NCBI GenBank assembly: GCA_015233465.1
Contig: JADFXP010000014.1
Span: 1 to 64,000 of the forward strand
Length of the DNA: 64,000 bases
Source: Candidatus Magnetominusculus dajiuhuensis
Lineage (GTDB): Bacteria > Nitrospirota > Thermodesulfovibrionia > Thermodesulfovibrionales > Magnetobacteriaceae
Reading direction: 5' to 3'
A program made the position numbers and the translations under genes. The notes below the pieces were generated by a model. That model was not told the origin of the DNA. It saw only the letters and a program-made list of their open reading frames with translations, and searched no databases. Each line of letters begins with the position of its first letter. The stretch's first letter is position 1. Positions 1 to 64,000 of the stretch are shown here, one piece after another.

Positions 1-211
1 TAAAAATAAGACTATATGAAGGCAGTGCTGACATCTCTATATGAGACAAGTCTACGAACTTGCTTGCATCTTCAATCTCAATACCTATAACACGATTAGC
101 TTCATTATAATCAAAAACAATACCCTCTGACACTTCATCAGATTCAATACTCACACCTTCAGCGAGTTTGATATAAAGCATATCGGTTTCTTTGTCATAT
201 TGAAAGATCAT
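1..211 (-). CDS. DUF2283 family protein (3' end cut by window)
   Basis: Reads leftward from an ATG at 211 and runs off the window edge after about 70 codons. It begins MIFQYDKETDMLYIKL, with acidic residues and an FDYNEANRVIGIEIEDAS segment typical of the small DUF2283 proteins. DUF2283 genes are commonly paired with a DUF4258 gene in a toxin-antitoxin-like arrangement, and a damaged DUF4258 gene lies directly upstream here (18 bases apart). The function of the family is unproven. The family assignment rests on sequence pattern and context. Confidence 0.7.
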   Translation of the reverse strand, partial: MIFQYDKETDMLYIKLAEGVSIESDEVSEGIVFDYNEANRVIGIEIEDASKFVDLSHIEMSALPSYSLIF

Positions 212-229
212 CTCAATTTATCCTTATAT

Positions 230-460
230 TTACGGCTTAAACCCTCTATCAAAAAAGGCATTATGTATTGTCTCACCATCAGGTTCTTTAACAACCCGCA
301 AATATTTATTAACCTCTAAGCCCACTGCCTTAAACGTCCATTATCTTGTACTACTGTACAAATCGCAAATCGGATTATTAATAACATACTCTATCCATTC
401 AGCTTTAAGATAAGGACGACGAACCATCACACTGTTTTTAAAATATTGTGTTGTTTTCAT
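230..460 (-). pseudogene. Disrupted DUF4258 family gene
   Basis: Starts with MKTTQYFKNSVMVRRPYLKAEW and ends with NKYLRVVKEPDGETIHNAFFDRGFKP, both good DUF4258 signatures. An in-frame TAA at about codon 40 interrupts the reading frame. Around the stop the family-like peptide (QDNGRLRQW) lies in another frame, while the start and end are in the same frame. This is the picture left by two compensating single-base indels, or by a sequencing error. The natural product would be about 76 aa. It sits just upstream of the DUF2283 gene, its usual partner. Confidence 0.6.
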
Positions 461-640
461 CTATAAAAAATCGTTGGTGCAAAGTACAACTTACAAATTG
501 TAAATAAACTGTTTTTGTCTTGTCTATATTATATCTCATGCCATGATTAAATGACAAGCAAGGGCAAGTTTATGGATTTCCTTTGTGGTTAATCAATAAT
601 ATAACTTCCCTTTTACCTGCACTATATGTTAAAAAAATAG

Positions 641-1396
641 ATGGGAAAAATCGTATCAGTAGCTAATCAAAAGGGCGGAGTCGGAAAGACTACCACCACA
701 ATTAATCTTGCCGCATCCATCGCCCTTGCTGGAAAGGACATCTTGATAATTGACACAGACCCTCAATGCAACTCTACAAGCGGGGTTGGGATAATCAAGG
801 ATGAGGTTATCCACGGGGTCTATGATATTTATACAAATGGGACGGATGTTTTTGATCTAATCGTATCAACTCCTTATGACCATCTTTTTATCGTGCCTTC
901 AACTATAGATATATTAGCTGTAGAGATTGAACTTATTAATAGAGTCAAGCGGGAGTATGTGTTATCAGAAGCCCTTAAATCTATCAAAAAGAGATTTGAA
1001 TATATATTTATAGACTGTCCTCCGTCGCTTGGGCTGCTGACTCTAAATGCCTTAACTGGATCGGACTCAGTGTTAATCCCAGTGCAGTGTGAATATTATG
1101 CCCTTGAGGGGCTCAGTATGTTGATAAAAACTATAGATTTGGTGAGAAATTCATTTAATCCATCTTTGGAGATTGAGGGAATATTGCTTACGATGTTTGA
1201 TAAAAGAAATACGCTTTCTAAACAGGTCTCTGATGAGGTGCGAAGATATTTTGGTACAAAGGTATTTGAGGAGGTTATCCCTCGAAATGTAGCCCTTGGA
1301 GAGGCACCTGGACATGGTAAGCCTGTTATGTTTTATGATATTCGTTCATCTGGCGCGCAGAGTTATATGTCCCTTGCAAAGGAGATGTTAAGATGA
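641..1396 (+). CDS. parA: Chromosome partitioning ATPase ParA/Soj
   Basis: A 251-aa ParA/MinD-type ATPase that drives ParB-parS complexes apart during chromosome segregation. The deviant Walker A motif KGGVGKTTTT is at residues 11-20, the switch DTDPQ at about 39-43 and the Walker B region FIDCPPSLG near 124. The length is standard for Soj-type ParA without an N-terminal DNA-binding extension. The ATG is preceded by an A-rich tract rather than a clear ribosome binding site. Its stop overlaps the next ATG (ATGA), so expression is probably coupled to the downstream mini-ORF and parB. No parS palindrome was seen by eye. Confidence 0.95.
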   Translation: MGKIVSVANQKGGVGKTTTTINLAASIALAGKDILIIDTDPQCNSTSGVGIIKDEVIHGVYDIYTNGTDVFDLIVSTPYDHLFIVPSTIDILAVEIELINRVKREYVLSEALKSIKKRFEYIFIDCPPSLGLLTLNALTGSDSVLIPVQCEYYALEGLSMLIKTIDLVRNSFNPSLEIEGILLTMFDKRNTLSKQVSDEVRRYFGTKVFEEVIPRNVALGEAPGHGKPVMFYDIRSSGAQSYMSLAKEMLR

Positions 1397-1484
1397 AAAA
1401 TGCCCTTGGCGCAGTAGATGATGAACATGACTTATTGCAAGAGATGATAATAACGGAGATTTTTATATGAAAAATGCCCTTGGC
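1381..1484 (+). repeat. Direct repeat of parB ribosome binding site and start
   Basis: ATGAAAAATGCCCTTGGC occurs at 1393-1410 and again at 1467-1484, 74 bases apart. Each copy is preceded by GGAGAT at equal spacing (1381 and 1455). The first copy leads into the 25-aa ORF and the second into true parB. Confidence 0.9.
1393..1470 (+). CDS. 25-aa ORF made by a duplicated parB start
   Basis: The ORF begins with the same 18 bases as parB (MKNALG) and then diverges into AVDDEHDLLQEMIITEIFI. It overlaps the parA stop (ATGA at 1393) and its own stop overlaps the parB ATG (ATGA at 1467). It therefore forms a translational bridge between parA and parB. It may have no function of its own and simply record a 74-base insertion that duplicated the parB start; the peptide is not recognised. 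Confidence 0.4.
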   Translation: MKNALGAVDDEHDLLQEMIITEIFI

Positions 1485-2291
1485 AAGGGACTTGGTGCCC
1501 TTATTCCAGAGAAAAATTCTGGAGTGCTTGAGATAGATATTGAAAGAATCATTCCGAACATCAACCAGCCGCGAAAGTTCTTTGATGATACTGCACTTAA
1601 TGAACTTGCTGTCTCTATAAAGGAGCAGGGTGTGATTCAGCCGATACTCGTTCAGAGAAACGGAGATGGAAGCTTTGGGATTATTGCAGGTGAGCGACGC
1701 TGGAGGGCAAGCGGAATTGCAGGGCTTTCTAAGGTGCCTTGTATAGTTAAAGAGTCCGATCAGGCAGGGCTATTGATGATCTCATTGATTGAGAATATTC
1801 AAAGGGAAGATCTAAACCCGATTGAAACTGCGGTTGCCTATAATATGCTTTCAGAGGAATTTGACCTAAAACAAGAGGAAGTTGCACAAAAGGTTGGGAA
1901 GGATAGGGCGACTGTTTCTAATTATATTAGACTGCTAAAATTACCTGAACAAATAAGGTCGTTAATCAAAGATACAAGGCTTTCAATGGGGCACGCAAAG
2001 GCAATAATGTCAATTGAAGATCAGGGCAGACAGATTGAGATTGGAAAATTGGTTGTTGCCTCAGGACTAAGTGTTAGAGAAACTGAAAGATTATGCAAAC
2101 AATCTCTGATACCTTCAAAATCAATAAACCCAAAGAAGGTTGATCCAAATATAGTTAGTATTGAGGATGAATTAAAAGATCATCTTGGTACAATCGTAAG
2201 GGTAAAAGAAAATTCAGGCAAGGGCAGTATAGAGATATTATTTTCTTCTATTGATGAATTAAATAGATTACTTGAAATCTTAAAGGGTTAA
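1467..2291 (+). CDS. parB: ParB/Spo0J chromosome partitioning protein
   Basis: A 274-aa CTP-dependent DNA clamp that loads at parS sites and stimulates ParA. The N-terminus MKNALGKGLGALIPE is the ParA-interaction peptide. The ParB nuclease-like domain contains GERRWRA (about residues 75-81) and ENIQREDLNPIE (about 109-120). The helix-turn-helix follows around EEVAQKVGKDRATVSNYIRL, and a short C-terminal dimerisation region ends the protein. It lies in an operon with parA and is followed 27 bases later by an nrnA-like gene. Confidence 0.95.
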   Translation: MKNALGKGLGALIPEKNSGVLEIDIERIIPNINQPRKFFDDTALNELAVSIKEQGVIQPILVQRNGDGSFGIIAGERRWRASGIAGLSKVPCIVKESDQAGLLMISLIENIQREDLNPIETAVAYNMLSEEFDLKQEEVAQKVGKDRATVSNYIRLLKLPEQIRSLIKDTRLSMGHAKAIMSIEDQGRQIEIGKLVVASGLSVRETERLCKQSLIPSKSINPKKVDPNIVSIEDELKDHLGTIVRVKENSGKGSIEILFSSIDELNRLLEILKG

Positions 2292-2318
2292 TAGTCCAAT
2301 ATAAAAGGAGTTTATAAG

Positions 2319-3077
2319 ATGAAACCGCCAATTGAATTGATTGATTATATTAAGAAAAATGATAATTTTTCACTGGTAATACACGTAAATCCAGATGGTG
2401 ATGCCTTAGGTGCGATGCTTGCACTTGGAGAAGCATTAAGGACGATGGGCAAGGTTTTTATGATGTTTAGTAAGGATGGCGTGCCGAGTTATTCTAAATT
2501 TCTACCTGATTCAGATAAGATAATTCAAGGAATTCCGGCAGAGGACTCTACTACAAATCTGATATTGATAGATTGTAATGAAGCCAAGCGTGGAGGCATT
2601 GCAGGCATTGGTTTTATAAAGAGATTAGTAATAGACCATCATCTTACAGAGGAAGATTTTGGTGATTTTAAATGGGTAGAGCCAAAGGCTGCTGCTTCAG
2701 GGATATTGATGTATCATATAATTAAGGCATTAGGAGTTGAAATAACGCAGAATATTGCCACGAATTTATATACGGCAATAGCCGTAGACACAGGGACTTT
2801 TAGGTATCAAAACACAAAGTCTGATACCTTAAGTATTGCGTCAGAACTTGTAAGTGCAGGGGCAAATCCTTCATATATAGCAGAGCAGTTATATAATAAA
2901 TGGTCGGTTGCAAGGTTTAATTTATTGATTAAATTTCTAAATTCTATTGAGATATATGATGATATTGCAATTACTGTATTGACCAGAGATATGATAGCAG
3001 ATACTGGTGCTGGACCTCATGATACAGAGGATATAGTTAATTTTTCAGGGATGCTCTATATGAAGATGGTCTATTAG
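2319..3077 (+). pseudogene. nrnA: C-terminally truncated NrnA-like DHH phosphoesterase
   Basis: A DHH-family oligoribonuclease / 3',5'-bisphosphate phosphatase. Intact members are usually about 310-340 aa; this one stops at 252. Metal-binding motifs are present: HVNPDGDALG near residue 23, LIDCNE near 83 and the DHH motif in VIDHHLTEEDFGD near 108. The C-terminal DHHA1 domain with its glycine/histidine-rich loop is missing. Homology seems to stop at DIVNF (about base 3045), after which the sequence continues as part of an unrelated protein in another frame. It follows parB with the ribosome binding site AAAGGAG. It could retain a partial fold but lacks the substrate-binding domain. Confidence 0.7.
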
Positions 3078-3586
3078 ACTTTAGGAAATATCAAATAAAC
3101 ATTGACAAGGAGCGAAAAAAAACGAGGGACAAAAAAATAATCTCTCAATACCGCCTACTTAAAGAACAGGCAATAAGCAAACACGACCAGCAGAGCGTCT
3201 CAAAATGGCATTACGCCGAAAAGGATTTGGAACGAAAGGATAATAATTGGTTTTTTAGAATTGTCAACGTATCCACTCTATATTGGCTTTCAAGCGGATA
3301 TGGAGAAAGACCCGTGAGGGCTGGAATATTTCTTGGATTTCTGATAATTATTTTCTCTTTTTTTCTAGAATCAGCAGGTTTAAAACCATTAAATTGTGGA
3401 ATACCTAAAATTTCATTATTTAACAACATAATTTTAACAGTCCTTCAAAATGCCATATATTATAAGGAACCTGACTATGTGCCTGTAGGCTTATTAGGAA
3501 AATGGATAATCCTTCTCATAAAAACCATAATCCCACTCCAGTTTACCCTTCTTGCCTTTGCAGTCAGGAATAAATTTAGAAGATGA
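3041..3586 (+). pseudogene. C-terminal remnant of a two-helix membrane (pentapeptide/ion-channel-type) protein
   Basis: An open frame with no start of its own runs from just after a stop at 3038-3040. It contains SVSKWHYAEKDLERKDNNW, then LYWLSSGYGERPVRAGIF, two hydrophobic helices, and a tail ending in FAVRNKFRR. The FHYAE...LSGYGERP...pore-like helix pattern is known from the C-terminal membrane part of pentapeptide-repeat/ion-channel-like proteins. The N-terminal repeat region is missing. The fragment abuts the truncated nrnA-like gene, so a deletion probably joined two genes near 3045. A later ATG at 3227 would give 119 aa, but nothing shows it is expressed. Confidence 0.55.
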
Positions 3587-3697
3587 TTAAACAATTTTGA
3601 AAAAATAAATAACTATAGTGGTTATCAAAAGTATATTCGCAATACACTAAATATAACTACCTAAAATGAAACATTTAGGAGGCAGTTACCCCATTCT

Positions 3698-3740
3698 GGG
3701 CGAACAGGGTCTAAGACCCGTTTTAAAAAGAGGTTCGCCC
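3698..3740. repeat. Nested palindromic repeat
   Basis: GGGCGAAC at 3698-3705 pairs with GTTCGCCC at 3733-3740. Between them is a second dyad, GGGTCT/AGACCC. The inner module recurs at 54838-54852 and 57646-57658. The region 3587-4055 has no supportable gene and holds three such elements. Confidence 0.75.
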
Positions 3741-3809
3741 CTACATTGTTATGTGTCAGTGTATCATACTATTTTACCTTATGAATGGCTAATATTCATT
3801 CATAAAAAA

Positions 3810-3835
3810 GGGCAGCCACAAGGGCTGCCCCTACA
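3810..3835. repeat. GGGCAGCC hairpin repeat
   Basis: GGGCAGCC (3810-3817) pairs with GGCTGCCC (3823-3830) and is followed by CTAC. It belongs to the CCCCTAC-bordered repeat family also seen at 19956-20007 and 57624-57723. Confidence 0.75.
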
Positions 3836-3959
3836 CTATTGTGCATATGTTGTAATTGTAAAAAAATCTTGTTTTAAATGATATATTATTTTAAATAACC
3901 TTTAAATACCCCGTCTGCTCCGCATCCACCCCTTTTAAAAAAGGGGAATTTAAAAAATA

Positions 3960-4022
3960 ATGGGTTCAAAGGGACGAGTCCCTTTGCGGGTGCCCGTAGA
4001 TAAAAAGGGCAGAGCCCTCATT
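3960..4022. repeat. Interspersed repeat, GGGTTCAAAGGG...GGGCAGAGCCCTCA type
   Basis: In reverse orientation this is the same element as at 54784-54862. One end is TGGGTTCAAAGGG, the other is the palindrome GGGCAGAGCCC followed by TCA. It lies beyond the mazG stop, where it may also act as a terminator. Confidence 0.75.
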
Positions 4023-4055
4023 CTTTAAAATACTTTCGGACAAATCATAACCCCC

Positions 4056-4826
4056 CTACCCTTTCAAAGAGATCTTAGCCTCTTCCCACAAATTATCCAT
4101 TTCTATTAGTGACATATCCTTTAAATCTCTGCCGTTTTCCTTTGCCTTTTGTTCTATATATCTGAAACGCTCAGAAAATCTATTTGTAGTCTGACTCAAC
4201 GCCTCTTCTGGATTTACCTTTAGATGCCTTGAGATATTCACAACTGTAAACATAATATCCCCAATCTCTCCTTCTATCTCATGGATATTCCTAGAAATCA
4301 TAGCTTCTTTAAGCTCTCCGATCTCTTCTTGGAGTTTTGTAAGGACATCAATAGAACTTTCCCAGTCAAATCCAACTCGTGATACACGTTTTTGAACCTT
4401 TAGAGCCTTTAATAATGCTGGTAATGTAACTGGTATTCCGTTAAGGATTGAATCAGTAAATTTGCCCTCTTCCATCTTGCGGTCATTCCACTGGGCTAAG
4501 ACTTGTTCTGGAGTGTCACATTTTAATTCTGCAAATACATGAGGATGGCGGTAAATCATCTTTTCGCCAATGGTCTTGATTACGTCAAATATATCAAATT
4601 CACCAAGCTCTTTGGCAATTTGTGCGTGAAATATTATCTGAAAAAGCAGGTCTCCAAGTTCTTCCTTGATCCCTTCTGGGTCTTGATTATGTAGCGATTC
4701 TATAACCTCATATGCCTCTTCAATTATAAAGGGAATAAGAGTATGACGGGTCTGTACCTTGTCCCAAGGACAGCCATTCTCAGACCTTAGTTTCTCCATT
4801 ATCTCTACAAGTTTGATAAATTCCAT
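4056..4826 (-). CDS. mazG: Nucleoside triphosphate pyrophosphohydrolase MazG
   Basis: Hydrolyses (d)NTPs to monophosphates and pyrophosphate in the cytoplasm (house-cleaning, modulation of (p)ppGpp levels). It has the two-domain MazG layout: NGCPWDKVQT and EEAYEVIESL...EELGDLLFQIIFHA in the first half; VGFDW, EEIGELKEAM and EIGDIMFTVVN in the second. A longer frame extends to 4868, but the ATG at 4826 has AGGA eight bases upstream and gives the usual N-terminus (MEFIKLVEIMEKLR), about 256 aa. It is last in a minus-strand group behind the parvulin gene. Confidence 0.93.
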   Translation of the reverse strand: MEFIKLVEIMEKLRSENGCPWDKVQTRHTLIPFIIEEAYEVIESLHNQDPEGIKEELGDLLFQIIFHAQIAKELGEFDIFDVIKTIGEKMIYRHPHVFAELKCDTPEQVLAQWNDRKMEEGKFTDSILNGIPVTLPALLKALKVQKRVSRVGFDWESSIDVLTKLQEEIGELKEAMISRNIHEIEGEIGDIMFTVVNISRHLKVNPEEALSQTTNRFSERFRYIEQKAKENGRDLKDMSLIEMDNLWEEAKISLKG

Positions 4827-4918
4827 CACTGTATTCCTAATATGGAGGGACATTAAAACAGGGGACAATTTGATTTGCCCCCTGATGATCTCAATAATAT
4901 TTAAATTAAATTCAAATA

Positions 4919-5923
4919 CTAAGAAGCAACCTTAACTATCTTTGCCTTTTCCTTGAGTTTTTCAATCAATAAAGCAACCTCTGTTTGAATCCTCTTTCTT
5001 AATAACTGTTCCTTAATCCTTTCTTTTACCTCATCAAGAGCAACAGTAGAAGCAGGTTTTTTGTCAGTTACCTTTATAATATGATAACCAAATTGAGTCT
5101 CAACTATTGGGCTTACATCCCCTACCTTCATAGAAAAAGCAGCGTCTTCAAAAGGCTTAACCATTTGTCCGCGCCCAAAATATCCAAGGTCTCCGCCTTG
5201 AGCCTTCCCTGATGGATCATCAGAGTTATCCTTGGCAAGTGTGGCAAAGTCTTCGCCTTTTTTGATCCTTGCGCCTATATCTTCAAGTTTTTTCTTCTTT
5301 TCTGCCTTCTTTTTCTCATCATCTGTAGGGTCTGTCTTTATCAAAATATGACTTGCCTTTACTTGTTCTGGACGTTTAAAGTAATTAGGATTTTGGTCAT
5401 AAAAATCCTTTATCTCTTTCTCTGCAATTACAATCTTATTTGTATACAACTTATCAATTAGCAGCTTAATTGCAAGTCCTCTTTTAACTTGTGCCACTAT
5501 TAAAGGTTTTGTAAGACCAACTTGTTTTAGCGCTGTTAAAAATTCATCTTCAGTTTTAAACTGACTGGTCATCTGCTTTATCTGACCATCTACTAAGGCA
5601 TCTTCTACCTTTATGCCCTGTTTTTGACTTTCTTGAAACAAAAGTTCAGCTCCTATAAGGTTTTCAAGCACATTTTCCTTAAAGGCTGTAATCTTAGCAC
5701 TGTCAATACTATTTCCCATACTCTCAAGCTGTCTTTTAATTAGTGTAAACTCGCGTTCAAATGCCTCTTTTGAAATTTGGACACCATTAACAACCGCTAC
5801 ATTAGCATCTGTTTTTTTAGAGTCTTTTGTAGCCTGTTTTTTATCTCCACAAATAGCTATATTACTAAAAAGTAATAATGTAACCATTACAGCAACTACG
5901 CTTACCGATAATTTCTTCATCAT
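4919..5923 (-). CDS. Secreted parvulin-type peptidyl-prolyl isomerase (SurA/PrsA-like)
   Basis: A 334-aa chaperone/foldase likely to act outside the inner membrane. A signal peptide (MMKKLSVSVVAVMVTLLLFSN...) is followed by a SurA-type N-terminal helical domain. A single rotamase domain starts at about residue 188 (VKASHILIKTD) and includes GGDLGYFGRGQMVKPFEDAAF and FGYHIIKV. The last third is lysine-rich. SurA of E. coli has two parvulin domains; this has one, as in PrsA and many delta-proteobacterial proteins. It starts 14 bases after the ammonia-lyase-like gene, so it is probably co-transcribed and could fold that secreted protein. Confidence 0.9.
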   Translation of the reverse strand: MMKKLSVSVVAVMVTLLLFSNIAICGDKKQATKDSKKTDANVAVVNGVQISKEAFEREFTLIKRQLESMGNSIDSAKITAFKENVLENLIGAELLFQESQKQGIKVEDALVDGQIKQMTSQFKTEDEFLTALKQVGLTKPLIVAQVKRGLAIKLLIDKLYTNKIVIAEKEIKDFYDQNPNYFKRPEQVKASHILIKTDPTDDEKKKAEKKKKLEDIGARIKKGEDFATLAKDNSDDPSGKAQGGDLGYFGRGQMVKPFEDAAFSMKVGDVSPIVETQFGYHIIKVTDKKPASTVALDEVKERIKEQLLRKRIQTEVALLIEKLKEKAKIVKVAS

Positions 5924-5937
5924 AGTTCTCCCTGTTA

Positions 5938-7641
5938 TTATTTCATTAACGCCTTTTTAAGATCTCCTGATTTTATAAAATGAAAGGCTTTATTAATGTA
6001 TTTAGCAAATTGATTATCTTTTTCAATAAATGGGACTATTGCCCTCAATGCTCCCAATGCGGATGTTGTCCCTTTGCCAAATGTAATTTGACCTGATGGC
6101 TCTTCCTTCTTTTTTAAATCCATCATCTCAGCAGACATTATGGCTTCTGTTGTAATTATAAAGTAAAGTTTTTCAATCATTATTTGTAATTGCTCATATG
6201 TGACAGCAAAATCTGTATTTATCATATTAGTATTATTATTTTTTATAGAATAGTCACTATATAATATACTGCTGTAATACCTTTTTGTATCATTATTGAA
6301 CTGCTCCATAAAATTTATTATGTTTTGCTTTTGCAAAACACCTTTTGAGTGCATTGCTTCAATCCTCTGATTTGAGGAAAATAAAATACCTGCAGAGGCA
6401 GTCGTTATACTTAAAATATCACCAGCCCAATATGCTTTATCAAACGCTTGAGATGGATATATCAATCCAGTCAAATCCTTAGTCCTTATGCTGTTAATTG
6501 ACTTAAATGATGATTTAGCAGCCTCAATATTTGCATCAACTTGTACAACTGGGTCAGCATCTGGACTATTAATTTTTATTGAAATATTCCTATCTATTAA
6601 ATCAAGAACCTCTCTTGCCTTGCCAAGTTCCCATACCCCAGAAGAAAGGTCAAAGTTATCTTTATTATTACTTAAAAGATTACTTCCTTCAAGAATATAA
6701 CTTCCTGCCAAATGCTGTTTTATTCTTATTGCGCTTTTAAGCAGTCCTTTATAAGGCTGCAACTGAAGATTGCTTTCATACAATGAGCAGATACTTCCGC
6801 CTGAGCCTTCAAGTGTCATTGCATATACGATCTCAGCATTATCAATCAATAAACTAAAATCATTAGTAATCAAGACAGTATATGCAGCAGCAATTGAATT
6901 ATTCTCTAACATTACATGTGCATCAACCGCTGTAAAACGTATGGGTTTTATCCCAGCTTGTTTTAAGGCAATACCAGAAACCATCTTCTTCCCATTATAA
7001 TAAACCATACCTTTCCCTGTCATAGCAAGGGCAATTATAGCAGGATTAATAACATCTTTTTTTGTCATAAGATATGGTTCGGTACTAACAGGATAGATAT
7101 TTTTATTTAAAAAATCTCTTAAAATAGCAGCAAGTTCAACAGTTGCACCAGTAGAGCCGGTTAAAATTGTATTGAGCCTGATCAGCAATGCTGCCCTTAC
7201 AACCTCTTTATTAAATGGAACTCCAGAGTTTTGACTTAACTCAATCAATGTTTTAATATTTGGATCTTCAAGGGCTCCAGTTTCATTATCTCCAGGAGAG
7301 ATTTCAGTGACATCAACAGATTCCTGCCAAAAATCTGTAATCTTTTTTAATCCATATGCAGGAATATCTTTAGTCAACGCTGCCTTAAGAAGGAGGTTTG
7401 AGTCCTCTACTCGCTTTAATGCAGGAGCAGAAATTGTTATATGAGCATTAGAACGAGCGACATTAACAACATCGGTAAGAGTTAGTGTTTTACCTGTTAA
7501 AATAATCGAATCCCAATATTCATTAGACTCTTCTTGAGCGTGTGTGTAGGTAAGGAAACTACTTATTGGAAGTATTATAATGAAAGCATATATTAATATT
7601 TTTGATACAAAATAATTCTTTTGATCAACTCTAAATCTCAA
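5938..7641 (-). CDS. Secreted ammonia-lyase (HAL/PAL) family homologue without MIO triad
   Basis: A 567-aa protein with an N-terminal signal/anchor helix at residues 13-35. Residues 45-315 follow the histidine/phenylalanine ammonia-lyase pattern in order: LTGKTLTLTDVVNVAR; IPAYGL (the family's YG motif); VVRAALLIRLNTILTGSTG; LNKNIYP; MTGKGMVYYNGKKM; ALKQAGIKP; ENNSIAAAY (family NGTxxxxA); and the hydrophobic GS region. Where active enzymes have GSVGASGDLAPLAH, this has LMTKKDVINPAI, so the Ala-Ser-Gly that cyclises to the MIO electrophile is absent. The later catalytic region is also unrecognisable. The start is TTG, nine bases after GGAGT. I infer a secreted or membrane-anchored pseudoenzyme of unknown role. 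Confidence 0.65.
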   Translation of the reverse strand: MRFRVDQKNYFVSKILIYAFIIILPISSFLTYTHAQEESNEYWDSIILTGKTLTLTDVVNVARSNAHITISAPALKRVEDSNLLLKAALTKDIPAYGLKKITDFWQESVDVTEISPGDNETGALEDPNIKTLIELSQNSGVPFNKEVVRAALLIRLNTILTGSTGATVELAAILRDFLNKNIYPVSTEPYLMTKKDVINPAIIALAMTGKGMVYYNGKKMVSGIALKQAGIKPIRFTAVDAHVMLENNSIAAAYTVLITNDFSLLIDNAEIVYAMTLEGSGGSICSLYESNLQLQPYKGLLKSAIRIKQHLAGSYILEGSNLLSNNKDNFDLSSGVWELGKAREVLDLIDRNISIKINSPDADPVVQVDANIEAAKSSFKSINSIRTKDLTGLIYPSQAFDKAYWAGDILSITTASAGILFSSNQRIEAMHSKGVLQKQNIINFMEQFNNDTKRYYSSILYSDYSIKNNNTNMINTDFAVTYEQLQIMIEKLYFIITTEAIMSAEMMDLKKKEEPSGQITFGKGTTSALGALRAIVPFIEKDNQFAKYINKAFHFIKSGDLKKALMK

Positions 7642-7902
7642 TATATTTTTACTCCTTTAAATTACAATAAAATGATAGAGATATTATACCAAAAACTAAC
7701 TAAAAAAAATTAATAAACTAAAAATATTTTATACCCAATATAATTTCAATGATTACTGTTTACTCAAGCGATGTTGTCACTATCTCTTCTAAGGTATCTC
7801 CATGTGAGGACAGCCTTCAAGGGCTTAACAACGTCCATATTATCAATAATTATCTTTCTCTATCATAACATTTACCTTATATGGCATATTTACCTTCTAA
7901 AG

Positions 7903-9453
7903 CTAAATATTTTTAACCCCTAAAATAATCGAATCACTGACCAGCTTATGAACCCCTCCAACCTCTTCTTCAGTATATCCAAAATGCGGCAGCAGATGGG
8001 TAAATTGAACCTTACAGTAGGCGCATATTGAGGTTATAAAATTAACCCCATTCTCCCTTTTAACCTTTGTATATGCCTGCATACGAGGGGTTGCGCCTCT
8101 TAATTTTACTGGCAGCTGCTCATCTCCTAAAAGCCCGCCTCCAGCCCCGCAGCAAAAGGTCTTTTCCCTTATTGTGTCCTCATCCATTTCTACAAATTTA
8201 TTGCATGTTGCCCTGATAATTGCGCGGGGTATCTCAAATTGTCCAAATTTTCCGCCAAATGCAGAACCCCTTGCAATCTGACACGAATCGTGCATAGTTG
8301 GAGTCAAATGATCATTTGCAGTTTTATCAAATTTCAAGGCCCCGCGTTTTATAAGATCAAGCGTAAACTCACAGATATGCTGAGGGATTGGATACTTTGG
8401 TGAAAGCCAATCAAAAGGACCATTCATCGTATTAGAATATGACGACATTACACGATACATATGCCCGCATTCACCAGCTATAACACGTTTTACTCCAAGT
8501 TCTCGTGATGCCTTCCATATCCTTGAGTTTATTAATTTCATGTTCTCATAATTATGCACAAATAGGCCAAAATTAGCCCCGTCAGCTGCATATGAACTAA
8601 GCGTCCAGCTTATCCCTGCTTGATGAAATACCTTTGCATATCCATTAAGAGATTCAATATTTACTGGCGCAAAATAATCTGCCGACGGCAGCACCATCAA
8701 AACGTCTGCTCCATGTTTGTCTATTGGAATTTTAATATCTATTCCTGTCTCCTCCCTTAGGTCATCCTCAATGCTCTCAATAATATCAACAAATGCAAGC
8801 GGTGACATGCGAAAATTGTTTCCAGTAGTTATCTCATTATTTACAAGTACATGAGCATTTTTCTGCACAAGCCCAATGCTGTTTAAGATCTCCCTTGCTG
8901 CCATTGTAATTTCAGCCGTATCAATTCCGTATGGACAAAAAACCGAACACCTTCTGCATTCTGTGCATTGATAAAAATATGTGTACCAAAGCACTAATAA
9001 CTCTTCCGATAATTCTGCTGTGTCTAAGAGATTATTAAATCCTGGCAAACCAAGCATTCCTGAAAATGTAAAATATCTCTTATATACCTTGCGCATCAGA
9101 TCCTGTCTTGCAACAGGCATATTCATAGGATCGCCGCTGCCTAAAAAGAAATGACATTTATCTGCGCAATTCCCGCACTTTGAACATATCTTTAAAAACA
9201 ACTTAACGCTGCGATATTTATCCAGCATCTCAGCCATCTTTTTGAGAAATACCTCTTTCCAATTATCAACTAGCCCATTAGTTGGATAACCAAGAGTCTT
9301 TAACTGCTCCTTATTGGTCATAACAAATGGCCGATTACCAGAGGATGCGCCAACGCAGACAGACGGAATTTTTATCTCTCCAGTAAGTTCAGGCGGAGTA
9401 AATTGTGTTTCTGTTGATTTTAGCATTGCCATTATCTTTTCATTTGGTTTCAT
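7903..9453 (-). CDS. DsrK/HdrD-like iron-sulfur electron-transfer subunit
   Basis: A 516-aa cytoplasmic-side subunit of a quinone-linked membrane redox complex. It has two [4Fe-4S] motifs, CSKCGNCADKCHFF (about residues 88-101) and CTECRRCSVFCPYG (about 170-183). The C-terminal half carries a CCG cluster-binding domain with HDSCQIARG, FCCGAGGG and CAYCKVQF, as in heterodisulfide reductase HdrD, DsrK and TmcB. Its gene follows the cytochrome b-like gene on the same strand, the order seen for dsrM-dsrK. DsrJ, DsrO and DsrP are absent, so this may be a stand-alone MK module. The exact physiological partner is unknown. Confidence 0.85.
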   Translation of the reverse strand: MKPNEKIMAMLKSTETQFTPPELTGEIKIPSVCVGASSGNRPFVMTNKEQLKTLGYPTNGLVDNWKEVFLKKMAEMLDKYRSVKLFLKICSKCGNCADKCHFFLGSGDPMNMPVARQDLMRKVYKRYFTFSGMLGLPGFNNLLDTAELSEELLVLWYTYFYQCTECRRCSVFCPYGIDTAEITMAAREILNSIGLVQKNAHVLVNNEITTGNNFRMSPLAFVDIIESIEDDLREETGIDIKIPIDKHGADVLMVLPSADYFAPVNIESLNGYAKVFHQAGISWTLSSYAADGANFGLFVHNYENMKLINSRIWKASRELGVKRVIAGECGHMYRVMSSYSNTMNGPFDWLSPKYPIPQHICEFTLDLIKRGALKFDKTANDHLTPTMHDSCQIARGSAFGGKFGQFEIPRAIIRATCNKFVEMDEDTIREKTFCCGAGGGLLGDEQLPVKLRGATPRMQAYTKVKRENGVNFITSICAYCKVQFTHLLPHFGYTEEEVGGVHKLVSDSIILGVKNI

Positions 9454-9522
9454 ATTAATTAATCCTTAAATTAAAAATATATTTTTACCTTAATGCTTGA
9501 GGGGTTTACCCGTTAAACAAAG

Positions 9523-10299
9523 TCAGTCCCCATTGTTAGTATCCCATACATTTATATGTCGTACTTCCCTTGGATTATTAGGCATATTCCTTGTTGGACT
9601 AAAAAAGAATCCTACTGCATGTATTAATTTTGTAAATGGAAATACTATTAATAAGATACTTACTAATGCAATATGAGTAATAAAAAACATATTTAAAGGC
9701 ACAGGCTTTGAATGAAAGGTAAAAGCGCCAATCATGAAACTCTTAACAGCAGGAAGATCAGGGCTAAATGAGCTAATCTTCATAAAAACCCCAGTTACGC
9801 CAATCATAAAGATTAACAAAATAATAAAATAATCAAAAAATTTGGTATAATAAGCGCTTTTTTCGTCATTACTCCTTTTAATCATTAGCATAATAAGCGA
9901 AACTATAAAGATTACTCCAATAATTGAGGCAATAGTTGAAAGAAACCCCATAATTTCTGGTGAGATATGGATATAATTACCTCGTTCTGCTAAATATGAA
10001 ACCAGACCAAATAAATGAAAACCCATCAATATCGCGAGTGTTACGTGCATTATTAACCCATTTATCCATAAATAACGATCTCCCTTTGAAAGAGACGTAA
10101 ATAAAAACAGATCTCCTGCCATTCTTCTGATAACACCAGACATCTTATCTGACTGAGGATTCTGAGAAATAACTAATGGATTAGGCGATTTTAATATATC
10201 AGATATTTGATACCATACTCCTATAATAAAAACTACCGTAGATATATATAAAAGTGAATAGACAGCAACATTTAGTAACATATGAACACTTATCTGCAT
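9523..10299 (-). CDS. DsrM/NarI-like membrane cytochrome b subunit
   Basis: 258 aa with about six hydrophobic helices and histidines placed like the haem b ligands of nitrate reductase gamma subunits (HVTLAILMGFHLFG; HIALVSILL...FPFTKLIHAVGFFFSPTR). The FPFTKLIH motif is close to the FPYSKLVH of the NarI/DsrM/TmcC superfamily. The partner is the downstream CCG iron-sulfur protein. Together they would carry electrons between the quinone pool and a soluble or periplasmic donor or acceptor that is not encoded nearby. Confidence 0.85.
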   Translation of the reverse strand: MQISVHMLLNVAVYSLLYISTVVFIIGVWYQISDILKSPNPLVISQNPQSDKMSGVIRRMAGDLFLFTSLSKGDRYLWINGLIMHVTLAILMGFHLFGLVSYLAERGNYIHISPEIMGFLSTIASIIGVIFIVSLIMLMIKRSNDEKSAYYTKFFDYFIILLIFMIGVTGVFMKISSFSPDLPAVKSFMIGAFTFHSKPVPLNMFFITHIALVSILLIVFPFTKLIHAVGFFFSPTRNMPNNPREVRHINVWDTNNGD

Positions 10300-10387
10300 A
10301 TAATAATCTTCTCCTTGATTTTATTATAGTTTTACCGCTACATTAGTGATGTTCTATATTTTAACATTTTAGGATAAATTTTTCACT

Positions 10388-11590
10388 ATGAATGATATAT
10401 TAAAAATTATATTAACATTTTTTATCATTCTCCTTATGCTTAGGAAAAAGATAAATATCGGATACGTACTGTTATCCGCATCAGTGGTATTATTTGTGGT
10501 TTATTTAATGCCTCTTTCAAATATACTAAAATCCCTGAAAGGTACATTTACTAATCCAGTAACCTTTCAATTATTAGTCTCCCTATCATTTATCCGAATG
10601 CTTGAGATGATATTAAGGGAACATGAAATCCTTAAACGGATGATGGATTTTATAAAGGCAACCCTTAGAAACAAGCGCGCTGTGGCAATTTCAATGCCGT
10701 TATTAATTGGGATAATGCCGTCTTTAGGCGGCGCATATTTTTCTGCTCCAATGGTTGCTGAGATAACAAAAGGACTGAATCTAAGCCCAGAGTTGAAGGC
10801 ATATATTAACTATTGGTATCGTCATCCATGGGAGTTTTTTCTCCCGTTATATCCCGGCATAGTTTTAGCGTCAATGATTAGCGGAATACCAATGCGATCT
10901 TTTATACTTATGAATCTATCATGTGTTATAGTAATGTTAATTTCTGGAATATTTTTAGGGATACGGCAGATAAAAGGCAAATTTGAACGGTCAACTTCTA
11001 TTAATAAAAATGAAGTTCTTAGTTTTGTTCCTATAATTGGTCTTATTTTGTTAGTTATAGGATTTAATGTTCCGCTGCATTATGCCTTAGTTTCAGTAGT
11101 AATATTATTGTTATTTTTTTACAGAAAGGATTTTACTTATTTTAAAAAGGTCTTTTTACATGGTTTTTCCATAGACATAATATTATTGATTACAGGAATT
11201 ATGCTATTTAAAGAGACGCTTGAAGTGTCTGGTGCTGTTAAGAATTTAAGTATATTTTTTGGCTCAAATCATGTTCCAGTAATATTCATACTTTTTATAT
11301 TGCCATTTATAAGCGGGTTTTTGACAGGAATTACAGCTGGGTCAGTAGCAAGTTCATTTCCCCTGCTGCTTAGCATACATGGAGTTGACGCATTTGGACT
11401 TTCATTTGCCTTTGTAAGCGGATATACTGGAGTTCTTCTCTCTCCTGTGCATATATGCCTAATCATGACAAAGGATTATTTTAAGGCAGATATGTATGGA
11501 ATCTACAAAAAAACAATACCCGGAGTTATTTTGATTTTTATTACAGCATTAGCACAGTATTTGATATTTAGACATAAAATTATTTTTTAA
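10388..11590 (+). CDS. DUF401 family permease
   Basis: A 400-aa inner-membrane protein with about ten or eleven hydrophobic helices. Conserved-looking polar segments include GIMPSLGGAYFSAPMVAEI, YWYRHPWEFFLPLYPGI and the C-terminal GYTGVLLSPVHICLIMTKDYF. These match the DUF401 membrane family, which is related to ion-transporter-type permeases. The substrate is unknown. It is transcribed divergently from the DsrM/K-like pair, with an 88-base gap that must hold both promoters. Confidence 0.8.
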   Translation: MNDILKIILTFFIILLMLRKKINIGYVLLSASVVLFVVYLMPLSNILKSLKGTFTNPVTFQLLVSLSFIRMLEMILREHEILKRMMDFIKATLRNKRAVAISMPLLIGIMPSLGGAYFSAPMVAEITKGLNLSPELKAYINYWYRHPWEFFLPLYPGIVLASMISGIPMRSFILMNLSCVIVMLISGIFLGIRQIKGKFERSTSINKNEVLSFVPIIGLILLVIGFNVPLHYALVSVVILLLFFYRKDFTYFKKVFLHGFSIDIILLITGIMLFKETLEVSGAVKNLSIFFGSNHVPVIFILFILPFISGFLTGITAGSVASSFPLLLSIHGVDAFGLSFAFVSGYTGVLLSPVHICLIMTKDYFKADMYGIYKKTIPGVILIFITALAQYLIFRHKIIF

Positions 11591-11634
11591 TTTAGATTTA
11601 TTTAAAATAGATATAGTAAAATATAACACTTAAT

Positions 11635-11718
11635 GCCGGTGTGGTGGAATTGGCAGACGCGATGGACTCAAAATCCATTGAGGGCAACTTCGTGGGAGTT
11701 CGACTCTCCCCACCGGCA
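11635..11718 (+). tRNA. tRNA-Leu (CAA anticodon)
   Basis: The acceptor stem GCCGGTG (11635-11641) pairs with CACCGGC (11711-11717), followed by discriminator A. The anticodon stem ATGGA/TCCAT holds the loop CTCAAAA, giving anticodon CAA (reads UUG). A long variable arm and a T arm with GTTCGACTC are present, as expected for a class II leucine tRNA. The 3' CCA is not encoded. Confidence 0.95.
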
Positions 11719-11863
11719 TACCCTTAGAAACCTGTATTTTCAATAATGTTCAATTTTAGCATTATAGATAATACGTTGGTGCTTACAAATATACAAATAG
11801 AGTGTCTTTTCTGCCCTCCTATATTTAGTCTTGCTAAAAATATAAATAGTCTTGAAAAGAAAA

Positions 11864-14464
11864 CTAAGAGTAAATCATTGAATCAATATCAGTTATAAAT
11901 TTAGTACGATATTCCTCTACACAAGAAGAATTCAACATTACCATATCCAATTGCCGCGTGTGCATCAGCATATATCCGAGAATTTTAATTTTGATTAATA
12001 ACTTAGATGACTCAAAGGCATTAACCTTTGCCCTTAATGAATCGCCCTTTAGAGATATATTAAATTGAAAATGCTCTAATATCTCTCCAATAAACTTTAT
12101 TCTCAAGTTTCTCCTTTGAAAATCTGCTGCTCCGCCCTTAAAATAAAATCCTGCATAGTTTTCTAAAGTTCTCTCGCTTGCAAGTGCCTCAATCGTACAA
12201 AAATGATACCCTAATCTTGATGTTAGACTAAAAAAATGACTTGATAAGAGCACATAATTATCATTCTCATAAGAGCCTTGATTAGAAAGAACTGCATCTC
12301 CACCACTATTATGACGCATCACTACGGATAAAAATCCTCCAACATCTATATGCTGAGGTCCATTCCATGCCACAGCCATTAATCCATCCCATAAGGATAA
12401 AAAAGGCATTGAATTTATATCATTTAAATGAACCTTGCGCCCCTTAATCTCGCGCTTAAATCCATCCTCAAGGTTGATTATCAAATAGTTGAGAGGCAGG
12501 TCGCTTACCAATTCCTTACAAGTATGTCGTGAATATTTCTCCAGTTTGCCAAATGCAAATAATTCATTTACCGATTTTTCATGACAAAACCTTATAATAT
12601 CATGATATGTCTGACATCTCTCAGGTTGAAACTCATCGGAATCTGGATCTAATAGATTAAGAGGCGCAATGATTTGTAATACATCTTGAAGTATCCTCTC
12701 TATTGGGGAGCCTTTCATTAGATTTTTAGAAGTCCGAGACTCTGCTAACAGATCATCCTTTATCCCTCTATAAATTACTAAATTATCAGCGTCTATTGTT
12801 ATTTCATCGCCATTTTTAACTATTTCCATTATATTTGGAATATTAAAAATAGCAGGTACCTTATATTCTCTTGCAACTGATGCAAGATGTCCAACTAAGC
12901 TGCCCTCTTGTGTTATTACGGCAGCTGCCCGTCCCAAAAGAGCTGCAAGTTTTGGTACTGCAAAAGGCGCTATTAATATGGCTTTATCAGGGAATGTCAA
13001 TATATGAGCATCTTTATTTACTATATAACATGACCCTGCGGCTATACCTGAAGATGCCCTTTGACCCCCTTTTGAGATAATATCATCAATATATTTATCA
13101 TTTACTGTATTTGTTTTGTAAGCACTAACTGGTTTAAATGGACGGCATTGCAATATATAAATTTTCCCTTGCTTGTCTAAAGCCCATTCAATATCTTGAG
13201 AAATACCCAAGAAATACTCCTCCAGCTTAAGGGCAATCCTTGCAAGTTCTAATACAGTTTCATCATTAATTGACTGCAATTGTGCTGATTCAGGCTTAAG
13301 TTCCTCTTTAATTAAACCATCTAATTTATGCAGTCTTATTGCGTGACTTTTTATGGGAATATCTTTTTTTAATATCTCTAAATTAGTCCTTAAAACTGTG
13401 AACATATCAACGCTTGTTGTGCCATCTACTACAGCAGTTGGAAGTCCAAAAACTGATGTAATAATGATTGAATCATCTTCATTATCAAGTGGATTTCTGG
13501 TATATATCACACCCCCTGCGGATGCATCAACCATAGCCATACACCCTACACACATTGAAATATCTTCATCCCATAGTCCCATGTTAAGACGATAAGCAAT
13601 TGCAGTGGGGCTGTATTTACTTGCCAATACCTCTTTATAGGCATTTATTATGAATTCCTTTGAAATATTTAATTTAGAGGAATATTGTCCTGCAAAGGAG
13701 TTGTCTATAGAATCCTCAAAAGACGCACTGCTTCTTAGTGATACCATTACTCCAAAGCCAATTGATTCTTCAAGTTTTTGATATGCCTTATATATCTCAT
13801 CAACAGACGATGGAGGCATTTTTGCTGCCATAATTACCTTTGATATTGCGCTGCTAAGTTTAAATATATTATCCATTTTATCTTTTTCATGTATCTGAAA
13901 CAGGCGGTCTATTTCTGGCTTTATTTCATTATATTCCATAAATTGATCATGTAAATAAGAGGTCATTACAAATCCCTCAGGCACTAAGAGATCAGAAAAC
14001 TTATAAATCTCACCTAATACTGCCATCTTTGAGCCGACATCATTAATGTTATCTCTGCTGACATCTTTAAAAGACAAGATATAATTAGATTTATTTGATG
14101 AATTAGTTTCAATAATTTTGATCTCTAAGACATCATCAAGTTTTTTTCGAATATTTCCAAATGCTGTATAAAGGGCTGTATATTTATTAGGTGCCATTGT
14201 ATCAAGATTTTTAATAGCACGTAAGACATTAACTCCAAGCTGAGTTGTTTTTGATTTTATATATGAGGAACTATAGAAAAAACCTTCATCAGTAAGCAGG
14301 CGTTCCATCTCGCTTATAATCTCAAGTATCTTATTATTTGCCCCTATAAGAAGTTTGTAGTTATGATAACGAGAGGTAAATAGTGAAGACAACTGCTCTT
14401 GGGTAATGACCGCTTCCTTTGAGGAGCTATTCCATTTAGAAAATAATTTTTTAAGTATTTCCAT
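11864..14464 (-). CDS. PEP synthase / pyruvate-phosphate dikinase-like protein lacking the PEP barrel
   Basis: 866 aa. An N-terminal region of about 130 residues is unrecognised. A pyruvate/ATP-grasp nucleotide-binding domain follows (GSKMAVLGE, VSLRSSASFEDSIDNSFAGQY, GGVIYTRNP, QDIEWALD). A phosphohistidine swivelling domain comes next, with EGSLVGHLASVAREYKVPAIF near residue 510; the His in GHLAS is the expected phospho-acceptor. The C-terminal TIM barrel that binds PEP is absent, replaced by about 250 residues that I do not recognise. It could phosphorylate an unknown acceptor. A 49-aa membrane protein is encoded 16 bases upstream. Confidence 0.8.
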   Translation of the reverse strand: MEILKKLFSKWNSSSKEAVITQEQLSSLFTSRYHNYKLLIGANNKILEIISEMERLLTDEGFFYSSSYIKSKTTQLGVNVLRAIKNLDTMAPNKYTALYTAFGNIRKKLDDVLEIKIIETNSSNKSNYILSFKDVSRDNINDVGSKMAVLGEIYKFSDLLVPEGFVMTSYLHDQFMEYNEIKPEIDRLFQIHEKDKMDNIFKLSSAISKVIMAAKMPPSSVDEIYKAYQKLEESIGFGVMVSLRSSASFEDSIDNSFAGQYSSKLNISKEFIINAYKEVLASKYSPTAIAYRLNMGLWDEDISMCVGCMAMVDASAGGVIYTRNPLDNEDDSIIITSVFGLPTAVVDGTTSVDMFTVLRTNLEILKKDIPIKSHAIRLHKLDGLIKEELKPESAQLQSINDETVLELARIALKLEEYFLGISQDIEWALDKQGKIYILQCRPFKPVSAYKTNTVNDKYIDDIISKGGQRASSGIAAGSCYIVNKDAHILTFPDKAILIAPFAVPKLAALLGRAAAVITQEGSLVGHLASVAREYKVPAIFNIPNIMEIVKNGDEITIDADNLVIYRGIKDDLLAESRTSKNLMKGSPIERILQDVLQIIAPLNLLDPDSDEFQPERCQTYHDIIRFCHEKSVNELFAFGKLEKYSRHTCKELVSDLPLNYLIINLEDGFKREIKGRKVHLNDINSMPFLSLWDGLMAVAWNGPQHIDVGGFLSVVMRHNSGGDAVLSNQGSYENDNYVLLSSHFFSLTSRLGYHFCTIEALASERTLENYAGFYFKGGAADFQRRNLRIKFIGEILEHFQFNISLKGDSLRAKVNAFESSKLLIKIKILGYMLMHTRQLDMVMLNSSCVEEYRTKFITDIDSMIYS

Positions 14465-14480
14465 GTTATTTATTAACTCA

Positions 14481-14630
14481 TTATCTTATAACATAATTTT
14501 GATATATTATCAATAATGCAAATAGTATGACCGTTATTACTAATATTACAGTTATAATAGTTTTGGAATTGCTTTCTGTAAAATTGAGAATCTTATCATA
14601 AATATCGTCTTCTCTCTTTATTGTAATCAT
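14481..14630 (-). CDS. Small single-helix membrane protein (49 aa)
   Basis: Reads MITIKREDDIYDKILNF, then a strongly hydrophobic helix (TIITVILVITVILFALLII) and a short tail. An AGGAGG ribosome binding site lies a few bases before the ATG at 14630, strong support for translation. The stop is 16 bases before the PEP-synthase-like gene, so the two are probably co-transcribed and the small protein may anchor or regulate its partner. No family was recognised. Confidence 0.65.
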   Translation of the reverse strand: MITIKREDDIYDKILNFTESNSKTIITVILVITVILFALLIIYQNYVIR

Positions 14631-14663
14631 AAGTCCTCCTATTCATTTTCAAGGGTTTTTATA

Positions 14664-14793
14664 ACGGGTCAAAGACCCTTTGAACCCATTATAATTACTT
14701 AATATAAATCTACGTTATTATATATAACCTAAAATTATGGGGTGAAGGGGGCAAGCCCCCTTCTGGGAGCTTGAGGGTGAAACCCTCAAAATA
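14664..14793. repeat. Cluster of palindromic repeats
   Basis: Contains ACGGGTCAAAGACCCTTTG followed by AACCCATTAT, an AT-rich spacer, then GGGGGCAAGCCCCC and GAGGGTGAAACCCTC hairpins (14743-14788). The first module recurs in reverse at 50118-50152. The cluster lies between the universal stress gene and the 49-aa gene, where it could serve as a terminator. Confidence 0.7.
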
Positions 14794-14803
14794 AATTTAA
14801 TTT

Positions 14804-15259
14804 TCATAATACTGCAATAACCGGACAATGAGATTGTTTATTAAAAATAGTTGTTTCCATCAGTTCTTTTTTCCAACTATCTGAATTTGAAGAAATATTA
14901 GCTCCCTTAGTAATAGCTGGAACTATGATCAAGAGGTTGTTATTATTATATCTTTCAATACGATCAATGACATCATCAAGTGCTCCATGCTCAACGCTTC
15001 TTTCGCATTTGATATTTTTAGATTCGCAGAAGGCATAAACATTCTCAAAGAAACTGTTAGCATCGGCTTTAAAACGTTCAGTTAATGTCTCATAAGATAC
15101 TGACTCTGACATTGCGCATGAGAGGGTTGCATCAGGTATTACACCTACAAGCTCTAAAGGCACATTATGGATACTTACCATTTGACTTCCGTATTCAATA
15201 GTCTTTTTGTATTCAATTCCTGGATATAATACTACTATTATTTTTTCTATTCTAGTCAT
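14804..15259 (-). CDS. Universal stress protein (single UspA domain)
   Basis: A 151-aa cytoplasmic USP-fold protein. It begins MTRIEKIIVVLYPG and contains a central DDVIDRIERYNNNNLLIIVPA and a C-terminal TTIFNKQSHCPVIAVL, the usual last strand. The ATP-binding GxxGxxxxGS loop is degenerate (ANISSNSDSW), so nucleotide binding is doubtful. It lies 90 bases downstream of the TauE-like gene, and a second, tandem USP is encoded upstream of that. The grouping suggests a stress-linked transport unit. Confidence 0.75.
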   Translation of the reverse strand: MTRIEKIIVVLYPGIEYKKTIEYGSQMVSIHNVPLELVGVIPDATLSCAMSESVSYETLTERFKADANSFFENVYAFCESKNIKCERSVEHGALDDVIDRIERYNNNNLLIIVPAITKGANISSNSDSWKKELMETTIFNKQSHCPVIAVL

Positions 15260-15349
15260 TTCATAACCTCCAAAGGGTTTTTAACATTAAATTTATCTGA
15301 TCCCATTGGAGAGACAAGGTCTCTCCATAATTAATTTTGTAAAATTATA

Positions 15350-16552
15350 CTATGCATTATGTATGATTCTGGCTGCACTTAGACTCTTTTTCTCATTAGC
15401 TATACCTTTAAACATCAAGTATATTATAACCAAGCTTAATGCGCACGCTGAACCAAGCATCAAATAACCAGCCATATTGTTCCAATATTTAGCCATACCG
15501 TATGAAGTTTGTATGGATTCAGGTTGGTTAGCTATCCATATCTTTATTGCTGCCTTGTTATTCATTATCCAATCAGCTATTGCCTCTTTTGAGGTAAGAC
15601 CGGTCTGAATCTTAATCCAAGGTTTTAATAACATCTCATAATTATCTTTATACATGGATGAAATCTGTTTAAATATAACTGAGACACCTGACAGAAGCAT
15701 GGTTATTGCAAAATATAAGCGAATCTTTAACCCTTTTACATATTGTGTGGCAACTGTGCCAAATTGTGCTCCAACTGCTGCCCCGCATAACATAACTACT
15801 GCTGCTATTATCTCTACCTTGCCCTTCATTGCATATGTAAATGCTCCGTATGCACCAGAAATCATGACCTCAAATAAATCTGTGCCTACTGCTATAGTTG
15901 TTGGACAGCCAATTACGTATATCAAAGAAGGCATCCTGATAAACCCACCGCCTACACCAAGAAAACCAGCCAGAAACCCTGTAAACACTGCCACTCCGCC
16001 AACTACCCATAGTGAAATCCTGATACCCGATTTTTTCAGGTTAATCATAGGAGGAAGATTTATCTTGTGCATAATCAGTGATAACTTAGATTTAGCTCCG
16101 TCATTTATAATCTCTCCAGCCTTTTCCCTCTTTGAATAGTCTAAATACTCCTTCAACATATAAAAACCTATTCCAAATAGTAGTACGATGTATACACCTC
16201 TGACTATTGGCCCAACCTTACCGATTTTTTCAAGCCACAAGATTAAATTTGCGCCAACCTCAATACCTATTGCTGTAAATATCACCATAATTAGTCCAAG
16301 TCTTGCATCCACATTACCGAGTTTTCGGTGTTTTATGGTGGCGACTATAGACTTTCCAGCTATCTGCGCCATATCGGTACCAATTGCATAAGCCATCGGA
16401 AATCCAAATACATTTAGAGCAGGCGTAACCATAAATGCGCCTCCAACTCCAAAAAAGCCTCCAATTACTCCAACCGTTATACCTATCAATATTAGCTGCC
16501 ACCACATCATGTCAACGCCAGCCATTGGCAGGTGTATCATTAAGAAATCCAT
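15350..16552 (-). CDS. TauE/SafE family sulfite/organosulfur anion exporter
   Basis: A 400-aa inner-membrane protein with two homologous halves. The first has GVIGGFFGVGGAFMVTPAL and IGTDMAQI; the second has GFLAGFLGVGGGFIRMPSL and VGTDLFEV. Between them is a cytosolic linker of about 50 residues rich in Lys and Ser. The C-terminal insertion before the last helix is longer than in minimal TauE proteins. A 56-aa membrane protein is encoded just upstream, and both genes are preceded by the same dyad. Confidence 0.9.
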   Translation of the reverse strand: MDFLMIHLPMAGVDMMWWQLILIGITVGVIGGFFGVGGAFMVTPALNVFGFPMAYAIGTDMAQIAGKSIVATIKHRKLGNVDARLGLIMVIFTAIGIEVGANLILWLEKIGKVGPIVRGVYIVLLFGIGFYMLKEYLDYSKREKAGEIINDGAKSKLSLIMHKINLPPMINLKKSGIRISLWVVGGVAVFTGFLAGFLGVGGGFIRMPSLIYVIGCPTTIAVGTDLFEVMISGAYGAFTYAMKGKVEIIAAVVMLCGAAVGAQFGTVATQYVKGLKIRLYFAITMLLSGVSVIFKQISSMYKDNYEMLLKPWIKIQTGLTSKEAIADWIMNNKAAIKIWIANQPESIQTSYGMAKYWNNMAGYLMLGSACALSLVIIYLMFKGIANEKKSLSAARIIHNA

Positions 16553-16573
16553 TTTATTCCCTCCTAACTCAGG

Positions 16574-16589
16574 TTCGGCAGAATGCCAA
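16574..16589 (-). promoter_or_regulatory. Imperfect dyad upstream of tauE-like gene
   Basis: TTCGGCA GAA TGCCAA, one mismatch from the perfect dyad at 16791-16805. It lies about 20 bases upstream of the transporter start and just after the 56-aa ORF. It is a candidate operator or RNA hairpin; the factor is unknown. Confidence 0.4.
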
Positions 16590-16591
16590 TT

Positions 16592-16762
16592 TTAATGTTG
16601 TATATCTATCTTATCTGTATCAACTTTGAATAATTTAAAAACCATTTCCATAGAAAGACCTATTACTACTCCCAACCCTGACATTATCCCTACTGTCAAT
16701 AAGCCAAAGCCAACATGATTTGTATTATTCAGCGCTACCATCCAATTGATTAATTCTCCCAT
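16592..16762 (-). CDS. Small membrane protein (56 aa) next to TauE-like transporter
   Basis: The ATG at 16762 follows AGGAGGTG, an excellent ribosome binding site. The protein begins MGELINWMVALNNTNHVGFG, has one hydrophobic helix (LLTVGIMSGLGVVIGLSMEMVF) and a charged tail ending KIDIQH. It precedes the transporter by about 40 bases on the same strand, so it may be an accessory subunit. The family is not recognised with certainty. Confidence 0.7.
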   Translation of the reverse strand: MGELINWMVALNNTNHVGFGLLTVGIMSGLGVVIGLSMEMVFKLFKVDTDKIDIQH

Positions 16763-16790
16763 TTTTTTCACCTCCTATCTTAATTCTGGT

Positions 16791-16805
16791 TTGGCACAAT
16801 GCCAA
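16791..16805 (-). promoter_or_regulatory. Perfect dyad TTGGCA-CAA-TGCCAA
   Basis: A six-base inverted repeat with a three-base spacer, located about 30 bases upstream of the 56-aa ORF. A near-copy precedes the adjacent transporter gene. This repetition at two gene starts suggests a shared operator. Confidence 0.5.
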
Positions 16806-16982
16806 TATTATTACTATATCAAGTTACATGCCAGAGCAAAAGTGGCGTAAAATAAGGAAAGTCATGGATTAACTGGTGCAGTAAAAAAGTGGCAGGGAAG
16901 GGTGAATTTATTCTAAAACTCATGTTGATAGGGCTTTTTAGCGAATTGGAGTTTTATTACTTCATGCAGTAAATTTACGGCA

Positions 16983-17804
16983 CTAAATGAAGAGAATATT
17001 TAGTGAGTGGTCAGAGAGGTAGATATTATTTCTGGACATAATAAGCAGATCATGTTTTTGCGCCTCATATTTGATCGCATCAAGAGTATCTCCGTATATC
17101 ATTAAGGCCTTTGTGGATATTCCGGTATTATTTAAGACAGTAACTATTTCATCTAAGACCTTGCGTTGATTTGCTTCAAAGATAGCTAAATTTCTCTTTA
17201 AATCTGGAGGGTCATTAAAAAATGGTATCTCTGCTATATTTTTGTAATTATTTAATATGTCGTCAATATGTGGTAAAACCATAAGAGCCGTGACTTTTGC
17301 AGGTTTCAAGGATGTTAAGAATGAAATAGTTGAATTAATAGTTTTTTCTGCGGTTTTTGAATCCTCTATAAAGAACAGGATATTATTAAAGTCCTGTACT
17401 TGATTAGTAACTAATATTGGAATTGATGTATTATTTAATACTGTCTTTGTGACGCTCTGAGTAATGAGGGTCTTTGTACTATGACCCATTGAGATTATTT
17501 TATAGACACCGTTTTCTTTTATAAAATTAATTATCTCCTCTGACGGCACTCCTTCAGATATATATACATCTGCTTCTTTTGCAGTTTCTTTTATTTTTAT
17601 TACAAGTTCTTCTGAAATGTTACGAAGTTCTTTTACAAGTTTGACTTGGATTTTCGTTGATTCAATAAACTCAGTGCTATATTCCTGTCCCCTGTCAACG
17701 TGTATTGCAGCAATTCCATATCCAATCCGCCTTGCCAGCATGTATGAACTTTTAAAGGCATTGAATGATGCCGCTCCATCGTCAATTGTTGAGAGTATCT
17801 TCAT
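16983..17804 (-). CDS. Tandem universal stress protein
   Basis: 273 aa. The first USP domain starts MKILSTIDDGAASFNAFKSSYMLARRIGYGIAAIHV and contains the typical EEIINFIKENGVYKIISMGHS and TVLNNTSIPILV. A second, more diverged half starts at about residue 140 (NNILFFIEDSKTAEKTI) and ends with IKYEAQKHDLLIMSRNN. It probably acts in the cytoplasm in stress adaptation, but the ligand is unknown. It is upstream of the small membrane protein/transporter/USP group on the same strand, separated by 220 bases that contain a dyad. Confidence 0.8.
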   Translation of the reverse strand: MKILSTIDDGAASFNAFKSSYMLARRIGYGIAAIHVDRGQEYSTEFIESTKIQVKLVKELRNISEELVIKIKETAKEADVYISEGVPSEEIINFIKENGVYKIISMGHSTKTLITQSVTKTVLNNTSIPILVTNQVQDFNNILFFIEDSKTAEKTINSTISFLTSLKPAKVTALMVLPHIDDILNNYKNIAEIPFFNDPPDLKRNLAIFEANQRKVLDEIVTVLNNTGISTKALMIYGDTLDAIKYEAQKHDLLIMSRNNIYLSDHSLNILFI

Positions 17805-17875
17805 TGTCTTATTATATCATGATACATGCAGGATAAATAAACTATAATTGACAAGTTATGGCTGGGTTATTACAT

Positions 17876-17967
17876 CGTGGGAGCAGGTCACATACCTGCT
17901 CCCACGTTAAGACAATTAATAAAGACCTGAAAGGGCGATATATACTAGCGTAGGGTGAAGCCCTACG
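17876..17967. repeat. Two strong hairpin repeats
   Basis: CGTGGGAGCAGGT (17876-17888) pairs perfectly with 17894-17906 around the loop CACAT. CGTAGGG (17949-17955) pairs with CCCTACG (17961-17967). The first resembles the hairpin at 19901-19940. The 336-base gap 17805-18140 otherwise holds a short motif around 17993-18035 (AAGGGCGTAA...GCACAAA) that recurs near 19862-19895, and no supportable gene. Confidence 0.8.
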
Positions 17968-18140
17968 TATAAATAATAGGAATAATCCATAAGCCCTATA
18001 AGGGCGTAATGTTTTAAAATTGAATATTGCACAAAGCTTTATTTATTATTTTATATTGATTAAGCGATGGTTATACCGAATCGTATGGGACAGATTATAA
18101 TTATGGCCAGACACTTATATCTTTAACAATACAAAAGGAT

Positions 18141-19373
18141 TTATTTACAGTTATTTTCATTAAATTGATCTTTCGCTGCCTGTTTGATACTCTCAGCGTA
18201 AGCAGTCTGCTCTGCCTCTTTAAATAAATCGCAGCTTTTAATGTTTTTAGGATTTATTTTAATCAAGATCATCCCATAGACTCCAAGGCTTTGAGCAAGG
18301 TCATTTCCATAGGCAGGGGGATTATTTTTATAAATTTCGCCTATGATCTTTAAAGCCTCTTTTACATATGTCTGACCTTTTTCGGAGTCGTTGGTTAATA
18401 GATTTAAGTATGCAATGTTATTGAGAGTTATAGCTACATAAGGGAGATAAGCAGAAGGATTAGCCTCTGCAAGGTTACGGAAAGTAGAAAGAGCCTCGTT
18501 ATAAGCATCCTCAGCGTCCTTGTGCCTTTGCGTGTCTGAATAAAGAATACCTAAATTATTAAGAGTCATTGCCACATCGGGGAGATAAGCAAAAGGATTA
18601 GCCTCAGCAAGTTTACGGTAATTAGAAAGAGCCTTGTTAAAAGCAGTTTCAGCGTCCTTGTGCCTTTGTGTGTCTTTATATAAAATGCCTAAATTATTAA
18701 GAGTTGCAGCCACATCAGGGAGATAAGCAGGAGGATTAGATTTTGAAAGTTTACGGAGATTAATTAGATTTTTCTCATAAACAATCTGGGCTTCTTTAAA
18801 ATTATTCTGCTCTTGAAGCAATTTTGCAAATTCAAGTGCATATTTAGGATTATCCTGTCTATAGTTATACGCCTTTTCAAGATGAGGAAGTGCATCAAGG
18901 GGTTTATACTGCATCAAAAAGAGTTGTCCGCGGTTATATTGGTTTTCAGCTGTTTTATCACCCTGACTTTCCTGCTTTTTTAAGATTTTATCAAGGATAG
19001 CTCCAGCCTTATCAAGCTCACCCTCTTTGATTAGCCCTAACGCATTTTTAGCGTCTGTATCATCATCCCCCATTGCCTTTAAACTTTCCTCTAAGTCATG
19101 ATACCTCTTAGCCCATTCCTCTGCCTCTTTTATCTTTTGTAAAAGCTCTAAGTTTTTATTTAAACTTTGAGAAAGTTTTAAGTTTTTATCTAAGAGTTCA
19201 TTAAGCTGGTTATTAGCCCTTGGGTCTATATCATAACAATTGACTGTAGTTTTATTGTTATTGCCTTCAATTATTGGAGAACATTTTCCATAAGTTTCAA
19301 TATCTTTATACGGTTCTTTAGCAAAAACAGGACTGCTTAATAAGAGGATTAAGATTAGAATATATATCCTCAT
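18141..19373 (-). CDS. Secreted tetratricopeptide repeat protein
   Basis: A 410-aa protein with a cleavable signal peptide (MRIYILILILLLSSPVFA). A small SPIIEGNNNKTTVNC motif follows near residue 32, then a coiled-coil stretch (residues about 55-100) and TPR repeats. Two and a half tandem units with a 46-residue period (138 bases in DNA) share LNNLGILY.DTQRHKDAE.A and LAEANP.AYLP.VA. The layout is typical of Kinesin-light-chain-type TPRs used for protein-protein contacts. The ATG may overlap the extended end of the upstream small membrane gene (see findings). The partner is unknown. Confidence 0.85.
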   Translation of the reverse strand: MRIYILILILLLSSPVFAKEPYKDIETYGKCSPIIEGNNNKTTVNCYDIDPRANNQLNELLDKNLKLSQSLNKNLELLQKIKEAEEWAKRYHDLEESLKAMGDDDTDAKNALGLIKEGELDKAGAILDKILKKQESQGDKTAENQYNRGQLFLMQYKPLDALPHLEKAYNYRQDNPKYALEFAKLLQEQNNFKEAQIVYEKNLINLRKLSKSNPPAYLPDVAATLNNLGILYKDTQRHKDAETAFNKALSNYRKLAEANPFAYLPDVAMTLNNLGILYSDTQRHKDAEDAYNEALSTFRNLAEANPSAYLPYVAITLNNIAYLNLLTNDSEKGQTYVKEALKIIGEIYKNNPPAYGNDLAQSLGVYGMILIKINPKNIKSCDLFKEAEQTAYAESIKQAAKDQFNENNCK

Positions 19374-19443
19374 TTTTTGTTTACTCTTATAGTAGTGGTA
19401 TTGCCGCTTCCAATAATAACAGGACTATTATCACCAGTTGTTG

Positions 19444-19770
19444 TTATGCCATTTTTTGTTTAGATGCTTCAAAAGTTTCTGGTTCTTCTATTGGTGGTTT
19501 TATACTTTTGAGAGGTTGTTGCTTAGGTCTTTCATTAGGTAAAACACGTGGAGTTTCAGCTTTTTTGTATTTATCCATATCATTATAGGCAAGAAATGAT
19601 CCGCCAATTATAACTATAAACACCATTATAATGAAGGAAGGAATAAGCCACTTAGAATGTTTATGATTTTTTGTCTTGGTAATAATCAGATATACAAGAA
19701 AAATTGCAAAAATAACTAATCCGATATAAGGGTTATCTTTAAATACCTCTATCCACTTTTCCATATTCAC
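19444..19770 (-). CDS. Small two-helix membrane protein, possibly frameshifted at its C-terminus
   Basis: 108 aa with hydrophobic helices at about residues 13-31 and 42-62 and a proline/lysine-rich tail. It stops at MA after the run CAAAAAATGG. In the -1 frame the sequence stays open for another 24 codons, giving GITTTGDNSPVIIGSGNTTT and ending in a TGA that overlaps the TPR gene's ATG. That tail resembles the SPIIEGNNNKTT motif of the TPR protein. So the natural product may be about 130 aa, made either by slippage on the A6 run or before a recent frameshift or sequencing error. Confidence 0.6.
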   Translation of the reverse strand: MNMEKWIEVFKDNPYIGLVIFAIFLVYLIITKTKNHKHSKWLIPSFIIMVFIVIIGGSFLAYNDMDKYKKAETPRVLPNERPKQQPLKSIKPPIEEPETFEASKQKMA

Positions 19771-19900
19771 CCCCAGCCTCCCTTAAAAATGTGGTTATTT
19801 ATTTCACAATATTATTATATCATTTTAATAATTCATTTTGTAAAGATTAAATATAATCCTGTAAGGGCGTAAGTTTTATAAAAATATAGTGCAAAAATTC

Positions 19901-20007
19901 GTGCGGGAGCAGGTGTCCCAGAGGGCACCTGCTCCCGCACTTAGAAATAGAACTTGTAGGGGTAACCCTTGTGGTTACCCTTTGGGCAGGCACAAGGCCT
20001 GCCCCTA
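19901..20007. repeat. 15-bp hairpin and adjacent cloverleaf-like nested palindrome
   Basis: GTGCGGGAGCAGGTG (19901-19915) pairs perfectly with 19926-19940. Next, GTAGGGG (from 19956) pairs with CCCCTAC (to 20007) and encloses two inner hairpins, GGGTAACC/GGTTACCC and GGGCAGGC/GCCTGCCC. The 359-base gap 19771-20129 holds no supportable gene. Confidence 0.8.
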
Positions 20008-20129
20008 CGAAACCCACAAGATTGAGTATCCCTTTTTATTATCTTGGACAGTTGTGGTTACGTGCCTTGAACCCGCGCTCTGTTAGTTAATAAATTAAAT
20101 TGGAAACAGAAAAGCTCCTTATTCTATCT

Positions 20130-21515
20130 TCATTTATTCCTCAATTCCTTTAGATCAATGACAAACTCCTTTATCTTCTGCTGGAGATTCTGTCTGTGTA
20201 TGTCCATTGTATTAGCTGCCTGCGACACATTTCCTTTATATTTTATTAAAATCCCTATAATAAAATTACGCTCAAAGTGATACTTTGCATTCTTTAGAGA
20301 CATATCCTCAAGTAACGATACTGGCAGCTTTTTGTTTTCAACATGCTGTAGATGCGCAGGTAATGTAGTTACGGATAGATATTCCCTATCAGAAAAAACT
20401 ATAGCCCGCTCTATAATGTTTTCAAGTTCTCTGATATTGCCGGGATAATGATAAGTCATCAATACCTTCATTGCCTCATCATTTATACCCCTTACCACTA
20501 AATCACTGCGTTTCTTTGCATATTTCTCTATAAAATGCTTGACCAAAAGCGGAATATCCTCCCTGCATTCACTGAGCGGGGGCATTTGTATGTGTATAAC
20601 ATTTAATCTATAATACAAATCCTCTCTAAATATCCCTTCCTTCATTGCATCAATCAGGTCTCTGTTTGTTGCAGCCACTATTCTCACATTTACTACTGTT
20701 AGATTTGGATCACCTACTTTTCTAAACTCGCCTTCTTGTATAAAACGAAGCAGCTTTGCCTGAAAATCTGTAGAAGTCTCTCCTATCTCATCAAGAAATA
20801 GAGTCCCGCCATTTGCAAGCATGGCAAGGCCGACTTTATCCTTTAATGACCCAGTAAATGCGCCCTTTACTGACCCAAAAAGCTCTGATTCTATTAGGTC
20901 TTTGGCTATTGCAGCGCAATTAATCGGCACAAAATTATTATCTCTTCTCCCAGAATTATAATGTACCGCCCGTGCTGCAAGCTCCTTTCCTGTTCCTGAC
21001 TGTCCAGTGATCAGCACATTTGAATCGCTCTTTGCAGCATAATGAATCGCATTAAAAACCTCTTTTAAAGAAGGGCTGCATCCTACAAAACTCTCAAAAT
21101 CCGAATAATGCTGCACCTCTTGCTGCAGATGAAGCAGGTGTTTTCTATTTTCAGCAGTCTCAAGTGCCCGCTTTGCCGTTATTCTAACCTTGTCAGGGGA
21201 TAGGGGTTTCATCAAATAATCATATGCACCGCGTTTTATTGCCTCTATTGCAGTCTCTATGCTTGCAAAACCAGTAATTATTATTACCTCTGGTCTTGGT
21301 ACTGATTTCTCTGACATGGTTACTATTTCTAAGCCGTTTAAATCAGGGAGTTTTAGATCTACAAATACCAGATCAAATCCGCCCCTTGCAAGAGCCATCA
21401 TCCCTTCTGCACCAGAAGCTGCAGTTACAGTCTCATAACCAACCTTATTTAATATCATACTCATTGCCTTGAGTATCTCTTGTTCATCATCTATAATCAG
21501 TATCCTGATATTCAT
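20130..21515 (-). CDS. Sigma-54-dependent response regulator (NtrC family)
   Basis: 461 aa. Receiver domain at residues 4-118 with phospho-acceptor D53 (VFVDLKLPD). AAA+ domain at about 140-380 with Walker A GQSGTGKE and the sigma-54 contact loop GAFTGS. Fis-type helix-turn-helix at the C-terminus (GNVSQAANTMDIHRQNLQQKIK). It would activate transcription by RNA polymerase-sigma-54 after phosphorylation by the kinase encoded immediately upstream, with which it shares a four-base overlap. Target genes cannot be read from the window. Confidence 0.95.
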   Translation of the reverse strand: MNIRILIIDDEQEILKAMSMILNKVGYETVTAASGAEGMMALARGGFDLVFVDLKLPDLNGLEIVTMSEKSVPRPEVIIITGFASIETAIEAIKRGAYDYLMKPLSPDKVRITAKRALETAENRKHLLHLQQEVQHYSDFESFVGCSPSLKEVFNAIHYAAKSDSNVLITGQSGTGKELAARAVHYNSGRRDNNFVPINCAAIAKDLIESELFGSVKGAFTGSLKDKVGLAMLANGGTLFLDEIGETSTDFQAKLLRFIQEGEFRKVGDPNLTVVNVRIVAATNRDLIDAMKEGIFREDLYYRLNVIHIQMPPLSECREDIPLLVKHFIEKYAKKRSDLVVRGINDEAMKVLMTYHYPGNIRELENIIERAIVFSDREYLSVTTLPAHLQHVENKKLPVSLLEDMSLKNAKYHFERNFIIGILIKYKGNVSQAANTMDIHRQNLQQKIKEFVIDLKELRNK

Positions 21516-23233
21516 GTCTCAATCTTTTCCTGTCCGGGCAGATATATGGTTAATACAGTACCTTCATTTACTGTACTTTCAACAGAGATCATCCCGCCAT
21601 GTCTTTCAACGATTTTCTTTGCTATTGCAAGCCCAAGTCCAGTTCCGCCGCTTTCCTTTTGAGTTGAGAAAAATGGTTTAAAGATCATTGATAATTCGTC
21701 TTGAGGTATCCCTATACCTTCGTCTCCAATTGAGATATTCACCCCTTTTTCTACATCCTTGATACAAACAAATACTAAACCGCCTTGATGAGAAAATTTA
21801 ATAGCATTGGTAATAATATTTGTAAACACTTGACTGATAAGCGCAGTATCAACCATACATTTTTTCTTAACATCTACACTTCCTGATAAAAATAATGAGA
21901 CATCCTTTTCTGCAGCCATCCCTTTTTGAATCCTTATAGCGTCATTAACAAGGCTTTTTATATTGATTTCTCTAAGATTAAGCATACTATTTTTTGCATA
22001 TTCTGAGAGTTTATGTACAAGCATGTGGCATCTATTGGTTTCCTTTAACATTATTCTAACTAAATCCTTGTTTGAATCACCATCATGCAGTTCTTCATAC
22101 ATGATACTTAAAAACGATAAGATTGAGGACAGCGGGTTATTAATTTCATGACAGATCTCAGAGGCAAAGAGTTTCATAGCCTCTGCCTTTCTCGATTCAA
22201 TTATCTCGTTTTGCTGCTTTATACATAAATTATTCAACTCGCCAAGTTTATCAATTAATTTATTAGTTTCAGTTTGATTTATTTTCAATTTTCGCAGATT
22301 TTTATTATAATTTATATTAAAAGACTCAATCTCCAGAGAGTCATGAATTGTAAGTTCTCTAAATGAAAAGTCATCTCTTATTATACTTTCTAAGGACTTT
22401 TCAATCTCCTTTAAATCTTTAACGATCTTCCTTGAAAATAAACTGCCCATAAAAATCGTTAATACAATTATGAAAACAGCAGTAACTATAAAGAAAATCT
22501 CAGACTTATGGAGCGCCAAATTTAAAATACTGCGTTTTGATTTAGAAAAATGATTAAATTTATATTCAATCTCCCTTGCGCTATTACGCATCTTTAGTAA
22601 AATATCCATCTGGGCAGTTTCCATTGAGACATAGTCCAACATATTCTTTAAATATTGATCCAGCGTATTCCTTAGATTAGGCTGCTTTATTTTAAGAGAA
22701 CTGACAATGGTTTGCATATCATCTATAGCACTTGTTTCTTTATAGATCAGATAGTTTTTTTCCTTTCTCCTTAGATCAAAAACTGCCATCTTATCTGTTG
22801 AATCATGTTCGATTTTTCTGCCTAATGTCCTTATTTGAGATAAGAGTTTTACTTTTAGATCAATATTATGATTTAGCATCTCAAATAATTTTTCATAAGC
22901 ATTTAAGTTTACATTTATGTCATTAAATACCTCCTCTCCCATAAGATTAATGATTTCTTCTTGTAAATTATTGACCTCTCTTTTTAATCTGTCTATATAT
23001 TCATGATATTTTGCAGAATTTACACCCTCGTCTCTATAAAGCAGCACATTTTTTTCATATCTCCTTACCTCCAGAAGATCTATGCTGATGTCATCAACGG
23101 ACTGTATTATCTTTATTTGATCAAAATATTCGCCTTTTATGCCCCTTAACTCAAAATAAAACAAAACAAGCATAACTGCAATTGGCACAGTAAGCATAAG
23201 TATTGATAATTGCCAAAGTTTAAATCTATGCAT
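21512..23233 (-). CDS. Membrane sensor histidine kinase
   Basis: 573 aa. A transmembrane helix at about residues 8-26, then a periplasmic four-helix-type sensor region of about 220 residues rich in charged heptads, and a second helix at about 245-268. The H box is CHEINNPLSSILSF with His the likely phosphorylation site. The ATPase domain has NIITNAIKFSHQ (N box), GDEGIGIP (G1), KPFFSTQKESGGTGLGLAIAKKIVERHGG (F/G2). Such kinases of the NtrB/PAS-less type usually pair with NtrC-like regulators, as here. Confidence 0.93.
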   Translation of the reverse strand: MHRFKLWQLSILMLTVPIAVMLVLFYFELRGIKGEYFDQIKIIQSVDDISIDLLEVRRYEKNVLLYRDEGVNSAKYHEYIDRLKREVNNLQEEIINLMGEEVFNDINVNLNAYEKLFEMLNHNIDLKVKLLSQIRTLGRKIEHDSTDKMAVFDLRRKEKNYLIYKETSAIDDMQTIVSSLKIKQPNLRNTLDQYLKNMLDYVSMETAQMDILLKMRNSAREIEYKFNHFSKSKRSILNLALHKSEIFFIVTAVFIIVLTIFMGSLFSRKIVKDLKEIEKSLESIIRDDFSFRELTIHDSLEIESFNINYNKNLRKLKINQTETNKLIDKLGELNNLCIKQQNEIIESRKAEAMKLFASEICHEINNPLSSILSFLSIMYEELHDGDSNKDLVRIMLKETNRCHMLVHKLSEYAKNSMLNLREINIKSLVNDAIRIQKGMAAEKDVSLFLSGSVDVKKKCMVDTALISQVFTNIITNAIKFSHQGGLVFVCIKDVEKGVNISIGDEGIGIPQDELSMIFKPFFSTQKESGGTGLGLAIAKKIVERHGGMISVESTVNEGTVLTIYLPGQEKIET

Positions 23234-23615
23234 TTTTTATCTCCAATTCTAATTAATACTATTGCTGCTTGTCTAAATTTAGCATAAATACTAACTTGAA
23301 TGAAATAATTATTCTATAAAGTTAAATTATTGATTAATTATAATTCAAAATACAAATAATTATATCTTTTAATGAATAATTTGATATTTACTGCTAAAGC
23401 ACAAATACTTTTAAACTAAACAATATCAGAAATATAATGATCCACTAATATTGTTATAAGACAAACAAGTGGATAAAAGATTTGAAGTTATTGAAGATAA
23501 GATAATATAGGTTGGTGTTTACGTTATATGTTTACACAGGTGCAAGGCTACACTAGCCATGTTAAAAAGGTGGGCAGGATTGCGTCCCAAGTACACCCTC
23601 CCCTCCGATTATAAA
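23234..23615. other. Intergenic region, no gene seen
   Basis: An AT-rich stretch upstream of the kinase gene that should hold its promoter. No coding, RNA or repeat signal could be supported apart from a short GC-richer part at about 23520-23610. Confidence 0.5.
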
Positions 23616-23692
23616 GAATGAGGAATCTGCCTCAAACACCCGCAAAGGGATTTTCAAAATGAGTTTGAAACCCTTCCTTTGAACCCATTATT
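23616..23692. repeat. Interspersed repeat with GGGTTTCAAA...TTTGAACCCATT
   Basis: A diverged copy of the GAATGAGGGCTCTGCCC...CCCGCAAAGGG...TTTGAACCCATT element also seen at 28149-28238 and 54784-54862. It lies downstream of yjbQ and may terminate that operon. Confidence 0.65.
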
Positions 23693-23700
23693 TAGTAATA

Positions 23701-24117
23701 TCAATCACCAATAATCTTAACAAGAACTCTTTTTTTTCGCTTTCCATCAAATTCACCATAAAATATCCTCTCCCAAGTTCCAAAATCAAGTTTTCCGTTT
23801 GTAACTGCAACAACCACCTCTCGTCCCATAATTTGTCGTTTCATATGAGCATCTGCGTTATCTTCACCTATGTTATGCTTATATTGAGATACAGGTGCAT
23901 GAGGAGCAAGTCTCTCAAGCCATTCCTCATAATCAAGATGCAAGCCTGATTCATCATCATTTATAAATACCGAAGCTGTTATGTGCATGGCATTTACTAA
24001 GATTAACCCTTCCTTAATCCCGCTTTCTCTTAGACAAGCCTCAACCTCAGAGGTAATATTAATAAATGCCCTGCGAGTTGGTACTTCAAACCATAGTTCT
24101 TTTCTATAACTTTTCAT
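23701..24117 (-). CDS. yjbQ: YjbQ/UPF0047 family protein
   Basis: A 138-aa single-domain protein with the family's conserved pattern: [47 protein letters not shown] and [26 protein letters not shown]. The histidines and glutamates of these motifs line a metal-binding pocket. The E. coli member has weak thiamin-phosphate synthase activity, but the true role is unsettled. It starts nine bases after the caspase-like gene and is last in the DUF362-tsaB-caspase-yjbQ operon. Confidence 0.92.
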
Positions 24118-24126
24118 GATATACCC

Positions 24127-25578
24127 TTAATGTCTGACTCTAACAGCACGCGCACCCCCGCCCCCGCAGTTCCCTCTGCTAAAAGGGGAAGCCTTGCCTC
24201 CAAGAAAACCCACAGCATGAGCGCAGCATGAATCATTTTCTTCAGATGACCAATAAAAATATGCGCCGCCACTAGCAAATATAGGATCAATATGTACAGG
24301 AAATTTACCGTCAAAACCACTATTTATCTTAGATTGTTCATAAATCTTATTTAATTCATTCACAGTAGGCATTCTCCAATCACTATAGCCACCCGTAACT
24401 AATTTACGAATATAACTTTTTGAATCATTCCAATCAAGACACTTGCCTAAATCAGCATAACTATCCTTTTTTGTCCACATTAATCCAGTTTGCGAATCTA
24501 TTATTGTGCCGTCTCCAGAATCTATATATCTTCCATCAATTGAAGTTACTTGCCTTTTAGCAGGGATGGAAACCTTTACAACCTTAGCTTGTTGAGTTGA
24601 AGGATTAATTTTCTCAAGTTGTTTTATAGATAATCTAGCAACAGGCGCAAAACTGCTATTTGGATATTCAGTCAAGAAAGATTGAAAATCAGTTACGTCT
24701 TTTGAAATTTTTATCTTTTCCCAATATTCTTTTTCGGCATTAATATTATTTTTTGTAATGACAGAAGTCGGCACTGCCTGTTTTGATATTTTTGAATCAG
24801 TATCTATCTTAAAATAAAAATCTCCAGTTATTGAGGATGATTCCCATGGAGTTTGTTTATCATTTGATTTAGATTGAACAGAACTGCGCACATCCTTAAA
24901 CATCTCCTCTATTTTTAGCCCAGGTTTCTGCATACTGTACATTAATTCCTGAGTATAAAGACCATTTTTACCCTCTCCATCGCTTGCAACTGATCCTGGG
25001 GCTGTAGCATACGCTATAAACGAACCCTTTGGAGCCTTCATCTGAGCAAGCCCATTTTCTACAGACCTAAAACTCCTTGCAAAAGGATTATTCCTGCAGG
25101 CATCCAAAATCACTATATTTAGACGATTTTTCGCTGCATCCATCCTTGCAAGGACATAATCAGCGCTCATAGCCTCCACTTCAACTACTTCTTGTGTATC
25201 TATTGAGGCATTAATTGGTATAAGATAATTCTGTCCATTTACCTGCACCCCATGTCCAGCATAATAAAATAACCCCACTCCTCCATTTTTTATCTTATTT
25301 CCAAATTCAATTACACGTTTCATCATTTCATCTTTTGATAGATTTACTCCAGAAATGACCTCAAAATTCAAACCTTCTAATACCTTTGCCATGGCTATAG
25401 CATCATTTACAGGATTTTTAAGCGGTGAAGACTTATATGATCCATTGCCAATTACAAGAGCAACTCGTTTTTCTGTCCGCATAGCCTTGATTGAAGTCGA
25501 ATTATCATCTAAGGCATAAGCAAATATCGTTATATTAAGTGTAAATATAATTAGACTATGTATAAATATCTTTTTCAT
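24127..25578 (-). CDS. Secreted caspase-like protease fused to a DUF1566 domain
   Basis: 483 aa with a signal peptide (MKKIFIHSLIIFTLNITIFAYA). A caspase/metacaspase p20 domain spans about residues 36-250: VALVIGNGSY, YYAGHGVQ (catalytic His) and ILDACRNNPF (catalytic Cys). A linker with a WEKIKISKDVTDFQSFLTEYPNS segment follows, then a C-terminal DUF1566 (Lcl, lectin-like) domain at about 345-483 starting GRYIDSGDGTIIDSQTGLMW. The last 105 bases are markedly GC-rich, with poly-G, against AT-rich neighbours (see findings). It sits between tsaB and yjbQ in one operon, with 14- and 9-base gaps. The substrate is unknown. Confidence 0.9.
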   Translation of the reverse strand: MKKIFIHSLIIFTLNITIFAYALDDNSTSIKAMRTEKRVALVIGNGSYKSSPLKNPVNDAIAMAKVLEGLNFEVISGVNLSKDEMMKRVIEFGNKIKNGGVGLFYYAGHGVQVNGQNYLIPINASIDTQEVVEVEAMSADYVLARMDAAKNRLNIVILDACRNNPFARSFRSVENGLAQMKAPKGSFIAYATAPGSVASDGEGKNGLYTQELMYSMQKPGLKIEEMFKDVRSSVQSKSNDKQTPWESSSITGDFYFKIDTDSKISKQAVPTSVITKNNINAEKEYWEKIKISKDVTDFQSFLTEYPNSSFAPVARLSIKQLEKINPSTQQAKVVKVSIPAKRQVTSIDGRYIDSGDGTIIDSQTGLMWTKKDSYADLGKCLDWNDSKSYIRKLVTGGYSDWRMPTVNELNKIYEQSKINSGFDGKFPVHIDPIFASGGAYFYWSSEENDSCCAHAVGFLGGKASPFSRGNCGGGGARAVRVRH

Positions 25579-25592
25579 TATTAACCCCTTTC

Positions 25593-26267
25593 TTAGATAA
25601 CCAAACTATATCTCGGTACAACCAATGCTCCATCAATAAAACCATATCGCTTAAATATAGAAATTGCAAAAGTTGAGACAGTAGAAATCGAAATATAATG
25701 TAAATTATGTCTTGGAAATATCCCATAATCAGAGATATTTTCCTTTACAATATCCAAATATAATAAAACAGCATCACCAACAATTATAGTCTTTTCTCTG
25801 ATTATTTCATGAAAATTCTCTATCTTATATAAACCCTTAACGCCAGTATCTATAATATCTTGCCCAACACACCTATAAAATCCATAGTGTATCTCGTTTT
25901 TCTTTGCGCCAATGGTAGCGCAAATCGGAACCGAAGAATATGGGAAATTCCATCCTAGCGCCTCTAATGTATTTATTGGGACAATAGGTTTATCTAAAGC
26001 AAACGCTAACCCCTTAATCGTACTAACTCCTGCCCTTAAACCAGTATAGGACCCTGGGCCTACTACTAATGCAAATATATCTATTTCCTCTAAAGAAAGT
26101 AGACTTTTATCAAGTATTGTATCTATTAAATGTATAAGATATTCCGTATGTCTTTTTTGATTTTTAAACGTCAAATTAACTGAAAGCTCTGCAATGATTC
26201 CATTTTCAGAATCAAATATACCAGCCCTGCAAATATGTGTAGAGGTATCTACAGATAAGACTTTCAT
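25593..26267 (-). CDS. tsaB: tRNA t6A biosynthesis protein TsaB
   Basis: A 224-aa ASKHA-fold partner of TsaD, needed for threonylcarbamoyl-adenosine at position 37 of ANN-decoding tRNAs. The N-terminus MKVLSVDTSTHICRAGI and the block VVGPGSYTGLRAGVSTIKGLAFALDKPIVPINTLEALGW are diagnostic. Its ATG overlaps the stop of the DUF362 gene by four bases (ATGA), so the two are co-translated. TsaD, TsaC and TsaE are not in the window. Confidence 0.93.
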   Translation of the reverse strand: MKVLSVDTSTHICRAGIFDSENGIIAELSVNLTFKNQKRHTEYLIHLIDTILDKSLLSLEEIDIFALVVGPGSYTGLRAGVSTIKGLAFALDKPIVPINTLEALGWNFPYSSVPICATIGAKKNEIHYGFYRCVGQDIIDTGVKGLYKIENFHEIIREKTIIVGDAVLLYLDIVKENISDYGIFPRHNLHYISISTVSTFAISIFKRYGFIDGALVVPRYSLVI

Positions 26268-27349
26268 TGCAAGTCAATATCTATCAAATTATAATCAGCA
26301 TTACCCAAGCCAATCTTTTTGGCGTGTCTAAATTGTACCTCTGGGTCAAGATAATCATAAATTTCTCTAAAAGGGTCAGACTTATGTGGAGTAGAATTTA
26401 TGACCATTTCATATGATGCCCTGTCTATTGCTATTGGGTCAAGTGATGCCATAAAACCTAAATCGCCAGTTATTGGCGCGTCATTACCTTTATAACAATC
26501 ACAGGCAGGACTAATAGATGTTAAAATATTGATAAATATCAGCCTTGAATTAAGCGCTTTAATAGTTCCTGATGCGTATTCAATCATCTTTTTCTGAATA
26601 TTAGAGGCAGACTCATCCCAATTATGACCTATTGCCTTCTCTGGACAAACTGCTATGCACCTTGAGCAACCAACGCATCTTGTAGAGATAAATGCTGTTT
26701 TTTCAATATCTATAGCCTTAGATTGGCAATTATCTTGACACTTTCCGCAGGCAGAACAAATACTGACATCCACTACTGGACGGGTTACAGAGTGCATTTG
26801 CAGTTTACCCTGACGACTAGCGCATCCCATAGACATATTTTTGATAGCTCCGCCAAATCCAGAGACCTCATGTCCTTTAAAATGTGACACTACCACCATC
26901 CCATCTGAATGAGCAATCTCAGAGGCAATACTTACACTTTCCAATAGCTCTTGACTAACCTGTATAGAGACAGACTGCTCACCGCGCAGACCATCTGCTA
27001 TAATTACTGGTACTTGCAAAGTTGAATAACCAAATCCATTTAACATTGCGTTATGAAAATGATCCACAGAATTTGTCCTCATACCAATATAGAGCGTATT
27101 AGTATCAGTGAGAAATGGTTTAGTTTCAAGAGATTTTAAGGTCTCAATTATTGGACGAAGAAATATTGGACGCAAAAATGATGTATTTCCAAGCTCGCCA
27201 AAATGCACCTTTATAGCAATTAAATCGCCTTTGCTAAACATCTTTGATGGAGCGCACCTTTCAAAGAGCCTTGAAATTTTTTCAAGTGGAGATGTCATTT
27301 TTGAGTTTTTTAAAGACGAAAAATATACATTACTCTTTGGTTTGTCCAT
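26264..27349 (-). CDS. DUF362 domain iron-sulfur protein
   Basis: About 361 aa. An N-terminal DUF362 domain (IAIKVHFGELGNTSFLRPIF, DTNTLY, SHFKGHEVSGFGGAIKNMSMGCASR) is followed by two 4Fe-4S ferredoxin motifs, CSACGKCQDNCQSKAI and CVGCSRCIAVCPEKAI, and a C-terminal return to the DUF362 fold. Its function is unknown; family members are frequent in anaerobes. A longer frame starts at 27376, but the ATG at 27349 (MDKPKSNVYF) has GGAG eight bases upstream and is preferred. It is first gene of the operon with tsaB. Confidence 0.88.
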   Translation of the reverse strand: MDKPKSNVYFSSLKNSKMTSPLEKISRLFERCAPSKMFSKGDLIAIKVHFGELGNTSFLRPIFLRPIIETLKSLETKPFLTDTNTLYIGMRTNSVDHFHNAMLNGFGYSTLQVPVIIADGLRGEQSVSIQVSQELLESVSIASEIAHSDGMVVVSHFKGHEVSGFGGAIKNMSMGCASRQGKLQMHSVTRPVVDVSICSACGKCQDNCQSKAIDIEKTAFISTRCVGCSRCIAVCPEKAIGHNWDESASNIQKKMIEYASGTIKALNSRLIFINILTSISPACDCYKGNDAPITGDLGFMASLDPIAIDRASYEMVINSTPHKSDPFREIYDYLDPEVQFRHAKKIGLGNADYNLIDIDLQ

Positions 27350-27468
27350 TTCTTTATCTCCAAATATAATTATCAAATGTTTATATAATTATACTAAAAT
27401 CATAATCCTAAAAACAACATCACTATTTTCATCTATATTTTTTTGTGACATTTATGAGAAAATACAAT

Positions 27469-28119
27469 ATGATAGAAACTACGAAAAAAGTCCTTGTATT
27501 ATGTGCTCACCCTGACGATGAAGTATTAGGATGCGGAGGACTTATTGCCAAACTTACTGAAAACGGAGATGATGTTTATGTCATTTTTACTACAGATGGA
27601 GTCAGACATCCGCCTGTGTGCACAGACAGCTGCCCTGATGCCTATGAAGCGTTAAATGTTCTCGGAGTAAATAGTACCAATATATTCTTCCTCGGTATAA
27701 AAACCCAACGCTCAGATCAATATGTACTTCGAGATTTCACATCAAAGGTTGAGGCGATTGGACAGGATTTTGACTTAGTAATTCTACCCTCTAAGGATGA
27801 CCTAAATATTGACCATGTATTTGCATATAATCTTGGGCTAATATGTTTTAGGCCTTTAAAACGAAAGACCAAAATAATATCAATGGAGATATTAAGTTCA
27901 TCAGAATGGTCAGATGTTCCATTTCAACCTAATTTCTACATTGACATTTCAAATACAATTGAGAAAAAACTAGACAGTTTGAAAAAATATACAAAACAAC
28001 TCCTCCAATTCCCACATCCACGCTCAGGAGAAGCAATTAAAATAAAGGCGAAGCAGCGAGGACTTGAAGTAGGTTACAAATACGCAGAGGCATTTAAGAT
28101 CATTAGATGGTTTGAATGA
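27469..28119 (+). CDS. PIG-L/LmbE family deacetylase
   Basis: About 216 aa. The zinc-binding AHPDDEVLGCGGLIA motif is at residues 12-26, followed by VYVIFTTDGVRH and DDLNIDHVFAYNLGL (the HPDH-like third motif, with Asp-His). Members remove acetyl groups from N-acetylglucosamine-containing substrates, as in MshB or BshB, or in polysaccharide assembly. In-frame GTG (27445) and ATG (27454) are possible alternative starts. It is transcribed divergently from the DUF362 operon; the substrate is unknown. Confidence 0.88.
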   Translation: MIETTKKVLVLCAHPDDEVLGCGGLIAKLTENGDDVYVIFTTDGVRHPPVCTDSCPDAYEALNVLGVNSTNIFFLGIKTQRSDQYVLRDFTSKVEAIGQDFDLVILPSKDDLNIDHVFAYNLGLICFRPLKRKTKIISMEILSSSEWSDVPFQPNFYIDISNTIEKKLDSLKKYTKQLLQFPHPRSGEAIKIKAKQRGLEVGYKYAEAFKIIRWFE

Positions 28120-28148
28120 TCAATAACGTATATAAAAGTAACTTTAAA

Positions 28149-28238
28149 GAATGAGGGCTCTGCCCTCAAACTCCCGCAAAGGGCCTTTTTGTAAACTTTT
28201 TTATAAAAAGTTTGAATTCTTTCCCTTTGAACCCATTT
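28149..28238. repeat. Interspersed repeat, GAGGGCTCTGCCC...TTTGAACCCATT type
   Basis: A full-length copy. The palindrome GAGGGCTCTGCCCTC is followed by CCCGCAAAGGGCC, an AAACTTTTTTATAAAAAGTTT hairpin and CCCTTTGAACCCATT. It is almost the same as 59883-59980. It lies between the convergent PIG-L and yidD genes, where the hairpins may serve as a two-way terminator. Confidence 0.85.
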
Positions 28239-28256
28239 TTAGAAACATATGGTTGA

Positions 28257-28466
28257 CTATTTAACTGGATCGTAACCTCCAGGATTAAAGGGATGGCATC
28301 TTAAGATTCTACGCACAGACATCCAACCTCCTTTTATAGCGCCATATTTTGTTAATGCGTCAATAGAATATTGCGAACACGTAGGAGTAAATCTGCAGCT
28401 TGGAGGCATAAATGGAGAGATTATAACCTTATATATTTTGATCAAGAAAATTAAAATCGTTTTCAT
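28257..28466 (-). CDS. yidD: Membrane protein insertion efficiency factor YidD
   Basis: A 69-aa small membrane-associated protein that assists YidC-dependent insertion. The sequence [56 protein letters not shown] shows the family's three invariant cysteines and GGYDPV end. The ATG at 28466 with AAAGG upstream gives the usual N-terminus; a longer frame to 28493 is less likely. Its usual neighbours (rpmH, rnpA, yidC) are not here, so the gene is isolated from that cluster. Confidence 0.92.
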
Positions 28467-28493
28467 TAATATACCTTTATAATAAAAAATCAA

Positions 28494-28860
28494 TCAATAT
28501 ATAAAGCATATTATATGAATATCATGGAAAGTATTAAAAATAATCAACCAATAAATCTTGATTATCTCATATCTAATCTAACAAAAATCTTTCACTTAAC
28601 AAGTCAGTATATTTACTTTCTATGCCTGCTATTTTTCCCGTCTGCTTCATCAGAAAGAGAACACGTCTCTTTAGAATCAGGAGCTCAACCCTTTAATCCA
28701 AATTTAGCCCCAATTAAAGGAAAAATAATAAATTGAAGGACAATCAATACTACCAGCAATATAATCTGCAGCGTCAATTCCATTATCTAAAATCCCATAT
28801 CCTATTTCAATATAGAGTTGACTCTTTAAAAGAGACAACTCAAATTGAAATAATGAAATA
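28494..28860. other. Intergenic region between yidD and rplQ
   Basis: An AT-rich stretch. Two short plus-strand frames exist, but they show no ribosome binding site, no family pattern and atypical composition. No hairpin terminator for the ribosomal cluster was clear by eye. Confidence 0.5.
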
Positions 28861-29247
28861 TTATTTTTTCTTGACTAATTCTCTTTGCTGTTCAAAATCA
28901 ACAAATTCAATAACTGCCATTTCAGCTTGGTCCTTTAGTCTAGGAGCAGTTTTGATTATCCTTAGATAACCGCCGTTTCTCTCAGTAAATCTTGGAGCTA
29001 TATCTGCAAATAATTTGGCAATAACCTTACGATTAGGCACCTTTGAAAGTGCAACACGCTTTGCATGAAGATCTCCTCTCTTTCCAAGAGTTACCATCCT
29101 TTCAACATGCCGCCTTATCTCTTTTGCCTTGGTAATAGTTGTCTCTATTCTTTCATGTTCAAGCAAGGATATAATTAAACCCCTAAAAAGGGCTTGCCTT
29201 TGATTAGCGTTTCTGCTAAAATGTTTTGAAGCTACATTATGTCGCAT
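28861..29247 (-). CDS. rplQ: 50S ribosomal protein L17
   Basis: 128 aa. The family core MRHNVASKHFSRNANQRQALFRGLIISLLEHERIETTITKAKEIRRHVERMVTLGKRG is present. L17 sits near the peptide exit tunnel. It is the last gene of the ribosomal cluster, three bases after rpoA, the standard alpha-operon end (rpsM-rpsK-rpsD-rpoA-rplQ). Confidence 0.98.
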   Translation of the reverse strand: MRHNVASKHFSRNANQRQALFRGLIISLLEHERIETTITKAKEIRRHVERMVTLGKRGDLHAKRVALSKVPNRKVIAKLFADIAPRFTERNGGYLRIIKTAPRLKDQAEMAVIEFVDFEQQRELVKKK

Positions 29248-29249
29248 TT

Positions 29250-30314
29250 CTATCCTCCATCCTTCAAAGCATGTTCACGAGCCTCAAAATGCCTTTTTAC
29301 TATATCCATATCAACCTTAGTATTAAAATCAAGTCCCATGAATTTAAGAATTTCTTTCAGTTCATTTAATGATTTTCTACCAAAATTCTTAGTCTTAAGC
29401 ATTTCGTATTCTGTTTTTTGAACAAGCTCATAGATGTATTTTATATCTGCATTTTTAAGACAATTATGACTCCTTACAGTCAATTCAATCTCGTCTACTG
29501 ATTTGAGCAGATTTGGATTAAATTCACCTTCAGACCTATCTTCCATAACGATTGGACGAGGTGATTCCACAACTTCAGTTTCTTTATGTACTACTATCTG
29601 TTCTAAGTCTATTTGTTTTATATCGGTTGTGAGTAGAAAATATCTGAGATGTTCAATAATTGTTCTGGAAGCATTATTTATTGCATGAACTGGAGTAATA
29701 GTTCCATCAGTCCAAATCTCCATTATCAACTTATCATAATCAGTTATCTTACCAACTCTCGTCTTTTCTATGACAAAATTTACCTTTTTTACAGGCGTAT
29801 ATATCGCATCAATTAAGATAGTGCCAATAGGAAGATCTTCTTTACTCATATCTTCTGTAGGCACATAACCTCTGCCTTTATTAATATGCAAGTCAGCTTT
29901 GAAATTAACATTTTCGTCAATAGTTGCTATATGAAAATCAGGATTCATTACCTCAAGATTATTTCCAATAATATCTCCTGCAATAACTTCCGTCTTACCT
30001 ATTACATCAATACATGCCATAGTCTCAGAGACATCAGATAATTTAAATCGTATCTTTTTAAGATTCAAAACTATCTGTACAACATCTTCTTTTACACCCT
30101 GCAAGCTTGAAAATTCATGAGGCACACCTTCTATCTTAACAGAAGTTACTGCAGCACTCTCTATTGAAGATAACAGTACCCTCCTGAGCGAATTGCCAAT
30201 TGTTACACCAAAACCCCTTTCAAGAGGTTCTGCTATCAGTTTGCCATATGTTTCTGTGAGAGTATCGTCTTCAAATCGAATATTCTCTGGCAATTGAAAC
30301 CCTTCAAGACTCAT
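29250..30314 (-). CDS. rpoA: RNA polymerase alpha subunit
   Basis: 354 aa, slightly longer than the common 330-345. The N-terminal dimerisation/assembly domain (LAEPLERGFGVTIGNSLRRVLLSSIESAAVTSVKIEGV) is followed by the C-terminal domain that binds UP elements and activators (LLKSVDEIELTVRSHNCLKNADIKYIYELV...KNFGRKSLNELKE). The extra length is a lysine-rich, histidine-containing tail after GLDF. It lies between rpsD and rplQ as in most bacteria. Confidence 0.98.
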   Translation of the reverse strand: MSLEGFQLPENIRFEDDTLTETYGKLIAEPLERGFGVTIGNSLRRVLLSSIESAAVTSVKIEGVPHEFSSLQGVKEDVVQIVLNLKKIRFKLSDVSETMACIDVIGKTEVIAGDIIGNNLEVMNPDFHIATIDENVNFKADLHINKGRGYVPTEDMSKEDLPIGTILIDAIYTPVKKVNFVIEKTRVGKITDYDKLIMEIWTDGTITPVHAINNASRTIIEHLRYFLLTTDIKQIDLEQIVVHKETEVVESPRPIVMEDRSEGEFNPNLLKSVDEIELTVRSHNCLKNADIKYIYELVQKTEYEMLKTKNFGRKSLNELKEILKFMGLDFNTKVDMDIVKRHFEAREHALKDGG

Positions 30315-30407
30315 AAAATGCCTCCGTATATTACTGTTTAACTTAATACAAAACTATGGATTCGTTCCTAACAAATATTCATCAATTTACAAATTGTACA
30401 GCCCACA

Positions 30408-31034
30408 TTATTTAGAATAAAGCTCTATGATAAGCTGTTCCTTAGCTGCAAGTGGAATCTCATCACGCTTAGGAACATGAAGTAATTTACCCTTAAATGC
30501 TGCGCTGTCCAGTTCTATCCAAGCTAAAATCCCCTTATGTGTTACCCTTGATAGATTTTCCTGTATAAATGATAATTTTTTCTTATCCTCAACTAATTCA
30601 ACAACATCTCCAACCTTCAACCTGCTGGAAGGAATAGAGTGTTTTCTGCTATTTACTACAAAAAAACCATGTCCAATCATCTGCCTTGCCTGATTTCTAT
30701 TAGATGCAAAACCCATCCTATAGACCATATTATCAAGCCTTAACTCAAGAAACTGCAAGAGTTTTTCGCCAGTGACACCACGCTTTTGTTCAGCCTCTTT
30801 ATAATATTTTCTAAATTGACTCTCCAACAGACCATAGATTCTCTTTACCTTTTGCTTTTCTCTAAGCTGAATAGCATAATCTGAAATCTTAGCCCTTCTT
30901 TGACCATGCTGTCCAGGTGCATATTTTCTACGTTCTACTGCACATTTATCTGTCTGACAGCGATCGCCTTTTAGAAATAATTTTTCGCCTTCACGCCTGC
31001 ATAATTTGCATAAAGCATCTCTATATCTTGCCAT
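30408..31034 (-). CDS. rpsD: 30S ribosomal protein S4
   Basis: 208 aa from the ATG at 31034 (MARYRDALCKLCRREGEKLF), which follows GGAGGAG; a longer frame to 31091 overlaps rpsK and is not needed. The cysteines in CKLCRREG...RCQTDKC form the zinc-binding C+ version of S4. The S4 RNA-binding domain is at about 95-160 (RLDNMVYRMGFASNRNQARQMIGHGFFVVN). S4 nucleates 30S assembly and often autoregulates the alpha operon. Confidence 0.98.
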   Translation of the reverse strand: MARYRDALCKLCRREGEKLFLKGDRCQTDKCAVERRKYAPGQHGQRRAKISDYAIQLREKQKVKRIYGLLESQFRKYYKEAEQKRGVTGEKLLQFLELRLDNMVYRMGFASNRNQARQMIGHGFFVVNSRKHSIPSSRLKVGDVVELVEDKKKLSFIQENLSRVTHKGILAWIELDSAAFKGKLLHVPKRDEIPLAAKEQLIIELYSK

Positions 31035-31035
31035 T

Positions 31036-31422
31036 CTATACTCTCCTCCTCTTTGGAGGCTTACAACCGTTATGAGGTGTCGGAGTGACATCCTTTATTA
31101 AATTAATATTAATACCAGCAGCCTGAATTGCCCTGATTGCCGATTCTCTTCCAGCACCAGGCCCCTTTATATATACATCTATCTGCCGCATGCCCATTTC
31201 ACTTGCCTTTCTTGCGGCATTAGTTGCGGCTAGCTGAGCAGCATATGGAGTACCTTTTCTTGAACCTTTAAATGCTAAACTGCCAGCACTTGACCATGCT
31301 ATTACAGCTCCAGAATGATCAGATATTGAAACAATAGTATTATTAAAGGTTGTCTGAACATGAGCAACACCGCTTGGCACACGTTTTTTTTCTTTCTTAG
31401 GACCTTTTTTTCTATTAGCCAC
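31036..31422 (-). CDS. rpsK: 30S ribosomal protein S11
   Basis: 128 aa. Typical [46 protein letters not shown] and the C-terminal [17 protein letters not shown]11 lies on the platform of the small subunit near the E-site mRNA path. Its start overlaps the end of rpsM by eight bases and rpsD follows at once, so the genes are translationally linked. Confidence 0.98.
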
Positions 31423-31801
31423 TAGTAGTCATGCCCCCTTTCTTCTTAATTAGAGCTTTCTTTGGGCCCTTTCTTGTTCTTGAATTTGTTTTAGTACGCT
31501 GGCCCCTACAAGGCAAACCGAGTTTATGTCTAATCCCCCTGTAACAGCCAATGTCCATCAAACGTTTGATATTCATTGTCACATTTTTCTTGAGTTCACC
31601 TTCAACAGTAAAATCTTTGTCTATAAGTGTCCTTATCTTGATGACATTATCATCACTTAAATCTTTAACCTTAATATTTGGGTCAATCCCTGTTTGAGAA
31701 AGTATTCTCTGGGATAATGACCAACCAATGCCAAATATCTTTGTTAGACCAAATGCGATTCTAACATTCTTTGGCAGATCTACACCGGCAATTCTTGCCA
31801 T
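31415..31801 (-). CDS. rpsM: 30S ribosomal protein S13
   Basis: 128 aa. Starts [26 protein letters not shown] and ends in the basic [25 protein letters not shown] tail that reaches the P-site tRNA. The helix-two-turn-helix and the [17 protein letters not shown] block are standard. It follows rpmJ by three bases. Confidence 0.98.
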
Positions 31802-31804
31802 TTT

Positions 31805-31918
31805 TCACCCCTGCCTTTGCTTGTGTTTTTTATTTTCACAAATAACTCTAACTACGCCTTTTCTCTTTATAAGTTTGCACTTAGCACATATTGGCTTAAC
31901 AGATGCTTGCACCTTCAT
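31805..31918 (-). CDS. rpmJ: 50S ribosomal protein L36
   Basis: A 37-aa protein, [20 protein letters not shown]... ending NKKHKQRQG. The CxxC, a later Cys and a His form the zinc-binding C+ version. It lies between infA and rpsM, its common place at the spc/alpha junction. Confidence 0.97.
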
Positions 31919-31940
31919 GGAATATATCCTCCAAATCTGC

Positions 31941-32159
31941 TTATTTATATCTATATGTAATACGTCCTTTTGTTAAATCGTAAGGTGACACCTCTACTCT
32001 TACCTTATCACCAGGCAGAATCTTTATATAATGCATCCTCATCTTACCTGAAACATAGGCAATTATAACCTGCTTACTTTCAAGTTCAACCCTAAACATC
32101 GCATTAGGAAGGGCTTCAAGTATAGTGCCTTCTAATTCAATATTATCGTCTTTAGCCAT
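31941..32159 (-). CDS. infA: Translation initiation factor IF-1
   Basis: A 72-aa OB-fold protein with the full family sequence pattern: [31 protein letters not shown]-like [19 protein letters not shown] and [15 protein letters not shown]. It blocks the ribosomal A site during initiation. It is placed between map and rpmJ, as in Gram-positive bacteria and many deltaproteobacteria and Nitrospirota. Confidence 0.98.
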
Positions 32160-32203
32160 ATCTTTTCATTCATTTGTTTATCACTTCGCTCTATTATAAA
32201 TTT

Positions 32204-32956
32204 TTAATCAATAATAGTCAATATTTTAGGGTTATTATCAGTTACAGCTATAGTATGCTCAAAGTGAGCGGATAAACTATTATCTGCAGTTACTGCAGTC
32301 CATCCGTCTTCAAGAATCTTTACCTGAAACCCACCTTCATTTATCATTGGCTCTATAGCCAACACCATACCAGACTTTAATCTTGCACCCTTATTAGGCC
32401 TTCCAAAATTTGGAATCTGTGGATCTTCATGTAAATCTCTTCCAATCCCATGGCCAACAAATGCCTTTACTACTGAATAACCTCTATCTTCTGCATACCT
32501 TTGTACTGCATAAGATATATCTGAAACTCTATTACCTGATTTTGCCTGCCTTATTCCTTCATAAAGTGACTCTTTCGTCACATTTAACAATCTCATAGCT
32601 GTTTCATTTACCTTTCCTACTGGAAATGTCTTAGCAGCATCACCATAAAAACCGTCTAATTTTACTCCAATATCTATACTTGCAATATCTCCTTCTTTTA
32701 AAACTTGATTTTTTGAAGGAATACCATGTACTACAACATTATTTATTGAAATACAAAGGCATGATGGATAGCCTCTATAACCTTTAAATGCAGGTAAGGC
32801 TTTTTTATCATAAATACTTTTTTCAGCCAACTTTTCAATATCTTCTGTTGTTACTCCTGGAATTATAAATCTTTCTATTTCATTTAATATCTCAGCAACT
32901 ATCTTACATGCTGCAGATATTTTCTTGATCTCTTCAACTGATTTAATTATTATCAC
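32204..32956 (-). CDS. map: Type I methionine aminopeptidase
   Basis: A 250-aa enzyme that removes the initiator Met from nascent proteins. The metal ligands are visible: the Asp residues in SIDIGVKLDGFYGDAAKTF, His in GHGIGRDLHEDPQIPNFG and the Glu residues in LAIEPM and HFEHTIAV. The substrate-binding His is in VVHGIP. The gene lies 30 bases after secY and 44 before infA. adk, often found between secY and map, is absent here. Confidence 0.97.
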   Translation of the reverse strand: MIIIKSVEEIKKISAACKIVAEILNEIERFIIPGVTTEDIEKLAEKSIYDKKALPAFKGYRGYPSCLCISINNVVVHGIPSKNQVLKEGDIASIDIGVKLDGFYGDAAKTFPVGKVNETAMRLLNVTKESLYEGIRQAKSGNRVSDISYAVQRYAEDRGYSVVKAFVGHGIGRDLHEDPQIPNFGRPNKGARLKSGMVLAIEPMINEGGFQVKILEDGWTAVTADNSLSAHFEHTIAVTDNNPKILTIID

Positions 32957-32986
32957 AATATTTTGTAGTCATGAGACTAATTAACA

Positions 32987-34294
32987 TCAGCCTCTTCTAC
33001 CTCTGACCCTGCCTTTTTTCAAAAGACCGTCATATGAACGCGTTATCAAATGTGACTCAATCTGAGAAACTGTATCTAAGGCTACTCCAACAACAATTAA
33101 TAATGATGTGCCTCCAAAATAAAATGGAACATTGAATTTTGTAATCAATATCTCAGGTATAACGCATACCATAGATAAATAAATAGCTCCAACAAATGTC
33201 AATCTTGAAAGCACACGATATATATAATCGGATGTATTTTTACCAGGCCTTATTCCAGGAATAAACCCCCCATGTTTCTTTAGATTATCTGCAATATCAA
33301 CAGGATTAAAGACAATTGCTGTATAGAAAAAACAAAAAAATACAATCATACCAACATATAATATGGTATGAAGTATATTCCCAGGTGAAAGTTGTTTTAC
33401 AAAATCCTGTACCCAAGGTATTGAAACAAATCCAGCTATAGTAGCTGGAAACATTATTATAGAGGAAGCAAAGATTGGCGGAATAACTCCAGCTGTATTT
33501 ATTTTTAATGGCAAATGAGTACTCTGACCACCATACATCTTTCTGCCAACTACTCTTTTTGCATACTGAACAGGTATCTTACGCTGACCGCGTTCCATAT
33601 ATATTATACCACTAATTATTAAAATCATTATAACAAGCAATATTAACATGAAAAATATTGATAACTCACCTGCCTTTATCAAACTAAAAGAAGTCACAAT
33701 TGCATGAGGCAGTCTTGCTACAATTCCAGCAAGTATTATTAAAGAAATTCCATTACCAATTCCTCTCTCAGTGATCTGTTCACCAAGCCACATTATAAAA
33801 GCAGTGCCAGCTGATAAGGTTATTACAGTAGTTAATCGAAATCCCCAGCCCGGAGACTGAATAAATTGTCCATTAGCCATCTTTTCAAGACCAACAGATA
33901 TTGCAAAGGATTGAATTATACTAATAACAATAGTGGCATATCTGGTATATTGGGTGATTTTCTTGCGGCCTTCCTCACCTTCCTTCGCGAGTTTGCCAAT
34001 TGCTGGAATGACAATCGTCAATAATTGAAATATAATAGAAGCACTGATATATGGCATTATACCGAGTGCAAATATGGTTACCTTTGAAAGGGCACCTCCG
34101 GAAAACATATCAAAGAAGCCCATTAATGCACTGCTTTTAGCAATCAAAAACTTACTGAGTTCTTCGCCGTTGATACCTGGGGTTGGAATGTGTGCGCCAA
34201 TTCTATATACAGCCAATAATCCAAACGTGAATAGTAGTCTGTTTTTTAACTCTTCAATCTTAAAAATATTCTGAAATCTTGCAAGAACTCCCAA
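32987..34294 (-). CDS. secY: SecY protein translocase channel subunit
   Basis: A 435-aa inner-membrane protein with ten hydrophobic helices. It starts LLFTFGLLAVYRIGAHIPTPG and shows the diagnostic GIMPYISASIIFQLL, ERGIGNGISLIILAGI and the cytosolic loop GGFIPGIRPGKNTSDYI. It makes the SecYEG pore. It begins at the base after the rplO stop. Confidence 0.98.
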   Translation of the reverse strand: MGVLARFQNIFKIEELKNRLLFTFGLLAVYRIGAHIPTPGINGEELSKFLIAKSSALMGFFDMFSGGALSKVTIFALGIMPYISASIIFQLLTIVIPAIGKLAKEGEEGRKKITQYTRYATIVISIIQSFAISVGLEKMANGQFIQSPGWGFRLTTVITLSAGTAFIMWLGEQITERGIGNGISLIILAGIVARLPHAIVTSFSLIKAGELSIFFMLILLVIMILIISGIIYMERGQRKIPVQYAKRVVGRKMYGGQSTHLPLKINTAGVIPPIFASSIIMFPATIAGFVSIPWVQDFVKQLSPGNILHTILYVGMIVFFCFFYTAIVFNPVDIADNLKKHGGFIPGIRPGKNTSDYIYRVLSRLTFVGAIYLSMVCVIPEILITKFNVPFYFGGTSLLIVVGVALDTVSQIESHLITRSYDGLLKKGRVRGRRG

Positions 34295-34738
34295 TTATAC
34301 GACCTCTGCCTTACCACCAGCAGAAGTAATCTTCGTTAGGGCGGTTTTACTAAAGGCATGAGCCTTTATTGTTAATGGTCTAGTTAATTCACCTCTGGCT
34401 AAAATCTTCACGCCTCCACTTACCTTACGTACCTGTCCCATTTCTACCAAAATCTCAGGGGTAATTACAGAAACATCCTTAAGTTTATCAAGGTCATCAA
34501 GATTTATTACAGCATAATTGCTTGCAAAGATTGAATTATTAAACCCTCTCTTAGGAAGCCTTCTTTGAAGAGGCATCTGACCGCCTTCAAATCCAGGCCC
34601 TTTGCCTCTGCCTGACCTAGCCTTTTGACCCTTATGACCGTGGCAAGAGGTCTTCCCATGCCCAGAACCAGGGCCTCTGCCTATACGTTTTTTACGTCTT
34701 GTACTGCCTTCTTTTGGTTTAAGTTCATTTATTTTCAT
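34295..34738 (-). CDS. rplO: 50S ribosomal protein L15
   Basis: 147 aa. Starts MKINELKPKEGSTRRKKRIGRGPGSGHGKTSCHGHKGQKARSG and shows FEGGQMPLQRRLPKRGF. The N-terminal extension threads through the 23S rRNA core. It directly abuts secY. Unlike the tight spacing elsewhere, 166 bases separate it from rpmD, and a promoter-like sequence lies there. Confidence 0.98.
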   Translation of the reverse strand: MKINELKPKEGSTRRKKRIGRGPGSGHGKTSCHGHKGQKARSGRGKGPGFEGGQMPLQRRLPKRGFNNSIFASNYAVINLDDLDKLKDVSVITPEILVEMGQVRKVSGGVKILARGELTRPLTIKAHAFSKTALTKITSAGGKAEVV

Positions 34739-34764
34739 GTCAAAATCCTCTTTGTCAAATTATT

Positions 34765-34793
34765 ACCATATAATCTTTAAACAATGGTGTCAA
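34765..34793 (-). promoter_or_regulatory. Candidate internal promoter before rplO-secY
   Basis: On the minus strand TTGACA (34788-34793), a 17-base spacer and TATGGT (34765-34770). It lies in an unusually long AT-rich gap (34739-34904) upstream of rplO and could raise expression of secY and the alpha operon independently of the S10 promoter. Confidence 0.45.
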
Positions 34794-34904
34794 ATTACAT
34801 TTTATAATTATTATTTCTTTACCATTAATTAAGTATAACTTTAATTCAGCTTATTTATAATATAAACATAATAACATCTATTTCAGTTATTCATACATCC
34901 TATC

Positions 34905-35087
34905 TTAACTATCAGGGGAATTCACGATACTAAGCAAATGAGCAACTCTCAAAATCATACCTTTAGTTGCAGGAATATCTTTCATCTTTACAGTCTTACC
35001 GATTCTTGTTAGTCCCATAGCGATTAGTGTTTTCTTCGCTATTGGTTTATTACCTATTGGACTTTTTTTCAATGTTATCAAAAGCAT
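34905..35087 (-). CDS. rpmD: 50S ribosomal protein L30
   Basis: A 60-aa protein from the ATG at 35087 (MLLITLKKSPIGNKPIAKKTLIAMGLTRIGKTV...), the usual L30 length. A longer frame to 35108 overlaps the usual start region and is unlikely. It lies between rpsE and rplO as expected. Confidence 0.96.
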   Translation of the reverse strand: MLLITLKKSPIGNKPIAKKTLIAMGLTRIGKTVKMKDIPATKGMILRVAHLLSIVNSPDS

Positions 35088-35111
35088 ATTATAACCCCTA
35101 TTAAGCAACTA

Positions 35112-35606
35112 CTAATTTTGAGTTGATAGTTTTCCTACAATCCTCATAACTGTCTCTGGATCTTGAAGCCTGCTTAATCCATCAAATGCAGCCTTTAAAC
35201 AATTAAAAGCATTATTACTTCCTATTGATTTAGCAACAACGTTATGCACTCCTGATACCTCAAGCACTGCCCTGACAGGACCTCCTGCAATTATACCTGT
35301 ACCATCTCTTCCAGGGTTCATTACAACTTTTCCTGCTCCAAATCGTCCCATTATTCTATGCGGTATAGTGCCGTCTTTGATAGGAAATTGTACAAGAGAT
35401 CTTTTAGCTTTATCAACTGCCTTTCGTATAGCTTCAGGTACTTCATTAGCTTTACCTTTGCCTAATCCTACTGTACCATTACTATCTCCAACTACTACAA
35501 GCGCTGTAAAAGAAAAACGCCTTCCGCCTTTTACAACCTTTGCAACTCTATTAATAAAGATTACCTTTTCTGTTAGAGTAAGTTTATTTGGGTCAATTTT
35601 TCCCAT
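35112..35606 (-). CDS. rpsE: 30S ribosomal protein S5
   Basis: 164 aa. The double-stranded RNA-binding N-domain ([56 protein letters not shown]) is followed by [35 protein letters not shown]5 shapes the mRNA entry and decoding fidelity. A GGAG site precedes its ATG; the gap to rplR is 78 bases. Confidence 0.98.
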
Positions 35607-35684
35607 TAATTCTCCTTGCCCTCCTTGATGCAGGCCATTCTATAAGTCACTATATTAATATTCAAATATTTCATTTTCTATCTA

Positions 35685-36047
35685 TTAAAATATTAAACCA
35701 GCTGCGCGAGCTGCTTCAGATAGAGCTTTAACTCTGCCATGATATTTAAAGCCACCTCTATCAAAAACTACACTAGTAATACCCTTTTCCTTAGCACGCT
35801 TAGCAATTAATCCACCAACTAAAGTAGATGATTTGATATTTCCTTTATGCCCAGTAATTTCTTTAACTTCTTTATCAAGTGTTGATGCTGCAACTAAGGT
35901 TGCACCATTAGTATCATCAATCAACTGAGCATAAATATGATTGAGACTCCTAAAAACAGATAACCGCGGCCTTTGAAGGCTTCCATGTACTTTTACACGT
36001 ATCCTTCTATGCCTTGTATTTCGTGATATTATTTTAGTTGTAGCCAA
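35685..36047 (-). CDS. rplR: 50S ribosomal protein L18
   Basis: 120 aa. [34 protein letters not shown] and the C-terminal [28 protein letters not shown] are diagnostic. L18 binds 5S rRNA with L5. It follows rplF by 14 bases. Confidence 0.98.
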
Positions 36048-36061
36048 TCTGCTTACTTCTC

Positions 36062-36604
36062 CTATTTAGTACCTGTCTTACCAGGCTTTAATTTAATTGT
36101 CTCATTAGCGTATCTTACGCCTTTTCCTTTGTAAGCATCAGGAGATCTTAACCCGCGCAATTTTGCTGCTATTTGCCCTAATTGCTGCTTATCAATGCCT
36201 TTTAGTGATATCTTTGTCTGTTTTTTATCTACCTCAGCGGTTACCCCTGTAGGCAATGGATATTCTACTGGATGAGAAAAACCAAGAGAAAACTCAAGAG
36301 TATTACCTTTTGCCTGCGCCCTATAACCAACTCCAATCAACTCAAGCTCTCTTATATATCCATCAGAAACGCCTTTAACCATGTTATTAATCATAGATCT
36401 TGTAAGACCATGTAAAGACCTATCCATCTTTGAATCAGATATTCTTTCTACTATAATCTTGTCACCCTCTAATTTAACTTTTATACGAGGTGAACATTTA
36501 AAGTTAAGCTGCCCTTTGGCGCCTTTCACATCTATATCAGTATCTTTTATATTAACCTTGACACCAGTAGGCACTGTGATAGGTTGTTTACCAATTCGAG
36601 ACAT
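36062..36604 (-). CDS. rplF: 50S ribosomal protein L6
   Basis: 180 aa from the ATG at 36604 ([19 protein letters not shown]); one extra Met codon lies just upstream. Two homologous domains; the second ends with [39 protein letters not shown]6 sits near the sarcin-ricin loop. Confidence 0.98.
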
Positions 36605-36680
36605 CAATCACCTCAAGATATTCTTTTTTTCAATTTACTATTTCGTATTATTATTTTATTATTCTTCGCTATTCTAAGCG

Positions 36681-37073
36681 CTACCAAACTGTACAGAGCA
36701 ACTCACCGCCAACCTTTTGCGCCCTGCATTCATTATCACTAATAATTCCCTTAGGCGTTGATACAATTGATACACCAACCCCGCCCATCACCTGCGGGAC
36801 TTCTCTATATCCAACATAAACTCTTCTACCAGGCTTACTTACTCTCTTTAACCCAGAGAGGACACTTTTATTTTCAAAATATTTTAAGGATATCCTTAAA
36901 ACACCTTGTTTTTTATCTTTTAGAATTTTATATGCCCGTATAAATCCTTCATCTTTTAATAACTTGGCGATCTCCAACTTCATACGTGAAGCAGGAATAT
37001 CAACCTTATCAGACTTATTCATAACCGCATTTCTAACTCTTGTCAACATATCTGCTATTGGATCTGTCAGCAT
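36681..37073 (-). CDS. rpsH: 30S ribosomal protein S8
   Basis: 130 aa. MLTDPIADMLTRVRNAVMNKSDKVDIPASRMKLEIAKLL at the start and the C-terminal GGVGVSIVSTPKGIISDNECRAQKVGGELLCTVW, matching the family end. S8 binds helix 21 of 16S rRNA and in E. coli represses spc translation; such control here would be inference. Confidence 0.98.
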   Translation of the reverse strand: MLTDPIADMLTRVRNAVMNKSDKVDIPASRMKLEIAKLLKDEGFIRAYKILKDKKQGVLRISLKYFENKSVLSGLKRVSKPGRRVYVGYREVPQVMGGVGVSIVSTPKGIISDNECRAQKVGGELLCTVW

Positions 37074-37139
37074 CTTACTCCTCTACCTTGTCACACTTAA
37101 TGTATACGTCTATATTTATTTTATAAGCAGATTCAACCT

Positions 37140-37325
37140 CTACCAACTTGACTTTGTCACACCCGGTATCTTGCCTTGAAGTGACAACAATCTAAAACAT
37201 ATCCTGCACATATCAAATTTTCTTAGATAACCATTTGGCCGCCCGCATAAATTACATCTATTATATGCTCTAACCTTAAATTTTGGCTTACGTTTAGCCT
37301 TTTCTATTAAACAAGTCTTGGCCAT
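37140..37325 (-). CDS. rpsZ: 30S ribosomal protein S14, zinc-binding type Z
   Basis: A 61-aa short S14. [38 protein letters not shown] gives the four cysteines of the zinc site. The long, cysteine-free form (about 100 aa) typical of gammaproteobacteria is not used. It is positioned between rplE and rpsH as in the usual spc operon. Confidence 0.97.
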
Positions 37326-37355
37326 AAATCTCCTTAAATATCATATTGTTAAAAC

Positions 37356-37898
37356 TCATTTTGCAAAAGGCATCCCAAATTGTTTAAGCAACTCACGCGC
37401 TTCATTATCAGTTTTTGCTGTAGTACAAATAACCACATCAAGGCCATGTACCATTTCAACTTTATCATAATCTATCTCTGGAAATATATACTGCTCCTTA
37501 ATCCCAATAGAATAATTGCCTCTTCCATCAAAGGACTTAGCAGATACACCACGAAAATCCCTAATACTTGGGAGAGTGAGCGATATTAATCTATCTATAA
37601 ATTCATACATCTTTTCACCACGCAAAGTCACCTTACAACCTATTGGCATACCTTCACGTAATTTAAATGTTGCGATTGATTTTTTAGCCTTAGTAATTAC
37701 AGCCTTTTGTCCAGTAACCATCTCAAGCTCGATTCGAGCAGCATCTAATAACTTTATGTTTTGAATCGCCTCACCTAATCCAACATTTAGAACTACCTTT
37801 TCTAGTTTAGGAACCTGCATCACATTTTTATATGATAGCAAGCTTTTGAGTGCAGGTACAATCTCTGCCTTATATTTTTCTCTTAAACGGGAAGCCAT
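37356..37898 (-). CDS. rplE: 50S ribosomal protein L5
   Basis: 180 aa from the ATG at 37898 ([21 protein letters not shown]); a frame to 37925 would overlap rplX and is not preferred. Conserved [38 protein letters not shown] and [28 protein letters not shown]5 binds 5S rRNA and contacts S13 and P-site tRNA. Confidence 0.98.
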
Positions 37899-37903
37899 AG
37901 CGG

Positions 37904-38221
37904 TTATTTTATCCCCTCCGAACATTTACTGCACTTACGTTCTTTTTTACCACCCTCTAATAGTCTATTTGACAATCTTACAGGTTTTTCACAATGAGGG
38001 CATATTATCATAACATTTGAAATATGTATTGGACCCTCGCGATCTATAATTCCGCCTTGAGAATATTGTTTATTAGGCTTCATATGTTTTTTAGTTACAT
38101 TGATACCCTCTATTACAAGTCTGTCTTTCTTTGGTATCAATCGGATTACACGACCTTTTTTTCCTTTATCTTTACCAGTTAATACCAAAACAGTATCTTC
38201 TTTCTTTATACCCAAGCCCAC
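37904..38221 (-). CDS. rplX: 50S ribosomal protein L24
   Basis: 105 aa. The KOW motif [36 protein letters not shown] is followed by a C-terminal zinc-ribbon-like [12 protein letters not shown]...RKCSKC. L24 begins 50S assembly. Its stop lies five bases before the preferred rplE start. Confidence 0.98.
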
Positions 38222-38257
38222 AACTTTCTCCTTTATTAAATCATTTACTTACTAATT

Positions 38258-38626
38258 CTACAGCACTTCTGGTGCAAGAGATACAATCTTCATATATTCT
38301 TTCCATCTCAATTCTCTTGCTACTGGTCCAAATATTCTTGTACCTATTGGCTCTCCAGCCTGATTAATCATTACACAGGCATTTTGCTGAAATCGTATAT
38401 ATGTACCGTCAATTCTTCTCGTCTCTTTTCTTGTCCTCACTACAACAGCACGACCCTTTGAGCCTTTTTTAACATTGCTATCAGGAAGAGCCTCTTTAAC
38501 GCTTACTACTATTATATCGCCAATTCTGGCGTATCTTTTCTTATAACCTCCAAGTACCTTTATACACATAACCTTTTTGGCACCTGAATTATCAGCTACA
38601 TCAAGCCTAGTTTGAACCTGAATCAT
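38258..38626 (-). CDS. rplN: 50S ribosomal protein L14
   Basis: 122 aa. [27 protein letters not shown] and the end [23 protein letters not shown] are diagnostic. L14 contacts 16S helix 14 in the 70S ribosome. Its start overlaps the rpsQ coding end by 20 bases. Confidence 0.98.
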
Positions 38627-38903
38627 TGCCTGCTCCCTGCTTTTGTTTTTCTGATTTTTCTGTTTTATCTGTCAGTAATTGCACGACCGTCCATCTTTTA
38701 GTCTTACTTAGAGGTCTGGATTCAAGTATCTTAACCTTATCTCCGACATTACATAAATTCTTTTCATCATGTGCCTTAAGTTTAATGGTTCTCTTTAAGG
38801 TCTTCTTATAAAATGGATGTTGATAGAGTCTGCTTATTACAACGACTACAGTCTTATCCATTGTATTTCTTAATACTTCACCTATATAGCTTTTTTTAGG
38901 CAT
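38607..38903 (-). CDS. rpsQ: 30S ribosomal protein S17
   Basis: 98 aa. OB-fold core [39 protein letters not shown]...[19 protein letters not shown], plus a glutamine/lysine-rich C-terminal tail of about 20 residues not found in minimal S17. The tail overlaps the start of rplN. Confidence 0.97.
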
Positions 38904-39117
38904 TATTTTTCACCAGTTTCTTGTTTTCTTTGGACATCTTCTCTTTGGCAATTGTTTTTGCCCTTGCAATATCTCTTTTCAAAGCCCTAATTCTTAACGG
39001 ATTCTGTATCTCTCCAGTTGCAGCTTGGAATCTTAAATTAAATAATTCCTTTCTCATCTCAGAGACCTTTGACGTAATCTCATCATTAGTCAATGCTCTT
39101 ATCTCAGTAGGTTTCAA
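38896..39117 (-). CDS. rpmC: 50S ribosomal protein L29
   Basis: A 73-aa two-helix protein. [56 protein letters not shown] matches the family closely. L29 lies at the tunnel exit next to L23. It overlaps rplP by four bases and rpsQ by eight. Confidence 0.97.
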
Positions 39118-39527
39118 ATCAATTCCTCCTGCCTGCGTACTATTCTGGTAGAAATTGGCAATTTATATGATGCAAGCCTTAATGCTTCCATAGCTACATC
39201 CTCAGTTACGCCTGATATTTCATATAGAACTCTGCCTGATTTAACAACAGACACCCAATACTCTGGATTACCTTTACCTTTACCCATTCTTGTCTCAGCT
39301 GGTTTCTTCGTAATTGGTTTATCAGGAAATATCCTTATCCATAGCTTACAACCGCGCTTTGCATGTCTTGTAATTGCAATTCTCGCTGATTCTATCTGTC
39401 TGCTAGTTATCCATCCAGGCTCAAGTGCCTTTAACCCATACTCACCAAAAGATATATCTCCGCCGCGATATGCCTTTCCAGTCATGCGGCCCTTCATCAT
39501 CTTTCTGTGTTTAACCTTTTTAGGCAT
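39114..39527 (-). CDS. rplP: 50S ribosomal protein L16
   Basis: 137 aa from the ATG at 39527 ([61 protein letters not shown]-type sequence). Contains [42 protein letters not shown], the tRNA-binding region. An ATG two codons earlier is possible. A strong promoter-like sequence precedes it. Confidence 0.97.
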
Positions 39528-39589
39528 TAACATGATATTTTTATCCCTGTAATTCTAAATAATATTTTTGTATTCTTATCAAACAGCCA

Positions 39590-39618
39590 ATTATATCAAT
39601 AATCTATATAAACGTCAA
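39590..39618 (-). promoter_or_regulatory. Candidate internal promoter before rplP
   Basis: On the minus strand TTGACG (39613-39618), 17 bases, then a perfect TATAAT (39590-39595). It occupies the 101-base gap between rpsC and rplP, which is long for this cluster. It could drive rplP through the spc operon. Confidence 0.6.
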
Positions 39619-39634
39619 GGAAATCTTATTCCTC

Positions 39635-40279
39635 TTAAGCTACCTTTTTACCATCAGGCAATATATCACCCTTATAAATCCATACCTTTACACCTATAAG
39701 GCCAAACGTTGTCTTAGCCTCTGCAAATCCATAATCAATATCAGCTCTAAAAGTATGTAGAGGAACTCTTCCTTCTCTATACCATTCTGAACGTGCTATT
39801 TCAGCACCTGCAAGCCTACCTGCGCACATCACCTTAATCCCTAATGCTCCAAATCTTATGGATGACAGTACTGCCTTTTTCATTGCACGTCTAAATGCTA
39901 CTCTCTTTTCAATCTCCATCGCTATATGTTCAGCTACCAATACTGAATCCAATTCAGGCTTTCTTACTTCCTTTATATCAATATTAATCTGCTTCCCAAT
40001 ATATACCTCAATCTGCTTTTTTAAACCTTCTACCTCAGTGCCTTTCTTACCAATTATAATTCCAGGACGTGCTGTATACACTATTATACGTATCTTTAGA
40101 CCAGCCCTTTCAATCTCTATCTTAGAAATACCTGCATGATATAACTTCTTCTTTATAAAATCCTTTATATAGAGGTCTTCATGGAGCTGGGCAGCATATC
40201 CATTTTTCAAATACCACCTAGAGTCCCATGTCTTGATGATTCCTAGTCTATTACCTATTGGATGTGTCTTCTGACCCAA
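39635..40279 (-). CDS. rpsC: 30S ribosomal protein S3
   Basis: 214 aa. [23 protein letters not shown], the KH domain with [20 protein letters not shown], and the C-terminal [61 protein letters not shown]. It forms part of the mRNA entry and helicase site. Confidence 0.98.
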
Positions 40280-40297
40280 ACTTAACCTCCATTTATA

Positions 40298-40678
40298 TTA
40301 TTTATTAATTTTCTTATTAGTTTCAGTTTTAATTTTCTTATCTGCTTCAAGCTCTTTTAAAACTACTGTTATATGACATGATCTCTTCTTAATTACATTT
40401 GCCCTGCCCATAGCCCTAGGCATCATTCTCTTCATCACAGGACCTTGGTCTACAAATATCTTAAAAATTATCATCAGTTCAGGATCTGCCACATCCTTTT
40501 GTGCTGCATTAGCCATTGCTGATTTTAATGTCGAAAGCACCAAACCAGCTGCTCGATATGGCATAAACTTTAACATTACCTCTGCCTCAGAAGCAGTCTT
40601 GCCTCTTAGAAGTTTAGTAACCCTGCGTACTTTTCTTGGGGTCACCCTTGCATATCTTAAAATAGCCTTTGTTTCCAT
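40298..40678 (-). CDS. rplV: 50S ribosomal protein L22
   Basis: 126 aa. METKAILRYARVTPRKVRRVTKLLRGKTASEAEVMLKFMPYRAAGLVLSTLKSAMANAAQ and the tunnel loop ...MKRMMPRAMGRANVIKKRSCHITVVL. It ends in a lysine-rich tail and abuts rpsS with no spacer. Confidence 0.98.
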   Translation of the reverse strand: METKAILRYARVTPRKVRRVTKLLRGKTASEAEVMLKFMPYRAAGLVLSTLKSAMANAAQKDVADPELMIIFKIFVDQGPVMKRMMPRAMGRANVIKKRSCHITVVLKELEADKKIKTETNKKINK

Positions 40679-40966
40679 TTATTTCACTTTTACCTTAGCA
40701 GTCTTAGTAGAACCAGCATGTCCTTTAAAGGTTCTTGTTGGTGAAAATTCACCAAGTTTATGCCCAACTAAGTTTTCAGTAACATATACTGGTATAAACT
40801 TACGTCCATTATGAACTGCGAATGTTATATTAATAAACTCAGGCAAAATAGTTGAACGCCTTGACCAGGTCTTTATGACCTTTTTTTCACCAGTCTTACT
40901 AATTACTTCAACCTTCTTCCTTAGATGTTCGTCCACAAAAGGGCCTTTTTTAACAGACCTTGGCAT
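40679..40966 (-). CDS. rpsS: 30S ribosomal protein S19
   Basis: 95 aa. [73 protein letters not shown]. It pairs with S13 in the head of the 30S subunit. It lies directly between rplB and rplV. Confidence 0.98.
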
Positions 40967-40968
40967 AG

Positions 40969-41787
40969 TTACCTCTTTCTCTTTATAATGAATTTATCTG
41001 TTTGTTTATTTTTTCTCGTCTTAACACCCTCTGGCTTACCCCATGGACTGCATGGAGGCCTACCGCCGGAACTCTTACCTTCTCCACCACCTAATGGATG
41101 ATCTATTGGATTCATAGCAACGCCTCTGACTGTTGATTTCTTACCAAGCCAACGTACTCTTCCAGCCTTGCCATACGATATATTTTCATGATCTGTATTA
41201 CTAACCTGACCAACAGTTGCCATACATATTGAAGGAATCAATCTCATCTCACCAGATGCTAGCTTGACATGACAATATTTCACATCTCTTGCAACTAATT
41301 GTGCCTGTGTACCAGCGCTTCTTACGAGCTTTGCACCTTGTCCTGGCTTTAATTCTATATTATGTATAATCGTACCAAGCGGAATATCCTTTAATGCAAG
41401 TGCATTACCAATCTTGATTTCTGCTTGAGGCCCAGAATTTATAGGGTCTCCAACCTTCAGCCCCTCAGGTGATATTATATAACGTCTCTCACCATCTTTA
41501 TATTTTAATAAAGCTATCCTTGCAGACCTATTTGGATCATACTCAATCGTCTCAACTATAGCCATTATTCCAATCTTATCTCTTTTAAAATCTATCTTTC
41601 TATAATGTCTTTTATGACCGCCGCTGCGCTGCCACATTGTGATTCGACCAGTATTATTTCTGCCGCCATTTTTCTTTAGCGGTTCCAATAATGGTTTAAA
41701 GGGTGTTGTAGTAGTTATTTCCTTAAAGTCCGAAATCGTCTGAAATCTCTGTCCAGGAGAAGTCGGTCTTAATCTTCTTATGCCCAT
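40969..41787 (-). CDS. rplB: 50S ribosomal protein L2
   Basis: 272 aa. Contains [39 protein letters not shown] and the peptidyl-transferase-near [43 protein letters not shown] with the conserved His. Required for subunit association and catalysis. Two bases separate it from rpsS. Confidence 0.98.
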
Positions 41788-41816
41788 CTCAGTTGTCCCT
41801 TTTTAATCTTCATCTA

Positions 41817-42110
41817 TTAGTGCATTCCTTCAACAAAATCAAGTGTTTGACCTTTTTGAAGGGTTATTATTGCCTTTTTCTTCTTACTTGTTCTTCCATA
41901 TGAGCGACCATATCTCTTTAATTTTCCATCACTGCGAATTGTCGCTACCTTTTCAACTTTGACCTTAAATATCGTCTCAAATGCCTTTTTTATCTCAACC
42001 TTATTGGCATCTGTTGACACCTCAACAATCAACTTATTCTCACTTTCCTTAAGAACCATACTCTTTTCAGTAAGATACGGTTTTATTATTATTGTATATA
42101 AGTCTTTCAT
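41817..42110 (-). CDS. rplW: 50S ribosomal protein L23
   Basis: 97 aa. IIIKPYLTEKSMVLKESENKLIVEVSTDANKVEIKKAFETIFKVKVEKVATIRSDGKLKRYGRSYGRTSKKKKAIITLQKGQTLDFVEG. It docks trigger factor and SRP at the tunnel exit. It follows rplD by two bases. Confidence 0.98.
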   Translation of the reverse strand: MKDLYTIIIKPYLTEKSMVLKESENKLIVEVSTDANKVEIKKAFETIFKVKVEKVATIRSDGKLKRYGRSYGRTSKKKKAIITLQKGQTLDFVEGMH

Positions 42111-42112
42111 AT

Positions 42113-42766
42113 CTACGCATCTACCTTAAGAAGCCTATTATTAATTACTTCCAAAGCCCCTTTTATTATGATTACCTTATCATGATTTAATACATCATAT
42201 GTAGTTATATCAATAGCCTTTGCTACATCTATATTTATTAAGTTTCTTGATGACATTACTATGTTATCATCTCTGTCTTCTAATACAATCAAAACACTTT
42301 GTCTTGCAAGCCCTAATCCATTCAATACATTCAACATTTTCTTGGTGCTTGGCTTGTTATTTTCAGCAAACATAGAACTCATAGTATCTAATACTATTAT
42401 CTCACCATTACTAAATTTTGAAGAAAGAGCATTTTTTAGTGCAAGCCTTTTAACTTTCTTATTTAAATTATATGAATAATCTCTTGGTGATGGACCAAAT
42501 GTTGTTGCTCCACCCTTCCATATCGTAGATCGTGAACTTCCGTGCCTTGCCCTACCTGTATGTTTTTGCTTCCAAGGTTTTTTACCACCGCCCCTAACCA
42601 TACCAATTGTCTTTGTGGCATGTGTACCTTGGCGTTGATTGGCTAAGAAATTTACAACTGCGGTATGCAGTATTTCCCCATTAACCTCACAACCATATAT
42701 CTCTTTTGAAATATTGATCTTACCCTTTGGGTTATTGTCTATGCCTATTACTTGAGTCTCTATCAT
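42113..42766 (-). CDS. rplD: 50S ribosomal protein L4
   Basis: 217 aa from the ATG at 42766 (MIETQVIGIDNNPKGKINI), which gives the family length; a longer frame to 42856 lies within rplC and is rejected. Conserved NQRQGTHATKTIGMVRGGGKKPWKQKHTGRARHGSSRSTIWKGGATTFGPSPRDYSYNLNKKVKRLALK lines the exit tunnel. In E. coli L4 also represses the S10 operon. Confidence 0.97.
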   Translation of the reverse strand: MIETQVIGIDNNPKGKINISKEIYGCEVNGEILHTAVVNFLANQRQGTHATKTIGMVRGGGKKPWKQKHTGRARHGSSRSTIWKGGATTFGPSPRDYSYNLNKKVKRLALKNALSSKFSNGEIIVLDTMSSMFAENNKPSTKKMLNVLNGLGLARQSVLIVLEDRDDNIVMSSRNLINIDVAKAIDITTYDVLNHDKVIIIKGALEVINNRLLKVDA

Positions 42767-42767
42767 A

Positions 42768-43385
42768 TTATAACTGTTTCCTAACCTCAACCAATGTTCC
42801 CTTATGACCAGGGACTGCTCCCTTAATAATAAGTAAATTCTGCTGTGGTTTAACATCTATAATTATTACGTTTTTAACGCTTATCCTGACCGATCCCATA
42901 TGACCAGGCATTCCTTTATTTTTCCATACTCGTGAAGGAAACGAACTTGCGCCAATTGAGCCCGGCGCACGGTTAAACATTGAACCATGTGACCCAGGAC
43001 CGCCTGAATAGTTAAGTCTCTTCATTACGCCTTGAAAACCTTTGCCTTTAGAAACTGCACTAATTAATACCTTATCACCTGCAGCAAATCCATCAACGGT
43101 TACCATGTCTCCAACTTTTGCAGCACTATCAAGACTAAACTCCTTAAATACACCATAAGGCTTCACTCCACTCTTGTCACATGCGCCTTTTAATGCTTTA
43201 TTTATCATTTTTTGTTTCTTTAATTCATTAAACCCTAATTTTACCGCCTCGTAACCATCACGCTCAACAGTTTTTACCTGCACTACACAGCATGGACCAG
43301 CCTCTATAAGTGTAACAGGTATCACTGTACCGTCTTCCTTATATATATGGGACATCCCTATTTTTTTTCCAATTATTCCATTCAC
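42768..43385 (-). CDS. rplC: 50S ribosomal protein L3
   Basis: 205 aa. [37 protein letters not shown] and the long loop [54 protein letters not shown] that approaches the peptidyl transferase centre. It overlaps rpsJ by four bases. Confidence 0.98.
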
Positions 43386-43687
43386 AGTTTTATCTCTACA
43401 TCGACACCCGCTGCAAGCTCTAATTTCATTAAAGCATCTACAGTCTGTTGTGTTGGCTCATGTATATCTAAAAGCCTTTTATGCGTTCTTATCTCAAACT
43501 GCTCTCTGGACTTTTTATCAACATGCGGTGACCTGAGAACAGTAAACTTCTGTATCCTAGTTGGCAAAGGCACTGGCCCTGCTATGCGCGCTCCAGTCCT
43601 ATGTGCTGTATCTACAAGCTCTTTCACAGACTGATCTAACAATCTATGATCGTATGCCCTCATCTTTATTCTAATCTTCTCGTGCAC
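43382..43687 (-). CDS. rpsJ: 30S ribosomal protein S10 (NusE)
   Basis: 101 aa. [98 protein letters not shown] is full length for the family. It acts in the ribosome and with NusB in antitermination. It starts three bases after tuf, so the S10 operon is fused to the str operon. Confidence 0.98.
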
Positions 43688-43690
43688 AGC

Positions 43691-44890
43691 TTACTTTATA
43701 ACCTCAGTAACAACACCAGCTCCAACTGTACGGCCGCCTTCTCTTATAGCAAATCTTACCTCTTTTTCCATTGCTATTGGGGCTATCAATTCTGCTGTCA
43801 GATTTATATTATCTCCTGGCATTACCATCTCTACTCCTTCTGGTAACTCCACTATCCCTGTTACATCCGTTGTCCTAAAATAAAACTGCGGTCTATAACC
43901 CTTGAAAAACGGAGTATGTCTTCCGCCCTCTTCCTTTGTCAATATATATACCTTTGCCTTAAACTTTGTATGAGGCGTTATTGACCCAGGCTTTGCCAAT
44001 ACCTGACCTCTCTCTACATCATCCTTACCAATTCCTCTTAACAATGCACCTATATTATCTCCTGCCCTTCCCTCATCAAGGAGCTTCCTGAACATCTCAA
44101 CCCCTGTGACTACAGTCTTTGCAGTATCGCGTATTCCTATTACCTCTACCTCTTCGCCTACCTTTATAATACCCCTGTCTATCCTTCCTGTTACTACCGT
44201 TCCCCTGCCGCTTATCGAGAATACATCCTCTATCGGCATCAAAAACGGCTTGTCAAGCGGTCTCTCAGGTTCTGCTATATATCTGTCTACCTCTGCCATC
44301 AACTGATGTATACACTTATATTCCTCAGCATTTGCATCCGTGCTCTCACATGACATTGCCTTTAATGCACTGCCCCTAACTATCGGAATATCATCTCCGG
44401 GAAACTCATACTTGCTTAAAAGCTCACGCACTTCAAGCTCTACCAGATCAAGCAGCTCTTCATCATCTACCATATCTACCTTATTCATAAATACCACTAT
44501 CATTGGCACGCCGACCTGCTTTGCAAGCAGTATATGTTCTCTGGTCTGAGGCATAGGACCGTCAGCAGCACTTACTACCAATATAGCTCCATCCATCTGT
44601 GCCGCACCTGTTATCATGTTCTTTACATAATCTGCATGCCCAGGGCAGTCTACATGAGCATAATGACGCTTATCTGTCTCATACTCAACATGGGCTGTTG
44701 CTATGGTTATACCCCTTGCCTTTTCTTCAGGGGCGTTATCTATCTGATCATAGGCTGTAAACTTTGCCTGTCCCTTAAACGATAATGCCTTAGTTATCGC
44801 TGCAGTCAATGTCGTCTTTCCATGGTCTACATGACCAATCGTTCCTACATTAACATGAGGCTTATTTCTTTCAAATTTCTCTTTTGCCAT
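43691..44890 (-). CDS. tuf: Elongation factor Tu
   Basis: A 399-aa GTPase that delivers aminoacyl-tRNA. G1 [16 protein letters not shown]3 [29 protein letters not shown]4 NKVDMVDD and the domain 2/3 motifs [13 protein letters not shown] and [10 protein letters not shown] are visible. Only one tuf copy is seen in the window. It has its own strong promoter in the 179-base gap after fusA. Confidence 0.99.
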
Positions 44891-44982
44891 ACTAACCTCC
44901 TTGGCCTACTAAATCGCTGCCACCTTGCTACTGCAATCTACTGTGACACTCGATAAAGTCGCTTACTCACAGTTGAATGTAT

Positions 44983-45011
44983 ACTATATATGTTATTGAA
45001 ATTAATGTCAA
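44983..45011 (-). promoter_or_regulatory. Strong sigma-70-type promoter for tuf
   Basis: On the minus strand a perfect TTGACA (45006-45011), 17-base spacer and TATAGT (44983-44988). It lies about 95 bases upstream of the tuf ATG, leaving a GC-richer leader. It would boost tuf and the S10 operon beyond the rpsL promoter. Confidence 0.75.
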
Positions 45012-45069
45012 CTAAAAAATGAACTTTTGCTAAATTTTATAAAAAAAAGTTTGTTTTACTACTTATATA

Positions 45070-47154
45070 TTAACTGCCTTTTACCTTCTTTACGATTTCT
45101 TCAGATACATTTTTAGGAACGTCTAAATAATAAGAAAACGTCATTGAATAATTTGCCCTGCCCTGTGTCTTAGAACGTAAATCTGTTGCATAACCAAACA
45201 TCTCTGACAGAGGCACAGTTGTAGCTATTACTTGAGCATTCCCTCTTTTATTTAATGATATTACCCTGCCGCGTCTTGAATTTATATCTCCAATAACATC
45301 TCCCATATACTCTTCTGGCGTTACAATCTCAACACTCATAATTGGTTCCATTATTACTGGATTTGCCAGCTTTACAGCAGCTTTTAATGCCATTGATCCT
45401 GCTATCTTAAATGCCATTTCAGAGGAGTCTACCTCATGATATGAACCATCATAAACTGTTGCCTTTATATCTACCATAGGATACCCTGCAAGTGTTCCTA
45501 TATTCATAGCTTCTTTTATTCCAGCCTCAATCGGATTGATATATTCCTTAGGAATTGAGCCTCCAACTACCTTGTTTTCAAAAACAAAACCGCCTCCAGG
45601 CTCCATCGGTTCTACGCTTAAGTAGACATGACCAAACTGACCGCGTCCACCTGTCTGCCTTATATATTTTCCTTCTGCCTTTGCTGGGTTTTTTATAGTT
45701 TCCCTATAAGCTACCTGTGGATTACCAACATTCGCCCCAACGCTAAACTCACGCAGTAACCTGTCTACGATTATCTCAAGATGGAGTTCACCCATCCCTG
45801 AAATAAGCGTCTGCCCAGTCTCTTCTGAAAACGAAACCTTAAACGATGGGTCTTCTTGTGCTAATTTATGCAAAGACTGTGAAAGTCTTTCCTGATCTGC
45901 CTTTGTCTTTGGCTCTATAGCAATTGAGATTACAGGCTCTGGAAATTCTATGGATTCAAGTATTACCTTGTTTGCCGAATCACAAAGCGTATCTCCAGTC
46001 AAGGTATATTTTAACCCAACCAATGCTGCGATATCTCCAGTCCGTACATCCGTAATTTCCTCACGTTTATTAGAGTGCATCCTCAAAAATCTACCAGCCC
46101 TCTCTTTTTTATCCTTTGTTGAATTTAGTATCGCTGACCCTGCCTGTAAATTTCCAGAATATACCCTCACAAAGGTCAACTGTCCAACAAATGGATCCGT
46201 CATTACCTTAAATGCAAGAGCAGAAAATGGCGCGTCATCAGAGGCTTCTCTATTTGTCTCACTATCATCATCTGGATTTATACCCCTAATCGGCGGTACA
46301 TCCAAAGGCGATGGCAGATAACTTATTATTCCATCAAGCAATAACTGCACGCCCTTATTCTTAAATGCTGAACCACAAAATATCGGAGTCAATTTTAATG
46401 ATACAGTACCTTTTCTAAGCGCAGCAAATATCTCTTCTTCTGAAATCTCTTTTCCGTCAAGATACTTCTCCATTAATGTATCATCAATCTCTGAAACAGC
46501 TTCAAATATCTTCTCTCTATATTGTTTGACTATCTCTTTATATTCTTCTGGTATTTCCTCTTCAGCATATTTTGAGCCAAGCGCCTCATTATCAAAAAAA
46601 TATGCCTTTTGACGCACTAAATCTATAGGCCCTCTAAATTGATCTTCTGTGCCGATTGGTATCTGAACCGCTACTGGATTTGCACCAAGCCTCTCTATCA
46701 TTGAGGCAATAGTCATTGCATAATCAGCCCCTACCCTATCCATCTTATTTACAAAAGCAATAGTCGGGACTTGATATTTCTGAGCCTGTCTCCAGACTGT
46801 TTCTGACTGAGGCTCTACGCCTGATACTGCGTCAAATACCATCACTGCGCCGTCAAGCACCCTTAACGATCTCTCAACCTCAATCGTAAAATCAACATGC
46901 CCTGGAGTATCTATAATATTAACTCTATGATCCTTCCAAAAACACGTCGTTGCTGCAGAGGTAATAGTTATACCCCTCTCCTGCTCTTGAGGCATCCAGT
47001 CCATTACAGCAGTACCGTCATGAACCTCGCCTATCTTATATGTTACACCTGTATAATATAATATGCGCTCAGTTGTCGTGGTCTTGCCAGCATCAATGTG
47101 AGCCATAATACCTATATTTCTGGTTTTATCTAATGGAAATCTTTTTTCAGACAT
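45070..47154 (-). CDS. fusA: Elongation factor G
   Basis: A 694-aa translocase GTPase. G1 [19 protein letters not shown], switch region [37 protein letters not shown] and NKMDRVGAD. Domain IV includes [14 protein letters not shown] and the tip loop near [26 protein letters not shown]. The length is normal for EF-G1, and the position between rpsG and tuf is standard. Confidence 0.99.
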
Positions 47155-47162
47155 TTATCTAA

Positions 47163-47633
47163 TTACCATCTATAATGAGCAAATGCCTTATTTGCATCAG
47201 CCATCTTATGAGTATCCTCTTTCTTTTTAATGGTTGCACCAGTATTATTGTATGCATTTAAAAGTTCAATCGCCAAGCGTTCTGTCATTGTTTTTTCTGT
47301 TCTCTGTCTTGAAAAATTGCTAATCCAACGAAAAGCTAAAGCTGCCCTCCTGTTTGGTTTTATCTCAACAGGAACCTGATATGTAGCTCCGCCCACTCTG
47401 CGCGGCTTTACCTCAACTGCAGGCTTAACATTTTCTATTGCTGCCTTAAAAACCTTTAAAGGATCATCCTTAGTCTTTTCTTTAATAATATCAAATGCGC
47501 CGTAGCATATCTGTTCAGCAGTAAATTTCTTTCCATTTTTCATCAATATATTTATAAACTTCCCTACCAGCTTGCTGTTATACTTTGGATCAGGCAGTAT
47601 CTCTCTTTTGTCAGCAACTCTTCTTCTTGGCAT
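47163..47633 (-). CDS. rpsG: 30S ribosomal protein S7
   Basis: 156 aa. [60 protein letters not shown] and the C-terminal [20 protein letters not shown]. It binds the 3' major domain of 16S rRNA. It precedes fusA by eight bases; the 209-base gap to rpsL holds a hairpin. Confidence 0.98.
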
Positions 47634-47675
47634 ATGTACCTCAAAAAATTAAGAATTTATATTTATTTATATTTC

Positions 47676-47694
47676 GTAAGGGCGCTGCCCTTAC
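47676..47694. repeat. Hairpin GTAAGGGC-GCT-GCCCTTAC
   Basis: A perfect eight-base stem with a three-base loop in the rpsL-rpsG gap, not followed by a T-tract on the coding strand. It is of the same style as the other short intergenic palindromes; it could act as an attenuator or RNA-processing site. Confidence 0.7.
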
Positions 47695-47842
47695 ACTTCA
47701 ACTCTTAGCATAATACAATGCTATATCAATTCATTAGCAATCACTCAAAACGACATATACCCTACATTATACTCTTAAATAATTATTCTAAGGTAAAATT
47801 AGTTAAGAAAATCTATCTCACTATTGCAAGAGACTCTTCAAC

Positions 47843-48214
47843 TTACTTTGGACGTTTTGCGCCATACTTAGACCTGCTGCGTTTGCGATTAGCGACACCC
47901 ATTGTATCAAGCGTACCTCTAATTATGTGATACCTTACACCTGGTAAATCCTTTACTCTTCCGCCTCTTATAAGAACAATTGAATGCTCCTGAAGATTAT
48001 GACCTACGCCTGGGATATATGCAGTAACCTCAAAGCCATTAGTCAACCTAATCCTCGCTACTTTTCTTAACGCTGAGTTTGGCTTTTTTGGCGTTGTAGT
48101 GTATACCCTTAGGCATACGCCTCTTCTTTGCGGACAGTCCTCTAATGCTGGACTCTTAGTCTTTTTTATCGTACTTTTTCTACCTTTACGAACTAATTGC
48201 GCTATTGTTGGCAC
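47843..48214 (-). CDS. rpsL: 30S ribosomal protein S12
   Basis: 123 aa. [90 protein letters not shown]. The [10 protein letters not shown] segment includes the streptomycin-related lysine in its wild-type form. It is the first gene of the supercluster. Confidence 0.99.
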
Positions 48215-48255
48215 TTTACCTCCAAATCAACTATGATGTTTCTGAAATCCTATGA

Positions 48256-48285
48256 ATACTACACAAAGAAAAACCCTTTTGTCAA
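48256..48285 (-). promoter_or_regulatory. Promoter of the str operon (rpsL)
   Basis: On the minus strand a perfect TTGACA (48280-48285), 18-base spacer and TAGTAT (48256-48261), about 40 bases upstream of the rpsL ATG. It is the likely main promoter for the ribosomal supercluster. Confidence 0.65.
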
Positions 48286-48454
48286 GGCATTTTATCTTTA
48301 TTTTAAAATATCTTATATTATTTTTTTTAGCGTTGCTAACATCTCTAATAATTGTGTCTCAAATTATTAATGTATCTTGTTATAAATCGTCTAATAATGT
48401 TATCTTAAGCAATTATCTATTTTCATTTCTAACAAAAAAAGGAACGCTTGTTAA

Positions 48455-49408
48455 ATGTCTTCAAATGTTCAACATTTTGATTATGCACAGTCCATTAAAT
48501 CTGGAATTGACGCAGCATGGAGAGTATGGCAAACAGCTCTAATCAGGCTTATATTTTTCATTTTCAGCGTCATTGGCATGGCTGTAATCATAGGCATAGT
48601 TCTCACCATTGGTTGGGTTATTGCTGGAGTAAATATACATGAACTTAGAAATTTTGGTAACGTTAATGACCTGATTTCATTAATATTAGGAAAATATTTT
48701 ACTATCACCATAGTAACAAGTATCATACTTCTTTTTTATATAATGATTGTACTTACTATTGCCCTTTATATCTTCGGCGGCAGTTGCGGATGTATTGCAC
48801 TTGCCATAAAAAATCCTAATTATCGTTTAACATGGAATGATTTTATATTTATTGGCAAAAAAACATTCTTTACCTTGATTTGGTTTATAACATTATTCAG
48901 TCTCTTAGGCATATTATGTAATATTATCTTAGTATTAGACAGCACGCTTGCTTATAGAATTGTCAAAGATATACAAAATCTTTTCATAGACTCAATGATT
49001 GTAATATTTACTATAATATTCAATGTCTCTTTAGTGGTAATAATGCTTAGCCTATTTTTCTACGGCACTGCCTCGATTTACCTTAAAGAAAACAGCGCCA
49101 AACTAGCATTAACAGACGCATTTAATTTCTTCAAAAAACGACCTTCCAGTATATGGTTCATCTTTATTATTGGTGTATTTTATGCGCTTCTAAATTTGGT
49201 TTTTATATTGATAAGTTTAATCATTGCCAAATTGCCTACGATTGGATTTTATATCTCTATTCCTTTTAATCTTATCATTTATTTTATTCAAAGCATTTTA
49301 AATATTTCACTTATTGGAAGTATTTTTTATTATTATGGAGAAATTGAAGGTCTTTTTAAAACCTCGGAAGATCAGCCTGCTGAAACTCAACATGAAATAA
49401 CACTTTAA
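48455..49408 (+). CDS. Polytopic membrane protein of unknown function
   Basis: 317 aa with about six long hydrophobic helices. A cytosolic N-terminus (SSNVQHFDYAQSIKSGIDAAWRVWQTAL) and the internal LALTDAFNFFKKRPSSIWFIF resemble proteins with DUF4013- or YciC-like membrane repeats, but the match is only general. It has AAGGA about 11 bases before the ATG. Its 3' end overlaps the convergent lplA gene by 53 bases. The function is unknown. Confidence 0.75.
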   Translation: MSSNVQHFDYAQSIKSGIDAAWRVWQTALIRLIFFIFSVIGMAVIIGIVLTIGWVIAGVNIHELRNFGNVNDLISLILGKYFTITIVTSIILLFYIMIVLTIALYIFGGSCGCIALAIKNPNYRLTWNDFIFIGKKTFFTLIWFITLFSLLGILCNIILVLDSTLAYRIVKDIQNLFIDSMIVIFTIIFNVSLVVIMLSLFFYGTASIYLKENSAKLALTDAFNFFKKRPSSIWFIFIIGVFYALLNLVFILISLIIAKLPTIGFYISIPFNLIIYFIQSILNISLIGSIFYYYGEIEGLFKTSEDQPAETQHEITL

Positions 49409-50108
49409 AAGCCCTTATAATTGCATCCATTAAATTTTCTTTTGTAATACCAATTATTAATTCATTGATTCCAGCCATTGAGTCAAAGGGATTATTGGTT
49501 GTGGGCTGCGCCCCCAAACCCCGCAGGGCATTAAGGTGATCAAAATTAAAAACCCTTGACATCAATTCTCTATTGATAGTCAATGGAATCGAGCCTTGCT
49601 GCAAGAAATATCCACCCTGATAACGTCTTTGTGCAGAACCTATAATCTTTTTTCCTGATGCAGTCATCTCTCCAAATGAAGGTGAATCAAAACACAGAGG
49701 GCTTGCTGAGTTCCTGTTTTTCCTTCTATCATTTGTGACAACCTCTAAACCAATTTCGCTAAATGCAGTCTTAAATACATCACTTAATTTATGGTAATTA
49801 TCCAAGAGATTATTTGTAAAAATGCCGTCATTAATCCCTGAGGCAAAACTATAAGTCAATTCGTTGTCATGCAAAACTGCTCGCCCGCCGGTAGGTCTTT
49901 TTACAACAGGTATTGAGTTATCTTTACAATAATCTATATTTATACCTGATTCCTTTTGAAAATATCCAAGCGTAACAGATGGAACGTTCCAGCCGTAGAA
50001 TCTAAGGGCAGAAGCATCTCCATAAATGACTTCATCTGCTATCTCTTGATCTATCGTCATATTCTGAGAAGCATCAAGTATTTTATAATCAAATAAACGC
50101 CAAATCAT
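49356..50108 (-). CDS. lplA: Lipoate-protein ligase A family protein with an in-frame repeat insertion
   Basis: A 250-aa BPL/LplA-fold enzyme that attaches lipoate or octanoate to lipoyl domains. Conserved LGYFQ, VVKRPTGGRAVLHDNELTYSF and the lysine region SGKKIIGSAQRRYQGGYFLQQGSIPL. Residues about 191-204 (HLNALRGLGAQPTT) are encoded by a copy of an intergenic palindromic repeat, inserted in frame in a surface-type segment. No clear ribosome binding site precedes the ATG. The separate C-terminal accessory domain of E. coli LplA is absent, as in many LplA/LipM-type proteins. Confidence 0.9.
   Translation of the reverse strand: MIWRLFDYKILDASQNMTIDQEIADEVIYGDASALRFYGWNVPSVTLGYFQKESGINIDYCKDNSIPVVKRPTGGRAVLHDNELTYSFASGINDGIFTNNLLDNYHKLSDVFKTAFSEIGLEVVTNDRRKNRNSASPLCFDSPSFGEMTASGKKIIGSAQRRYQGGYFLQQGSIPLTINRELMSRVFNFDHLNALRGLGAQPTTNNPFDSMAGINELIIGITKENLMDAIIRAFKVLFHVEFQQADLPRF
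49498..49539. repeat. Palindromic repeat inside lplA
   Basis: GTGGGCTGCGCCCCCAAACC followed by CCGCAGGGCATTAAGG. Nearly the same sequence lies between genes at 63645-63680. Here it is translated in frame. Confidence 0.8.
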
Positions 50109-50117
50109 GTTTAATTA

Positions 50118-50152
50118 TGGGGTCAAGGACCCAGTTATAAAAACCCTTAGAG
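50118..50152. repeat. Repeat module GGGGTCAAGGACCC...AAAAACCCTTAG
   Basis: In reverse this matches the module AAGGGTTTTTATAACGGGTC at 14652-14671. It lies just upstream of the lplA start. Confidence 0.6.
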
Positions 50153-50195
50153 AAATATATTCTATTTTAAGTTATACTAAAGTTATAATAATATT

Positions 50196-52307
50196 ATGGT
50201 TAAATTAAAAACAATTATATTAATCATATATCTAACATTAGGAATAATAAACAATGCTATGGCAGCCCAAAACAAATTAGCTAATGAACTAAGCCCATAT
50301 CTACTACAGCACGCAGCCAATCCTGTAAACTGGTATCCATGGGGTGATGAGGCTTTTAATCAGGCAAAGAAGCAGGATAAATTAATATTTTTATCCATAG
50401 GTTATTCCACCTGTCATTGGTGTCATGTAATGGAGCAGGAATCATTTATGGACAACGAGATTGCTGCGATATTAAATCAATCCTATATCTCAATAAAGGT
50501 TGACCGTGAGGAACGCCCAGATATTGATAATACATATATGACACTTTGTCAGATGCTGACTGGGTCAGGAGGCTGGCCTCTTACAATCATAATGACACCT
50601 GATAAAAAACCTTTTTTTGCAGGGACTTATTTCCCAAAAAATACTCGGCTTAGAATAATTGGGTTAATGGAGCTGCTTCCTAAGATAAATCAAGTATGGA
50701 AAACCGATAGAAAAAAATTACTAAATGCAGGCAGTGATAACATATCTTCCCTAAAGACTGCCACAATCTATACATCAGGCGAAAAGATTGATAAATATAT
50801 AATTCAAAAAACATATTCTAAATTATCAGAGCTTTATGACCCTATACACGGCGGATTTGGCGATGCCCCAAAGTTTCCAACGCCTCATTATCTCTCTTTT
50901 TTACTAAGATATTGGAGCAGCACTGGAAGTGTTGATGCCCTAACAATTGTGCAGTCAACGCTGAAGGCAATGCGCACTGGCGGGATATATGACCAGATTG
51001 GCTTTGGCTTTCATCGTTATTCAACAGATAATAATTGGCTCGTTCCGCATTTTGAGAAGATGCTCTATGATCAAGCAATGCTCTCGATGGTCTATACTGA
51101 GGCTTATTTGGCTACAGGCAATGCTGAATATAAAAAAACGGCAGAAGAGATTTATTCTTTTATTCAGAGTGATATGACATCTCCACAAGGCGGGTTTTAT
51201 ACAGCGATAGACGCGGATTCAGACGGCAGCGAGGGCAAGTTTTATCTATGGAGCGAGGATGAGATAAAAAAAGCCCTGCCTGCAAGTGACGCAGCCCTTG
51301 CTATTAAGTTATTTAATATCTCTAGTGTTGGTAACTATCAAGAATCTGGCGTAAAAACTGGTAAAAATATTCTATATCAAACAAAATTTATCTCAGATAA
51401 TGATTTTATAAGGATAACCAAAGAGCTAAAAGCTGCCAGAGATAAACGTATTAAACCATTTAAAGATGATAAAATTCTCACTGATGGAAGCGGGCTTATG
51501 ATTGCCTCATATGCTATTGCAGGAAGTGCGTTTAATAATAAACAATATATAGAACAAGCTGAAAAGGCGGCAGACTTTATTTTAACTAAAATGCGCTCAA
51601 AAGACGGTCGGCTGCTGCATCGCTATAGAAACGGTCAGGCATTAATTTCAGCAAACATTGATGATTACGCATTTTTCATCTGGGGTCTAATTGAGCTTTA
51701 CGAGGCTACATTTAAAATTGAATATCTAAAGTCTGCAATTTCCCTTAATAATGATTTGATAAAACACTTCTGGGATACAAAAAACGGCGGATTTTATTTT
51801 ACCCCAGACGACGGCGAGACTGAAATCCGTGACAAAAAAATCTATGATGGCGCTATACCTTCAGGAAATTCTGTCGCTGCCCTGAATCTGCTAAGGCTTG
51901 GCCGAATAACTGCAAATTCCAAACTTGAAGAAATGGTTGAAAAGATCGGGATGGTATTTTCAAAAGATGTCATGCAAGCCCCAGCGCAGCATTCATTTTT
52001 AGTAAGTGTATTTGATTTCATGCTTGGGACAACTTACGAGGTAGTCATTGTAGGAGATCCAGCCAAAGACGATACTAAGGAAATGCTTGCAGCAATAAAA
52101 TCGCATTTTATACCTAACAAAGTGATTATATTTAAAGACAATAATAATCAAGATATAACAGAGATTGCAAAATATACAAAAGGCCAAACGACCAAAAACG
52201 GACATGCCTCTGCGTACGTATGCGTTAATTACGCATGCCATGAACCAACTCAAGATAAATCCAAGATGCTTGATTTACTAAAACCGCAAAGAAAATCACA
52301 TAAATAA
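50196..52307 (+). CDS. DUF255 thioredoxin-domain protein (YyaL / SSP411 family)
   Basis: 703 aa. It has a signal peptide ([23 protein letters not shown]), unusual because many members are cytoplasmic. The thioredoxin-like domain begins [29 protein letters not shown] and contains [10 protein letters not shown], where CHWC replaces the classical CGPC. A long alpha/alpha-barrel region follows ([55 protein letters not shown]), like N-acylglucosamine epimerase barrels. The activity is unproven. It is followed 25 bases later by surE. Confidence 0.92.
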
Positions 52308-52332
52308 TAATGGAATTATATTATAATAAACA

Positions 52333-53106
52333 ATGCCAACAATTCTTATAACCAATGACGACGGTATCTTCTCCCCAGGGCTTGATGCCCTTGCCGAATC
52401 CCTAAAGACAATCGGAGATGTCATAATTATCGCCCCAGACCGTGAAAAAAGCGCTACCAGTCAGTCTCTGACCATCACAAGACCCCTTAAAGTCATCAAA
52501 ATTAATTCAAATAAATACACAATTGACGGCACACCAACTGACTGCATAGCTGTCGGCTTAAAAAAAATACTCACTAAAAAGCCTAACCTTATAGTCTCAG
52601 GCATCAATCTTGGCGGAAATCTCGGAGATGATATTAATTACTCTGGCACTGTAGCTGCAGCCAAAGAAGGCACTTTATTAGGCATTCCATCCTTTGCAAT
52701 ATCAGTTGTAGCACTTAAAGATTTCATCTTTGAAGCAGCTATGGAGACTGCCCCCAAAATCGCAATTATGATATTAAAAAATGGTCTCCCTGCTAATACT
52801 CTATTAAATGTAAATCTGCCCCTCGTCACCCCAGATAAAATTAAAGGATTTAAATTTACTAAACAAGGAAAACGTGTATACAATAACTCAATTATGGATA
52901 TTAACGACCCTTGGGGTAAACCCCACTTCTGGATCGGCGGAGGCACCCCCTCTTGGGACGGCGGAAATAATTCTGATTACTACGCAATCTCTAATAACTA
53001 CATTTCCATTACCCCGCTTCAGCTTGATATGACTAATTATGATTATCTTAAGGTTCTTCTTGAGGGCTCTGCCCATGTTATCTACGGGCCCCCGCAAGGA
53101 ATTTAA
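52333..53106 (+). CDS. surE: 5'-nucleotidase SurE
   Basis: A 257-aa metal-dependent nucleoside-monophosphate phosphatase. ILITNDDGIFSPGLDAL carries the two metal-binding Asp residues; SGTVAAAKEGTLLGIPSFAIS and VSGINLGGNLGDDINYSGT are conserved. The natural domain seems to end near DYLKVL; residues 243-257 (LEGSAHVIYGPPQGI) and the stop codon come from an interspersed repeat element. It is followed by pcm, its common neighbour. Confidence 0.95.
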   Translation: MPTILITNDDGIFSPGLDALAESLKTIGDVIIIAPDREKSATSQSLTITRPLKVIKINSNKYTIDGTPTDCIAVGLKKILTKKPNLIVSGINLGGNLGDDINYSGTVAAAKEGTLLGIPSFAISVVALKDFIFEAAMETAPKIAIMILKNGLPANTLLNVNLPLVTPDKIKGFKFTKQGKRVYNNSIMDINDPWGKPHFWIGGGTPSWDGGNNSDYYAISNNYISITPLQLDMTNYDYLKVLLEGSAHVIYGPPQGI

Positions 53107-53145
53107 TCGGGTTTGGGGCTATTGCCCCAATTTGACCCTTTTATA
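53061..53145. repeat. Interspersed repeat overlapping the surE 3' end
   Basis: Starts TGAGGGCTCTGCCC and continues with ATCTACGGGC...CCCGCAAGG, then TTGGGGCTATTGCCCCAA and TTGACCC. It is a family member of 54784-54862 and 59883-59980, here entering the coding region of surE. Confidence 0.8.
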
Positions 53146-53153
53146 AAAAAAAA

Positions 53154-53780
53154 ATGATACATTCACAATTAATCAGCCGCGGAATTACAGATAAATTTGT
53201 CCTTGATGCAATGGACAAAGTACCAAGACATCTTTTTGTGCCATTAGATTTACAAGAAGAAGCTTATGACGACCGCGCACTGCCTATCGGCGAAAATCAA
53301 ACAATATCACAGCCTTATATGGTTGCGCTTATGACAGAATTATTATCCCTTAATAACAATTGCACTGTCCTTGAAATTGGCACTGGTTCTGGCTATCAAG
53401 CAGCTATCTTAGCCCATATTGCATTTAAGGTATACACAATAGAACGAATCCCTACACTATTACAAGAGGCTGAAAAACGATTTATTGATCTTAGATATAA
53501 TAATATATTCACAAAACTTGGCGACGGCTCAAAAGGATGGGGAGAAGGATTATTATTTGATAGAATTATTATCACTGCTGCCACACCATCTGTACCTCAA
53601 GTGATAATAAATCAACTCGCAGACCCAGGCATTATCGTAGCCCCAGTTGGAGAGCGTTATTCACAATCCCTAGTTATAATTACAAAAGACACAAAAAAAT
53701 ACGGTAATACTCTAAATACACAATATCAAACGCCATGTATATTTGTCCCGCTTATAGGGAAATACGGCTGGAGTGACTAA
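53154..53780 (+). CDS. pcm: Protein-L-isoaspartate O-methyltransferase
   Basis: A 208-aa repair enzyme that methylates isoaspartyl residues using S-adenosylmethionine. RHLFVPLDLQEEAYDDRALPIGENQTISQPYMVALMTELL precedes the SAM-binding VLEIGTGSGYQAAILA. GDGSKGW and IIITAATPSVPQVIINQL follow. Its last base is shared with the start of the radical SAM gene (TAATG). Confidence 0.97.
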   Translation: MIHSQLISRGITDKFVLDAMDKVPRHLFVPLDLQEEAYDDRALPIGENQTISQPYMVALMTELLSLNNNCTVLEIGTGSGYQAAILAHIAFKVYTIERIPTLLQEAEKRFIDLRYNNIFTKLGDGSKGWGEGLLFDRIIITAATPSVPQVIINQLADPGIIVAPVGERYSQSLVIITKDTKKYGNTLNTQYQTPCIFVPLIGKYGWSD

Positions 53781-54787
53781 TGAAAGAGGCATTATTATAT
53801 GAAAAACTGGATAATTCAAAGGTAAAATGCCTGTTATGCGCCCATTACTGCATTATCAATCATGGAAAAAGAGGCAAATGCACAGTTCGAGAAAATATTA
53901 ATGGTATATTATACACTTTAGTATATGGAAACCTTTGCTCAACTGCCATTGATCCTATAGAAAAAAAACCTCTATTTCATTTCCTGCCCGGCTCTCAGAC
54001 TATGTCAATAGCAACAGTCGGATGTAATCTCAAATGCCGTCATTGTCAAAATTATACTATCTCACAATATCCAATTGATAATAACGGTAATATTGCAGGA
54101 AACCAATATTCACCAATAGATGTTGTAAATGGAGCATTAAATACTGACTGCAAAAGTATATCATACACATATACAGAACCAACAATCTTTATGGAATTCG
54201 CCCTTGACTGCGCAAGACTCGCACGAGATAATGGGCTCAAAAATATTTTTGTAAGCAATGGGTTTATGTCTCCCCAAGGCGCAGAGATGATAATACCCTA
54301 CCTTGATGCAAATAATATTGACCTTAAAGGCGATAATGAATTTTATAAAAAAATCTGTAAGGCTAGATTAAAACCAGTGCAAGATACAATCAGATTAATG
54401 AAGTCAAGCGGAGTTTGGGTGGAAGTAACGACCTTAATAATCCCAGAGCTAAATGATTCAGAAAAAACATTAAGGGAAATTGCAGAATTCATACACTCAG
54501 TAGACCCTGGAGTCCCTTGGCATGTCAGTTCCTTTCGTCCAACATATAAATTAACCGACCGCCCCGCCACTTCAATAGAATCTCTCCAAAAAGCATATAA
54601 AATCGGCGTTGATACAGGGCTAAAATATGTTTATGTCGGCAATATGCCGAGTTTAGGCGGAGAAAATACCATATGCCCTAAATGTAAGACAACACTTATA
54701 AAACGTCATGGATTTAATGTGATAAGCAATATTATCAAAGATAAAAAATGCCCTAAATGCGGGGATTTTATTGAAATAATTTCATGA
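53780..54787 (+). CDS. amrS: AmmeMemoRadiSam system radical SAM enzyme
   Basis: 335 aa. An N-terminal zinc-like CLLCAHYCIINHGKRGKC motif is followed by the radical SAM cluster motif CNLKCRHCQN near residue 77. YTYTEPTIFMEFALDCARLARDNG and SNGFMSPQGAEMI are family hallmarks, and a C-terminal CPKCKTTL...CPKCGDF ribbon ends the protein. It belongs with AMMECR1 and Memo proteins in an RNA- or protein-modifying system whose reaction is not settled; those partners are not in the window. Its TGA stop is the first three bases of an interspersed repeat. Confidence 0.92.
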   Translation: MKEALLYEKLDNSKVKCLLCAHYCIINHGKRGKCTVRENINGILYTLVYGNLCSTAIDPIEKKPLFHFLPGSQTMSIATVGCNLKCRHCQNYTISQYPIDNNGNIAGNQYSPIDVVNGALNTDCKSISYTYTEPTIFMEFALDCARLARDNGLKNIFVSNGFMSPQGAEMIIPYLDANNIDLKGDNEFYKKICKARLKPVQDTIRLMKSSGVWVEVTTLIIPELNDSEKTLREIAEFIHSVDPGVPWHVSSFRPTYKLTDRPATSIESLQKAYKIGVDTGLKYVYVGNMPSLGGENTICPKCKTTLIKRHGFNVISNIIKDKKCPKCGDFIEIIS

Positions 54788-54862
54788 GGGCTCTGCCCTT
54801 TTTATCTATGGGCTACCCGCAAAGGGATTTGTCCCGGGGGTCTAAGACCCCTTGAACCCATT
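54784..54862. repeat. Interspersed repeat after amrS
   Basis: CATGAGGGCTCTGCCC, then a GGGCTACCCGCAAAGGG part, GGGGGTCTAAGACCCC and TTGAACCCATT. It supplies the stop codon of amrS and may act as its terminator. Confidence 0.85.
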
Positions 54863-54910
54863 AAAAAGACAATTTTTGTTATTCATACTAAAGGCTTCAA
54901 GAATAATAAA

Positions 54911-55042
54911 ATGATTGACTTAGAATATTCATTAATAATTGAAGCAACAGATGAACCAGATTATCTTGGGTTTTACTCACCAGAATTAGATGAGTATAAA
55001 ATATTTAATCTTTTTATTATTTGTCATCAATTTATAACATAG
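54911..55042 (+). pseudogene. HicB-like antitoxin remnant (43 aa)
   Basis: MIDLEYSLIIEATDEPDYLGFYSPELDEYK resembles the N-terminus of HicB-family/UPF0150-like antitoxins. The sequence then changes to IFNLFIICHQFIT and stops. The rest of the domain and any HicA toxin are missing, so this looks like a 5' fragment. Confidence 0.45.
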
Positions 55043-55199
55043 CATATGTTATGATAGATCATTATGTTATAGGGATGTTAAAATTGATATTTTATGTTCG
55101 TATAATTAGTTTGATTACTAGAGTGTCTGACCCCAAATAACGACTCCAGCAATGTTATAATCCGATATAATGGATTGAAAATTATAATGAGAAAGAAAT

Positions 55200-55694
55200 A
55201 TGAAACGTAAAACAACAGTAAGACCAATGATTTTAGCTTTAGCATTGATGTTATTATTAGTATGGGTATCAGCCTCATATGCTAATAACAGATTTATAGA
55301 TAATGGAGACGGCACGATAACAGATACAAAAACAGGATTTATGTGGACAAAAGCAGATAGTTATGCGAATACATTTGGATGCCTTGATTGGAATGGAGCA
55401 AAGAGATATGTAAGCGGATTAAAAACAGGCGGATATAGTGATTGGGAAATGCCTAGTGTTCAGATGTTAAAGGATTTATATGACAAATCAAAGACTAATA
55501 TAACTTATACTCTACATGGTAAAATTCATATAGACCCAATATTTGAAAAAGGCGGGGCATATTGGTATTGGTCAAATGAACAATCAGGCTCCTGTTGCGC
55601 TCGATACGTCAGTTTCGTCAGTGGCTACATCGGCGCTCGCCACCGAGACTATTGCAGCGACGTTGGCGTTCGTGCCGTTCGCCTAGGACATTAA
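55200..55694 (+). CDS. Secreted DUF1566 (lectin-like) protein with GC-rich hypervariable-type end
   Basis: 164 aa with a signal peptide (MKRKTTVRPMILALALMLLLVWVSASYA) and one DUF1566/Lcl domain: RFIDNGDGTITDTKTGFMWTKADSYANTFGCLDW, GGYSDWEMPSVQMLKDLY, GGAYWYWSNEQ. The last 35 codons (55590-55694) are about 60% GC, against an AT-rich upstream part, and 31 of 35 end in C or T. This resembles the variable region of a diversity-generating retroelement target, whose mutable residues derive from AAC/AAT template codons. It would display a variable ligand-binding surface outside the cell. DUF1566 proteins without such a role also exist. Confidence 0.88.
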   Translation: MKRKTTVRPMILALALMLLLVWVSASYANNRFIDNGDGTITDTKTGFMWTKADSYANTFGCLDWNGAKRYVSGLKTGGYSDWEMPSVQMLKDLYDKSKTNITYTLHGKIHIDPIFEKGGAYWYWSNEQSGSCCARYVSFVSGYIGARHRDYCSDVGVRAVRLGH

Positions 55695-55736
55695 TTCATT
55701 CCTAAATGGGGACATACACTCTTTTATCTTAACTCT

Positions 55737-56444
55737 TCAACAAAATGAAAGATCCCCATACAAATACTGCATAAGCACAACTGCCGTAATAGCAGCAGTC
55801 TCAGCCCTTAAAATCCTCTTCCCTAAAGATGCAACCGTAAGTCCATGTTCTTCTGCAACCCTTATCTCATCTACACTAAACCCACCCTCTGGACCTATAT
55901 ATAAACTAATCTCATTTATTGAATGATCAAACACAGGAATCTTTGAACCAGACTGCTCATAAAATATTATTCCTTTTCCGCTCAGAGATTCTTTAAAATT
56001 CAAAGGTTCAATAATCTCTGGAATAATAACCCTCCCGCACTGCCTGCTAGCCTGAGTTGCGATTTTTTTTAAACGCTCTATTTTTCTTGTAAAGGTTGGA
56101 ATACAACGCTGCGTAATTATTGGAACAATCTTTTTTACACCAAGCTCTGTAGCCTTCTGTACAACTAAATCCATCTTTTCGCCCTTTAAAAGACCCTGAT
56201 ATAATGTTATATCAAGCAGAGATTCTACATCAGGAGTCGGCAGCGGTTTAGCATTTATAATAACTTGATTTTTGCGGATGGATACAATGTCTCCCCCCCA
56301 ATACTGACCAATATTGTTAAACAGGGTTATACTATCTCCTGCCTTTTGTCTTAGTACATTAGAGACATAATGAGCGCTTTCATCATCAATCTCAATGGTT
56401 CCATCATCACGATAAATATACGAATCAATAAAAATATATGCCAT
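55737..56444 (-). CDS. rsmE: 16S rRNA m3U1498 methyltransferase RsmE
   Basis: A 235-aa SPOUT-class enzyme. The N-terminal PUA-like region (HYVSNVLRQKAGDSITLFN) is followed by LLKGEKMDLVVQKATELGVKKIVPIITQRC and the trefoil-knot SAM site LYIGPEGGFSVDEIRVAEEHGLTVASLGKRILRAETAAI. It is the last gene of the dnaK-dnaJ operon, 11 bases after dnaJ, a common association. Confidence 0.96.
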   Translation of the reverse strand: MAYIFIDSYIYRDDGTIEIDDESAHYVSNVLRQKAGDSITLFNNIGQYWGGDIVSIRKNQVIINAKPLPTPDVESLLDITLYQGLLKGEKMDLVVQKATELGVKKIVPIITQRCIPTFTRKIERLKKIATQASRQCGRVIIPEIIEPLNFKESLSGKGIIFYEQSGSKIPVFDHSINEISLYIGPEGGFSVDEIRVAEEHGLTVASLGKRILRAETAAITAVVLMQYLYGDLSFC

Positions 56445-56455
56445 CAGCAGTCTGC

Positions 56456-57553
56456 TTATCTGTCACTTGAAAAAATTCCCTTTAACTTCTTTTTAAAACC
56501 CTTTGTTACATCATCTCCATTGATTGAGGCAAATTCTTCAAGCAGTTCCTTCTGTCGAGATGTCAGCTTTGTTGGAACATCAATATACACCTTTACTATC
56601 TGATCTCCTCGTGAGCTTTTGCCAATATGTTGAATACCCTCACCCTTTAATCTAAATATCTTTCCAGACTGCGTACCTGATGGTATCTTTAATGTATCAT
56701 TACCTTCAATCTTTGGCACTTCAACCTCACCGCCAAGGGCTGCAATTGTAAAACTAATTGGTACCTCACATATCAAGTCATCACCATCTCTTTGAAAGAA
56801 ATTATGACTTTCTACAGCTATAAATATATATAAATCACCAGCAGGACCACCATTAGTGCCAAGTTCGCCTTCACCTGTCATCCTTAGGCGGGTATTGGTA
56901 TCAACTCCTGGCGGTATCTTTACGGCAACATTACGAGTCTCCTTTGTCATACAGCGTCCATGACAATCCTTGCATGGGTCGGTTATCACGGCTCCAGCGC
57001 CTCCGCATCTGCTGCATGTCTTGCTGACTGAAAAAAATCCCTGCTGAAATCTAACCTGTCCTGCACCTTTACATGTCTGACATACCTGCGGTTTTTTCCC
57101 GCCTGCAGAACCTGTCCCTGAACATGTCTCACATGGCTGCCATCTTGGGATATTTATCTCTTTTGACGCTCCAAACGCAGCCTCTTCTAAAGTGATTGTC
57201 ATATCATAACGCAGGTCTTCACCTTTGACTACGCGGGTTCGCTGCCCTCGTGCGCCTCCAAAAAAATCTCCAAATATATCATCAAATATATCTGAAAAAG
57301 AACTTGAGAACTGCCCGTAATCCCCGCCTCCACCCATACCGCCGTCAGTTCCAAAGCGGTCATAATTAGCCTTTTTCTGAGGATCACTTAAACACGAATA
57401 TGCTGAATTTATCTCTTTAAACTTCTCTTCTGATTCTTTATCGCCTTTATTTCTGTCTGGATGAAACTTCATTGCTAATCCCCTGTATGCCTTCTTTAGT
57501 TCCTCAGGGGTTGCGTTTCTTTCAACGCCTAAAATCTCATAATAATCCCGCAT
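56456..57553 (-). CDS. dnaJ: Chaperone DnaJ (Hsp40)
   Basis: 365 aa. J domain at residues 1-70 with HPD ([10 protein letters not shown]), a G/F-rich region around [20 protein letters not shown], and a cysteine-rich zinc domain with [24 protein letters not shown] and CKDCHGRC. The last repeat ends in Cys instead of Gly. The C-terminal substrate-binding domains are complete. It stimulates DnaK ATPase. A 382-base gap rich in repeats separates it from dnaK. Confidence 0.97.
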
Positions 57554-57623
57554 TTATCTTACCTTTGCTATTTATATTTACTTATACCAAGTTGCTATCA
57601 TAAAAATATATATTCATTGAAAT

Positions 57624-57723
57624 GTAGGGGCAGCTTTTTTGTAACGGGTCTTAGACCCTGTGGCTGCCCTGTTTTAAGTTTAGCCTACACGTAACTTGGG
57701 TAACCACAAGGGGTTACCCCTAC
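57624..57723. repeat. Large nested palindrome bordered by GTAGGGG/CCCCTAC
   Basis: Outer arms GTAGGGG (57624-57630) and CCCCTAC (57717-57723) enclose GGCAGC...GCTGCC (itself holding GGGTCTTAGACCC) and GGGTAACC/GGTTACCC. It has the same plan as 19956-20007 and could fold as a cloverleaf in the dnaK-dnaJ transcript. Confidence 0.8.
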
Positions 57724-57801
57724 GAAATACGGTTTTAAATAGAATTAACTGAATTACTTCTAATAAAGCAACTTTGTATTAATCCTATTCATGATAAAAA
57801 C

Positions 57802-57920
57802 TTAAAGATTTCCACCACAGAGACATAGAGAACACCGAGAAAAGATTAAAAAATTAATTCTTTTCACTCTTCACTGTGAGGACTCCCTTTAGGGACGTGT
57901 CTCTGTGGTTAAATCTTTAT
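57802..57920. mobile_element. MITE-like element with ~22-bp inverted ends
   Basis: The left end TTAAAGATTTCCACCACAGA continues GACA; the right end reads GTGTCTCTGTGGTTAAATCT continuing TTA. The ends are imperfect inverted repeats around a 70-base core with no coding capacity. The CCACAGAGACACAGAG-type sequence occurs as an interspersed element in various bacteria. No transposase is nearby. Confidence 0.55.
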
Positions 57921-57935
57921 ATATTTTAATTCTGA

Positions 57936-59843
57936 CTATTTTTTATCATCTCCAACATCTTCAAATTCTGCTTCTACTGCCTCATCTTGACCAGCAGGCT
58001 TTTTATCCTCTGGTTTAGCTGCGCCTTCTTTAGCTGCTGCGTCTTTGTATATATGCTCTGCTAATTTATGTGAAGCTGCAGTCAACGCTTCAACAGCAGC
58101 CTTTATCTCGTCAAAATTATCGCCTCTACTCTTTGTCTCCTTGCAGCGCTCAAGGGCTTGTTCAATCTCAGATTTATCTGCGCTTGTCAATTTATCCCCA
58201 TAGTCTTTAATAGACTTCTCTACAGAATATATCAGCGCATCAGCCTCATTTTTTATCTCAATCAACTGTTTTTTCTTCTTATCCTCATCTGAATGAGATT
58301 CAGCATCACGCACCATATTTTTTATCTCGTCTTCAGACAATCCGCTTGAGGCAGTAATACGAATTGACTGCTCCTTGCCTGTACCTAAATCCTTCGCTGA
58401 AACATGAAGTATACCGTTTGCGTCTATATCAAAGGTTACCTCTATCTGAGGCATTCCCCTTGGGGCTGGCGGGATACCTATCAGTTCAAAATTGCCAAGC
58501 AATTTATTATCTCCTGCCATCTCTCTTTCGCCCTGACATATCTTTATCGTAACAGCAGGCTGATTATCAGAGGCAGTAGAAAATACCTGACTCTTTTTTG
58601 TTGGAATAGTTGTGTTTCTCTCAATCAATTTTGTAAACACTCCGCCTAAAGTCTCTATTCCAAGTGAAAGAGGAGTTACATCTAATAACAGTACTTCCTT
58701 GACATCACCTTTTAATACAGCGCCTTGAATTGCAGCCCCAGCAGCTACTACCTCATCTGGATTAACCGATTTGTTTGGCTCTTTCTTAAAATAATCCTCA
58801 ACAATCTTTACAACCTTAGGCGTACGAGTTGAACCGCCAACCAATATTACTTCATCTATATCTTTTACAGTCATTCCAGCATCTTTTATGGCGTTTTTAC
58901 ATGGTTCAAGGGAGTGCATAAACTGATCATCTAAGAGCTGTTCAAGTTTAGACCTTGAAAGTTTCATAAGTAAATGCTTTGGACCAGTTGCATCAGCAGT
59001 TATAAACGGCAGATTAATCTCTGTTTCAGCAGCAGAGGATAACTCAATCTTTGCCTTTTCAGCAGCCTCTTTTAATCTCTGAAGAGCCATCTTATCATTT
59101 TTAAGGTCTACGCCCTGCTCTTTTTTAAATTCTACCAATAACCAATCCATTATCTTGATGTCAAAATCATCGCCGCCAAGATAAGTATCTCCATTAGTAG
59201 ATTTAACCTCTATAACACCATCGCCTATCTCAAGTATAGAAATATCAAATGTTCCGCCTCCAAGGTCATATACAGCAATCTTTTCCTCTTTCTTTTTGTC
59301 TATACCATATGCAAGTGAGGCAGCTGTTGGTTCGTTGATTATCCTTAAAACTGTCAACCCTGCTATCCTTCCAGCATCCTGCGTTGCCTGTCTCTGACTA
59401 TCATCAAAATATGCAGGCACTGTAATTACAGCGTCAGTAACAGTCTCGCCAAGATAATCTTCAGCAGCCTGTTTTAGTTTCTGTAGTATCATTGCAGATA
59501 TCTCAGGAGGCGAATATGACTTACCTCTTACCTCAACATGTGCATCTCCATTTTTAGCCTTAACTATCTTATATGGAAGTTTGTGGATCGCGTTTTGCAC
59601 TTCCTTAGAGTCAAATTTTCTTCCCATAAGACGTTTGATGGAAAATATTGTGTTCTCAGGATTCGTTATTGCCTGCCTCTTTGCTATCTGCCCAACCAGT
59701 CTGTCGTTTTTGTCAGTAAATGCAACTATGGAAGGCGTTGTTCTGTTGCCTTCTTGATTGGGAATTATTACTGTATCATCTCCTTGTACTACGGCTACTA
59801 CAGAATTAGTTGTACCAAGGTCTATACCTATTGCCTTACTCAT
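57936..59843 (-). CDS. dnaK: Chaperone DnaK (Hsp70)
   Basis: 635 aa. The nucleotide-binding domain has [52 protein letters not shown] and [12 protein letters not shown]; the linker [15 protein letters not shown] leads to the substrate domain, and the tail [15 protein letters not shown] is typical of bacterial DnaK. It works with DnaJ and GrpE, encoded on either side, under CIRCE/HrcA control. Confidence 0.99.
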
Positions 59844-59882
59844 TTATTTCCTCCTAACAGATATTTATATAATTTTAAATAC

Positions 59883-59980
59883 ATGAGGGCTCTGCCCTTT
59901 TCATCTACAGGCTCCTGCAAGGGGCCTTTTTGTAAACTTTTTTGTAAAAAGTTTAACCATCTAACCCCTTGACCCCATTG
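59883..59980. repeat. Interspersed repeat between grpE and dnaK, entering grpE
   Basis: Almost the same as 28149-28238: TGAGGGCTCTGCCC, GGCTCCTGCAAGGGGCC, an AAACTTTTTTGTAAAAAGTTT hairpin, then CCCCTTGACCCCATT. The last part (59953-59980) codes for the grpE C-terminus. Confidence 0.85.
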
Positions 59981-60567
59981 TCAAGAACATTGAGTTCAGG
60001 AGGTTTATTTTTCTTAGAAACAGATACAATTGCAGGCCTAATCAGGCGGTCCTTAAATAAATAACCCTTTCTAAATATCTCTACTACTGTATTATTTTCA
60101 ATATCATCTCTTTCAATCATAGACATTGCATGATGAAAATTTGGATCAAATGGTTTTCCTTGAGCATTTATTTCTGATAATCCAAACTTATCAAGTATCT
60201 TCTTTAACTCCTTTGTAGTCATTTCAACACCTTTTACAAGGGAATCATCAGAGCTTGAAGTAACATGGGAAAGGGCAAGCTGAAGATTATCTAATACCTG
60301 AAGTATCTCAGTGGCAAGAGGCTCTGCCCTATATTTTGAAAGTTCATCTCTCTCTTTAATTGCCCTTTTTTTATAATTTTCATATTCTGCATATAATCGA
60401 GTATATTTATCAAGCAGCCCGGACTTCTCTTTTAAGCAAATATCTAATAAGTTTGGTTCTTTAATAACTTCTGACTCAGATGATTTGCTTATATCATCTA
60501 TAACTGCGCCGCTATCTGTCTCTACTGGAATATCTTGTTCTGTATTATTCATTTTTCCACCATTCAT
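59953..60567 (-). CDS. grpE: Nucleotide exchange factor GrpE
   Basis: 204 aa. A disordered acidic N-terminus is followed by the long coiled coil (LLDKYTRLYAEYENYKKRAIKERDELSKYRAEPLATEILQVLDNLQLAL) and the beta-domain FDPNFHHAMSMIE...VVEIFRKGYLFKDRLIRPAIVSVSK. The final residues NGVKGLDG and the stop codon derive from an interspersed repeat. It exchanges ADP on DnaK and acts as a thermosensor. It starts two bases after hrcA. Confidence 0.96.
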   Translation of the reverse strand: MNGGKMNNTEQDIPVETDSGAVIDDISKSSESEVIKEPNLLDICLKEKSGLLDKYTRLYAEYENYKKRAIKERDELSKYRAEPLATEILQVLDNLQLALSHVTSSSDDSLVKGVEMTTKELKKILDKFGLSEINAQGKPFDPNFHHAMSMIERDDIENNTVVEIFRKGYLFKDRLIRPAIVSVSKKNKPPELNVLDNGVKGLDG

Positions 60568-60569
60568 TA

Positions 60570-61592
60570 TTAAACATTCAAATATCTTGAGATATATTGA
60601 GCAGTTGTGTTTACAATTGAAATGGCCTGATTATAATTCATTCTCTTTGGCCCAATAAGCCCTAAAACTCCGCCGGGTCTGCCTTTATCTAAGTATCTTG
60701 AGGCAACTATGCTTAATTCGCTGTTGTTATTAAGATATTTTTCTCCGACATAAACTGTAACTCCATCAGTTTTCATGATCTTATCAATCAATTTAACAAT
60801 GGTCTGTTTATCTTCTATAGCGTTAGATAATCTTTTTATCAAGGAAATATCGGAAAAATCAGGCAAATTCAATATCCTGCTAAATCCAAACATATGTATG
60901 TTATCAGTAAAGGTAAAAAATACCTTTTCACATAATCGCGTGGCATTAGTAATTAAATCATCGTATAGATTTTGTTTTTTAGAGATATCATCACTAAGCC
61001 TGTCTCTTATAGCACGAAGAGTATATCCGCTAAACTCAGAGTTTAAATAAGAAGTAATCCTGCTTAAGTCTCGTTGAGTTAGTTTATTTTCCACCCTAAT
61101 TATTTTATGCCTAATAGCGCCGTCCTCAGTTGCAAGCGTAACAACTACATTTCGGTCAGAGTGATATTTATATGAAAACATCTCCATCTTACTTACAACA
61201 CTTTCTTCACAAATGCTTGTCTGAGCAATACCAAGATATTGCGAATATTCTGATAATATTTTTGCAACCTTACCGAGATTATCATCAATATCATCATTAT
61301 GATCAATATCTCCATCTAACAAATATAACAATCTATCATCCATAACGATTGCCCCATATAACAAATCCTCAATATATAACTCATAACCTTTATCAGTAGG
61401 CACCCTGCCAGAAGATGTATGAGGCTGACTTAGATAACCCATCTCTTCAAGATCAGACATTGCATTGCGAATAGTCGCTGATGAAAGCCCAAACTGATAA
61501 TTTTTAGAGATATATCTTGAGCCTACAGGAGCAGGCGTTGATATATAACTCTGTATAACTGCTATTAATATCTCTCTGGTTCTTTCGTCCAT
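60570..61592 (-). CDS. hrcA: Heat-inducible transcription repressor HrcA
   Basis: About 340 aa from the ATG at 61592 (MDERTREILIAVIQSYISTPAPVGSRYIS). A longer frame to 61664 would run through the CIRCE operator and promoter and is rejected. The N-terminal winged helix includes FGLSSATIRNAMSDLEEMGYLSQPHTSSGRVPTDKGY, followed by GAF-like and C-terminal GVLGLIGPKRMNYNQAISIVNTTAQYIS. It represses its own operon by binding CIRCE, with GroEL as usual corepressor. Confidence 0.96.
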   Translation of the reverse strand: MDERTREILIAVIQSYISTPAPVGSRYISKNYQFGLSSATIRNAMSDLEEMGYLSQPHTSSGRVPTDKGYELYIEDLLYGAIVMDDRLLYLLDGDIDHNDDIDDNLGKVAKILSEYSQYLGIAQTSICEESVVSKMEMFSYKYHSDRNVVVTLATEDGAIRHKIIRVENKLTQRDLSRITSYLNSEFSGYTLRAIRDRLSDDISKKQNLYDDLITNATRLCEKVFFTFTDNIHMFGFSRILNLPDFSDISLIKRLSNAIEDKQTIVKLIDKIMKTDGVTVYVGEKYLNNNSELSIVASRYLDKGRPGGVLGLIGPKRMNYNQAISIVNTTAQYISRYLNV

Positions 61593-61606
61593 TAGTTTAC
61601 CACCCT

Positions 61607-61633
61607 TTAGCACTCTTATGAAGAGAGTGCTAA
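61607..61633 (-). promoter_or_regulatory. CIRCE operator
   Basis: TTAGCACTC (61607-61615), nine bases, GAGTGCTAA (61625-61633): a perfect match to the CIRCE consensus. It lies immediately downstream of the -10 box and 15 bases before the hrcA ATG. Confidence 0.97.
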
Positions 61634-61635
61634 TT

Positions 61636-61664
61636 AATGTAACAGTTTTTTTGATTCTTGTCAA
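61636..61664 (-). promoter_or_regulatory. Sigma-70-type promoter of the hrcA operon
   Basis: On the minus strand TTGACA (61659-61664), 17-base spacer, TACATT (61636-61641), directly upstream of CIRCE. This placement lets HrcA block transcription initiation or escape. Confidence 0.8.
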
Positions 61665-61746
61665 GTTAGTTTAATAAATTTCTTTTTAGGATGGAAGAAG
61701 AATAAATTATAGATAAGATAAATCTTATCGTTTTAAAACCAAAATA

Positions 61747-62181
61747 TTACTCATTTGGCTTTAAATTATTTAACGTCTCTTCAAATTTTTCGGTTAATTT
61801 GCAGGCAATTTTAGATACAACATCAGTCATAAAATCCATACTATCCTGCACAGATTGACTTTGTCTCTCTTTTGAATATAATTTACATAGAGTAACGATA
61901 GATTCTCTAAGTTGGTCAGGGGTTTCACCTTGAGTTGGTTTATCTGAGGTTTGGCCTTTTGATTCATTCATCAAACCAATGATAGAATAATAATTGGTAA
62001 TCTGCTCTTTAAGAAGCGGGTAGCTGTCTATCAGTTTTTCAATCCTTGGAAACATCTCCCAAAACTTAACCATAGCAGTTATGCCCTCTTTTTGCATGAC
62101 CTCCAGATATTCCACAAAGGCATTCTTAAACACTGGGTTATTATACAGTTGTTTCAAATTTTCAGAGATTTCTGTATTCAT
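61747..62181 (-). CDS. Hypothetical helical protein
   Basis: A 144-aa protein with no recognised family. It is strongly helical: MNTEISENLKQLYNNPVFKNAFVEYLEVMQKEGITAMVKFWEMFPRIEKLIDSYPLLKEQITNYY, a Q/T/P-rich linker at about 72-90, and a second helical part ending in KFEETLNNLKPNE. No signal peptide or transmembrane segment. The spacing of aromatic and charged residues recalls phasin- or polyester-associated helices, but this is weak. It is divergent from the kinase gene; the 105-base AT-rich gap should hold both promoters. Confidence 0.65.
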   Translation of the reverse strand: MNTEISENLKQLYNNPVFKNAFVEYLEVMQKEGITAMVKFWEMFPRIEKLIDSYPLLKEQITNYYSIIGLMNESKGQTSDKPTQGETPDQLRESIVTLCKLYSKERQSQSVQDSMDFMTDVVSKIACKLTEKFEETLNNLKPNE

Positions 62182-62286
62182 AATTAATCATAACAGATTT
62201 TAAACATTTTAATAAATATTTTATATCTTGCGATTTGATATGAAATTTGTTATAGTTATATATCATTTTTTATTAATCAGAAAGGA

Positions 62287-63642
62287 ATGTACCTATTATA
62301 TATGAGAAGCGTTGAAAGCATATTAAAAAGCATTGAAAAGAAAAAACAAGACTACACCCAATATAATTTCGCAATAATTGAGGGGTTTGCACTTAATACA
62401 TTTTTTGATCTTGCACAGGAATTCTCAGTTATTGAGGATTTGTATAATCTATGTGTATCTATCCCAAAGGGTTTTTTCCAGCTTGATTCCTGTCTATATC
62501 TAATAGATTCAAAGACTAATCAATTTCATTTATCAGCAAGCACAGATCCCTCCGCAGAAATCAACACTCCAATGCCTGCTGAATTTGTGCCAAAAGAGAC
62601 ACCCTATAATATTGACAATAAACTGCTGCTTACAATAAAAGGCAAGGAAATGCTTATGGAGCAGCTTCCCTTTGATACAACAGGAAATGTCATAGCATTT
62701 CTTACTATATATCCAGCGTCAGGGATAAATGAACGCCAAACCCTTTTCTTTCATAAATACGCTAACCGCATTGGGTTTAATATGCACGATCGCTTTATAG
62801 TCAAGAAAAACATTGAGCATCTGCGCTTTATACGTTCTTTAGTTGCAGATATTGAGCACAACATTATTGTCCCAAATATGATCTTTAAATTATATCTGCG
62901 AGGCATGAAGAGCAGGATTACAAAAAATCTTGAGATTGAAAGACTGCTTACTACTTATTCAGAAAACGAAACATGCGATGAAGCATGTCTTAAAAATCTG
63001 CTTGCAGAACTAATTGAGGTAAATCAAGGGCTGACTACTGAATTTGAAAATATTGACAAACATTATAAAAACACCACTCTATTCCTTGAAACCCTTCTTC
63101 GCAGGAGTCATTTTGACAAGGGTCACTTAACCCTTCGCACAAAGTCCTGTAAGATGAAAGACGATGTTATTATGCCGCAGCTTGATAATTATAAGGCACG
63201 AATTAAAGAGATGGGTATTGAGATTATAGATAATATTCAGCCTGAAAAAGACAGCGAGATAATCACAGTCGTTGACATTGGACTTATGGCTCAGGTATAT
63301 GCAAATCTCTTTTCAAATGCCTTAAAATATACTTATGAAATCACTACTGATGAGGGTGAAAAGAAAAAATATTTATCTATCAGCCGCGAGATCTTAAAGG
63401 ATTATTTTGGCCCGAACAAAGACGGTATTAAATATAATTTCTTTAGTTCAGGAACAAATATTAATGAAGAGGAACGCAAACTAATTTATCAAGAAGGCTT
63501 TAGAGGTTCTAATATCTCAAATAGGCCGGGTTCAGGACATGGCCTTACATTTATCAAAAATACAATTGAAATACACGGAGGGGTTGTAGGTTATGAGCCT
63601 CTAAAATACGGAAACAACTTCTTCTTTATCCTTCCTAAATAA
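62287..63642 (+). CDS. Soluble histidine kinase-like ATPase
   Basis: 451 aa, without transmembrane helices. The N-terminal half is probably a GAF-like sensor (LAQEFSVIEDLYNLCVSIPKGFFQLDSCLYLID). The presumed phosphoacceptor region is SLVADIEHNIIVPNMIFKLYLRG, with His followed by Asn instead of the common HE/HD. The ATPase part has LFSNALKYTYE (N box), FFSSGTNI and EGFRGSNISNRPGSGHGLTFIKNTIEIHGG (F/G2), but no clear DxGxG G1 box. An ATG at 62302 is a possible start. The repeat after its stop leads into a YggS gene. No response regulator is adjacent. Confidence 0.75.
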   Translation: MYLLYMRSVESILKSIEKKKQDYTQYNFAIIEGFALNTFFDLAQEFSVIEDLYNLCVSIPKGFFQLDSCLYLIDSKTNQFHLSASTDPSAEINTPMPAEFVPKETPYNIDNKLLLTIKGKEMLMEQLPFDTTGNVIAFLTIYPASGINERQTLFFHKYANRIGFNMHDRFIVKKNIEHLRFIRSLVADIEHNIIVPNMIFKLYLRGMKSRITKNLEIERLLTTYSENETCDEACLKNLLAELIEVNQGLTTEFENIDKHYKNTTLFLETLLRRSHFDKGHLTLRTKSCKMKDDVIMPQLDNYKARIKEMGIEIIDNIQPEKDSEIITVVDIGLMAQVYANLFSNALKYTYEITTDEGEKKKYLSISREILKDYFGPNKDGIKYNFFSSGTNINEEERKLIYQEGFRGSNISNRPGSGHGLTFIKNTIEIHGGVVGYEPLKYGNNFFFILPK

Positions 63643-63644
63643 CA

Positions 63645-63680
63645 TTGGGGCTGCGCCCCAAACCCTGCAAGGCATTAAGG
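63645..63680. repeat. Palindromic repeat TTGGGGCTGCGCCCCAA with GCAAGGCATTAAGG
   Basis: The intergenic twin of the insertion inside lplA (49498-49539). Its end TTAAGG also serves as the ribosome binding site of the next gene. Confidence 0.8.
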
Positions 63681-63688
63681 AAATGATT

Positions 63689-64000
63689 ATGTTACAAGAT
63701 GAATTTTCCATACTTAATACTAATATTGATTTAATCACAAAAAAAATCCATGACGCTGCGCAGCGCTCTATTTACGTAAAATTAAGCGACATAACCTTAG
63801 TGGCAGTATCTAAAACCGTATCATCAAAGGCAATCTCTTACGCCTATTCTAAGGGATTACGTGTATTTGGTGAAAATTATGTACAAAACGTGCGAGACAA
63901 ATCCCTTGAAATCCCAGACATAGCCGATAAAATATCATGGCATATGATTGGCCACTTGCAAAAAAATAAGGCAGGAATGGCAGTTAAATATTTTGATGTT
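63689..64000 (+). CDS. yggS: YggS/PLPBP family PLP homeostasis protein (3' end cut by window)
   Basis: The first 104 codons are present. VKLSDITLVAVSKTV contains the PLP-binding lysine; YAYSKGLRVFGENYVQNVRDK and ISWHMIGHLQKNKAGMAV are family signatures. The protein controls free pyridoxal phosphate in the cytoplasm. The ATG at 63689 has AAGGA seven bases upstream; an ATG two codons earlier is too close to it. The gene continues beyond the window. Confidence 0.95.
   Translation, partial: MLQDEFSILNTNIDLITKKIHDAAQRSIYVKLSDITLVAVSKTVSSKAISYAYSKGLRVFGENYVQNVRDKSLEIPDIADKISWHMIGHLQKNKAGMAVKYFDV

Follow-up and report, generated by a model that had tools for sequence, protein, structure and literature searches.

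The locus and its encoded protein

Among the genes of the window, that is, the whole 64-kb stretch of DNA that was analyzed, is one for a small protein of the DUF1566 (Lcl_C) family, which the earlier note had proposed as the target of a diversity-generating retroelement (DGR) (Table 1). Pfam PF07603 (Lcl_C) matches residues 38-161 of this protein (7.3e-15), and its N terminus is hydrophobic, so that the protein is probably secreted. According to an AlphaFold model with a pLDDT of 90.2 (alignment of 15 relatives), the domain adopts a C-type-lectin-like fold. The sole strong match of the model in the PDB, as found by Foldseek, is the C-terminal domain of Legionella Lcl (8q4e, E 6.6e-5), which is the best fold match (TM 0.60-0.64) although it shares only 20% identity with the window protein. 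FGE-like enzymes and C-type lectins rank after 8q4e, with weak E-values. DUF1566 is the most common Pfam domain among DGR targets (PMC6642488).

Table 1. Features of the candidate target gene and of a paralog within the window.
Feature	Coordinates	Strand	Basis
Candidate DGR target gene (secreted DUF1566/Lcl_C protein, 164 aa)	55200..55694	+	ORF; Pfam PF07603; AlphaFold; Foldseek
Probable signal peptide, MKRKTTVRPMILALALMLLLVWVSASYA	55200..55283	+	Reading of the sequence
Lcl_C/DUF1566 domain, C-type-lectin-like fold	55311..55682	+	Pfam and structure model
Putative DGR variable region (35 codons, 60% GC, 31 NNY, 0 NNG)	55587..55691	+	Composition, change point
Paralog, caspase-like peptidase C14 with C-terminal DUF1566	24127..25578	-	Pfam Peptidase_C14; signature weak in tail
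Tail of the caspase-DUF1566 paralog	24130..24234	-	58% GC vs 35% in the rest; 24/35 NNY, 9/35 NNC

The body of the gene, which shares 52-59% identity with five paralogs of this genome, is native, and only the 3' end is foreign in composition, as DGR retrohoming gives. A variable region (VR) is expected to lie on a C-type-lectin-like or Ig-like fold and at its C terminus; the protein has the former fold, and the unusual patch stops at the stop codon. The window also holds a dispersed intergenic repeat with the core TGAGGGCTCTGCCC...ATCTA.GGGC, which occurs in either orientation at 3977-4030, 53053-53097, 54777-54814, and 59874-59927.

Composition of the 3' end

The final 35 sense codons have a GC content of 0.60, whereas the remaining gene has only 0.33. 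Third bases in this tail are 57% C, 31% T, 11% A, and 0% G, compared with 8% C, 32% T, 45% A, and 15% G elsewhere in the gene. A recount therefore agrees with the earlier description of a 60% GC tail in an AT-rich gene, with 31 of the 35 codons ending in C or T (NNY) and none in G; 20 of the 35 end in C (NNC), and 63 bases are G or C. The patch itself also stands as first described, but not its bounds of 55590-55694, which took in the stop codon and began one codon late: by change-point analysis of the third bases, the composition shifts at codon 130, position 55587 (permutation p < 0.0005). Across the 15,428 windows of 35 codons in the 58 genes of the 64 kb, only the tail reaches at least 31 NNY codons, and it also ranks first in NNC and GC. 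A high-NNC patch in the gene at 52333 belongs to SurE and is unrelated to the tail.

The amino acids of the tail do not by themselves account for this pattern. When the same 35 residues were recoded by local codon usage in 20,000 trials, 21.8 +/- 2.4 NNY codons, 6.0 +/- 2.2 NNC codons, and 48.5 +/- 2.8 G/C bases were expected, and the observed values (31, 20, and 63) were attained in none of the trials. Since synonymous redraws never attain them, the pattern concerns the wobble bases. It is therefore quite improbable that this is an ordinary lectin tail under selection, in which conserved Cys, Ala, Arg, and Gly residues combine with a chance choice of codons: the tails of all six paralogs are GC-rich, partly through their amino-acid content, and the synonymous null is weakly or not rejected in the other five, but the window gene lies outside the null in 20,000 trials and is the best of 15,428 windows. 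Even less credible is the proposal that C-ending codons are used here because the tail doubles as a feature at the nucleic-acid level, for instance a folded RNA. Such a feature could lie in a 105-base GC-rich patch that ends the gene, yet the predicted folding is not better than that of shuffled sequences (z of -0.19 for RNA and -0.17 for DNA), and the tail has no Rfam family and no overlapping ORF of at least 60 aa on either strand.

DGR controls within the same family

Positive controls were sought in 18 other genomes of the same bacterial family, in which many DUF1566 genes are often present. Reverse transcriptases (RTs) adjoin DUF1566 genes in two of these relatives, G005 and G007, and a search for repeat pairs that differ at adenines recovered textbook templates in both (contigs C67 and C72 of G005; C10 and C3 of G007). 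Over the aligned tail, 11-18 of 31-38 A sites (30-55%) are changed between template repeat and VR, as opposed to 0-1 of 59-65 non-A sites (0-2%). The template adjoins an RT with a MutS_I domain at its C terminus and, in three of the four loci, lies in frame upstream in the same ORF as the RT. The MutS domain I-like region is common to the RTs of all four loci (L086 2239-3840, L087 2937-4778, L088 3628-5478, and L089 7452-9137; Pfam-confirmed in L086 and L088). A literature search on DGR plus MutS returned no obvious description of such a fusion.

The compositional step of the window gene resembles that of the proven targets. Its tail exceeds its body by 0.25 in GC, and NNC is 0.53 in the tail vs 0.08 in the body. 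For the proven targets of G005 the GC step is +0.14 to +0.23 and NNC is 0.55-0.58 vs 0.11-0.18. One G007 target has a GC step of +0.13 and another, in a GC-richer context, of only +0.03; because the latter is also a proven target, a rise in GC cannot by itself serve as a general mark of a VR. No comparable step is seen in three homologs from Nitrospinota (38-44% identity where measured), which have GC differences of -0.04 to +0.05 and NNC of 0.26-0.34 vs 0.25-0.32.

The likeness extends to single codons. NNY codons, as expected at positions derived from AAY, are found in the tail in agreement with the proven targets of the family, and a codon alignment has 16 columns in which the relatives' templates encode Asn, with NNY in the window gene at 14 of them. 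The two remaining columns are a conserved K/R column and one that lies upstream of the switch. Constant columns follow the same order in the window gene and the relatives (A, V, F/M, G, V/I, ... VR). Like the G005 and G007 targets, the window gene combines a DUF1566 domain with a putative VR at the extreme 3' end, a compositional switch, and an alternation of constant and variable codons (A-x-x-V-x-F/M-x-x-G-x-V/I-x-x-x). In contrast to these targets, its tail has constant residues of its own (CCAR ... C ... GVRAVR), and the template beside an RT with C-terminal MutS_I that they possess was found nowhere in its genome. The tail matches none of the relatives' templates, with about 40% differences at non-A sites. 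Because the tails and codon columns of the controls agree with those of the window gene, the DGR reading of the tail signature is well founded. Against DGR writing, Asn is absent from the tail and A occupies only about 9 of the 28 first and second bases of the variable columns. Since so few adenines are left, more A sites must have been mutated than the 30-55% of the family controls if a DGR did write the tail.

Search for a template, a reverse transcriptase, and accessory genes

The assembly of the window's own genome comprises 3.13 Mb in 75 contigs and is 92.5% complete. BLASTN of the tail against it returned only the self-match, along with short matches due to chance or to paralogs. Because a template with many A differences may escape BLAST, a pattern allowing the VR base or A at each position was also used; applied to two neighbouring segments, 45 and 48 bases long, and tolerating 3 mismatches, it found only the gene itself in this assembly. 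Comparison of 12 candidate VRs with loci of the same genome gave no convincing template (at least 6-7 violations per 54 bases, mostly in A-rich stretches). Across 176 genomes of the order, the template pattern returned only A-rich noise, with similar counts for a reversed control. It was not found in viral contigs, nor was a corresponding pattern for the FGE-type genes found in the own genome. No significant DNA hairpin lies 3' of the window gene.

An RVT_1 search of the genome detected two RTs, both on contig C75. According to PADLOC these are Drt3a (3e-116) and Drt3b (2e-198), which lie side by side as is characteristic of the DRT3 anti-phage defence pair (L009 8917-12314), and they were rejected as the missing DGR RT. 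A protein with an FGE-sulfatase domain is encoded next to them (L009 7892-8587). A profile built from the relatives' DGR RTs matched Drt3a and, through its MutS part, one further frame, which is probably MutS itself, and detected no DGR-type RT in the genome. The accessory protein Avd is not present in all DGRs. Here the sole PF05635 match in the genome, on contig C7, is a domain fused to ThiE, at the C terminus of a ThiE-like protein, and is not Avd.

Two defining parts of a DGR, the template and the RT, are thus absent within the assembly. The earlier note had placed both elsewhere in the genome and had suggested looking there for an adenine-biased near-copy of the tail, a DGR-type RT, and an Avd gene; none of these was recovered from the 92.5% complete assembly, although its reading of DUF1566 as a DGR target class and of the tail signature is borne out, the latter by same-family controls whose AAY template columns line up with NNY codons of the window gene. 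With a genome 92.5% complete and in 75 contigs, absence from the assembly does not amount to proven absence from the genome. Because the template and RT were not found in the assembly, no DGR is claimed for this genome, and the tail is said only to resemble a DGR product.

The main explanation that dispenses with a DGR is a mosaic gene, whose 3' end was recombined in from a GC-rich donor DUF1566 gene. Such an exchange would be expected to leave an abrupt switch in composition too, and it accords with the failure to find DGR parts in the assembly. However, a GC-rich donor should bring G-ending codons, and the tail has 0 of 35 ending in G and 31 of 35 in C or T. Moreover, no phage homolog was found, the sole match to a viral contig being a spurious 12-residue stretch. 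A mosaic origin is therefore improbable, if less so than the ordinary-tail and nucleic-acid proposals above.

Paralogs and other lectin-fold genes

The genome carries six DUF1566 genes, four of which encode long proteins with a caspase-like domain in their N-terminal region. One of these four lies within the window (Table 1); the others, on contigs C3, C15, and C74, were assigned by evident sequence similarity. The joining of a caspase-like domain to a C-terminal DUF1566 lectin-like domain, four times in one genome, is a sensor-protease architecture. All six paralogs share the frame CCA(R/K/H)xVxFxxGx...C...G(V/A)R(A/P)VR, in which the x positions are variable.

The tails of the other five paralogs are GC-richer, with a wobble signature that is at most faint; the synonymous null is weakly or not rejected for them, and not rejected for the tail at 24130..24234. 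In pairwise comparisons of wobble bases at shared residues, the tails of the six are no more alike than the bodies, which led us to reject a template shared by all six. Because the other five signatures are faint and wobble bases are not shared, no common template appears to have written the six tails recently, and a shared, active template in the recent past is unlikely. The state of the other five tails suits either separate, older writing followed by erosion or no writing at all. About 4 of the 14 variable-column residues of the window gene, as read from the alignment, are the same as in the paralog C6, which exceeds the expectation for random writing.

Signature tails also occur among the FGE-type genes of the genome, the clearest being on contig C37 (61% vs 35% GC), where the observed values were attained in none of 5,000 synonymous draws. 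At this locus (L123 388-2902) a dynamin-like GTPase is followed by the FGE-domain protein with its strongly NNY-biased, GC-rich tail. Contig C37 also carries an ssb-like gene, a UvrD-like helicase, and a Cas4-like nuclease, named by reading the sequence, and may be a mobile element.

Outside this genome, the family relative G010 has 59 DUF1566 matches and VR-like tails (L126, L128, and L129) and no RT match in an 88% complete assembly.

Origin of the tail

The best explanation, to which we assign a probability of roughly 0.68, is that the tail is the VR of a DGR target whose RT and template lie outside the assembly, either lost recently or unassembled. A template repeat would have held AAY codons at ligand-facing positions and C- or T-ending codons at constant ones. 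Its reverse transcription, with random bases inserted at adenines, would have replaced the 3' end of an AT-rich lectin gene and given a secreted C-type-lectin-like domain a diversified loop surface, which would bind a ligand. The analysis shows the abrupt switch in composition, its likeness to proven VRs of the family, the fold, and the lack of RT and template in the assembly; past writing by a DGR, secretion, and the binding of a ligand are proposed. Recent loss of the RT and template would have left the VR as a frozen orphan; alternatively, both may reside in the unassembled ~7.5% of the genome.

In the second of these cases a remote DGR could still be active, with its RT, accessory gene, and template in the unassembled or unbinned ~7.5% (or carried by a phage or plasmid), and would diversify the window gene in trans. 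The fragmentation and 92.5% completeness of the assembly leave room for such an element, the variable columns of the window tail show no erosion, and G010 likewise has VR-like DUF1566 tails without an RT match. There is also a precedent in Thiohalocapsa PB-PSB1, in which targets without local machinery are diversified in trans or have intact structural variants, or are left without machinery (PMC10907252). On the other hand, the missing share of the genome is a priori only ~7.5%, and no shared template is now rewriting the five paralogs. We regard an active remote DGR as doubtful, though a good deal likelier than a mosaic. Because the paralog evidence and the completeness of the genome lean that way, loss of the machinery is slightly favoured over its non-assembly.

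Relation to known systems and implications

The window gene is of an already known kind, a DUF1566 target of a DGR that is either lost or remote. Like the targets of Thiohalocapsa PB-PSB1, it bears a putative VR with no RT or template at the locus, and in such systems CLec sensors are likewise joined to caspase-like domains (PMC10907252). Unlike the window gene, those targets come with templates or intact structural variants, and their diversification was seen in reads (PMC10907252).

The difference in wobble composition between tail and body suggests a single-gene flag for DGR targets in AT-rich genomes. Such a flag would work in a draft genome without an RT or template, where template-based DGR finders miss targets of this type. 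More tentatively, the genome may keep a frozen repertoire of lectin-fold sensors, comprising the six DUF1566 proteins (four of them caspase-like) and several of the FGE type, from a past DGR that has since been lost; their binding sites would then be fossils of different ages, with the window gene the youngest. If the tail is a frozen DGR product, this genome would allow the fate of hypervariable binding sites to be studied once the mutator is gone, including whether a single useful variant persists and how quickly the NNY signature fades.
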